A DNA stretch of 33,927 bases. Source: a virus. The stretch spans positions 1 to 33,927 of the IMG/VR virus record IMGVR_UViG_3300010885_004131; one strand, given 5' to 3'. Shown piece after piece: positions 1-33,927 of this stretch (within the stretch, counting starts at the first letter, position 1; each line of letters starts with the position of its first letter). The notes below the pieces were generated by a model. The model saw nothing but the letters and a program-made list of their open reading frames with translations, was not told where the DNA came from and ran no database searches. The translations under genes were made by a program, and so were the position numbers.

Positions 1-123
1 AGGTTCCTGTGCCGAGTGTCAAAGTTCCAGTTCTCATACCGCCAGCACCACCGCCACCACCGCCACCACTTTGGTTTGACTGGTAGCCACCACCTGCGCC
101 ACCTGCGACGACAAGATATTCAA
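1..123. repeat. Terminal direct repeat, left copy (circular join)
   Basis: Bases 1-123 are identical to 33805-33927. The simplest reading is an assembly overlap of a circular or circularly permuted molecule, because an open reading frame continues perfectly across the join. A biological terminal repeat in the middle of a fibre gene is much less likely. Confidence 0.95.
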
Positions 124-229
124 TAGCAAGTGTGAATGTTGTTGTACCTAAACCACCAAAGGCAGGGTTCAGCCAAGTACCAATCTTTGTGCTAACTAAG
201 GCAGGTTTATCGTATAGACGATTGCTCAT
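1..229 (-). CDS. Gly-rich tail fibre B, N-terminal part (continues at 33804)
   Basis: The gene starts at ATG 229 and reads down through position 1 into 33804-33137. The joined product is 298 residues. This part encodes the N-terminus (MSNRLYDKPALV, then KIGTWLNPAFGG and TTTFTLAIEYLVVAGG) and the first glycine-rich stretch. The N-terminus resembles that of the neighbouring fibre A (VGTWLGTGLGTTTF, then IEYLVIAGGG), so the two are tandem paralogues. Role is inferred as a distal tail fibre or host-recognition protein, because the gene follows the minor tail genes and its Gly-rich repeats resemble polyglycine fibre domains. A shorter start at position 37 would lose the conserved N-terminal module and is not favoured. 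Confidence 0.85.
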   Translation of the reverse strand, partial: MSNRLYDKPALVSTKIGTWLNPAFGGLGTTTFTLAIEYLVVAGGAGGGYQSNQSGGGGGGGAGGMRTGTLTLGTGT

Positions 230-236
230 CTTAGCC

Positions 237-608
237 CTAGACTGTTATGCGATTGACATATCCGAAGATTGAAATCTGTGATGCAGTAGCCGCAAACGCA
301 CGGACAATCTTTGCAGTTGCATTACCTTGTAGCACCAGACCTGCACATACAAGTACCAAACCATTCTGCGCTGTAAGTGTTTGCTTGATTACATCTTTAG
401 GTGCAGTCACACCACCAAACTCAATCGTAAGCAGAATAGATGATGATGAGTTGTTGTATCCATACAACCATACCTCGTCAATAGTTGTTGCAGTAGTTGA
501 TGCAGTGTGAATTGCTGTACCAGCCGTAGCAGTAGCAACTACCAAGATGCCTAGACCATCACCTGTAGTACCTGCTGGTTGTAACGCTAACTTTGTGAAT
601 GTTGCCAT
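237..608 (-). CDS. Small beta-rich virion protein (probable minor tail protein)
   Basis: A 123-residue protein starting at ATG 608, with an AAGGAG Shine-Dalgarno five bases upstream. It is rich in Thr, Ala, Val and Ile with no charged core. It opens MATFTKLALQPAGTTGDGLG and has alternating hydrophobic segments that suggest a beta sandwich. No signal peptide or membrane segment is seen. It lies between a small tail gene and the Gly-rich fibre genes, so a structural role in the tail tip, or as a fibre connector or decoration protein, is likely. I recognise the general type from aquatic phages but cannot name a function. Confidence 0.7.
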   Translation of the reverse strand: MATFTKLALQPAGTTGDGLGILVVATATAGTAIHTASTTATTIDEVWLYGYNNSSSSILLTIEFGGVTAPKDVIKQTLTAQNGLVLVCAGLVLQGNATAKIVRAFAATASQISIFGYVNRITV

Positions 609-617
609 GATTGCTCC

Positions 618-884
618 TTACGAGAACACTTGAACTTGAAGAATGTCTGCACCGCCGCCCGATGCAACCCATGCAGAGCCATTATAGACCCAGAGGGTCA
701 AGGTGTCTGTCGTGTAGGCAAACATGCCAGTGGCTAATGTTGGTTCGCCTGCACCACCGTATGCGGCATCTCTTGCCGCTTCTGACGCAAAGCGACTGAT
801 GACTTGGTCTTGTAGATAGCCGTTGACGCCTGCAGCAGTAAGTACCTCTGCCGCCACCCATAACTTTGTGCCTAGTCCAGCCAC
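618..884 (-). CDS. Small tail protein, unknown function
   Basis: An 88-residue protein starting at GTG 884. GAGGT six bases before the GTG supports this start. The N-terminal LTAAGVNGYLQDQVISRF and the later LWVYNGSAWVASGGG are typical of small tail-associated proteins of actinophages and other siphoviruses, where they follow the minor tail proteins. It probably forms an assembly domain of the tail tip. It is closely spaced with the genes on both sides in the late operon. Confidence 0.7.
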   Translation of the reverse strand: MAGLGTKLWVAAEVLTAAGVNGYLQDQVISRFASEAARDAAYGGAGEPTLATGMFAYTTDTLTLWVYNGSAWVASGGGADILQVQVFS

Positions 885-893
885 TTATTTACC

Positions 894-2171
894 TCACGTG
901 AGAGCATTGGTTGAGTCAAGCGTACCAAAGGTTGTGTCGTCTAAGATGAATGCGTAGATAACAGTCTTGAGGTCGCCTAGACCTATTGTGACTTGGTGTT
1001 GTGTTGGTGTGACTGTGTGTTGCAGTCTGTCCACTTGGTAATAGCGTTCAACAGTAAGTGGTGAACCTGTTGCAAAGGTGCGCACAATCTTGATGCCATC
1101 ACCTATTTCAAGTTGGTTGAGTGTTGTGCGGCTGTTGCTTCCCATGCCGTTGACAACGAATTGCATGTCGTCAAAGCGATAGACGGGGTCTTTATAGGCA
1201 TCTAGCAGTTGTGTTGATAGTGCTTCTGCGTCTGTGTTGTTCTCTAACAGCAATCCAGTCAATGTCAATGTTGATATGCCGTACGAGGCTTGGCTTGCCG
1301 CATCGTTGCTGATGTACTCAGTTCCGCCTTCTTTGGCAACCACAACCTTGTTGTAGAGGAAGGTTTGGTCTGTGATGGTGTTGATGCCCGTGTATGGCAC
1401 AACGCCTGCTGTAATTGGCTCGTTGGCATCAACAAAGTCTGCTGCCACGTCGTAATACCAAACAGTTGACACGGGGTCTGTGTAAGTCAGCGTGCCATCC
1501 CGGGACACAAACAGCAACGCTTGGTCGGCTGTGGCACAGGCTTGCATGTACTGCAAAGCATTAGTGCCTGCGTCTATTGCTAGGGCTTGTAAGTCTTTGC
1601 CGCCTGTAGCAATGTTGCGTTGGTCTATTGGGAAGTTGATCTCTGGCAAGTCCAAGATGCTTGTGATGCGTGTACCACTTATCTCTACAGGTGGCGTGAA
1701 GGTTGTAGTGACAGACTGGTTGGCAAGTAACACAAAGTCATCTGATGCGCCAATAATTGCGTCACTGAGGTCTTGGTCGTAAGCAATGTTGATTGTTGTT
1801 ATTGACCCCACGAACACAAGTTCGTCTGCTAGCGACACTGTTACTTGTCGTCTTGGTTGTACGCCCGTCTCGTTTGTAGTCACATCCCAATACGGACTGG
1901 CTTCGTTGATGGGGTCAAATCGTCTGTCGTTGTTGTTGAGAACAATAGACACAGACCCAGCCTCAAAGTTGTCTAGTGACGAACTGCGACCACGACGCAA
2001 CTGCACACTCTTGACATAATTGGTGACATCAATGCCTTCCAAGTTGCCATCAAGCACACCTTGCCCATCTAGTTGTCCGTAGGTTGGGTCGTCAAGTGTG
2101 AACTGGTTGACAAGGAAACCAAGTTCCATTGTTACTAAGGCAGTCTCACCCCATGCAAGAGTCGTTGCCAT
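894..2171 (-). CDS. Minor tail protein (distal tail / baseplate type)
   Basis: A 425-residue protein whose ATG overlaps the tape-measure stop by one base (TAATG), the usual position for a distal tail protein. The region around residues 48-85 (VTNYVKSVQLRRGRSSSLDN, then AGSVSIVLNNNDRRFDP) is typical of actinophage minor tail proteins. A motif near residues 24-34 (FTLDDPTYGQL) is echoed at the C-terminus (FILDDTTFGTL), so a short element is repeated at both ends. No enzymatic motif is seen. Likely part of the tail tip that carries the fibres. Confidence 0.85.
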   Translation of the reverse strand: MATTLAWGETALVTMELGFLVNQFTLDDPTYGQLDGQGVLDGNLEGIDVTNYVKSVQLRRGRSSSLDNFEAGSVSIVLNNNDRRFDPINEASPYWDVTTNETGVQPRRQVTVSLADELVFVGSITTINIAYDQDLSDAIIGASDDFVLLANQSVTTTFTPPVEISGTRITSILDLPEINFPIDQRNIATGGKDLQALAIDAGTNALQYMQACATADQALLFVSRDGTLTYTDPVSTVWYYDVAADFVDANEPITAGVVPYTGINTITDQTFLYNKVVVAKEGGTEYISNDAASQASYGISTLTLTGLLLENNTDAEALSTQLLDAYKDPVYRFDDMQFVVNGMGSNSRTTLNQLEIGDGIKIVRTFATGSPLTVERYYQVDRLQHTVTPTQHQVTIGLGDLKTVIYAFILDDTTFGTLDSTNALT

Positions 2172-4963
2172 TACGCAGCCACAGTGATTGGAATTGCCCC
2201 ATTGCGTCTCTGGTAGTTGCGCAACGCATCAACAATCGCATTGCCAACCTCTGCGCCATTTGTACCCATACCAGCGTTCACAGTGAGCATGATTGTTGTG
2301 CCAAAGCCACTTGCTTTGTCTAGTGGGATAACTGCCTCTGGACCACGTTCGCCAATGATGGCGGCAGTTGGACCTGTCACAATGCCACCTGTCGCCATGT
2401 ATCTGAATCCGAAACCAGCACGCTCTTGAGCAGCAGAGGCTGCTGTAGTACCCGATGAGGCACCAACACCTGTCACAGCGCTCGTAGCAGCGGCTATGGC
2501 TGCATTAGCAAGTGCAACAGCAGTAGAGGTCTGTGCGTCAATGCGTGCAATGCCTGCGGCTGGAGCGTTCCTCTTTGCTGCATTGAGTTCCTTCTGTGCA
2601 TCTGCAACTGCTAACACTGCTTTCGCTTCATCAAGTAGAGCATCAGCAACATCACTGATAGCATCTGCCTCGTCACGATAAGCCTTCTCTAAGTCACGTT
2701 CTGCTTCTGCCAACGCATACTTGGCATCCTCTACTGCTTGCGCCGCATCAGCCTCGGCAGTCAGTGCATCTGCAATGGCTTTGAGTGCATCGGACTCTGC
2801 AATGCGTGCCTCGGTCACTGCCTCAATAGCGGCTTCCTCGTCTGCCTTTGCCTCGTTGAGTTGTTGCAGTAAATCTTTGTAGATTTCACTGTCGGCTTTG
2901 ACACCATTGAGCATCTGGTTGTACTGGTCTGTCGCATCAGTTACTGCAACCTGACTATCCGTTTGCTCAATCTGCGCTTCAATCAAATCTAGTTTGGCTT
3001 CTGCAAGTGCAATCTCTGCCTCACGAATCATTTGTGGCGTGCTAGTGGCATCAGACCTAACGGCCGCCAACTCTGCTTCTGCTTCTATGAGATCGTATTG
3101 CGCTTTCTCTGCGTCATATGTACTGCGCTCTGCATCTCTTTGCGACTCACTCAACGCTCGTTGTGCGGCTTTGCCTTGTTTGCTACTTGCGCCATATCCG
3201 TTGACGGCTGCGTTGAATGCGTCTTGTGCTTTCTTCAACTCTGTTGTTGACTTAGTGAGTTTGGTTTGTGCTTTGCCTGTTGCGTCTATTGACTTCTGAT
3301 AGTTGATACGGGCTTGGGCTGTGTCCTCTTGTGCTTTGCCAACGCCCTCTATTGCCTTTGTTACATCACGACCTGCTTTGTCAAGTTTGCGCATTGAGTC
3401 TGTGATGTCGTTGCCTGCGTCTGTCACTTTCTGTTGTGCGTCTTTCACGCCTTGCATAGAGTCGGCAAGAGATTTGTTAGCATCTACAGTCTTGAGAACA
3501 GCCTCACGGTAATCTTTCAACAACTCTTGGACAGTCTTGACGGCTGCACCTACACCACCAAAGCCACCCTCTTTCTTTGCTGGAGCAATTCTGTCTGCCT
3601 CTCGTATGAGTTGTTGCACTGATTTGCCAAGTTGGTCTACTTGCGACTTGGTGGCTGCAGCAGCAGCGCCAACACGACCGAACGCAACCTCACCAACACG
3701 CGGAATCTCCGTAAGACCTGCACCAAAGTAGTTTGCTGCTTTGATAAGTAAATTGAATCCGTCAATGATCTTGTTGTAACCCCAGATGAAAGAGTTGATC
3801 CAAACTTCAATGGACTCAATAATTGCGTTGATGACTGCATTCACTCCGTCACGGAACCATTGGAACTTTATGTACATGGCAATGATTGCAACAACAACAA
3901 CTGCTATAGCGGCGGCTATCCAGCCAAACGGATTAGATGCAGCAAAGGATATGTTGAGTGCAGTAGCAAGACCAATCACCACGTTGTATGCCATGACAGC
4001 AAACTTCAATGCAACGAAGGCTGTGACAAGACCATAGACGGTATTGCCAAACGAGTCCATGTCGCCAATGAAATCTAAGATGTCTCCGCCAACAATCTTT
4101 ATTGCTGCGCCAAGACCATCTTTGCCAATTACATCTGCAAGGTTCTGCACATACGGAACAACAGTTGTCTCAAGGAAGGTTGCAAGTCGCTCAAAGTATG
4201 GCAACAGAATTGTGCCAAGACTTTCTGCTACCTCACCAAAGGCAAGCCTGATGCGGTCTGTTGCTTTGGCAGAGGCAAGTGCAGTGCCGCCAACCTGTGT
4301 CTCAATGGCTTTGAGTAGTGTGTCTTGTGCTTCAAGCATCTTGCCCGACTCAACAAGTGCTTTGATCTTTGCTTTCTCTTGCTCCGTGAACGTGACTCCA
4401 GCCCTGCCAAGTGCTGTGATGCCTTTGATTGGGTCATTCAATGCTTTGCCAAGTGCTACTGCGTTCTGCTCTGCCTCACCAAACCCAGCCGCAGCCAAGT
4501 CCATTGCCGCCATAGTCGTACGGTCAAAGGCTCCACCAACTTCATCTGCTGTGACTGCAAGGTTCTTGAATGTAAGCAGTTTGGTTTGTGTTGCTTTGAT
4601 GATGTCCTCATCAATGCCGAGTTGCATCTGTTGCTTGGATGCCAGTGCTGTGAGCCTGTCAACAACATTCTGTGTCTCTCCACCAAACAAACCCATAGAG
4701 GTTGCAACTTGCAACATGGCACGGTCTGCAACTTGTGCATCCTCAGCAGTCTTTGCCAATTTGAAAGCAACAACAGAAAGACCTGCAGCAGCAACAGCCC
4801 CATACTTTGCCACGTTCCTAACGCCATTGGTGAGGGCTTTGTCAATAGTGCGCATTGAGTAACTGGCACGGGCAGACACGCCCTCTAGTTTCTTGAAATC
4901 CTTGATGGCTTTATATACACCTTTCGCATCAAAGGTGGAGACAATGGATACACCAACAGCCAT
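2171..4963 (-). CDS. Tape measure protein
   Basis: This is the longest gene, 930 residues, directly after the tail assembly chaperone region as in almost all siphoviruses. The N-terminal third has the conserved tape-measure core (FGEAEQNAVALGKALNDP, then GITALGRAGVTF). Hydrophobic segments occur near residues 285-365. Residues about 480-800 form a long Ala/Glu/Lys/Asp-rich coiled coil. The C-terminus has the typical MATGGIVTGPTAAIIGERGPEA motif in shortened form (GGIV, then GERGPEAVIPL). At about 1.5 angstroms per residue the tail would be near 140 nm long (inference). Start ATG 4963 overlaps the stop of the preceding gene by one base. Confidence 0.95.
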   Translation of the reverse strand: MAVGVSIVSTFDAKGVYKAIKDFKKLEGVSARASYSMRTIDKALTNGVRNVAKYGAVAAAGLSVVAFKLAKTAEDAQVADRAMLQVATSMGLFGGETQNVVDRLTALASKQQMQLGIDEDIIKATQTKLLTFKNLAVTADEVGGAFDRTTMAAMDLAAAGFGEAEQNAVALGKALNDPIKGITALGRAGVTFTEQEKAKIKALVESGKMLEAQDTLLKAIETQVGGTALASAKATDRIRLAFGEVAESLGTILLPYFERLATFLETTVVPYVQNLADVIGKDGLGAAIKIVGGDILDFIGDMDSFGNTVYGLVTAFVALKFAVMAYNVVIGLATALNISFAASNPFGWIAAAIAVVVVAIIAMYIKFQWFRDGVNAVINAIIESIEVWINSFIWGYNKIIDGFNLLIKAANYFGAGLTEIPRVGEVAFGRVGAAAAATKSQVDQLGKSVQQLIREADRIAPAKKEGGFGGVGAAVKTVQELLKDYREAVLKTVDANKSLADSMQGVKDAQQKVTDAGNDITDSMRKLDKAGRDVTKAIEGVGKAQEDTAQARINYQKSIDATGKAQTKLTKSTTELKKAQDAFNAAVNGYGASSKQGKAAQRALSESQRDAERSTYDAEKAQYDLIEAEAELAAVRSDATSTPQMIREAEIALAEAKLDLIEAQIEQTDSQVAVTDATDQYNQMLNGVKADSEIYKDLLQQLNEAKADEEAAIEAVTEARIAESDALKAIADALTAEADAAQAVEDAKYALAEAERDLEKAYRDEADAISDVADALLDEAKAVLAVADAQKELNAAKRNAPAAGIARIDAQTSTAVALANAAIAAATSAVTGVGASSGTTAASAAQERAGFGFRYMATGGIVTGPTAAIIGERGPEAVIPLDKASGFGTTIMLTVNAGMGTNGAEVGNAIVDALRNYQRRNGAIPITVAA

Positions 4964-5553
4964 TAGAACCTGCCCCCAATGCCGCTTGACAGGCGTTGTT
5001 GTGTTTGTTGTTCAAGAGTTCGCAACACACTCCGCAACGCAGCCTCAATCAAAGTGAAGTTCTTTGCTGTTGCAGGATAAAGAATGCGTGAACGCCAACC
5101 ATTCTGCTTGCTCTTTGTGCGCCTGTGCTTGTCTAAGTTCATAACGAATTGACTGTTGTTAGCACTGCCAGCAGTATCAAACACCATGCCACCAGCATTG
5201 GTCTGTTGTATGCGCAAGATTGTTCTGCCTTTGCCACGGGCTAGTCCAGTGCCAGCAATTGCTTTCACGCCCTTAGACGCAGCCCCGGGGCTATATCCAG
5301 GCATTCGTGATGGACCTTTACGACCTGATGTGTGCCAACCAGACAAAGGTTTCTCGTCAGGGAATCTCTCTCCAACTACTTTGGCTAGAGGTTGTGATGC
5401 GTCAGCAATGTTCTTGCGAATGTGGTCATACATGTCTTTGTCAAACAGACGCAATGCACGGAGCGTCTCATTCATGCCATAGGTGTCAATACGGAAGTTG
5501 GCAGCCTTGCCACCTGCTGTCACCGTTGAAAGTGTTGTGCCGCCCTTTGCCAT
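4963..5553 (-). CDS. Tail-region protein of unknown function
   Basis: A 196-residue basic protein between the tail assembly chaperone and the tape measure gene. I favour ATG 5553, which has GAGGAT upstream. The longer frame would begin at TTG 5601 and overlap the frameshifted chaperone more deeply. The middle part is Gly/Arg/Ser/Lys-rich (SGRKGPSRMPGYSPGAASKG), followed by a hydrophobic and basic C-terminus. The length and predicted fold resemble gp10-type head-tail or tail-completion proteins, but the position after the chaperone is unusual for that role. It could be a minor tail or tail-assembly protein. Function is not established from sequence. Confidence 0.65.
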   Translation of the reverse strand: MAKGGTTLSTVTAGGKAANFRIDTYGMNETLRALRLFDKDMYDHIRKNIADASQPLAKVVGERFPDEKPLSGWHTSGRKGPSRMPGYSPGAASKGVKAIAGTGLARGKGRTILRIQQTNAGGMVFDTAGSANNSQFVMNLDKHRRTKSKQNGWRSRILYPATAKNFTLIEAALRSVLRTLEQQTQQRLSSGIGGRF

Positions 5554-5569
5554 GTTGCCAATCGTATCC

Positions 5570-5988
5570 TCATCTGTGTTTGCGCTTTGCTTGCTGTGCA
5601 ACTGATCGCAGATAAGCCAGCATTGTGTTCAACATCTCCTCGCTCTCTTGCATAAGAAGGCTTGGTGATATGTGATACTCAAAGGCTAGGTGAGCAATCA
5701 GCCAATGGGCTGAGTCGTCTCCGAACTTGACAAAGGGCTCTCACTGTCCTCTCGGGGTTTGACTTCCGATACTAAGCGAATCCACTCTGGGTCAAACTTT
5801 GCTTTCGTCTTGCCTCTGTGAGTAAGTGCAGACCACGCCAACCATGCAAGGTCGGTCAAGCGTAACTCTTGCTCAAACTTGACCACGCTGCGTTGCCATG
5901 TGCGCTCGAATCCAACGAAGTCTGCGAACGTGGCGTCCACATCCTCTGTTGTTCCGTCAATGTACTCAACTGTCAATTCAATCTTCAT
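5570..5988 (-). CDS. Tail assembly chaperone, -1 frameshift form (GT-type)
   Basis: Reading in frame to C CCT TTG (minus strand, 5737-5731) and slipping back one base gives CCC TTT, then VKFGDDSAHWLIAHLAFEY and onward to TGA at 5570-5572. The total is 139 residues. The added C-terminus has the classic extension features: a W-L-I-A-H-L-A-F-E-Y helix, then SPSLL, then MLNTMLAYLRS and a basic end (QQAKRKHR). The heptamer fits the X XXY YYZ rule exactly and the extension keeps family-like features with no internal stop. Both are seen directly. Frameshifting efficiency cannot be judged from sequence. Confidence 0.85.
5698..5988 (-). CDS. Tail assembly chaperone, short form (G-type)
   Basis: A 96-residue protein from ATG 5988, with AAGGAG six bases upstream. 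It is acidic, with alternating beta/helix (IELTVEYIDGTTEDVDATFA) and the WLAWSALTHRGK segment typical of actinophage tail chaperones. It lies between the tube gene and the tape measure gene. A slippery heptamer near its 3' end (5731-5737) allows a -1 shift into a longer form, given as a separate entry. The short form coats or folds the tape measure protein during tail assembly, as lambda gpG does. Confidence 0.85.
   Translation of the reverse strand: MKIELTVEYIDGTTEDVDATFADFVGFERTWQRSVVKFEQELRLTDLAWLAWSALTHRGKTKAKFDPEWIRLVSEVKPREDSESPLSSSETTQPIG
5731..5737 (-). promoter_or_regulatory. Programmed -1 ribosomal frameshift site (CCCTTTG)
   Basis: On the minus strand the heptamer reads C CCT TTG in the zero frame of the chaperone gene, so both tRNAs can re-pair with CCC and TTT after a -1 slip. 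It lies 31 bases before the zero-frame stop. No obvious strong pseudoknot is seen downstream, as in many phage chaperone sites. Confidence 0.8.
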
Positions 5989-6009
5989 CGCTGCTCCTTA
6001 GATTGTGAT

Positions 6010-6420
6010 TTATGGGGTTGTTGACTTGACCAGTGTGCCACCTGTGAAAGACAATGTTGTCATTGCCAACTCTCCGACGCTGGCTGCGACTGGAGTGTGT
6101 GCTGCGAGGAATGTGCCAGTCAATGTGTAAGACGGGTTCGTAGAACTTGTCGTAGCACCGTTTGGCTTGACAATCACAGTGGTGGTGGTGCCGACAAGTG
6201 GATAGACAGTTGCTTCAACATTGGCTGCAGCAAAGTCTTGCATGAATGCAACTTCGCACGAGTTGTTCTGCAACCCGCCCACGAACACATGTCCGCTGCT
6301 TCCGAACGTGGTTGATTCAACAGAGTCAATCTCGTAGTTGAGTGTTACAGAGTTTGCTCGGTCGCTCAGTATGACTGAGTTCACTGAGATGTATGCGTTG
6401 GTGAGAACGATTTGTGCCAT
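6010..6420 (-). CDS. Major tail tube protein (probable)
   Basis: A 136-residue protein from ATG 6420, with GAGGAGAAA upstream. It is beta-rich (ISVNSVILSDRANSVTLNYE, then GGLQNNSCEVAFMQDF), with the FGSSGHVFVGGL turn and a C-terminal TTLSFTGGTLV strand typical of short siphoviral tube proteins. It sits directly before the tail assembly chaperone pair. It would polymerise into hexameric rings around the tape measure. It is short compared with lambda gpV but within the range of small-tube actinophages. Confidence 0.8.
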   Translation of the reverse strand: MAQIVLTNAYISVNSVILSDRANSVTLNYEIDSVESTTFGSSGHVFVGGLQNNSCEVAFMQDFAAANVEATVYPLVGTTTTVIVKPNGATTSSTNPSYTLTGTFLAAHTPVAASVGELAMTTLSFTGGTLVKSTTP

Positions 6421-6423
6421 GAC

Positions 6424-6594
6424 TTATTTCTCCTCTAGGTCTTTCTTGACTGATTGTTTGTTTGCATTGATTGCCTCAATATGTCCGCCCTCAATGAGTG
6501 CCTCAATGTTGAGTCCTTCTAGTTGCATGTCGTCAACTGTACTTCCTGCTGTTACATCTGTGAGCCTGTCGCTCAGGACTTTGTATTGTGCCAT
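6424..6594 (-). CDS. Small conserved tail/neck protein
   Basis: A 56-residue acidic protein starting at ATG 6594 (MAQYKVLSDRLTDV), with GGAG eight bases upstream. A longer frame upstream would need a TTG start inside the tail terminator gene and lacks a ribosome site. The pattern 'KVLSDRLTDVTAG, then LEGLNIEALIEGGHIEAI' is a small protein I recognise as recurrent near tail tube genes of actinophages, with no assigned role. It lies between the tail terminator and tube genes. Confidence 0.7.
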   Translation of the reverse strand: MAQYKVLSDRLTDVTAGSTVDDMQLEGLNIEALIEGGHIEAINANKQSVKKDLEEK

Positions 6595-6604
6595 GTTGTG
6601 CTCC

Positions 6605-7012
6605 TTAGCCGTGGACTTGACATTGCATAGAGATTTGTAGAAACTCTGCGTCTCCGACTGTGACAGCACTTATATTTGCTGCACTGCTGAGAACCAGTGT
6701 GGCTACTACTCCACTCAATGTTGGATTGCTTTCTAACGCTAGACGAATACTTGATGCGCCCGAATAGGACAAGTAACTGTCTAGCAGGCTGTGTGCCGTT
6801 CTATCGGTGTATCTGCCTGCAACGACAGTGATGTTCCAATCAGTTGTGACATCGCCGCCACCAAACGCTTTGTGGTAGTTGACTGTCTGCAAGATTGGGA
6901 ATGCGATTGGTGGATTGAGTTGGTCTGGTTGGTAGGCGTATGTGCGAAGCCCCGGGATCGTAGCCAGTTGTGTTGCTAGTGCTGTTGCTATCTGATTGAT
7001 GGTGGCAGGCAT
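6605..7012 (-). CDS. Tail terminator / minor neck protein
   Basis: A 135-residue protein from ATG 7012, overlapping the upstream stop by one base (TAATG). It begins with an amphipathic helix (INQIATALATQLATIPGL), then the YQPDQLNPPIAFPI segment, typical of tail-terminator-like proteins of actinophages. The position between the head-tail connector and the tube gene fits. It would cap the tube and join it to the head. Assignment rests on position and general pattern. Confidence 0.7.
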   Translation of the reverse strand: MPATINQIATALATQLATIPGLRTYAYQPDQLNPPIAFPILQTVNYHKAFGGGDVTTDWNITVVAGRYTDRTAHSLLDSYLSYSGASSIRLALESNPTLSGVVATLVLSSAANISAVTVGDAEFLQISMQCQVHG

Positions 7013-7611
7013 TAGGCAACTGCTAGCAAGCGATACTGATTGAGCATGTCACGCACATCGGGGTCAACTGCTTTGACTTGTATTGCCATGTCATTGAATC
7101 CGACAATGCCTAGTGCAGCGTTGTAGCGTGCGAAACCTCTAATGGACAACAGGATGCAGGCTTGGCGAACGTCGCTAGGGATTGCTTCCCAGCCCCAAGC
7201 GGCAGTGACTTGGCAGTAAGGCACATTCGGCGTGACCTGTATCGGGAATGTCTTGCCGCCAATAGCCACGATGCGATTGTAAGGGTGATAGTTCAGTCCA
7301 GCATCAAGAGGCTCTAACTGGTAGTCCGTGCCTTGTGTCCATGTCTGGTCAAAGACATTGTTGCCTTGTGTGCTTACTTTGACAATGACCGTTGTGTTTG
7401 CAATGTCGTTGGTCGGAATGTTGTAGTAATCAAACGGGTAGATGCTGATTGCTGTTGGGGCTGTCTTGTAGAACCAACGACCACAGTATCCATCTATGCG
7501 GCGGCTTGCGCCTTCTATTGCGCCTTCTAACAATGTGTCATCAACATTGTCTGTCAGTCTGAGTGCTGCCTTTACCTCGGCAAGCGTGGCATAGCCGTTT
7601 GCTATTGCCAT
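7012..7611 (-). CDS. Head-tail adaptor (gp6-like connector)
   Basis: A 199-residue protein from ATG 7611. The N-terminus (YATLAEVKAALRLTDNVDD, then LLEGAIEGASRRIDGYCGRWF) is the helical head of the gp6-like head-tail connector family. The following beta region (IYPFDYYNIPTNDIANTTVI) and C-terminal helix (DPDVRDMLNQYRL) also fit. It forms a ring under the portal that links to the tail. It follows the major capsid gene by one small gene, as in many siphoviruses. Confidence 0.8.
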   Translation of the reverse strand: MAIANGYATLAEVKAALRLTDNVDDTLLEGAIEGASRRIDGYCGRWFYKTAPTAISIYPFDYYNIPTNDIANTTVIVKVSTQGNNVFDQTWTQGTDYQLEPLDAGLNYHPYNRIVAIGGKTFPIQVTPNVPYCQVTAAWGWEAIPSDVRQACILLSIRGFARYNAALGIVGFNDMAIQVKAVDPDVRDMLNQYRLLAVA

Positions 7612-7614
7612 TGG

Positions 7615-7815
7615 TTACTTCTTTCGCTTAGATGCCGCAGGCTGGCTGGCTCGCTCCACTGTTGGTTCAATCGTTGCTGCTTCTCTTGTGCTTACTTTGT
7701 GACCTAATGCTTCTAATGCTGCATCGCATGATGCTGCACGCTTAGGCAAGTTGCGTGCTACATAACCTGCACGCTCTACGAGTAAGGCTTTGATTTGGTC
7801 TTGTGTGTTTGACAT
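7615..7815 (-). CDS. Small basic protein between capsid and connector genes
   Basis: A 66-residue protein from ATG 7815, with AGGAG six to nine bases upstream. The N-terminal half is helical (DQIKALLVERAGYVARNLPK), followed by AASCDAALEALGHKV and a Lys-rich end (KRKK). Similar short proteins follow the capsid gene in many actinophages and have no agreed function. A strong hairpin at 7832-7866 sits just before its ribosome site. Confidence 0.65.
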   Translation of the reverse strand: MSNTQDQIKALLVERAGYVARNLPKRAASCDAALEALGHKVSTREAATIEPTVERASQPAASKRKK

Positions 7816-7831
7816 GTGTGCTCCTAAGTGT

Positions 7832-7866
7832 TTGGGGCAGTGCTGCGATCAACAACACTGCCCCAA
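7832..7866 (-). terminator. Hairpin after the capsid gene (partial terminator or mRNA stabiliser)
   Basis: A perfect 11-bp stem (7832-7842 with 7856-7866, TTGGGGCAGTG) with a 13-base loop, placed 12 bases after the capsid stop. No U-run follows. The Shine-Dalgarno of the next gene lies about six bases downstream. It may reduce read-through after the capsid gene or protect mRNA ends. Confidence 0.5.
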
Positions 7867-7878
7867 CACCATAGACGA

Positions 7879-9171
7879 TTAGAAGGTTGGAGTGACTAAT
7901 CCTGTGCCGTTGATTTGTGACCAAGCGCTTGGGTAACGGTTGGCTGTGAAAGCGGCATAGCCGTACACAATCATCGTCACTTCAAGTTCGCTTGACTTCG
8001 GTTGCTCAAAGCGCAACATCATTGGCTCACCAGAACCCTGTTCCCACAAGTGCAACTCTTGCGAGTTACCAACATAGATGGTGTCTTGGTTGGTGCTTGC
8101 GCCCTTGTCGGTTGCAATGGTTGCGTCTGTGTACACAGGCAAACCAACAATGCTGTAGCCAGAGTTGCCGTACAACGCTGCGCCAGAGCCGTATGCAAAC
8201 GCAGGCTGACCTGAACTTGATGGCGTTGGTACTGCAAGTGGTCGGTTCTGTCCGTCCACGGCTGCCAAGATGAATGCAAGGCGTCGTGGATGCATGATGA
8301 TCACATTCGGACCAGCAAAGAACGAGGTCTGTACCTTCTGAACAGAGTCCAGAATCTTTGGGTACAGTTCGGCAACTGTTGGTGATGCGTCTGTGTAGGT
8401 AACTGCGTTGCCTGCTGATGAGAACAACTCGGCAACCACTGCTGTGTTCAGCGTTGTGTGGTAAGCAGAAACAAGGTCAGCCATTACAAGGCTGTCAATG
8501 TTTGTGCCACGCTCAATCGCTTGACGTGATACATCTTGCATACCAGCGTAGGTGTTGACCGAGATGTCCAACTTGGTGTCGTCCATGTCAGTCTCTTGTA
8601 CGCCTGCGCCTTCTGTCTGTGCAGCAACGGCTGTTCCCGTTGTCACCTTTGAGATGCTCAGTGTCAAACCGGAGTCTGGCAGTTGATGCTTGCGAGCAAG
8701 GTCTGCCGACACACGACCTGCACGGGCGTATGGTGCAGCCAAGTCCGTAAGGAATTGTGGCACAATAAGTCCAGCAAAGTTTGCGCTAGTGACATCACGA
8801 CGCTCAATTTGCTCCTCACGATTGTGGCGTGAGAGACGCTCTTGCGCTGCGTAGTCGTTGCTGAATTGCGCACGGTATGCATCAGCGAGGAACGAGTGCT
8901 CACTGCGAGTTGTGTATGTGCGTGGTTCTGACTTGACTACTGCCACGCCTGTGTCCTTGCGTACTTGTGCGGCTTGTGCCGAACGAGCCTCAAGTTCTTC
9001 GTGGTGCTTGATTGATGCGTCAAGGTCGGCGGCAGCCTTCAGTGACTCTGCAATCTTGCCATCTTCTTCTACGCTTAGGTCACGGGCTTCGGCTTCTGCC
9101 TTGTCCACGATTGCCTGAGCGTCAACGAGGAGCGCTGAACGCTTCTCAGTGAGTTTCTCGGACATTGCCAT
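7879..9171 (-). CDS. Major capsid protein, HK97 fold
   Basis: A 430-residue protein from ATG 9171, with GGAG eight bases upstream. Residues 1-105 form a charged coiled coil, the delta/scaffold domain (KRSALLVDAQAIVDKAEAEA). The capsid core follows, with NFAGLIVPQFLTDLAAPYAR and later the P-domain/E-loop pattern (GTAVAAQTEGAGVQETD). The stretch IIMHPRRLAFILAAVDGQN is a typical late-core motif. The N-terminal domain is expected to be removed by the upstream-encoded protease during maturation. No separate scaffold gene is seen. Confidence 0.93.
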   Translation of the reverse strand: MAMSEKLTEKRSALLVDAQAIVDKAEAEARDLSVEEDGKIAESLKAAADLDASIKHHEELEARSAQAAQVRKDTGVAVVKSEPRTYTTRSEHSFLADAYRAQFSNDYAAQERLSRHNREEQIERRDVTSANFAGLIVPQFLTDLAAPYARAGRVSADLARKHQLPDSGLTLSISKVTTGTAVAAQTEGAGVQETDMDDTKLDISVNTYAGMQDVSRQAIERGTNIDSLVMADLVSAYHTTLNTAVVAELFSSAGNAVTYTDASPTVAELYPKILDSVQKVQTSFFAGPNVIIMHPRRLAFILAAVDGQNRPLAVPTPSSSGQPAFAYGSGAALYGNSGYSIVGLPVYTDATIATDKGASTNQDTIYVGNSQELHLWEQGSGEPMMLRFEQPKSSELEVTMIVYGYAAFTANRYPSAWSQINGTGLVTPTF

Positions 9172-9256
9172 TTGGTGTTCTCCAATTTGAGTTGAGTTGA
9201 TTTGGGCTGCGAAGTGTTGTCGTTAGTGACTCAAAGTGAGTCGGCTACTCAACGGC

Positions 9257-10603
9257 TTAGCGTTGGCGTTGAATTGCTATCTGTGCTCGTCGCAACGCCA
9301 GCGACGACGATTTGATGGTATCTGGTTCTGTGTCGTTTGCTTGCTTGTTGCGCAACTGCACCATCGTCTCCTCGTAAGCAGGATAGGTCACAACACTTAC
9401 ATCAAACAGTTTCACCTCTCGTAGTTCACGGGTTCGCCTGTCGTCACTCCAAGAATCTTTGACTGTCTCGAATGCGAAACTCATCTGCGACACATCGCCT
9501 CGTCGTAATGCACTCATCACACGGGCTGCATCTGGATTGGTTTCATCAAGCATTGCCTCAACGAGCAAGCCTTTGTCGTCCTCACGGATTGACAATGTGC
9601 CTGACTTGGTGCGTGCTAGTGGCACACCTTCGTGGTCAACAAGCAAGCGCACATCTGCGCCATCGTTGATTGTCTTTGCGAATGCGCCTCTACGCACAAA
9701 CTCTGTCCAAGGCAACGGCTCGCTAGGTGAATCAAACACGGCGGCATAGCCAACAAGGGTCTTGCCATCTTGGTCTGCTCGCACTTCAAAGTTGCTATAG
9801 GCAACGCTGCGTGACTCTTTGTGGTCAACAACCCAATGGCTTGTGCGGCTTGCTGTCTCGTCGTCTGACACAACAATCGTTGACGGCTCTGCCTCGCCTT
9901 CTGTTTCGCCACGTGGCTCCCATGCATCGCAATACATCTCTGGGTCACAACCTGCGTCCCACTTCATGCAGTAAGAACGCTCAGCATCAAAGTATTCACA
10001 GTTGGCGCACGAACGACCCTCAGGTACATCCTCGCTGCTGGCTGGGCGATAACTTGCTGGCAGTTCACGCACATCAACTTCACTCATGGGTTCGCCCTCT
10101 CGTTCCTCATCTAGTCTGCCAACAACATCGTTGGCGTATTCCATCGCTCTCCGTGCATCAGATTTGCTTGGACCGCTTCCCCATAGCAAGTGGGCAACCA
10201 ATCCTGCTGTGATCTCATCGCCTTGTACTGCGTCCAAATCTACAAGGTGGCGTGCTATCCAAGGACCTATCTTGCGCCACTTCTCCTCTGTGACTTGTCC
10301 TAACGCCATCTTGCGTGCATCCTCTACAGTCTGTGGGCGTACTCCGTCGCCGCTTAGACCTTCTTCATGCAACTCAACACCACGCTTGGCAGCAGCACGC
10401 ATGTATGCAGGTGCAGCAAGATTGACTGCACGAACCTCGCCCAATGTTTCTCCGTCAGTATTTACAGAGGCGGCAACCATGTGGTCTATTGCGTCTTGCT
10501 TAGTTGTATGGCAACCCATTGTCTCGAATGTGCCGTCGTCGTTCTCTTTGACCATTGCCCAACCGTTGCAGTCTGTTTGCTTGTCAGTAATCCCGTATGG
10601 CAT
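9257..10603 (-). CDS. Capsid maturation protease (S78) fused to N-terminal domains
   Basis: A 448-residue protein from ATG 10603 (a TTG at 10609 is also possible). The C-terminal part, about residues 275-415, is an HK97-type prohead protease: LVGYAAVFDSPSEPLPWTEF, RRGAFAKT, LLVDHEG with catalytic His near 324, and RRGDVSQMSFAF with catalytic Ser near 375. The N-terminal part is unusual. Residues 1-46 form a small Cys/Trp domain (DCNGWAMVKENDDGT). About 60-170 is a helical domain. A Cys cluster follows (C199, C202, C212, C219, C225; CANCEYF and YCDAWEP) resembling HiPIP-like domains seen in some phage head proteins. An internal ATG at 10086 with a good ribosome site may give a shorter protease. 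Confidence 0.88.
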   Translation of the reverse strand: MPYGITDKQTDCNGWAMVKENDDGTFETMGCHTTKQDAIDHMVAASVNTDGETLGEVRAVNLAAPAYMRAAAKRGVELHEEGLSGDGVRPQTVEDARKMALGQVTEEKWRKIGPWIARHLVDLDAVQGDEITAGLVAHLLWGSGPSKSDARRAMEYANDVVGRLDEEREGEPMSEVDVRELPASYRPASSEDVPEGRSCANCEYFDAERSYCMKWDAGCDPEMYCDAWEPRGETEGEAEPSTIVVSDDETASRTSHWVVDHKESRSVAYSNFEVRADQDGKTLVGYAAVFDSPSEPLPWTEFVRRGAFAKTINDGADVRLLVDHEGVPLARTKSGTLSIREDDKGLLVEAMLDETNPDAARVMSALRRGDVSQMSFAFETVKDSWSDDRRTRELREVKLFDVSVVTYPAYEETMVQLRNKQANDTEPDTIKSSSLALRRAQIAIQRQR

Positions 10604-10605
10604 GG

Positions 10606-10860
10606 TCAATCAGTATCTGGTGTGAGCACACGAACATCAGTTGTGCCAGTATTGGTAATTCCATAAAGCGTTTCACCGAATGGAACTTGAATAGATATGG
10701 TTTGGTTGTTTGGCAGATGTAAGCCGTTTGATGTAGTGACTGCACTATTGCCAAGATATGTGCTTCCACTTGTTGAGTGTAGATAACAGGTGCGAGGTTG
10801 GTTGTCTGCTGCTACAAGCAATGTTGCTGAAGTTGTGACGGTAACAGTAATTGATTTCAT
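10606..10860 (-). CDS. Small beta protein between portal and protease (probable head protein)
   Basis: An 84-residue protein from ATG 10860, overlapping the portal stop (ATGA). It is all-beta by composition: MKSITVTVTTSATLLVAADN, RTCYLHSTSGSTYLGNSAV and FGETLYGITNTGTTDVRVL. This pattern recurs in small phage proteins encoded beside portal genes and may be a head decoration or accessory protein. Function is inferred only from position and composition. Confidence 0.7.
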   Translation of the reverse strand: MKSITVTVTTSATLLVAADNQPRTCYLHSTSGSTYLGNSAVTTSNGLHLPNNQTISIQVPFGETLYGITNTGTTDVRVLTPDTD

Positions 10861-12056
10861 GCAGGGCGCTCTTGGTCTTTGCCTAGTGCTGGCAGGTCTG
10901 GTGTGCCTGCCATTGGTGCTCCAGGCAAGTTGAGAACAAACTCATCTCCGCCTTCGTATGGCTCACGACCCTCAATGTGGCGTGCTTCGTTTGGTGTAAG
11001 CATGCCCGATGCAATTTGCACTTGGCTTGCACGAACACGGGTTGACAAGTCTGCTCGTAGGTATTCGTCTGCATTGAAACGGACACTCATTGTTGGCGGA
11101 AGCATCTCACTGATAGCGCCTTCTATTCTGCGCATGTATGGCAGCAGTGTGTGACGCACAAAGTTGATGCCTGCACTTTCAACATTCTGATAGGTCATGC
11201 TGTCGCCGCCTGTGCCAATTAGCAACGAGAGTGGAATGCGATATGCACGGGCTATGTCACGCACAATGCTTTCACGATGCGCCATTGTGTCCATGTCGCT
11301 TGCTGATGCAGCGATTGGCTTCCAACGCAAGCCGCCAGATAGCACTGCTGGTTTGCGTGTCTTGTAGTGCATGTCTGTCCAAGTGTCTCGCAACACTTGT
11401 GCTTGGTCTGGTGTTATCTGTGCGTCTGTTTCAAGCACGCTAGATGGTGTTGCACCATCGCCGTAGAAGGCTGCAAGGTAACGGTTGATAGCAATGTCCG
11501 TGCCAATAATGTTTCGCAGCGCATCTATTGGAGCGATGCCACGATACTGTCCCGGGAGTCTCAGCCAATCAATTTGTCTAATCTCATCACGTGAGAATAG
11601 TTCTTTGCCTTGTCCAATCTGGAACATCAACACACCATCGTCACTGTTGACATGTTTGACAGACAACGGATTCAAGTTACGCATCTCAAGTGGCAACCCT
11701 GTTCGGTCTGTTGGTGCGTAGATGTAGTCAACTCCATGCACTGCCATTGTTGCAACTGCTTGATGGATAAAGTCAAACATCAGTTGCTCGTCGTTTGGTC
11801 TGCGTAGTACATCGGGAGTTGGCAAGCGTTGCCAACGGCCGCCTACATCACGGAACAACTCAAGCGGCATTGTTGCAACACTGTCTGCAAGAATTGTCAC
11901 TGCTGCAATCATTGCTGACGAAGCAAACACATTCGTCTCGTTGATTACTTCGCCCGAGTAGTTCTGGAACAATGGGCGTGCAGTTATTTGATACGGGTCA
12001 ATGTTTGTTGGCAACGCTCGTTGCTCTTTGCGTCTGAATATATCTATCAAAGCCAT
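10857..12056 (-). CDS. Portal protein
   Basis: A 399-residue protein from ATG 12056 (MALIDIFRRKEQRALPTN), with GGTGA upstream. A longer frame overlaps the terminase end and is not needed. HK97-type portal signatures include AVTILADSVATMPLELFRD, VHGVDYIYAPTD, LRLPGQYRGIAPIDALRN, MAHRESIVRDIARAYRIP and a C-terminal SGMLTPNEARHIEGREPYEG. It forms the dodecameric gate at one capsid vertex through which DNA is packaged. It follows the large terminase by four bases. Confidence 0.95.
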   Translation of the reverse strand: MALIDIFRRKEQRALPTNIDPYQITARPLFQNYSGEVINETNVFASSAMIAAVTILADSVATMPLELFRDVGGRWQRLPTPDVLRRPNDEQLMFDFIHQAVATMAVHGVDYIYAPTDRTGLPLEMRNLNPLSVKHVNSDDGVLMFQIGQGKELFSRDEIRQIDWLRLPGQYRGIAPIDALRNIIGTDIAINRYLAAFYGDGATPSSVLETDAQITPDQAQVLRDTWTDMHYKTRKPAVLSGGLRWKPIAASASDMDTMAHRESIVRDIARAYRIPLSLLIGTGGDSMTYQNVESAGINFVRHTLLPYMRRIEGAISEMLPPTMSVRFNADEYLRADLSTRVRASQVQIASGMLTPNEARHIEGREPYEGGDEFVLNLPGAPMAGTPDLPALGKDQERPA

Positions 12057-12060
12057 AGTG

Positions 12061-13548
12061 TCACCATACCGTTTCAACACTAGGCGTTGGTGTGCTAGTT
12101 GCTCTGCGTGTCGCACGATCTAATGCCATACACAATGCAATGGCAGCGTCAATCTTTCTGCGTGACTTGCCTTTACTTAGACGCCACCCGTTCTCTGTCA
12201 TGCGCTGTGCTGCGCTAAGAACTTGGTCTGTGAACATTGGTGCGCCATCATGTAACACTTTGCCGCTTACGATCAGGTCGTAGGTTGCGCCACATGCAGG
12301 AATCATTCTGCTTGACGACTGTGGGAACTCAACCATTGGCAACCCATCGTCATACAACGCCTCAGCACTGCGTTGGAAGTAGGCAGGGTCGTAGGCAAAC
12401 TCAACGACCTTGTGTTGCGTGTGCAGTTCACGCAAGTGTTGCTCAACAGTTGCAATGTCTAACTCTGCCATATCGGGATGCCAAATCTTTGCGTCAACTG
12501 CAATGCGTCCGTCTGCTTGTGGCTGTGCAATAACAACTGCAATGGAGTCATGCTTCAACGCCATGTCAATCCCAACCCAACAATCATCAGTGCTGTTGAT
12601 TGCCACGTGACCTATAAGGCGTTCCCATGCGCCAACAGGCAGCCAACTCTCTTGTGTGCGTACCCATTGGTTGAGACGGAACCGTCTGAACGCCATCTCG
12701 CTTGTTTGTTTGGCAGAGACTTCCATGTCCTCGTAGTCCATCAAGTCAAGACTGAGGTTGGGATTGCTCTTGCGCCATTGCGCTCTGTCGTTGATGTCGC
12801 AATCGCCTTTGGCTTCCCACCAGTAGAACCCAAACGAGTCGTCGTCAATGTCTTTGGCTGCAACGCCCTTGCCATAGTTGTAGAGCCGTCCAGCAAGTGT
12901 GTCTAAGTCAAAGCCAGCAGTAGTAATTGCAACAGCCAACGGGTCTTGTCGTGCGCCAGAACCCAATGTGAGTGCATCCCAGAGGTCGTCATTGGGTTGC
13001 ACATGCAACTCGTCAAACACAACTAGCGATGGGTTCAAGCCTTGTTGCAGTTTGCCATCACTAGACAACACACGGTACACAGCCCCGTAGCGTGGCACTT
13101 CAATAGCGTCACGATACACCTTGCACTCTTTGGACAGCATTGGACTGTTCAAGACCTGTGCTTTGGCTTCACCAAACACGATGCGACCCTGTTGTCTGTC
13201 GCCAGCCGCCGAGTACACCTCAGCCCCAGGCTCTCCAGCGAGCAGCCCGTACAGTGCAAGCGCAGAACCCATCAACGACTTGCCTTGCTTACGGGGCAGA
13301 CCAATCAAGGCTCTACGGAAGCGCAAGCGTGAGTCGTCACGCCTCTCCAACAATGCGCCAAGCAACCAACGCTGCCAAGGTGTGAACTGCAAAGGTTGTC
13401 CAGCGAGCATGCCCTTGTGGACAGTCAGCCAACGCTCCGCAAACTGCGACACCAAATCACCATCAGTGATGTTGTTATGTCGCTCAACAAAGTAAGTTGG
13501 CGCCCACTTGCTAGTTGGCTTGAGTGCGCTTCTGTTGGACTCGGTCAC
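12061..13548 (-). CDS. Terminase large subunit
   Basis: A 495-residue protein from GTG 13548, with AGGAG six bases upstream. The Walker A-type motif GLPRKQGKS is at 83-91. Walker B VVFDE is at 176-180, followed by LH. The adenine/coupling region follows with AVAITTAGFDLDT near 205-217. The RNase H-like nuclease starts near residue 323 with WVGIDMALKHDS, where D328 is a likely catalytic acid. It translocates DNA into the head and cuts it. The gene overlaps the small-subunit gene by 38 bases. The family is HK97-like. Confidence 0.95.
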   Translation of the reverse strand: MTESNRSALKPTSKWAPTYFVERHNNITDGDLVSQFAERWLTVHKGMLAGQPLQFTPWQRWLLGALLERRDDSRLRFRRALIGLPRKQGKSLMGSALALYGLLAGEPGAEVYSAAGDRQQGRIVFGEAKAQVLNSPMLSKECKVYRDAIEVPRYGAVYRVLSSDGKLQQGLNPSLVVFDELHVQPNDDLWDALTLGSGARQDPLAVAITTAGFDLDTLAGRLYNYGKGVAAKDIDDDSFGFYWWEAKGDCDINDRAQWRKSNPNLSLDLMDYEDMEVSAKQTSEMAFRRFRLNQWVRTQESWLPVGAWERLIGHVAINSTDDCWVGIDMALKHDSIAVVIAQPQADGRIAVDAKIWHPDMAELDIATVEQHLRELHTQHKVVEFAYDPAYFQRSAEALYDDGLPMVEFPQSSSRMIPACGATYDLIVSGKVLHDGAPMFTDQVLSAAQRMTENGWRLSKGKSRRKIDAAIALCMALDRATRRATSTPTPSVETVW

Positions 13549-13993
13549 GGAACTCCTGCAATGCGTCTGATGATGTGCTGCTCATGCCTAGTCTTGCCCT
13601 GTCAGTTGGCGTGAAACCTAACTGCGCCAAGTTGTTTGCTATCTGTTTCTCAAGCATGCGCAACGCTGCACGCTCACGCCATTCCAGTCCAATGCGAAAC
13701 ATCTTGTCACGAAGCAATGTGCGTTCATCTGTTTGCTCACATACCAACATAACTAATTCAACATCCATGTCGGGTCGCAGCCACGGAGAAGCACTATCCC
13801 AGACCAACTTCCACAACTGTTGCCCAGCACCAAGACCACCACTACGGGCAGTCATCAAAGGTCTATGCGGCTCAGGTGGTCCACTTGGAACAAGCATGGG
13901 AACAACTGTCAAAGGTGGCAACTTACGACCACCAGGATTACCCGTGCGTCGCTTCTGCTCAACTGGCTTTGGCTTGCGACCAACAGTGCTCAT
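13511..13993 (-). CDS. Terminase small subunit (P27-like)
   Basis: A 160-residue protein from ATG 13993 (MSTVGRKPKPVEQKRRTGNP). The basic, Pro-rich N-terminus followed by RKLPPLTVVP is typical of P27-type small terminases. The C-terminal part is helical (ALRMLEKQIANNLAQLGFTP, then RARLG). It binds the packaging site and regulates the large subunit. It lies directly upstream of the large subunit and just downstream of a 309-base non-coding stretch with phased repeats that may contain its binding site. Confidence 0.85.
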   Translation of the reverse strand: MSTVGRKPKPVEQKRRTGNPGGRKLPPLTVVPMLVPSGPPEPHRPLMTARSGGLGAGQQLWKLVWDSASPWLRPDMDVELVMLVCEQTDERTLLRDKMFRIGLEWRERAALRMLEKQIANNLAQLGFTPTDRARLGMSSTSSDALQEFRDRVQQKRTQAN

Positions 13994-14302
13994 GTCATCA
14001 ACATACCAGATGGAACACAAACATCCGTGATACAAGAAACTGTTTCATTTCGCCGTCGTGTACGCCACGATGGCACAGGGGGGGTCTAGCCGTTGGTGTG
14101 CCAAGAAATCGGATGAGCGATGGCTGGTCATGGCTGGTCATGGCTGGTCGTGGCTGCACATGATTTAGCATGGCTGGTCATGGCTGGACATGATTGCTGC
14201 TGTAATCATGTGGCTTGGCATGGCTGGGCATGATTGCCATGGCTGGGTATGGCTGGGCATGGCTGGGAATGTAATCATGCCAAATCATAGTAATCAGCAT
14301 GG
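13994..14302. other. Non-coding region between HNH and small terminase genes
   Basis: This is the only gene-free stretch above 300 bases. It holds a run of seven G (14078-14084), the phased TGGCTGG repeat array (14121-14300) and no open frame I would support. Its place between an HNH nuclease gene and the terminase genes is where cos sites lie in many HK97-like phages, so it is a candidate packaging region. A replication origin is the other option. Confidence 0.6.
14121..14300. repeat. 10-bp-phased direct repeats (consensus TGGCTGGNCA)
   Basis: TGGCTGG-type units begin at 14121, 14131, 14141, 14151, 14171, 14181, 14211, 14221, 14240, 14250 and 14260, with spacings that are multiples of 10 except for one 9-base step. 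Degenerate units (TGATTTAGCA, TGATTGCTGC, TGATTGCCA) fill the register. The spacer TGTAATCATG occurs twice (14201-14210 and 14270-14279). One-helical-turn spacing suggests a protein-binding array on one DNA face. Confidence 0.85.
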
Positions 14303-14659
14303 CTAGTTGTCATTGCGTGGCTGGGTTGTGGTTGGGGCGGCACTGTTGCCCCTGCGACTGTTGCAAGACCTGTGGGCAGGCAAGAGTGGGCTGTTGATGT
14401 CGCTTGGCATGATGTGGTCTGCTGTCCATGGGTCGTTGGGTTTGGCAGGCTCCTTGCATATCCAACAGGTCACGGCAGTGTCCCGTACGACTTTGGCACG
14501 CTTGCGATACTCGGCGTTGTAGTGGGGTCTGTGTTTGCGTGCTGTGCGTGCTGTCTGGTGTCGTGCATTGCATGCCATGCACCTGCTGCCGTCGTGCGTC
14601 AATGTGTTGCATGTGAGGCATGCTTTCGGGGGTTGTGCCACGTGATGAACCTTACTCAC
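14303..14659 (-). CDS. HNH endonuclease
   Basis: A 118-residue protein from GTG 14659. Two Cys pairs (CLTC, then CMAC; and CWIC, then C..R) frame the zinc-HNH fold. The core is WICKEPAKPNDPWTADHIMP, then LLPAHRSCNSRRGN, where DH is the metal/His centre and the final N-SRRG is the last HNH element. Small HNH proteins encoded next to terminase genes act with terminase in DNA cleavage in several cos phages. That role is inferred here from position. The ribosome site lies in a hairpin (14664-14689) that could limit translation. Confidence 0.88.
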   Translation of the reverse strand: MSKVHHVAQPPKACLTCNTLTHDGSRCMACNARHQTARTARKHRPHYNAEYRKRAKVVRDTAVTCWICKEPAKPNDPWTADHIMPSDINSPLLPAHRSCNSRRGNSAAPTTTQPRNDN

Positions 14660-14663
14660 ACAA

Positions 14664-14689
14664 CAACCCCCACCATGTGGCAGGGGTTG
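14664..14689 (-). other. Hairpin overlapping the HNH ribosome site
   Basis: CAACCCC (minus strand 14689-14683) pairs with GGGGTTG (14670-14664), with an inner CAC/GTG pair. The G-rich arm is the likely Shine-Dalgarno of the HNH gene, so the hairpin could mask it. Confidence 0.45.
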
Positions 14690-14712
14690 CGAGTGTGTAC
14701 TGCTAGTTGTCG

Positions 14713-15126
14713 TTATTTACAACGGGCGGCACTGTTGCTTGTGAGGCGCACCATTGCATCGTGTCGCAACTGTTCTGCACCTGCGATTGTGATTGGCATT
14801 GCAATCTCCAACAGGACTTCCAATGTGCGAAGCAAGTGGAATCGCTTCTGTACTTGCTGTGACAACTGTTCCTCGGCTGATGTAATTGTCTGCATGATTG
14901 ACCTGTTGCTCTGCACATCTTCAACGATGTACTTGGCAAGGTTCTGAACTGTTACTGCGTAACTGATCACTGCACGGTTCGTTCCCTCAAGGTCTGCCAA
15001 TGTCCTGCGCAACTGCACTTCCATCTGCTCTTGTCTTACGCCTTGCAACAATGGCAGTTGGCTGTCAATCCACTGCATGTCCTCTACGCAACTTGGCACT
15101 GCTACTTCTTGTACTTGTGTTGACAC
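14713..15126 (-). CDS. Helical protein of unknown function
   Basis: A 137-residue protein. The GTG at 15126 is chosen because AAGGAG lies exactly six bases upstream; the frame itself is open to a TTG at 15150. It is Gln/Glu/Leu-rich and mostly helical (LLQGVRQEQMEVQLRRTLAD, then SAEEQLSQQVQKRFHLLRTL), suggesting a coiled coil. No known domain is recognised. It lies between folE and the HNH/terminase block, 43 bases after folE, so it may be the last gene of the modification operon or the first of the packaging operon. Confidence 0.65.
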   Translation of the reverse strand: MSTQVQEVAVPSCVEDMQWIDSQLPLLQGVRQEQMEVQLRRTLADLEGTNRAVISYAVTVQNLAKYIVEDVQSNRSIMQTITSAEEQLSQQVQKRFHLLRTLEVLLEIAMPITIAGAEQLRHDAMVRLTSNSAARCK

Positions 15127-15168
15127 TGCTGTCTCCTTCGTTATTGGCAACGCCCTTGCTATTACGGA

Positions 15169-15714
15169 CTAATAGCCTGCGAGTGCAAGGAACTCTGCCC
15201 GTGCCTCTGGATTTGTGCGCATGACGCCATGGAGCGAACTTGTAACCATTTCTCCACGCTTCTTGATGCCTCTATTGCACATGCACGAATGGTTGCCACG
15301 CACAACAACGCCACAGCCAAGTGGATTGATGTGCTCCAACATTGCATCAGCAATCTGTTTCGTCATGCGCTCTTGCACTTGTAAGCGCAATGCGTAAGCG
15401 TCAACGAGTCGTGCCAACTTGGACAGACCGACAATGCGTTCTGTTGGTATGTACGCCAATGTCACAGTGCCAGTGAACGGCAGCATGTGATGCTCACACA
15501 TGGACGAGTAAGGCACATCACGCAACACAACCATCTCATCAAACTGCACATCAAACGAGGTGGACAATATCTCTGCAATGTTTGTGTCATAGCCCTGCGT
15601 CATCTCTAGTAGTGCTTTGCACACACGCTTAGGAGTGTCCAACAGTCCATCACGGTCTGGGTCCTCGCCTATGTATGCAAGCAGTTGGCGTACTGCGTCT
15701 AGTGGTGGTTGCAT
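15169..15714 (-). CDS. folE: GTP cyclohydrolase I
   Basis: A 181-residue protein from ATG 15714, overlapping the queE stop by one base (TAATG). The upstream in-frame extension to 15786 lies inside queE. It converts GTP to dihydroneopterin triphosphate, the first step to preQ0. Zinc/catalytic motifs are complete: SMCEHHMLPF (C73, H75, H76), RIVGLSKLAR, and NHSCMCNRG (H142, C144). Length matches bacterial FolE. Its place at the end of a queC-queD-queE series shows it serves deazaguanine synthesis rather than folate, as in other phages with modified guanine. Confidence 0.95.
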   Translation of the reverse strand: MQPPLDAVRQLLAYIGEDPDRDGLLDTPKRVCKALLEMTQGYDTNIAEILSTSFDVQFDEMVVLRDVPYSSMCEHHMLPFTGTVTLAYIPTERIVGLSKLARLVDAYALRLQVQERMTKQIADAMLEHINPLGCGVVVRGNHSCMCNRGIKKRGEMVTSSLHGVMRTNPEARAEFLALAGY

Positions 15715-16475
15715 TAGATGCCACGCTTGTCGTTGTATGCAAGCACATGCAAGCGTGGCGTCAGGTTCCAGTTGTGACGCACACACTCATCAAAGACCCA
15801 TTGCAAGTTCTCTGTGACTTCGAGCGCTGTCCTGCCTTCTGGCATGAGCCATATTGTGTCTGCTTCTAAGCCGGCAAGGTTGGCAAGGTACTCAATCTGA
15901 TGTATGCAATGTGGTTGCTTGACAACGAACTTGAACACAGCGCCAAGATGTTTGTATGCGGTCAGTGCATCAATGTTGATTGCTGTGTCCCACTCAACGC
16001 CGCTGTGCCACAACTTGGGTGACACATTGAATTGAACGCCAAGGTCGCTGTACTCAACTGCTAGTGCAAGCCATTCAGGGTTTGGTATTTGTGTTCCGTT
16101 GGTTTCAATCTCCACTACATGACCACGATCACGCAATGTGCGTACAAGTTGTAGCAGTGATGTTTGCTGAATCATTGGTTCGCCGCCACTAATGACAACA
16201 CACTTGCAATGTTTGTCAACCATGTCTGCGATTGTGTCTGTTGGTAGTCGGCGTGTCTCTAACGCTTTGCTGTATGCGTAGCCGTTCTTGCCTGTCCAGT
16301 CCCATGTGAAAGGCGTGTCGCACCACTTGCAGTCAAGGTTGCATAGTGCTGTGCGAATGAATGACGCAGGTTTGCCTTGCGAGATGCCTTCGCCTTGCAG
16401 TGTTGGACCAAACACCTCGCTGACGGTGAGTAAGTGCTTGCTCATAATTCTGTTGCTTTCGTCTGTGTCAGGCAT
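15714..16475 (-). CDS. queE: 7-carboxy-7-deazaguanine synthase (radical SAM)
   Basis: A 253-residue protein from ATG 16475, with GGAG nine bases upstream. It converts carboxytetrahydropterin to 7-carboxy-7-deazaguanine. The substrate-binding start VFGPTLQGEG is present at 21-30. The radical SAM cluster is CNLDCKWCDT (C45, C49, C52). The SAM-binding SGGEP motif and the NVSPKLWHSG region follow, which fits QueE. Length is normal. The start lies about 20 bases from the CTGTGCTGCG element at 16497. Confidence 0.95.
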   Translation of the reverse strand: MPDTDESNRIMSKHLLTVSEVFGPTLQGEGISQGKPASFIRTALCNLDCKWCDTPFTWDWTGKNGYAYSKALETRRLPTDTIADMVDKHCKCVVISGGEPMIQQTSLLQLVRTLRDRGHVVEIETNGTQIPNPEWLALAVEYSDLGVQFNVSPKLWHSGVEWDTAINIDALTAYKHLGAVFKFVVKQPHCIHQIEYLANLAGLEADTIWLMPEGRTALEVTENLQWVFDECVRHNWNLTPRLHVLAYNDKRGI

Positions 16476-16496
16476 ATTTACGCTCTCCACAATGCG

Positions 16497-16523
16497 CTGT
16501 GCTGCGAGTTATGCACTGATGTG
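16497..16523 (-). repeat. CTGTGCTGCG element, copy upstream of queE
   Basis: CTGTGCTGCG at 16497-16506 with a diverged GATGTG at the position of GGTCTG. It lies in the 69-base gap between queD and queE, about 20 bases before the queE start. Confidence 0.55.
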
Positions 16524-16544
16524 GTGTAAGTGTGCGGCAGTTAT

Positions 16545-16895
16545 TCACGGGCGATACTCAGCCCATGTTCTTGGCGTCTCCGATATGCGTATTGCAACCA
16601 ACTCGGAGTACAACAGTCGGAACTTATCAAACAATGCTTCTGCCATGTTCTCTGCAGTTGGGCAATCAAACACATCGTTGAGGTGTCTGTGGTCTAATTT
16701 GTTGTCAATGTAATCCTTGATGGCAGTCAGTTGTCCGTAGTCACGCACGAAACCTGTTGCGTCAAGTGTGTTGCTTGCCAACACTGCGACCACGATGTAG
16801 TTGTGTCCGTGTAGGCGGCCGCATTGATGACCGTCTGGTAGTCCGTGCAGTTGATGTGATGCACTGAAATGAAACTCTTTGCTAATTGTGTACAT
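16545..16895 (-). CDS. queD: 6-carboxy-tetrahydropterin synthase
   Basis: A 116-residue protein from ATG 16895, separated by one base from the queC stop (TGACATG). It converts dihydroneopterin triphosphate to 6-carboxy-tetrahydropterin. The zinc ligands H14 (SASHQL), H29 and H31 (RLHGHNY) and catalytic C25 are present. The DHRHLND and PTAENMAE segments and a late Glu in RISETP complete the family pattern. Length is typical of short QueD proteins. Confidence 0.95.
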   Translation of the reverse strand: MYTISKEFHFSASHQLHGLPDGHQCGRLHGHNYIVVAVLASNTLDATGFVRDYGQLTAIKDYIDNKLDHRHLNDVFDCPTAENMAEALFDKFRLLYSELVAIRISETPRTWAEYRP

Positions 16896-16896
16896 G

Positions 16897-17592
16897 TCAG
16901 CGTGGGTCCTTGTAGTCAGGTGTTGCAAGATAAACAGTGTCGTCGGTTACTTCTGCGTCACGGAATGCTTCACGCCTCTCAAAGCATGTGCCGCATGCGC
17001 CACAATGTATGTCGCCGCCCTTGTAACAACTCCATGTCTTTGTGAAGTCAACGCCAAGTCTTGTGCCCTCTTGTGCTATGTCTGCCTTAGTCCAATTCAA
17101 GAATGGTGCAAGCACACCAAACCCCGGGACAGCAAAGCCATCAGTGGCAACACACAACATGGCGTCTATTGCTTTGATGAACGCAGGTCTGCAGTCTGGG
17201 TAGATGTAATGGTCGCCGCCATGCACACCTGTTGCTACATGCTTTGCGCCAACAGTGATTGCAAGTCCTGCAGCAATGTTGAGCATGATTGCATTGCGAT
17301 TGGGTACGACAGTGATGCGCATTGTTTGCTCTGCGTAATGCCCGTCTGGAACTTCCATTGCACTGTTTGTCAATGCACTGTTCTCTAGTAGGTCTGACAT
17401 GTTTGACAAGTCAACCAAGTGCCATGCTGCGTCTAGGTCTTTGGCACAATCCTCTGCGAATTGCAGTTCTTTGCGATGGCGTTGTCCGTAGTCAAACGAC
17501 ACAAGGTTGAGGTCGTAACCCTCAGCCTTTAGCATGTGCGCTAATACAACGCTGTCCATGCCGCCTGACACGATTGCTACTGCTCTAGTCAT
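16897..17592 (-). CDS. queC: 7-cyano-7-deazaguanine (preQ0) synthase
   Basis: A 231-residue protein from ATG 17592, with GGGAGACAAC upstream; its ATGACTAG start overlaps the upstream stop. It converts carboxydeazaguanine to preQ0 using ATP and ammonia. The PP-loop SGGMDS is at 9-14. The zinc site is C189, C197, C200 and C203 (CGACGTCFERREAF). GVHGGDHYIYPDCRPAF and the LAPFLNWTKADIA region are typical. No amidotransferase domain is fused, unlike Gat-QueC. QueF (preQ0 reduction) is not seen in this genome, so preQ0 or a non-reduced derivative is the expected base. Confidence 0.96.
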   Translation of the reverse strand: MTRAVAIVSGGMDSVVLAHMLKAEGYDLNLVSFDYGQRHRKELQFAEDCAKDLDAAWHLVDLSNMSDLLENSALTNSAMEVPDGHYAEQTMRITVVPNRNAIMLNIAAGLAITVGAKHVATGVHGGDHYIYPDCRPAFIKAIDAMLCVATDGFAVPGFGVLAPFLNWTKADIAQEGTRLGVDFTKTWSCYKGGDIHCGACGTCFERREAFRDAEVTDDTVYLATPDYKDPR

Positions 17593-18436
17593 GTTGTCTC
17601 CCTATTGCTTTCGCTGCTAACTGCATGTCGCCAAACAGTGTGCCCACAAGATAGATGTGCATGCCATCAACCTTATCAGGACAACTGATTGCCCCGTGTC
17701 TTTGTCGTAACTGCTCCTCGTATGCGTGCCAACTTGCAGCAGCAATCTGGATTGAGTAGTCACGCTTGTATTTGGCAGACTCAGCAATACATGCAGGGTC
17801 AAAGCCAAGACGCCTGATGTGTTTGGCATGCGGGTACACACTCGCAGGCTTGCCGACCTTGACCTGTACAAACTTCTTGCCGTTCCACAATGGCATGAGT
17901 CCAAAGCGATGCCCGTTGCACCACGTAGTTGAGTCTGCACTATGCCAGCGCAACGACTGCAACACCTTTGGATGTGTCATGCCGAACCCGTGAAACACTG
18001 TGCCTTGGTCTTGTGTGCGTTGCATGCAAGACGCAGCCCAACGGTGGTTGATGCTTACAGGCGACCCAACCATGCCGCCAAGACCTATGTACGGGTATGT
18101 CTTGGCAAGGCTGTCTAGCACGCTCATTGGTGTGCCTGTGTGAAACACGGGAATGACATTGCAACCACTGCGCTCCAAGTAGGTCTGGTTGGCATGCGTG
18201 GCATCAACATCCCTAATGACATCTAGGTTGACGGCAGTTGTGATGAGGTGTTGCCAACGCTTCAACCACGCTGCGTAGTCTTTGCGATCAATAGTTGCGC
18301 CACGGGTCCATGCGCTGTAAGCGCCACTGTCGGCAAACAACATTGGCTTGGTTGGCATGCCCTCAACAAGTTGGTCTAGGTCAAGTTTGCGCCCAAACCA
18401 GTACGACAGCAAGAACTTGGGTGGTTGGGGCAGCAT
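17585..18436 (-). CDS. dpdA: DpdA-like DNA guanine transglycosylase, copy a
   Basis: A 283-residue TIM-barrel protein of the TGT/DpdA superfamily, predicted to exchange guanine in DNA for preQ0. MLFADSGAYSAW (D36) matches the first catalytic Asp region of TGT. IGLGGMVG is at 117-124. SADSTTWCNGHRFG carries D168, the likely nucleophile. The tRNA-TGT zinc site (CxCxxC) is absent, as expected for DpdA. The C-terminus ends in a GMHIYLVG strand (258-265). No clear ribosome site precedes the ATG. The upstream gene ends with TAG in the same frame nine codons earlier, so coupling or read-through is possible. It is very similar to copy b. Confidence 0.88.
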   Translation of the reverse strand: MLPQPPKFLLSYWFGRKLDLDQLVEGMPTKPMLFADSGAYSAWTRGATIDRKDYAAWLKRWQHLITTAVNLDVIRDVDATHANQTYLERSGCNVIPVFHTGTPMSVLDSLAKTYPYIGLGGMVGSPVSINHRWAASCMQRTQDQGTVFHGFGMTHPKVLQSLRWHSADSTTWCNGHRFGLMPLWNGKKFVQVKVGKPASVYPHAKHIRRLGFDPACIAESAKYKRDYSIQIAAASWHAYEEQLRQRHGAISCPDKVDGMHIYLVGTLFGDMQLAAKAIGRQHD

Positions 18437-18460
18437 TGCGTGTTTCGTGCTATTACAGGG

Positions 18461-18976
18461 CTATTCACACGCTCTAGGCTGCTCTGTGCTGCGTGTTAGG
18501 GGTAGGTCTGGTGTATTGGTGCGGTTGGTTATGGGAGAGGCTTGTGGGATGTGTCCTGCGTGTTGTTTCATTGCTTGCAGTTGATAACCCATGCCGCACA
18601 TTCCAGGGGTTAGTACGCCACGTGGCGTTGCTGTGAATGGTGCATACAGGTCGCTCCACACTTGCTTTGCCATGTCAAGGTAATTCTTACCAGCCACGAT
18701 TATTACTTGCTCGTAGGTGATGTGCAGTGCCCGTGCTTGGCGTTGCAATGTGTCCACACTGACGCAACCTGCTTGACCCATGCGCAAGTTGTATGGCTCA
18801 ATGACTTTGCTTGCAGGGAGCAATCCGTATTTGGCGGACATGATGTAAATGTTGCGGTCTTTGGTAACGCTCCGTGCCCACTTGCGCATAGCAACAAAGA
18901 ACGCACCTTGGTAGAGGTCAATGGCAGGCTGTGCAGTTGTTGCCTTCTTTGCTCCGCAACTAATTACAACAATCAT
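18461..18976 (-). CDS. DUF6884-like protein in the dpd operon
   Basis: A 171-residue protein whose ATG overlaps the dpdA-b stop (ATGA). The N-terminus IVVISCGAKK, then ARDLY-like AIDLYQGAFF, then IMSAKYGLLPASKVIEPYN matches the DUF6884 pattern (Cys-x-x-K, LY-x-G, SAKYGL). The fold is distantly reminiscent of YaaA and the ArcS core (speculation). Position between two DpdA genes suggests work on the deazaguanine base or on DNA. The last 60 residues are low-complexity, and their DNA contains one CTGTGCTGCG element. Enzymatic role is unknown. Confidence 0.8.
   Translation of the reverse strand: MIVVISCGAKKATTAQPAIDLYQGAFFVAMRKWARSVTKDRNIYIMSAKYGLLPASKVIEPYNLRMGQAGCVSVDTLQRQARALHITYEQVIIVAGKNYLDMAKQVWSDLYAPFTATPRGVLTPGMCGMGYQLQAMKQHAGHIPQASPITNRTNTPDLPLTRSTEQPRACE
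18484..18510 (-). repeat. CTGTGCTGCG element, copy upstream of dpdA-a
   Basis: CTGTGCTGCG at 18484-18493 with GGTCTG at 18505-18510, spacing identical to the copy at 20594. It lies within the 3' end of the DUF6884-like gene, about 50 bases before dpdA-a. Confidence 0.6.
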
Positions 18977-19905
18977 TTGGCAATGGTCTTTGCTGCCTCT
19001 TGCAAGTTGTCTTTGGCACCATCAACCAAATACAAGTGCAGTCCATTGCTACGGTCTTTGCATGGCACAGCCCCATGTCTGCGTCGCAAGTGTGCTTCGT
19101 AGGCATGCCAACTAGCAGCGCTGATACGAATAGCAAACCTTTGGTGGTAACGCCCACGGTCTGCAATACATGCAGGGTCAACACCTAGTTGGCGTATCTC
19201 GGCGGCATATTTGTACACGCTCTTGGTGTCTCCAACACGCACCTTGACAAATTGGCGTCCAGTCCACAAGTCAACGGCTCCGAAACGATGTCCACTGCCC
19301 CAAGATGACGAGTCCACGCTGTACCAAGGCAGGCTTTCAATTAGTGCTTTGCGTGTTTGTCCGAAGCCATGAAACACTGTGCCCTCATCTTGTGTGCGCT
19401 TCATGCAAGCAGCACTCCAACGCAAGCATGCAGCCCCGGGGCTTCCCACCATGCCGCCAAGCGCAATGTATGGATACTGCTTTGCTAACCCGTCAAGGAC
19501 AGTCATGTCACTGCCAGTGTGGAACACGGGTATTGGTTGCAAGCCTTCACGCTCTATGAGGCGTTGGTTGCTTGCTGTTGCCTCTGCGTCTCGAATTACA
19601 TCAAGATTGACATACACACTCAACAAGTGTTCCCAACGCTTTAGCCACGTGGCATATTCTTTGACCTTGACTTCTGCGCCTTGTGTCCATGCGCTGTATG
19701 CACCACTGTCTGCAAAGAGCATTGGTCGTGTGCCCATGCCTGCAACCAACTCGTCCAAATCCATCTTCTTGAAATAGTGGTACGACAACAGGAACTTGGC
19801 AGGCTGTTGATCTGGCTTGTCTAATGCCATAAGTCCATGTCTGGCTGTGCTTGGTGCGGCTGCAAGGTACAGATGCAGACCATCAGGTCGCTTGGTTGTA
19901 TCCAT
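18973..19905 (-). CDS. dpdA: DpdA-like DNA guanine transglycosylase, copy b
   Basis: A 310-residue protein. I choose ATG 19905 (MDTTKRPDGLHLYL), which overlaps the parB end by 23 bases; the frame is open to 19983. It shares catalytic features with copy a: FADSGAYSAW (D66), ALGGMVG, and SVDSSSWGSGHRFG (D198). More than half the aligned residues look identical by eye. It carries an extra N-terminal segment with a GLHLYLAAA strand, and the same type of strand recurs at the C-terminus (GLHLYLVDG, 288-296). Two paralogues could form a heterodimer, since TGT enzymes act as dimers, or have different target sequences. Confidence 0.88.
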   Translation of the reverse strand: MDTTKRPDGLHLYLAAAPSTARHGLMALDKPDQQPAKFLLSYHYFKKMDLDELVAGMGTRPMLFADSGAYSAWTQGAEVKVKEYATWLKRWEHLLSVYVNLDVIRDAEATASNQRLIEREGLQPIPVFHTGSDMTVLDGLAKQYPYIALGGMVGSPGAACLRWSAACMKRTQDEGTVFHGFGQTRKALIESLPWYSVDSSSWGSGHRFGAVDLWTGRQFVKVRVGDTKSVYKYAAEIRQLGVDPACIADRGRYHQRFAIRISAASWHAYEAHLRRRHGAVPCKDRSNGLHLYLVDGAKDNLQEAAKTIAK

Positions 19906-20485
19906 TGAGCAGACCCAATATGCGTTCGTCGTCACTGTCGCCAGCAAGGTTGTGCCAAGTATCTTGCCAACGCTCGTACACACTTAGAGCCACACGGACT
20001 TTGATTACGCCTGTGAAGTCGTCATCGTCGTGCTCGCCAATGTCTGCTATCACCTGTTCCAAGTTTGGCGGCTCAAGTAATGCAAGCAAGTCGTCAAGGT
20101 CGCTTGGCTCATACAACGAGCCTTCCAATGCGTCTTTGGCAACAAGGTCTTTCAACAGGTCTGCTAATGCACTGTCATCGTAGGTGGCAAGGTCGTTGGC
20201 TTTGTTGTCTGCCAACAAGATGCGCAACGCCTCGTCATCGTCACAGTCAACATAGGTTGCCGCCACCTTTGTCCAGCCCAATGCTTTGGCTGCCTTGTAG
20301 GTGTGGTTGCCTGCAAGTATTTGGCTTGTTGATTTGTGTACAACGATTGGTCGGTACTGCCCGTTCTTCTCAAGGCTGATTGAGATTGCGCCAACATCGC
20401 CCTGCCTCACGTTCCTTGGATGTGTTGTCAGTGTGTCAATGTCAACTGCGAGGCGTGCTATCTCTGTTCTGATGTTGTGTGCCAT
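19883..20485 (-). CDS. ParB/sulfiredoxin-like nuclease-domain protein
   Basis: A 200-residue protein from ATG 20485, with GGAG eight bases upstream. The ParB-N-type domain spans about residues 10-105: TLTTHPRNVRQGDVGAI, then KNGQYRPIVVHK, then ILAGNHTYKAAKALGW, then VDCDDDEALRILLADNKAND. GNHT replaces the more usual GNHR. The C-terminal part is acidic (DDLLALLEPPN, then GEHDDDD). ParB-like genes are often beside DNA-modification genes in phages, and this is the first gene of the dpd/que operon. No partner ParA is seen, so partition is unlikely. Confidence 0.85.
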   Translation of the reverse strand: MAHNIRTEIARLAVDIDTLTTHPRNVRQGDVGAISISLEKNGQYRPIVVHKSTSQILAGNHTYKAAKALGWTKVAATYVDCDDDEALRILLADNKANDLATYDDSALADLLKDLVAKDALEGSLYEPSDLDDLLALLEPPNLEQVIADIGEHDDDDFTGVIKVRVALSVYERWQDTWHNLAGDSDDERILGLLNGYNQAT

Positions 20486-20576
20486 GTGCGCTGCTCCATG
20501 CGTTGTGTTGTTAGTTGTTCTCACAATATCACTAGACGCATTGTTTCGGGGGATTCGTGCAGTGTGGGCGGCAATG

Positions 20577-20626
20577 ACACGCTCCACGCTTCTCTGTGCT
20601 GCGAGTTACGGGGTGGTCTGGTATGT
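20577..20626 (-). repeat. CTGTGCTGCG element, copy upstream of parB-like gene
   Basis: CTGTGCTGCG at 20594-20603 is followed 12 bases later by GGTCTG (20615-20620). The same pair with the same spacing occurs at 18484-18510. Related copies are at 16497 and 12205. It lies 110 bases upstream of the parB-like start. Confidence 0.6.
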
Positions 20627-20651
20627 GCATGCAGGCGAATCCCATAGAGCA

Positions 20652-20690
20652 AGGTAGCCCTGCCATCGGTGGGTAATGGCAGGGCTACTT
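20652..20690 (-). terminator. Strong hairpin before the dpd/que operon
   Basis: A perfect 13-bp stem (20654-20666 with 20676-20688, GTAGCCCTGCCAT) with a 9-base loop, extended by one wobble and one A-T pair. It lies 10 bases after the stop of the small membrane gene. The following minus-strand sequence (CCTTGCTCTATGG) is only weakly T-rich, so termination may be partial. It separates the upstream accessory block from the parB-dpdA-que operon. Confidence 0.6.
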
Positions 20691-20700
20691 GTGCGTGTTG

Positions 20701-20901
20701 CTAATTGTGTGGATGCTTCCAATGCTTGGTGAGGTTGTGTACTAAGTAACCCATCACGCCCAACAACACGAATGTCGCCTCAGGGTATGGCATTGGCTCC
20801 TCGCCCTCTAGTCCGCCCATGCACCACAACAGTGCAACAGTGACTATGGCAAGCACAATCAATTTGGTGCGTCTCCACTTACGCATATCTACGACTCGCA
20901 T
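20701..20901 (-). CDS. Small two-helix membrane protein
   Basis: A 66-residue protein from ATG 20901, overlapping the upstream stop (TAATG). A basic N-terminus (MRKWRRTK) precedes a first membrane helix (LIVLAIVTVALLWCMGGL). An acidic turn (EGEEPMPYPE) and a second helix (ATFVLLGVMGYLVHNL) follow, with a His/Lys-rich end. It is away from the lysis genes and lies in the modification block. It could be a superinfection-exclusion or anti-host protein, but nothing in the sequence decides this. Confidence 0.7.
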   Translation of the reverse strand: MRVVDMRKWRRTKLIVLAIVTVALLWCMGGLEGEEPMPYPEATFVLLGVMGYLVHNLTKHWKHPHN

Positions 20902-21425
20902 TACAAGTCACACTGTCTGGCGTTGTTGTAATGCGTAATGCTGCGTGGCACTGCGTTCCGCACACTGTTGAATAACGATGTGTCAATGTTTGGGAACACA
21001 AGTTGCCAACCACGCTTTATCACACCATCAAAGTTGTAGTCAACATCTTTCATGTATGCGTCTCGCAACAATGTTTGTGCAACAGTCTCTCCGTACGACT
21101 GCAAGAAGTCTTGCATCCATCCACCTGTGCCACTCAAGTCCAACACTGCTGTCGTGATGATGTGTACTGCACTGTCCACATGGCTGAGGTTGCGCAACGA
21201 CAAGCAATACTGATTCTCGTTGTGTTCGTAAGTCCACTCAATCTCGCCTGTGAAGTTTGTACTAGCAAGCATCTGCATGAATGCGTTGTACCAATAGTTG
21301 TTGTCGTAGTTGGCACTGTCAATAGCCAACTCGTCAATCCCACTCAACCTTAGTTGCACCTTCTGATGCATCCTTGGGTGCAACGGGTTTGCCGCCCGTT
21401 GCGCTTGTGCTGTCATTGTGTCCAT
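20901..21425 (-). CDS. Unknown 174-residue protein
   Basis: Start ATG 21425 is chosen for its AAGGAG eight bases upstream; the frame is open further but without a ribosome site. After a Gln/Ala-rich start the protein is globular: VQLRLSGIDELAIDSANYDN, then WTYEHNENQYCLSLRNLS, then SGTGGWMQDFLQSYGETVAQ, then a basic end. No known family is recognised. It is preceded by a GC hairpin (21443-21460) and is followed by the membrane gene with a one-base overlap, so the two are translated together. Confidence 0.7.
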   Translation of the reverse strand: MDTMTAQAQRAANPLHPRMHQKVQLRLSGIDELAIDSANYDNNYWYNAFMQMLASTNFTGEIEWTYEHNENQYCLSLRNLSHVDSAVHIITTAVLDLSGTGGWMQDFLQSYGETVAQTLLRDAYMKDVDYNFDGVIKRGWQLVFPNIDTSLFNSVRNAVPRSITHYNNARQCDL

Positions 21426-21442
21426 GTCTCTGTCTCCTTCTT

Positions 21443-21460
21443 GGGGGGCTTGCGCCCCCC
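21443..21460 (-). other. GC hairpin just before a ribosome site
   Basis: On the minus strand GGGGGGC-GCAA-GCCCCCC forms a 7-bp GC stem with a GNRA tetraloop. It ends three bases before the AAGGAG of the next gene and has no U-run. It is better read as an mRNA-stabilising or processing structure than as a terminator. Confidence 0.6.
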
Positions 21461-21474
21461 ATTGTCGTTGGTGA

Positions 21475-22128
21475 TTATTTGTTCGCTGTCCAGCGCACTT
21501 TGCCATGCTGTTTGTCTGCACTGATCTTCTTTGCATCGTGCAACGCATACAAGCAGTTGTACACAAGTTTCACGGGGATGTGTGTAAGTGCAGCAACCTC
21601 ATCTGCGTTGGCGTACCCAACCAACTGCAAGGTCGCATACACCTTCTCAATGCGCATGATCACTTCTTCACTGCGAGGCTTGTATGCCTTCTTGTGTTTG
21701 CGTGTCTTTGCCTTGCGTGTCTTTGCCTTTGATGGATGTGCTGCTTTGGCGGCACGCTCTGCTGCGTACTGCTTGTCCTTTGCAGTTGGCTCAACAATGT
21801 CGCCGTTGGCGATGTGTGCGTTGCCATCTGCAAACAGTGTGCCGAGGTCAAACGCATCCTCGTCATCTGGAACAGTGTTAGTTGCAACCTGTGCCTTGAC
21901 TGCAACTTGCATTGTCTGCACAACTGCTGGTGCTGGAATGACCAACAGTTCTTCTTCCGTCATGGACAGCACTTGCACCTCGTCATCAATCGTTGGCACG
22001 ATTGCGTCCAATGCTCCGTACTGCATGTCGTTGCCGTAGTCTGGCAACGCTACGACAAGAGTTACTCGGTAGAGCCTCATGTCGCTCAGAGGGATTGCTC
22101 CCTGTACTTGCGGGTCTTGCTTTGCCAT
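21475..22128 (-). CDS. Putative DNA-binding protein with C-terminal winged helix
   Basis: A 217-residue protein from ATG 22128, with AGGAG seven bases upstream. The N-terminal half is acidic and beta-like (LYRVTLVVALPDYGND). A Lys/Arg-rich linker follows at about 133-150 (SKAKTRKAKTRKHKK). The C-terminus (153-217) has a winged-helix pattern: IMRIEKVYATLQLVGYANAD, EVAALTHIPVKLVYNCLYAL, then a wing. It follows the class II amidotransferase gene by 90 bases with a structured leader. It may regulate the block or deliver the modification enzymes to DNA (inference). Confidence 0.7.
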   Translation of the reverse strand: MAKQDPQVQGAIPLSDMRLYRVTLVVALPDYGNDMQYGALDAIVPTIDDEVQVLSMTEEELLVIPAPAVVQTMQVAVKAQVATNTVPDDEDAFDLGTLFADGNAHIANGDIVEPTAKDKQYAAERAAKAAHPSKAKTRKAKTRKHKKAYKPRSEEVIMRIEKVYATLQLVGYANADEVAALTHIPVKLVYNCLYALHDAKKISADKQHGKVRWTANK

Positions 22129-22163
22129 TGTGTGTCTCCTTTGTTTGGTTGTTGTTATGGCGT

Positions 22164-22208
22164 GCCACGCTTCGGTCATGAACCGATGTTGCCTGCGCAA
22201 TGCGTGGC
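22164..22208 (-). other. Two-part hairpin in an intergenic leader
   Basis: An outer stem GCCACGC/GCGTGGC (22164-22170 with 22202-22208) encloses an inner stem TCGGT/ACCGA (22172-22176 with 22182-22186). It lies between the amidotransferase stop (22219) and the ribosome site of the winged-helix gene. Confidence 0.45.
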
Positions 22209-22218
22209 GGCAGTGCTA

Positions 22219-23175
22219 CTACCTTCCGTACCTTCCCATGCGGAATTGTCTGTCAAGAGATTCACGCAAGTCGGAATCGCTTATCTCGTCCATGTCGTGT
22301 TCCCATTGTTCCAACTCGTAGTCGTATGTGTCTGCATACTGCAACGGCTCAACATCAAACAACTCAAACTGTGCCTCTCTCTGCTTGTCTGTGCGTTGTG
22401 CCTTAGGTGCAGAGTACGGAGTGGAGTAGTAAGTGCTTGTCTTTGTGTAGTCGTGCTTTGCAACATAAGTAGGTGCAGGCAACTTCACTGTCTGCATCTC
22501 ACTCAACACGCCATCTTTCACTCGGACATAAGTGCCTTGCTGCATCTCATGTATGTATGCAAACACCAAGCCACAACGCTTCGCAACCTCTTTCAAGGTT
22601 TCTGCTGTACTTGCAAACACAACGCTTCCAAGTGCAGTCTGTCCAAACCACAACGGGCTGCTCGTAAGGCGTGCTGCATGTAGTTGCTCTTGCTTGTCAT
22701 AACTGCGCAACCACAACAAGGCTGCACTGCCACGCACCTCTGCAAGTCTGTCTCGCAACTTCGTGCCCTTCGTGCCGTGTGCAATCAAGGCAAAGATCGC
22801 CTCGCTGTCCACTTCGCCTTTGCGCTTGTAGTCCTCGCACATTGTCAACAACTCAATGTCGTTGCTGCAGTGTCCGTTGTGTACACCAATAACACCAGAG
22901 GCATCAATTGGATGGTTGTTCACTTCTCGCTTTGGACTTCCTTGCGTTGCCCAACGAGTATGCACAATGCCAGTTGTGCCAATGGATGTCTGCAACTGCT
23001 TTGCAAACACTTTGCCACTCACATTGTTCTTGCTAATGAATGTGCCGCCGTCTTTGTGCCACGACACACCACTTGCATCTTTGCCACGACTCTCCAACAG
23101 TCGCAACAACACTCTTGCGACCTTTGCAGGGTCACACTCGCCTTTCACTATTTGGAATGCTCCGATACCACACAT
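22219..23175 (-). CDS. Class II glutamine amidotransferase
   Basis: A 318-residue protein from ATG 23175, with GGAG eight bases upstream. The N-terminal nucleophile is intact: MCGI (Cys after the start Met). Family motifs follow: SRGKDASGVSW, HTRWATQG (R74), NNHPI, VHNGHCSND (N100, G101), and EVDSEAI with Asp. The glutaminase domain covers about 1-210, releasing ammonia from Gln. The last 100 residues are Tyr/Asp/Glu-rich and likely flexible, with no PurF, GlmS or AsnB synthase domain. It must therefore act with a partner, most simply the amidoligase encoded upstream. QueC, also ammonia-dependent, is another candidate. Confidence 0.9.
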   Translation of the reverse strand: MCGIGAFQIVKGECDPAKVARVLLRLLESRGKDASGVSWHKDGGTFISKNNVSGKVFAKQLQTSIGTTGIVHTRWATQGSPKREVNNHPIDASGVIGVHNGHCSNDIELLTMCEDYKRKGEVDSEAIFALIAHGTKGTKLRDRLAEVRGSAALLWLRSYDKQEQLHAARLTSSPLWFGQTALGSVVFASTAETLKEVAKRCGLVFAYIHEMQQGTYVRVKDGVLSEMQTVKLPAPTYVAKHDYTKTSTYYSTPYSAPKAQRTDKQREAQFELFDVEPLQYADTYDYELEQWEHDMDEISDSDLRESLDRQFRMGRYGR

Positions 23176-23201
23176 GTTTCTGTCTCCTGTCTTTCTGTTG
23201 T

Positions 23202-24398
23202 TTATGAGTTGTTGCTTCTTGCGGATGGGATGTTGCCTGCACGCTGCGTGAGGTAGTCGGCGGCATCTAATGCCAAGTAGCCGTTGTGTGCAAGTCGTTG
23301 CACCATTGCCCGTGCTCCTGCCACACCTTGCTCCCGTGTTGCCGAGACTGTGTCTGTGCGCATCACTTGGTTGCCCACTGCGTCAAGCACGGGAACTCTT
23401 GTGACTACGCCATTCAGGTCTTGCATTGTTGTACGAGGCGTTGTGACTTGGTGTTGCCACTCTGCGCCAAGAATGTTGTGTCCAAAGAAGTCTTGGTCAT
23501 TCACTCTTGCTGCGTCAAAGAATGCAAGGTGCAGTGCAACCCACGCACAAGCATTCGTGCCATTCAACGAGCCGTGGTGACTGCGCAATTCAAAGGTGCC
23601 GTGTCTGTAGTACGAGGCAACATTGAGTGCATAGTAACGGTCGTGCTGATGTGCCAATCCACGCACATCGCTTGTGTTGCGCCAATCGCTAATCAAGTTG
23701 TCCCATGTCTGGCGACTGCGCAACCTGCTCCACGAGCCATTTACTCTGCGCTCCAAGACAAAGGCTGTGAACGCCCACTGCCACTCCGAGTATGCCTGCA
23801 AGATGTTTGCCTGCTCCTCTTGTGGAAGTTGGTCAACGCCAATGTGTATGTGCATGCCGCACGACTCGTTGATGCGTGCCCCTGCATTGCGCAAGACCAT
23901 CATCACTGTCCGTGCCTCGGTTAGTCCGTCACTGCCACTAAGTATTGGGCTCACAACTTCGCAAGACCCGTTGCGACTGTTCAACGAACCGTCAGTCACA
24001 ACCTTCCAAGTTGGCATCGTTGCATGTGTGTAGCCTGCGTCCTCGCAACTGATTCCTGCATTGCGTAGTGCCGCCGTGGCTTGCCTTGTGTTCAGTCCAA
24101 CACACTCAACCTCAATACCAAAGGTCAATGTGCTTTGTGTGCTCCACGACTCTTGTGCATCAACTGTCAAACGATGTGTCTGTCCACCAATCGTCACTGC
24201 CACTGTGCGTGACCTGCGTGTTGGAATCTCTGCCTCACGACCTGCGAGTCGTAGTCCGCCAATCCATGCGTAGCGTGCCGTGCCTGCATCTGCGTATCCG
24301 CACATGCTTGCTATCGCTCGGAATGTATGTCCGCTGTCTCTCATGCTGAGGGCACGAAGATATCGTTCCCTCGTCTCTGGTGTTAGTTGCTGTGGCAT
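23202..24398 (-). CDS. Amidoligase (carboxylate-amine ligase-like) with N-terminal HTH
   Basis: A 398-residue protein from ATG 24398, with AAGGAG six bases upstream. Amidoligase_2 motifs: TFGIEVECVG (92-101), WKVVTDGSLN (131-140), CEVVSPILSG (146-155) and CGMHIHIG (180-187), with later FELRSHHGSLNGT. The family is related to glutamine synthetase and joins carboxyl and amino groups using ATP. Residues 10-50 (ERYLRALSMRDSGHTFRAIA, then CGYADAGTARYAW) look like a helix-turn-helix. The class II amidotransferase follows directly, the usual phage pairing. An ATP-grasp partner, common elsewhere, is not visible. Confidence 0.85.
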   Translation of the reverse strand: MPQQLTPETRERYLRALSMRDSGHTFRAIASMCGYADAGTARYAWIGGLRLAGREAEIPTRRSRTVAVTIGGQTHRLTVDAQESWSTQSTLTFGIEVECVGLNTRQATAALRNAGISCEDAGYTHATMPTWKVVTDGSLNSRNGSCEVVSPILSGSDGLTEARTVMMVLRNAGARINESCGMHIHIGVDQLPQEEQANILQAYSEWQWAFTAFVLERRVNGSWSRLRSRQTWDNLISDWRNTSDVRGLAHQHDRYYALNVASYYRHGTFELRSHHGSLNGTNACAWVALHLAFFDAARVNDQDFFGHNILGAEWQHQVTTPRTTMQDLNGVVTRVPVLDAVGNQVMRTDTVSATREQGVAGARAMVQRLAHNGYLALDAADYLTQRAGNIPSARSNNS

Positions 24399-24417
24399 CT
24401 CTGTCTCCTTGTTTACG

Positions 24418-24436
24418 GCAGTCCCCGTTGGACTGC
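24418..24436 (-). other. Hairpin before the amidoligase ribosome site
   Basis: A 7-bp stem GCAGTCC/GGACTGC (24418-24424 with 24430-24436) with a 5-base loop, ending about eight bases before AAGGAG. No U-run follows. Confidence 0.5.
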
Positions 24437-24461
24437 GTTATAGACAAGTGTAGTAGAGGAT

Positions 24462-24473
24462 TGCCACGTGGCA
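24462..24473. promoter_or_regulatory. Perfect 12-bp palindrome TGCCACGTGGCA
   Basis: It lies in the 109-base gap upstream of the amidoligase gene. Its 10-bp core GCCACGTGGC is found four more times in the genome (9908, 18617, 19644, 27308), all inside genes. It may be an operator or another protein-recognition site. Confidence 0.4.
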
Positions 24474-24507
24474 CAACGACCCTATTCCCTCAACAACTAG
24501 GTCGGTA

Positions 24508-24735
24508 TTACTCCGATATGTGTTGGAGTGTCAAGACGCCAAGAGAATCCAAGTGTTCAAGGAACTGTTGGTCAGTCAAGTCGTGGTTGTGTGCAATGCG
24601 AGCACGCTTAGCAAGAACAGCACGCAATTCTCTCACAGTGTTTGGATTCCAGCCACCACACAAGTTGCGCAGCACATCAGTTGCGTCATCTCCATCAGTG
24701 ACAACGCCGTCGTGCCACATAACTGCCAGCCTCAT
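24508..24735 (-). CDS. Small protein of unknown function
   Basis: A 75-residue protein from ATG 24735, overlapping the upstream HTH gene stop (ATGA). It contains DATDVLRNLCGGWNPNTVRE and LRAVLAKRARIAHNHDLTDQ, mostly helical. No family is recognised. Translational coupling with the HTH gene suggests a related regulatory job. Confidence 0.6.
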   Translation of the reverse strand: MRLAVMWHDGVVTDGDDATDVLRNLCGGWNPNTVRELRAVLAKRARIAHNHDLTDQQFLEHLDSLGVLTLQHISE

Positions 24736-25010
24736 ACTTGCCACCAAGCCTGTCCCCAGATCGCTGTCGGATGTACGCCAAGCGCTTGACATGCAATTCT
24801 GTCTGCTCTTGCATAGTGCAAGCCTTGTTGTGTGTCACCGTTGCGCCACTTCTGCAGTGTGCCAGCGTTGATGCCTAGCATGTTGGCCGCCTCACGACAG
24901 GGCATGCCCTCTACGAGTTTGACAAGTGGGTCTGGAGACAGTCGTACAGGACGCTCTCTTGTGTTCGGACTTGGTTGCCAAACATTCTCCACAGCAGGCG
25001 TGTCGGTCAT
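24732..25010 (-). CDS. HTH DNA-binding protein
   Basis: A 92-residue protein from ATG 25010. A helix-turn-helix is seen at about 30-58: LVKLVEGMPCREAANMLGIN, then AGTLQKWRNG. The C-terminus reads ARADRIACQALGVHPTAIWG, then QAWW, a pattern of phage and actinobacterial small HTH proteins where a host-type recognition helix precedes 'W-G-x-x-W'. It follows an XRE gene, so the two may form the regulatory core of the early region. Confidence 0.75.
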   Translation of the reverse strand: MTDTPAVENVWQPSPNTRERPVRLSPDPLVKLVEGMPCREAANMLGINAGTLQKWRNGDTQQGLHYARADRIACQALGVHPTAIWGQAWWQV

Positions 25011-25028
25011 GCGTTACACACTTGACAC

Positions 25029-25298
25029 TCATTCTTGGTACTCGCTGTTTGGATTGTTGCGTGGGTACGCAATAGCAAACAACAACGAGCCTTGCTCTGT
25101 GTCAAGGATGCGTTCAATGTTTGCCACATCATCAATCCCGGGAGTTACCTTGCCACATTCCCACGCTGACACAAGTGGTTGGCTGATGCCCAATAATTGT
25201 GCCAAACGAATCTGACTAACGCCTTCAAGTTGCCGTGCATCTTTGATCACCTTTGCCGCTGCTGACCGTACTTCGTTCCGTTCCTTACGAGCACTCAT
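25029..25298 (-). CDS. XRE-family transcriptional regulator
   Basis: An 89-residue protein from ATG 25298 (MSARKERNEVRS), with AAGGTGG upstream. The XRE helix-turn-helix is clear: IRLAQLLGISQPLVSAWECG, then KVTPGIDDVANIERIL. A short C-terminal tail follows. It could repress early genes. No integrase is present, so stable lysogeny by integration is not supported; carriage as an episome or purely lytic regulation both remain possible. Confidence 0.85.
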   Translation of the reverse strand: MSARKERNEVRSAAAKVIKDARQLEGVSQIRLAQLLGISQPLVSAWECGKVTPGIDDVANIERILDTEQGSLLFAIAYPRNNPNSEYQE

Positions 25299-25347
25299 GT
25301 CGCCACCTTCTTTCGTTCTATTACTTGTCACTCTATCAAGAGTTGTT

Positions 25348-25884
25348 CTAGTTGTCTGGATTGTGTGTTGCTCGCCAATGTCCTAAGCCGTTGCCGTTGT
25401 CGTACAGGAATGCCGCCATTGACAGGTTGCAGTCCAGCGTCCTTAGACCAGCCAAGTTGTTTGGCAGGGCATCAGCCCCACACACTCGTCTGACATGTTC
25501 TTTGTGCCCGCTATTGATTTGGAACAGACCTGAGTCGTATGTGCCATTCTTGTTGAGCGACCATACCATGTTCCCTTGTGCATCCCATGTGGCATTGATT
25601 GCCTCTGGGTTGCATCTGGATTCCCTGTAGGCAATCTTGGAGAATGGGTCGGCTGGCAACCCGTACTCTGCCATCTTGGCTTCCCATTGCGGGCAACTGC
25701 CCACGACTTGCACAAACGGCACTGTCGTTGTTGTAGTAGTTGTTGTTGGTGGGGCTGTGATGATGTAGGGCGTTGCGTCCATAGTTGTTGTCGGGCTTGC
25801 CTCTTTGACAGGTCCAATCCCGAACGTGGCAAACAACGCCACAGAACCCAACCAAGTTATTGATGCCCAAATTGTTCTAGTCAT
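25348..25884 (-). CDS. Membrane-anchored lysozyme/transglycosylase-like protein
   Basis: A 178-residue protein from ATG 25884, with GGAG seven bases upstream; its ATG overlaps the upstream gene's end. An N-terminal signal/anchor helix (IWASITWLGSVALFATFGIG) is followed by a Thr/Pro stalk (about 31-55, with eight Thr in a row). The catalytic domain is lysozyme/SLT-like: DPFSKIAYRESRCNPEAIN with E88 and DSGLFQINSG near 117-125. It would act outside the membrane on cell-wall glycan. It lies among regulators, far from the endolysin/holin genes, so a role in entry remodelling or host-surface change is possible. Confidence 0.8.
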   Translation of the reverse strand: MTRTIWASITWLGSVALFATFGIGPVKEASPTTTMDATPYIITAPPTTTTTTTTVPFVQVVGSCPQWEAKMAEYGLPADPFSKIAYRESRCNPEAINATWDAQGNMVWSLNKNGTYDSGLFQINSGHKEHVRRVCGADALPNNLAGLRTLDCNLSMAAFLYDNGNGLGHWRATHNPDN

Positions 25885-26500
25885 TGTCCATCTCCATTGC
25901 TTGTGAGCCAAACTTGTCGGCTAGTCGTTGGAATAGTGCTTTCTGACTTCGTGTGCCTGCACTTGTGCTGAGGTCTGTCATCTCCACTGCTAACGCCAAC
26001 AACTCATCCTTGGTGAGTGGGGCAGGTGGAACGAATGTCTTGGGGTCAGGATATACCCTCTGATGCTGTTTGGAATGCAGTTCTTGTCTATCGTTCAAAT
26101 TGGGTCTAGTTCTTGCGTCATTTACAGCACTACCCGTCGCAGCAATTCTTGTGCGAGGTAGTGACAGATTTGATGCCACCCCATTCGGTAGGGCTAACAC
26201 GGTATAAAGATTGCTAGTCCAGTCACCTGCTGCGTTCTTGCGCTTGGCAACACGGATAGCCCCGTTGTCAACTAACTCTTTCACACACCTATCAACAGTT
26301 GCAATACTGCACCGAGAGCGCATTGCAAGCGCTTTGCGTGAGGGATAACACTCTCCCGTCTTGTTGTCTGCATAACGCCTCAGACAGCAGTACACACGAA
26401 TGGCTGCCGCCGACACAGGCAAGTCCAGAACCCACTCGGGAATTACTGCGAAGTACACCTGCGCATCTACAGCATGCGTTGTGTTGATAGAGTCTGTCAT
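25877..26500 (-). CDS. HTH protein, replication-initiator-like
   Basis: A 207-residue protein from ATG 26500, with AGGAGG four bases upstream. Residues 20-105 form an HTH_36-type winged helix: LDLPVSAAAIRVYCCLRRYA, GECYPSRKALAMRSRCSIAT, VDRCVKELVDNGAIRV, then a wing. The C-terminal half is linker-like (PDPKTFVPPAPLTKDELLAL). Such proteins often act as phage replication initiators or loaders. No other replication gene is visible, so this is the best initiator candidate, by inference. A hairpin lies just before its ribosome site. Confidence 0.7.
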   Translation of the reverse strand: MTDSINTTHAVDAQVYFAVIPEWVLDLPVSAAAIRVYCCLRRYADNKTGECYPSRKALAMRSRCSIATVDRCVKELVDNGAIRVAKRKNAAGDWTSNLYTVLALPNGVASNLSLPRTRIAATGSAVNDARTRPNLNDRQELHSKQHQRVYPDPKTFVPPAPLTKDELLALAVEMTDLSTSAGTRSQKALFQRLADKFGSQAMEMDND

Positions 26501-26518
26501 AACACCTCCTGAGTGTTG

Positions 26519-26552
26519 CGAGGGGGCAGTGGCTGTCTCCGCTGCTCCCTCG
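26519..26552 (-). other. Hairpin before the initiator-like gene
   Basis: An 11-bp stem (26519-26529 with 26542-26552; CGAGGG core, one G-T wobble) and a 12-base loop, ending about seven bases before AGGAGG. There is no U-run, so an mRNA-processing or protective role is more likely than termination. Confidence 0.55.
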
Positions 26553-26554
26553 TT

Positions 26555-27001
26555 CTAGGTTCCAAATAGTTGGGCAAACGAACTTAGCCTCATTACGACT
26601 AGCCCGTCTGTGATGCCATCAGGCATTGCGATCAAAGCGAATGGGCGTGGGTCGCCAACGCTTCTATGTTGTCCCGATTGATTCTCGGCTGCCAAATAGC
26701 GTGTGTAGATGGGTTGTATTTGTGCGCCACTCTTTACCTCAACACGCAGGTCGCCACCCCAATGTTCTTCGTGGCGTGTGTTAGCGCCGCCAAGTCCAAG
26801 TTGTACCCGTGCCCTGCGTGCTTTGCTGTCACCTTTGGTTCGGTTGCGCTTGCCACGGGCTTGTGGGTCGCCACAACCTTTGATGCGGCGATGCCCGTCA
26901 CGACCTGCGTTGCCTAGTGTTCCAAACTTTGGACATCCAGTTGCGTTGCACTTGTCTTGATTGCCTTGGCAGTATCCCTTGCGATCAGTCTGCTCTGTCA
27001 T
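26555..27001 (-). CDS. PD-(D/E)XK nuclease-like protein with Cys-rich N-terminus
   Basis: A 148-residue protein from ATG 27001, overlapping the upstream gene by 17 bases. A Cys-rich start (C11, C18, C23, C43) suggests a metal site. A basic region follows (QARGKRNRTKGDSKARRARV). The core HEEHWGGDLRVEVKSGAQ has D84 and E88-x-K90, the acidic/Lys arrangement of PD-(D/E)XK enzymes. FALIAMPDGITDGLVVMRLS closes the fold. It could be a resolvase- or repair-type nuclease. It is next to the recombination genes, which fits. Confidence 0.65.
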   Translation of the reverse strand: MTEQTDRKGYCQGNQDKCNATGCPKFGTLGNAGRDGHRRIKGCGDPQARGKRNRTKGDSKARRARVQLGLGGANTRHEEHWGGDLRVEVKSGAQIQPIYTRYLAAENQSGQHRSVGDPRPFALIAMPDGITDGLVVMRLSSFAQLFGT

Positions 27002-27479
27002 GCTCACGAAGCCTATCAACACAACTGCTGACGGCATCTTGCATGCTTGCAGACCAACCAACCTCTACTGCGCTTGCACATGTGGCATACAAGTTGTCCA
27101 GCAGGGCTTTGCGTTGCCCTGCCCGTGTCTCAACAGGCTTGTCCCAGACATTGTTGTCGTTGTGCATGTTCCTGTAGATGCGCAACACATACGGATGGCA
27201 TCGGTCTTGTTGCTCTCGCAACATAAACACCTCGCCTGCCTTATGCAAGTTGCTCAACACGCCAGACACTTGCCCGTGATGCAAGTTCAACAACTGCCCA
27301 AGTGTGCGCCACGTGGCACCTTTGACCCCTGCTGCACATAACGCATCCACGACAGCCTGTTGCCGTGCAGACAATGTTCCGTCCTCGGCTTCCCGTACTG
27401 CACGCTCCACGCTTGCAGGACGCTCCACATAGCCTCCTGTGCCGTTGTAAGGCGTGAATAGTTGCATGTCACCTGTCAT
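26985..27479 (-). CDS. Winged-helix DNA-binding protein
   Basis: A 164-residue protein. ATG 27479 is chosen for AAGGA upstream; ATG 27467 is also possible. Residues 35-95 carry a winged helix: ARQQAVVDALCAAGVKGATW, RTLGQLLNLHHGQVSGVLSN, LHKAGEVFMLRE. The C-terminal part is helical and charged. It overlaps the Cys-rich peptide gene upstream and the nuclease-like gene downstream, so three genes are tightly coupled. It may be a regulator or a replication accessory protein. Confidence 0.7.
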   Translation of the reverse strand: MTGDMQLFTPYNGTGGYVERPASVERAVREAEDGTLSARQQAVVDALCAAGVKGATWRTLGQLLNLHHGQVSGVLSNLHKAGEVFMLREQQDRCHPYVLRIYRNMHNDNNVWDKPVETRAGQRKALLDNLYATCASAVEVGWSASMQDAVSSCVDRLREHDRAD

Positions 27480-27612
27480 CGCCACTGTCCTTCCAAGGGC
27501 GTGTCTCCATGCAACAGATACAACACCAGCCATGCCACTTAGTCAGCGTCATTGTGCAACCAACATCTGTCGGCGTTCCACAATAATCGCATTCAAGAAG
27601 TTCGTTGCTCAT
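27469..27612 (-). CDS. 47-residue Cys-rich (zinc-finger-like) peptide
   Basis: A short gene from ATG 27612, overlapping the stop of the annealing-protein gene (ATGA), to TGA 27469. The product has paired Cys: LECDYCGTP, then a single Cys, then HGWCCICCMETRP. Two C-x-x-C pairs about 22 residues apart suggest one zinc ribbon or finger. Start-stop overlap on one side and an overlap with the next gene on the other make it a convincing gene despite its size. A DNA- or protein-binding role in recombination is inferred only from position. Confidence 0.7.
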   Translation of the reverse strand: MSNELLECDYCGTPTDVGCTMTLTKWHGWCCICCMETRPWKDSGDDR

Positions 27613-28253
27613 GTGTTGTACCTCACAGTGCCTTTGCCGTCACTGTCGTATTCCAATGTTGCTTCGCCCTTCTTGATTGCCAACAGGTCGTTGATTACTT
27701 GTTTGGCTTGCGATGCACTTAGTTGCTCCATGCCTGCGCCACCAGACAAGTCTTGAATCAATGTGTCATCACTTCCAACTTGCGACAACAACGCCTTCGC
27801 ATACTTGCGTTGGGCATCACTTGCCACGCCACCTAGTTTGGCTGCCGCCTTAGGCGCAATCTGCGTCACTGTTGCAGGCTTGCTTGGTTGTGCATTGCTT
27901 GCCTGCCTGTTGCGTACCTCGTCTGCACTAGCCACCTTCTGTGTGTCGGCGGCTAACGCTGCAACAATGGCACGACCCCATGCACTTGTCTCTGCAACCA
28001 TCAACTCACTGCCCTTAGTGAATGGCGTCAATCCTGGAAGCGGCTCCCATGCCATGCCAATCCCGGGACGCAAGTCGTCTGCTGTTCTGTAACAAGCCGC
28101 TACATAAATAAGGCGTGGTCCAATGTTGGGAACATCCTCAATCCAGAATGGGCGTGATGGGTCTGCTGGTTGCAGTGTTGCGTCAGGGTACTTGTCCCTC
28201 AGTTGGCGGATGCGCTCTGCCACATCCACATAGTTGTCCATGAAGTTACTCAT
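27609..28253 (-). CDS. Single-strand annealing protein (Erf-like)
   Basis: A 214-residue protein from ATG 28253, with AAAGGAGACAGAGC upstream. The N-terminal domain resembles the Erf/RecT-type annealing group: RLIYVAACYRTADDLRPGIG, then PFTKGSELMVAETSAWGRAI, with the ETSAWGRA motif. A Pro/Ala/Gln linker (about 117-137) leads to a small helical C-terminal domain (SDAQRKYAKALLSQVGSDDT, then SASQAKQVINDLL). It is encoded just after the YqaJ exonuclease, the usual exonuclease-annealase pair for phage recombination. Confidence 0.75.
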   Translation of the reverse strand: MSNFMDNYVDVAERIRQLRDKYPDATLQPADPSRPFWIEDVPNIGPRLIYVAACYRTADDLRPGIGMAWEPLPGLTPFTKGSELMVAETSAWGRAIVAALAADTQKVASADEVRNRQASNAQPSKPATVTQIAPKAAAKLGGVASDAQRKYAKALLSQVGSDDTLIQDLSGGAGMEQLSASQAKQVINDLLAIKKGEATLEYDSDGKGTVRYNT

Positions 28254-28279
28254 GCTCTGTCTCCTTTGGTTGTTGATTG

Positions 28280-29203
28280 TTACTTAGTTACCCGTAGCAC
28301 TCTGAAAGTGCTTGCGGTTGTGTATGCACTAGCAATGTCTGGATGCGCTAATGCAAGAGCCTTCGTGTCAATGCGTGATGTGGATTGCGCCTTGTAAGAC
28401 AAGACACGCCTGTCGTCAATAGTGCCGAACTCTGCACCACGCAACAAGTTAGCGAGGCTGTCTTTGATTGCTTTCTCTTGCTCCTCGTAACCCTTCAATG
28501 CTTGTTTCACTGCATCCCATTCTTCAATCAATGCGAATGCCTCACGTGGTAATTCAACAGCGCCCTCGGGCTTTGTGTACAGCAATGCAACTTGTGGTGC
28601 AGTGAGTGCAGTGTCGTCAGGCAGTTCCTCTTTGTCTATTGCACTGCAGAACAACTCAACACGCTCCAACATCTGTGCGATGCCGTCATTGTTGCGTTCA
28701 ACAGTTTGCATGCCGAGTCGCATGTGTTTGTCCAACACAACGAAGTTGACTGCCTCTGTCTCTGTGCAATGCATCTGTGCCTGTGCCTGCCACCACCACG
28801 AACTCGGCACATCCATTCCAAGTGCCCACCTGTTGTTTGTCTTTGCTTCCACAATCACATCGGCTCTCGGGTCAACGCCTCTTGCATCCAATGTGCTAAT
28901 GACACTGCCGTTCAGGTACATCACATTGGGTACAACCAACTCAATTTGCAGTTGCTCTTGTGCGTAACCAACAAGGGCTGGCTCTAACACATTGCCCCGT
29001 GTCATTGCGTCATTAGGTTCGGACACAACAGGCGGCAGCAGTTTGCGTACTGCAAGGTCTGTGATTGTTTCGTAATCACTTGCGCCCATAATGATTCCGA
29101 CTTCGCTTGCACCTACAATGCAATGCCCGTCAAATCTGTGTCGCTTCCCCAACCATTCCAGTGTTCCATGAGTGGGCTTGTCTATCAGTTGTGTTGTTGT
29201 CAT
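28280..29203 (-). CDS. YqaJ-type phage recombination exonuclease
   Basis: A 307-residue protein from ATG 29203 (MTTTQLIDKPTHG). YqaJ/lambda-exonuclease motifs: GASEVGIIMGAS (31-42), RGNVLEPALVGYAQEQ, the metal-binding core with D105 and DVIVEAKTNN (E119-x-K121), then WWWQAQAQMHC with the conserved Gln. It degrades one strand from double-strand ends to give substrates for the annealing protein encoded next. It is the first gene after the late terminator, so it is probably the start of the early operon. Confidence 0.9.
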   Translation of the reverse strand: MTTTQLIDKPTHGTLEWLGKRHRFDGHCIVGASEVGIIMGASDYETITDLAVRKLLPPVVSEPNDAMTRGNVLEPALVGYAQEQLQIELVVPNVMYLNGSVISTLDARGVDPRADVIVEAKTNNRWALGMDVPSSWWWQAQAQMHCTETEAVNFVVLDKHMRLGMQTVERNNDGIAQMLERVELFCSAIDKEELPDDTALTAPQVALLYTKPEGAVELPREAFALIEEWDAVKQALKGYEEQEKAIKDSLANLLRGAEFGTIDDRRVLSYKAQSTSRIDTKALALAHPDIASAYTTASTFRVLRVTK

Positions 29204-29246
29204 ACTCCCAATGTACGAGAGGGATGTAACAAGGTTGAACATGCCA

Positions 29247-29303
29247 CAAAGAAATAAGTGGCACGACCAACGAGGCAGCGACTCAGCGCTAGCCGTGCCA
29301 CCT
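29247..29303 (-). terminator. Intrinsic terminator at the end of the late operon
   Basis: Directly after the stop at 29304 the minus strand forms GTGGCACG/CGTGCCAC (29301-29294 with 29265-29258) around a structured 28-base loop. It is followed by TTATTTCTTTG (29257-29247). A stem plus U-rich tract at the end of the lysis genes is a good terminator. It separates late genes from the exonuclease operon. Confidence 0.7.
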
Positions 29304-29483
29304 TTACTTCATGCCAGCCCGAGAGTGATCGTTGATGTGTCCATCAACTTTGGTTTCAATGCGCTCTATGCCACGCATCACTAGACCGTGATCTAGTTTG
29401 TTCTCTTGGCGACCTTTCGTAATGAGCGCAACAAGTACGCCACCAACAACAGAGATGAGAGCCACAACGACAGCCGTCTCCAC
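29304..29483 (-). CDS. Small membrane protein, lysis cassette
   Basis: About 59 residues; GTG 29483 or TTG 29495 may be the start. One membrane helix (TAVVVALISVVGGVLVALIT) is followed by a charged helix (KGRQENKLDHGLVMRGIERI, then ETKVDGHINDHS). This 'one helix plus coiled tail' type is frequent beside actinophage endolysins and may be a holin partner or a spanin-like protein. It ends just before the terminator. Confidence 0.65.
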   Translation of the reverse strand: METAVVVALISVVGGVLVALITKGRQENKLDHGLVMRGIERIETKVDGHINDHSRAGMK

Positions 29484-29487
29484 ACGA

Positions 29488-30039
29488 TTAGGCAATCTCT
29501 GGCAAAGGTTTGTCGCCAAGCACATAACGAATGTGCCAAGGCTCGGACTGCAACTCCCACGACCAACCAAGGTCTTGGGCACACTTGAGCAAGAACTGCA
29601 AACCACTTCGCTTGCAGTTGGCAGGCTTGGTTGTGATGGTGACTACCTTGCCATCTACTTTCAACGCTGCATCTATTGCCAAACCCCAGCCGTGGTTAGA
29701 TGTGCCTGGAGTTGCCACAGGTGCGCCCGTGTGCAAGTACCAAGTCTTGCCACGCCACTCCCGTGTTGTTTGCTTAGCGACTTTGGCATTCGGATAGTCC
29801 TTCATGCGTGCCAAGAACAACTGTTCCTGTTGGTCATAAGGTCGGTAGTCGCCAACATGCACTAACTCCAGACCTTCTTGTTTGGCAAGGTCTTGCAGTC
29901 TTGTCCACGAAATGGCGGCGAGTGTGTGCATCTTGCCACTTGGCGCAATCTTGCTCAACACCTTGCGTGACAACTTGCCATTCTCTGCCCCAGCCAAATC
30001 ACTTGGCATGACAAGTTTCTTGATCGGTAGGTCTGGCAT
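29488..30039 (-). CDS. Endolysin, M15 (VanY-type) peptidase
   Basis: A 183-residue protein from ATG 30039, overlapping the upstream stop (TAATG). It is a zinc D-Ala-D-Ala carboxypeptidase-type domain: YRPYDQQEQLFLAR (67-79), TPGTSNHGWGLAID with H116 and D123, and SEPWHIRYV with E166 and H169. It has no signal peptide, so it needs a holin for release. It cuts peptidoglycan peptides at the end of infection. No separate cell-wall-binding domain is evident, though an N-terminal 30-residue segment is unexplained. Confidence 0.9.
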   Translation of the reverse strand: MPDLPIKKLVMPSDLAGAENGKLSRKVLSKIAPSGKMHTLAAISWTRLQDLAKQEGLELVHVGDYRPYDQQEQLFLARMKDYPNAKVAKQTTREWRGKTWYLHTGAPVATPGTSNHGWGLAIDAALKVDGKVVTITTKPANCKRSGLQFLLKCAQDLGWSWELQSEPWHIRYVLGDKPLPEIA

Positions 30040-30269
30040 TACTTCTTGACCTTGCCAAACGCTTCTGCGACTTCTTCTTTGCTAAGCACGCCATCTTCGT
30101 ACCAAGCACGCAACAATGCCTCGCTCACTTTGGCAGCAGCAACAATGCCTGCAATGGCAGCAGCCTTCCACAACTCAACATCAACAATCGCTCCACCTGC
30201 AATGGCAGCCAATGCGCTTGAGCCAAACACTGCACCAACACGCAACACAAGAGTCTGCAACATCTTCAC
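30039..30269 (-). CDS. Holin-like membrane protein
   Basis: A 76-residue protein from GTG 30269 (AAAGGAG seven bases upstream; an ATG at 30263 would be too far from it). A single long hydrophobic region with small residues (VGAVFGSSALAAIAGGAIVD, then LWKAAAIAGIVAAAKVSEAL) could form one or two membrane helices. A charged C-terminus follows (SKEEVAEAFGKVKK). It lies directly before the endolysin gene, as holins do. Confidence 0.75.
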   Translation of the reverse strand: MKMLQTLVLRVGAVFGSSALAAIAGGAIVDVELWKAAAIAGIVAAAKVSEALLRAWYEDGVLSKEEVAEAFGKVKK

Positions 30270-30430
30270 TCGTCATCTCCTTTGGTAAGTACGCCAACTA
30301 GATGCACTGCAAGTCCAGCAAGCGAGATCATAATGCCAAGACGCTTTGTGTCACCACTAAGCGTTATCAACACCAATCCCGTTCCTGCCAATGTCCAAGA
30401 CAATGCACCAAGTTCTTGTAGCCATTTCAT
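30266..30430 (-). CDS. 54-residue two-helix membrane protein
   Basis: A short gene from ATG 30430 (AGGTGA two bases before the start) to TGA 30266. Its stop overlaps the next start (GTGA). The product has two hydrophobic helices (LSWTLAGTGLVLITLS and IMISLAGLAVHLVGVLT) with a short GDTKRL turn and a GDDE end. The size, topology and place before a holin-like gene suggest a second holin or antiholin. Confidence 0.75.
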   Translation of the reverse strand: MKWLQELGALSWTLAGTGLVLITLSGDTKRLGIMISLAGLAVHLVGVLTKGDDE

Positions 30431-30432
30431 CG

Positions 30433-31884
30433 TCACCTATTCTTGCGTGTGCTGTGTGACTGCGTTGCACTACCAGCAGCAGCCGCAACCATAATGCCAG
30501 TCGCAGCAATAACAACACGCCTGCTAGACACAGGCACAGTGCTACCGACAGGCACATAAGTATCCGCCACGCCATCAAAGATATTGATTTCTGTTTCAAA
30601 GGCTTTCCTGACCTCTGTTGGTGCGTCTTGCACAGCAGCGATCAATTCCACAACTTGGTTCTCCGTCAACTCGTTGACATCTAACGCTGCAAAGATTTCA
30701 GTGGCTTGTTCTTGTGTAATAACTGCCAACACCTCTGGACTACTTGCCAACACTGTTGCCTGCTCTTGTGTAATTTCTTGCTCCAACACAGCAGTCACCA
30801 CAGCCTCAACTTGTCCCGGGGTCGCCTCATCTAAATTGGCAACCAACGCCACTAGCGCCACAATGTTGTCCACTGCGTCGTCTATGACAGCCTCGTCAAT
30901 AACAACAGGCTCATCAACAACAGGCTCATCAACAACAGGCTCATCAACAGGTAACTCAACTGGAACGATTGTTGTATCAGGCGTCTCAAGAACGTCATCA
31001 ACAGTTGTGGTAGGCTCGTCACGTGGCAAAGTATCTATGGCGATTGTTTCTGGCACTGTTTCTTCTGGAATTGTTGTATCAGGGGTGGCAAGCGTTGTGG
31101 TGGGCTGCTCAGTGGTCGTACTGGTTGCTTCTACTGGCAGCAATAATGGTGGTGGCTCTGGCTGAGTGGTTGTGGATTCCTGCGTTGTTGTTGTCTGCAT
31201 GGTGGTTGTTGAAGCGAGCAAAGTAGTTGTCGTTGTTGTTGCAAGGGCAGTCGTTGTCGGAGCAGTAGTAGTAGAGGTCGTTGTCGTAGTTGTGGATGTT
31301 GTTGTAGATGCCCATGTTGTTGTTGCCGCCTCTGTTGTTGTAGTTGTGTTGCTAGGGCTTGTCGTGAACGCTTCTGCCGGCACAATGGCAAGACCTGCGT
31401 CATCTAACTCCCAAGCAAGCATCGCACAGGTCGCACCGCCATTCTCATATACCCACAAGTCCAAAGCCATTGTCTGCGTCACAACTGCAATCGGGTCAGA
31501 CAACGACCAAGTGCAACCTTGGTCGCTCCAACTGCCAAACTCGTTGCCACCAATGTTTGCCCAAGCCCCGTCATCGTGCGCAAGCCAGAGGCGCACAGAC
31601 TGCACACCATTAGGAATAGTTATGTTGCCCGTGAAGTGGACAGCAAACTGATCGTAGCCGCAATCACCTAAGTGGTTCTGCTCGGGGTCCCATGTCCAGT
31701 TGACGTTCGGGTAGATGGTTGTGCCACATTGCGTGTACACACTGTCATCTCGTTGTGGTGGAATGTTCTCGCCAATGTAGTAACCAACAGCCGTAACACC
31801 ATCAACAGCCTGCGCCTTGGTTGGCACAAACAACGCAAGTATCGCAACTGGTGCGAGTATTAGCCAACGGGAATAGCGAGCCAC
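30433..31884 (-). CDS. Secreted Thr-rich surface protein with C-terminal membrane anchor
   Basis: A 483-residue protein from GTG 31884, with GGAG eight bases upstream. A signal peptide (1-26, ending AQA) leads to a PA14/lectin-like beta domain (about 35-175: DQFAVHFTGNITIPNGVQSV, then LWLAHDDGAWANIGG). A Thr-rich stalk follows (180-290, many TTTT runs), then three PVVDE repeats encoded by 15-base DNA repeats. A helical domain (about 340-440) and a C-terminal membrane helix with basic tail (VVIAATGIMVAAAAG, then STRKNR) complete it. This is bacterial cell-surface architecture, unusual for a phage late gene; it may display on the host or link virion and cell. Confidence 0.75.
   Translation of the reverse strand: MARYSRWLILAPVAILALFVPTKAQAVDGVTAVGYYIGENIPPQRDDSVYTQCGTTIYPNVNWTWDPEQNHLGDCGYDQFAVHFTGNITIPNGVQSVRLWLAHDDGAWANIGGNEFGSWSDQGCTWSLSDPIAVVTQTMALDLWVYENGGATCAMLAWELDDAGLAIVPAEAFTTSPSNTTTTTEAATTTWASTTTSTTTTTTSTTTAPTTTALATTTTTTLLASTTTMQTTTTQESTTTQPEPPPLLLPVEATSTTTEQPTTTLATPDTTIPEETVPETIAIDTLPRDEPTTTVDDVLETPDTTIVPVELPVDEPVVDEPVVDEPVVIDEAVIDDAVDNIVALVALVANLDEATPGQVEAVVTAVLEQEITQEQATVLASSPEVLAVITQEQATEIFAALDVNELTENQVVELIAAVQDAPTEVRKAFETEINIFDGVADTYVPVGSTVPVSSRRVVIAATGIMVAAAAGSATQSHSTRKNR
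30900..30952. repeat. Three tandem 15-base repeats (ACAACAGGCTCATCA type)
   Basis: A near-exact 15-base unit occurs three times in the surface-protein gene, coding repeats of the PVVDE type on the minus strand. It marks the region between Thr stalk and helical domain and may vary in copy number. Confidence 0.7.
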
Positions 31885-32189
31885 GACAACGACTCCTCAT
31901 CCCAATAGAAATTGCCATCAGGCTTTGCTGTGGGTGCTTGCCAATCATTATTTGCATCTAGCGACCACGAAGCGTGTGGTTGTGGCGAAACAAACTCATC
32001 TGCTGTTTCATCGTATGTGTAGCCGATACCTGCGTACTGTTTGCGAATACGGTTGTTGTACGAAGTCTGTACCCATGTGCCACCTAACAGATTGTGACAC
32101 CACTCTGCACCATTGGCTTCGTGTTCGTCAGCAACAACGATCACTCGCAGCACTGTATTTGATGAGTCTATTTCTGCGAAATGTGCCAT
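31860..32189 (-). CDS. Fibre-associated protein of a pelagic-phage type
   Basis: A 109-residue protein from ATG 32189. The pattern MAHFAEIDSSNTVLRVIVVA, then EWCHNLLGGTWVQTSYN, then RKQYAGIGYTYDETADEF, then PHASWSLDANNDWQAP is one I recognise from many marine and freshwater phages, where it lies beside tail fibre genes. The function there is not known; a chaperone or structural tip role is likely. Its end overlaps the next gene by 25 bases. Confidence 0.75.
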   Translation of the reverse strand: MAHFAEIDSSNTVLRVIVVADEHEANGAEWCHNLLGGTWVQTSYNNRIRKQYAGIGYTYDETADEFVSPQPHASWSLDANNDWQAPTAKPDGNFYWDEESLSWLAIPVG

Positions 32190-32219
32190 GTGTATTCCTG
32201 TTCTTGTCTTGGGTAATGC

Positions 32220-33137
32220 TTAGAATGTAACTACTAGATTGCTGGTTGAATTGAAGGTGTGAATTGTATAAACGCCTGATGTCGTAATTGTTCCACCAGT
32301 AATGGTCTTACCAGCAGCAGTCGTCGTCACATAGCGACAGATGACCACACCTGACCCACCGTTGCCACCTGTGCCAGCGACCTGATAATTCGCACCACCA
32401 CCACCACCACCAGTGTTCGCTGTGCCAGCAACACCGTTGTTTGGACTACTTGTGTTACCTGCACCACCACCACCGTTGCCACCTGCGCCACCTGTAGTCG
32501 TGTCTGCACCTCCACCACCGCCACCTGCACGAAATACAGATGTACCTGTGATGCTTGAAGCCAAGCCAACGCCACCTGCACCACCGACTGTGTTTGATGG
32601 TGCAACAATTCCTGCTGCACCTGCGCCACCGCCACCACCTGCTGCGTATGTAGAACTTGTTGATGCACCAGCGAAACCTTGTGTTGGTGATGCAGCAGCA
32701 CCACCAGCAAATGCGCCGTTGTGACCACCTGCACCACCAGAGCCACCTGATGCGCCTGCACCAGTGCCAGTTACATAACCAGCACGACCGCCGCCTGTAG
32801 CAGTGATCGTTGTGAGACCAGTTCCAGCGATAGAACTATCAGAGCCGTTGTTGCCAATAGCGTTTAGAACCGCTGCACCACCACCACCCACTGTGATCGT
32901 ATAAGTAACGGTGACAGTAGGTGTGAACACAGCCATCGCTGCACCACCACCACCAGTGTATTCGCCAATGACAGATGAACGATATCCACCTGCGCCACCA
33001 CCACCTTGACTACCTGCACCACCACCAGCGATCACCAGATATTCAATGTCGATTGGGAATGTTGTTGTACCTAAACCTGTACCAAGCCAAGTACCAACCT
33101 GTGTGCCGACACGGCTGCGAGTGCGAGCGTTCCCCAT
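32220..33137 (-). CDS. Gly-rich tail fibre A
   Basis: A 305-residue protein from ATG 33137, overlapping the stop of fibre B by one base (TAATG). The N-terminus (RVGTQVGTWLGTGLGTTTF, then IEYLVIAGGGAG) leads to long Gly-rich runs, with an AAGIVAPSNTVGGAGGVG type pattern. The protein ends in a beta domain (SGVVICRYVTTTAAGKTITG, then YTIHTFNSTSNLVVTF). It is a paralogue of fibre B, with the same end motif (SGIVICRYITAD, then YTVHTFTSSSSLVIS). It may form polyglycine-II-type fibres for host contact (inference). Confidence 0.85.
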   Translation of the reverse strand: MGNARTRSRVGTQVGTWLGTGLGTTTFPIDIEYLVIAGGGAGSQGGGGAGGYRSSVIGEYTGGGGAAMAVFTPTVTVTYTITVGGGGAAVLNAIGNNGSDSSIAGTGLTTITATGGGRAGYVTGTGAGASGGSGGAGGHNGAFAGGAAASPTQGFAGASTSSTYAAGGGGGAGAAGIVAPSNTVGGAGGVGLASSITGTSVFRAGGGGGGADTTTGGAGGNGGGGAGNTSSPNNGVAGTANTGGGGGGANYQVAGTGGNGGSGVVICRYVTTTAAGKTITGGTITTSGVYTIHTFNSTSNLVVTF

Positions 33138-33804
33138 TACGAGATCACCAGACTGCTAGACGATGTGAAGGTATGCACCGTGTACGCACCCGATGTCGTT
33201 GTTGTGCCACCAGTGATATTGAAACCTAGTGCTGTCTTGTCTGCTGTGATGTAGCGACAGATGACGATGCCTGAACCACCAGCGATGCCAGCACATTGAA
33301 AGACTGTGCCACCGCCGCCACCGCCACCAGTGTTTGCTGTGCCAGCGACAGATACACCGCTTGAACCACCACCACGACCACCACCACCTGATCCACCAGC
33401 ACCGTTTGCATACCAACTGCTGACTGTTATGTAGTTTGCACCACCACCACCTCCACCAGCGTATGTCACTGATGAGCCTGAAATACTTGATGCGCTACCA
33501 TTACCACCAGTGCCACCGTTATCAGTATTCTTAGTTCCTGCTGCGCCAGCACCACCGCCACCACCACTACTTCCTGGTCCACCGCCACCGCCATCATTAC
33601 CTTGACCAACTGTTCCTGCGCCACCACTTAGAACAGTGTTGTAACCTTGATTTCCACCACCCGAACCACCTGCTGCAGCACCTACTCCGTAACCACCGCC
33701 ACCGCCACCACCCGTAGAAGTGATTGTGCTAAGCACCGAGTTTGCACCATTAGAGCCACCAGACTCAACATTGGCAGCACCACCACCACCGACTGTCGCA
33801 GTGT
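33137..33804 (-). CDS. Gly-rich tail fibre B, C-terminal part (joins 229-1)
   Basis: This is the continuation of the gene starting at 229, 222 residues here, ending at a stop at 33137. Runs of Gly with Ala, Asn and Ser (GGGGGGYGVGAAAGGSGGG type) are broken by short beta segments (SASSISGSSVTYAGGGGG). The C-terminal domain has SGIVICRYITADKTALGFNI, then TSGAYTVHTF. On the linear contig it would appear truncated at 33841; across the circle it is complete. Confidence 0.85.
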
Positions 33805-33927
33805 AGGTTCCTGTGCCGAGTGTCAAAGTTCCAGTTCTCATACCGCCAGCACCACCGCCACCACCGCCACCACTTTGGTTTGACTGGTAGCCACCACCTG
33901 CGCCACCTGCGACGACAAGATATTCAA
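33805..33927. repeat. Terminal direct repeat, right copy (circular join)
   Basis: This stretch is identical to bases 1-123. It lies inside the Gly-rich fibre B reading frame, which continues without interruption when the two copies are merged. Confidence 0.95.

Follow-up and report, generated by a model that had tools for sequence, protein, structure and literature searches.

A complete phage genome with a Rosebush-type operon predicted to place preQ0 in DNA, carrying two intact DpdA-type transglycosylases and an embedded DUF6884 gene

Our analysis makes it very probable that the phage studied here encodes a Rosebush-type module which synthesises preQ0 and places it in DNA. The window (the whole stretch of 33,927 nucleotides, virus record IMGVR_UViG_3300010885_004131) is a complete phage genome of ~33.8 kb, marked by a 123-nt terminal direct repeat. 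A sequence-only reading of this DNA had proposed an eight-gene operon, and we confirm it, every gene lying on the minus strand in a single run. In our proposal, FolE, QueD, QueE and QueC would convert GTP to preQ0 in the host cell, and two DpdA1-type enzymes would swap guanine for preQ0 in phage DNA via a covalent aspartate intermediate. The ParB-like protein would be the probable DNA-loading partner of DpdA, and the modified DNA would be resistant to host restriction enzymes. The genes, in operon order, and the copies of a repeated 46-nt element are the following; L004 is a close relative of the window and L008 is viral contig IMGVR_UViG_3300044730_000095.

19883 to 20485, minus strand: ParB-like gene, first of the operon, ATG at 20485 and a longer GTG frame to 20587 (PF02195, ParB_N, 3.8e-7)
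18973 to 19905, minus strand: DpdA-A, predicted 7-deazaguanine DNA transglycosylase, DpdA1 type (phrog_887, 7e-48)
18461 to 18976, minus strand: DUF6884 protein, candidate minimal DpdC/ArcS-like nitrile-processing enzyme (PF21818, 1.1e-20)
17585 to 18436, minus strand: DpdA-B, second predicted DpdA1-type transglycosylase (phrog_887, 4e-46)
16897 to 17592, minus strand: QueC, preQ0 synthase (PF06508, 3.1e-62; TIGR00364, 189.8 bits, above cut-off)
16545 to 16895, minus strand: QueD, 6-carboxytetrahydropterin synthase (PF01242, 7.7e-30)
15714 to 16490, minus strand: QueE, 7-carboxy-7-deazaguanine synthase, ATG alternative at 16475 (phrog_2076, 1.3e-58)
15169 to 15786, minus strand: FolE, GTP cyclohydrolase I, likely ATG start at 15714 (PF01227, 3.7e-65; TIGR00063, 209 bits, above cut-off)
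20577 to 20622, minus strand: 46-nt element upstream of the ParB-like gene; a weak relative lies upstream of ParB in L004 (E 0.06)
18467 to 18512, minus strand: 46-nt element upstream of DpdA-B, overlapping the DUF6884 gene at its 3' end; L008 has a copy at the equivalent position (2.5e-5)
16480 to 16525, minus strand: 46-nt element upstream of QueE; a copy is also at the equivalent position in L008 (0.004)

At four junctions the stop of one gene overlaps the start of the next (ParB/DpdA-A, DpdA-A/DUF6884, DpdA-B/QueC and QueE/FolE). The DUF6884/DpdA-B and QueD/QueE junctions show a short gap instead, with the 46-nt element at or near each, so the run may comprise more than one transcription unit; a sigma-70 promoter scan of the operon region gave nothing above chance. 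The order ParB-DpdA-(DpdA)-(DUF6884)-(QueC)-QueD-QueE-FolE recurs over 42 operon groups. Since dozens of loci in phages and prophages share this gene order, the operon is not a chance arrangement. Its nearest named relatives mostly infect, or are located in, Actinomycetota.

The full path from GTP to preQ0 claimed by the sequence-only reading was borne out by both gene families and key residues. Alignment to solved structures matched the key residues of FolE (1fb1), the CX3CX2C motif of QueE (5tgs), the Cys/His ligands of QueD (2oba) and the PP-loop and zinc cysteines of QueC (2pg3). The score of QueE stays well under the NCBIfam equivalog cut-offs, which we count against the proposal as a whole. 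The operon has the gene content of the phage dPreQ0 group of Hutinet 2019, namely DpdA with FolE, QueD, QueE and QueC and no amidotransferase; its QueC is unfused, and an unfused amidotransferase (Gat) gene lies nearby. No separate QueF was found in the complete genome, the sole QueF-profile match lying inside FolE, and we therefore reject a QueF hidden elsewhere. A DUF5591/ArcS domain likewise gave no match in the window. Because the terminal repeat marks the genome as complete, both absences are meaningful, and without a separate QueF the expected base is dPreQ0 or a non-reduced derivative, as had been anticipated.

We examined whether the two putative transglycosylases fall outside TGT/DpdA, the outcome that the sequence-only reading had set against itself. 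Both match phrog_887, annotated as 'queuine tRNA-ribosyltransferase', and neither has a match in Pfam. The AlphaFold model of DpdA-A, the upstream copy (pLDDT 89.9), has TGT enzymes as its top fold matches and superimposes on the DpdA crystal structure 7ui4 with Z 15.8 and rmsd 3.3 over 238 residues; DpdA-B, a paralogue ~60% identical to it, is assigned the TGT fold through that identity. This relation is visible only by fold comparison, as the DpdA profile searched against PDB sequences found no TGT. The catalytic motifs, aspartates included, are intact in both copies: DSG, (V/A)DS (as DSS or DST) and FHGFG. By family and, for DpdA-A, by fold, the outcome favours a place inside TGT/DpdA. The histidine of FHGFG aligns in both with H196 of the 9g enzyme, which sits in VHGFG; DpdA2 proteins are those without a histidine at position 196 (PMC6884629), and assignment of the pair to DpdA2 is rejected. 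Both copies are predicted to insert preQ0 into DNA. In phage CAjan, loss of dpdA abolishes the modification and leaves the DNA fully digestible (PMC6884629). Mycobacterium phage Orion carries dpdA, has no modification and has no preQ0 source (PMC6884629), so a dpdA gene alone is no proof of modification.

The ParB-like protein matches a ParB-like family (phrog_723, 4e-40) and a DNA methyltransferase family (phrog_498, 5e-27), and ParB is present in 37 of the 42 related operon groups. By profile it is not DpdB: comparison with bacterial DpdB gave an hhalign probability of 0.1%, PADLOC gave no DpdB match, and we rejected this candidate for want of profile similarity.

The gene combination had been thought new, and this did not hold. 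Phage Arbiter belongs to the Rosebush species and shares the operon backbone of the window, with genes for a ParB-like regulator, DpdA, QueC, QueD, QueE, FolE and terminase in order, and in Rosebush DNA ~28% of G was measured as dPreQ0 (PMC6884629). In L008 the eight genes recur in identical order and, as in the window, an HNH gene follows them, with identities of 76% for DpdA-A, 64% for DpdA-B and 63% for DUF6884. What is unusual in the window is the second catalytically complete DpdA together with the DUF6884 gene embedded in the operon. Rosebushviruses have one DpdA in the operon instead of two, and their DUF6884 gene lies outside it on the other strand; the copy that was read has YxS in place of YxG. 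Microbacterium phage Nicole72 is closer in layout (ParB, DpdA, an intervening gene, DpdA, QueC, QueD, QueE, FolE, terminase), but its QueC carries a fused glutamine amidotransferase domain, DUF6884 is absent and its DpdA pair arose separately. The bacterial dpdABC genes of the Dpd restriction island also combine a DpdA-type transglycosylase, a ParB-superfamily partner and a DpdC-like domain, whereas the DpdA proteins of the window are of phage type, its ParB differs from DpdB by profile, its DUF6884 is half as long as DpdC and its operon also encodes preQ0 synthesis.

The relation of DUF6884 to DpdC was missed in the first reading, and makes this protein a short candidate that may process the nitrile on DNA. 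It matches the PADLOC DpdC profile (3e-7) over positions 47-115 of 312, although its best PADLOC match is a candidate defence family. It holds the CxxxK, YxG and SAxxG motifs used to recognise DpdC, besides a PY motif, but with 171 aa against ~310 aa it has neither the full length nor the C-terminal part of DpdC. The nine DUF6884 proteins encoded within operons all match DpdC profiles and keep the four motifs, and two bacterial DpdC proteins, each beside a DpdB-like gene, retain CxxxK, YxG and SAxxG. Profile comparison of DUF6884 with DpdC gave 88.7% probability over 98 columns. The predicted model resembles YaaA best (Z 8.3) and then AF0587 (Z 7.6), and a phage ArcS homologue matches AF0587 in sequence at the PCxxxKPY motif. 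The archaeal ArcS and phage nt-1 DUF5591 proteins thus share with DUF6884 the similarity to the AF0587 fold and a Cys-x3-Lys/Arg motif, but there is no sequence-profile similarity between DUF6884 and ArcS/DUF5591; the DUF6884 profile found nothing among PDB sequences up to E 10. The gene lies inside the operon in 9 of 29 QueC-positive groups and in 0 of 13 QueC-less ones (p 0.04, kinship ignored), that is, only where QueC makes the nitrile, and at two different positions, either between the dpdA genes or between queC and queD.

dPreQ0 is, by a modest balance of probability, the end product. DUF6884 may carry some or all of it on to another base, of which the amide dADG is the likeliest; in that case it would be a minimal DpdC whose conserved Cys and Lys hydrate the nitrile in DNA. 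The DpdC matches and motifs, the YaaA-like and AF0587-like model and the restriction to QueC-positive operons all point this way, and we regard dADG as a possible end product, less likely than dPreQ0. Against it stand the rosebushviruses. The DUF6884 gene occurs in 35 of their records, and the one that was read retains CxxxK, yet Rosebush DNA has only ~0.003% of G as dADG (PMC6884629), which weakens the idea of a certain dADG synthase. Moreover, 148 mycobacteriophage records hold DUF6884, many of them small genomes, counted irrespective of DpdA status, and the protein is short for a DpdC. Alternatively, DUF6884 could act on modified or damaged DNA as a binding or repair-type protein, like YaaA or YfjM, rather than make a base, and plain dPreQ0 would then be the final product; we find this plausible, if short of probable. 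The best fold match (YaaA), the best PADLOC match, the nearly pure dPreQ0 of a species possessing the gene and the listing of YfjM among interactors of DNA lesions by the Pfam authors (PMC11701544) agree with such a role, but its embedding in QueC-positive operons only suggests a role in the pathway, and its conserved Cys-Lys fits nitrile chemistry.

A third product, dG+, seems very improbable. It would require that the free-standing class II glutamine amidotransferase (22219-23175), conserved in L004, L005, L008, L011 and L016, feed ammonia to QueC or DUF6884, in the way of the 9g Gat-QueC that leads to dG+ (PMC6884629). However, this gene upstream of the operon is paired with an amidoligase, and the same pair occurs in Arthrobacter phage Salgado, where no DpdA was found by the profile that detected DpdA in Finch and Arbiter; it resembles the Gat part of 9g Gat-QueC weakly (24%).

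Returning to the transglycosylases, DpdA-B groups with the B copy of L008 (100/100) inside the A clade. Tandem DpdA pairs have at least four separate origins, both copies intact, and no copy of any pair has lost catalytic residues; this argues for a selected second function and not for decay. Searches with DpdA-B over viral contigs and with alignment A3 over genome contigs gave no match. We consider it most likely, although with less than even confidence, that the doubling broadens the range of modified sequence contexts. Partners diverged more than their matched non-partner controls in residues 203-206, directly behind the catalytic Asp (p 0.04), and in residues 183-192 (p 0.02); these values come from a test of seven regions, without correction, in related sequences, and give weak support to a specificity change between paralogues. 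The two proteins could instead form a single obligate heterodimer, or the second be a redundant copy, and the adjacency of paired dpdA genes in most operons agrees with this possible arrangement. In the eukaryotic TGT pair one subunit is inactive, but all catalytic residues are retained by both copies in every DpdA pair, and we reject an inactive subunit of the QTRT2 kind. In the close relatives L004, L005 and L011, the A copy occurs without a B copy, and 60% identity with a matching B copy in L008 disfavours a fresh redundant copy.

It would be attractive to regard the operon as a compact phage equivalent of dpdABC with its own preQ0 pathway, composed of a ParB loader, two context-specific DpdA and a minimal DpdC-like enzyme making dADG, but in this complete form we think it unlikely.

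Deazaguanine bases are a known strategy by which phages protect their DNA from restriction, and they are also targets of modification-dependent defences such as GrwAB, with escape mutants that map to DpdA (PMC12137116). Through its operon-embedded members the uncharacterised family DUF6884 gains a link to DpdC and perhaps to ArcS. Tandem DpdA pairs with two intact enzymes lead to the prediction, open to a clear test, that each such phage modifies two sequence contexts. If this is true, the repeated independent duplications of DpdA in actinobacterial phages would be a general way to widen the range of protected sequences.

The eight-gene operon is a real and complete deazaguanine DNA modification module. 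Its genes are where the sequence-only reading had placed them, all on the - strand, running from 20485 down to 15169, and FolE, QueE, QueD, QueC, DUF6884 and ParB_N were named by Pfam and PHROGs. The key residues claimed for the four preQ0 pathway enzymes were confirmed by alignment to solved structures: QueC keeps the PP-loop and zinc cysteines of 2pg3, QueE the CX3CX2C cluster motif of 5tgs, and QueD the Cys/His metal ligands of 2oba, and FolE aligns with 1fb1. QueC and FolE score above the cut-offs of NCBIfam and QueD marginally under its own (89.1 vs 89.25). QueE scores far under every NCBIfam equivalog cut-off, and it is therefore identified by its phrog_2076 match, by the cluster motif and by its operon position.

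The window is the entire virus record of 33,927 bases and carries terminase, portal, prohead protease, major head protein and tape measure genes. An exact direct repeat of 123 nt forms both termini (1-123 and 33805-33927). The record is therefore a complete tailed-phage genome of about 33.8 kb, and gene absence carries meaning. The noted lack of QueF held, since the sole match to a QueF profile in the complete genome was FolE itself; no ArcS-type DUF5591 domain was found there either.

The two proteins proposed as DpdA-like do fall within TGT/DpdA. These are:
18973-19905, - strand, DpdA copy A
17585-18436, - strand, DpdA copy B
Both belong to phrog_887, the phage 'queuine tRNA-ribosyltransferase' family. 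Structural comparison covered copy A, to which copy B is about 60% identical. The model (pLDDT 89.9), for which 40 window and viral-contig sequences were aligned, has TGT enzymes as its top structural matches, including the DNA preQ0 insertase DpdA (7ui4) at Z 15.8 over 238 residues. Neither copy has lost the DSG motif, (V/A)DS with the nucleophilic aspartate, or the FHGFG histidine equivalent to H196 of phage 9g DpdA. Since the hallmark of DpdA2 is the loss of H196 (PMC6884629), their residues assign both copies to the DpdA1 type.

Scans with DpdA alignments gave 35 loci from viral contigs and 12 from genomes. Among 42 operon groups, separated at 85% FolE identity, the usual order is ParB-DpdA-(DpdA)-(QueC)-QueD-QueE-FolE, with ParB in 37 groups and two DpdA genes in 15. 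Named relatives are mostly Actinomycetota phages or sequences, plus one Azonexaceae bin. Viral contig IMGVR_UViG_3300044730_000095 (L008) matches the window gene for gene, with the same eight in identical order. The core interpretation stood and the claimed novelty of the gene combination did not: the module is a variant on a known kind. Loci L004, L005 and L011 have the same operon, but copy A alone. Phages Arbiter and Rosebush belong to one species; in Arbiter the order is ParB-like regulator-DpdA-QueC-QueD-QueE-FolE-terminase, and in Rosebush DNA, dPreQ0 makes up about 28% of G (PMC6884629). A further branch of 13 loci (L003, L025, L030, L032, L033, L035, L036, L040, L041, L053, L055, L056, L059) has FolE, QueD, QueE and DpdA; as QueC is missing in the stretch read, the base put into DNA here could be a carboxy-deazaguanine or a decarboxylated one.

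The DUF6884 gene follows DpdA in the window clade and lies between QueC and QueD in L021, L022, L046 and L047. It is embedded in 9 of 29 groups that have QueC and in none of the 13 that lack it (p 0.04, uncorrected for relatedness), which favours dADG as the end product of the window operon. The same holds for its motifs: CxxxK, YxG, SAxxG and PY are invariant in the operon proteins, and the first three are common to two bacterial DpdC proteins, each encoded next to a DpdB-like gene. All nine operon members match a DpdC profile, although a candidate defence family outscores it. The model (pLDDT 87.6) is modestly similar in fold to YaaA (Z 8.3) and AF0587 (Z 7.6). AF0587 in turn matches the ArcS homologue of phage nt-1 in sequence, both having Cys-x3-Lys/Arg-Pro-Tyr, and motif order suggests that the Cys-Lys pairs may occupy an equivalent site. 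Cysteine-based nitrile chemistry is plausible by analogy, because QueF-L attacks the same nitrile through a cysteine thioimide (PMC5485725). Against dADG, 35 mycobacteriophage records of rosebushvirus type carry a near-identical DUF6884 gene, yet Rosebush DNA has dADG in traces only (PMC6884629). That gene was read from Arbiter, not Rosebush itself (gp8, L070:6011-6481, outside the operon, on the opposite strand, directly past terminase); this single copy has CxxxK intact and YxS in place of YxG. We regard dADG as a possible but rather doubtful end product.

In trees, the B copies of the window and L008 pair up (support 100/100) nested in the A-copy clade. Because separate pairs occur in Nicole72, in a Streptomyces-type clade and in a large clade with all members paired, DpdA was most likely duplicated at least four times. 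Both partners are catalytically complete in all pairs. They diverge slightly more than equally distant non-partners directly past the catalytic aspartate and at 183-192, only a hint given p values of 0.02-0.04 over seven regions in related sequences. The tandem pattern may quite conceivably reflect selection for a second sequence context, with a heterodimer or redundancy as rival readings.

Elsewhere in the genome, two neighbouring glycine-rich proteins (32220-33137 and 33137-33841, both PF21722 and phrog_2295) occupy the right end. About ten 10-bp repeats of ATGGCTGGTC type form an array at 14110-14288, between the HNH and small terminase genes, that might serve as a site for packaging or replication. 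A class II glutamine amidotransferase (22219-23175) adjoins an amidoligase (23202-24398), a pair conserved among relatives and present in Arthrobacter phage Salgado, where a search for DpdA found none.

The ParB-like gene accompanies DpdA nearly throughout the family, a position that suggests a loading or specificity factor. In PHROGs its product has a further match, to a phage DNA methyltransferase family, but profile comparison found no similarity to DpdB. In Streptomyces-type loci (L030, L032-L035, L052, L053, L055, L056) each operon has two or three ParB-like genes, as if ParB multiplies too. A 46-nt element recurs in the window:
20577-20622, upstream of ParB
18467-18512, upstream of DpdA copy B
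16480-16525, upstream of QueE
12189-12228, weak copy
L008 has relatives of it at equivalent places and L004 has one weak relative. It may act as a phage promoter or in regulation, in which case the operon would divide into three units.
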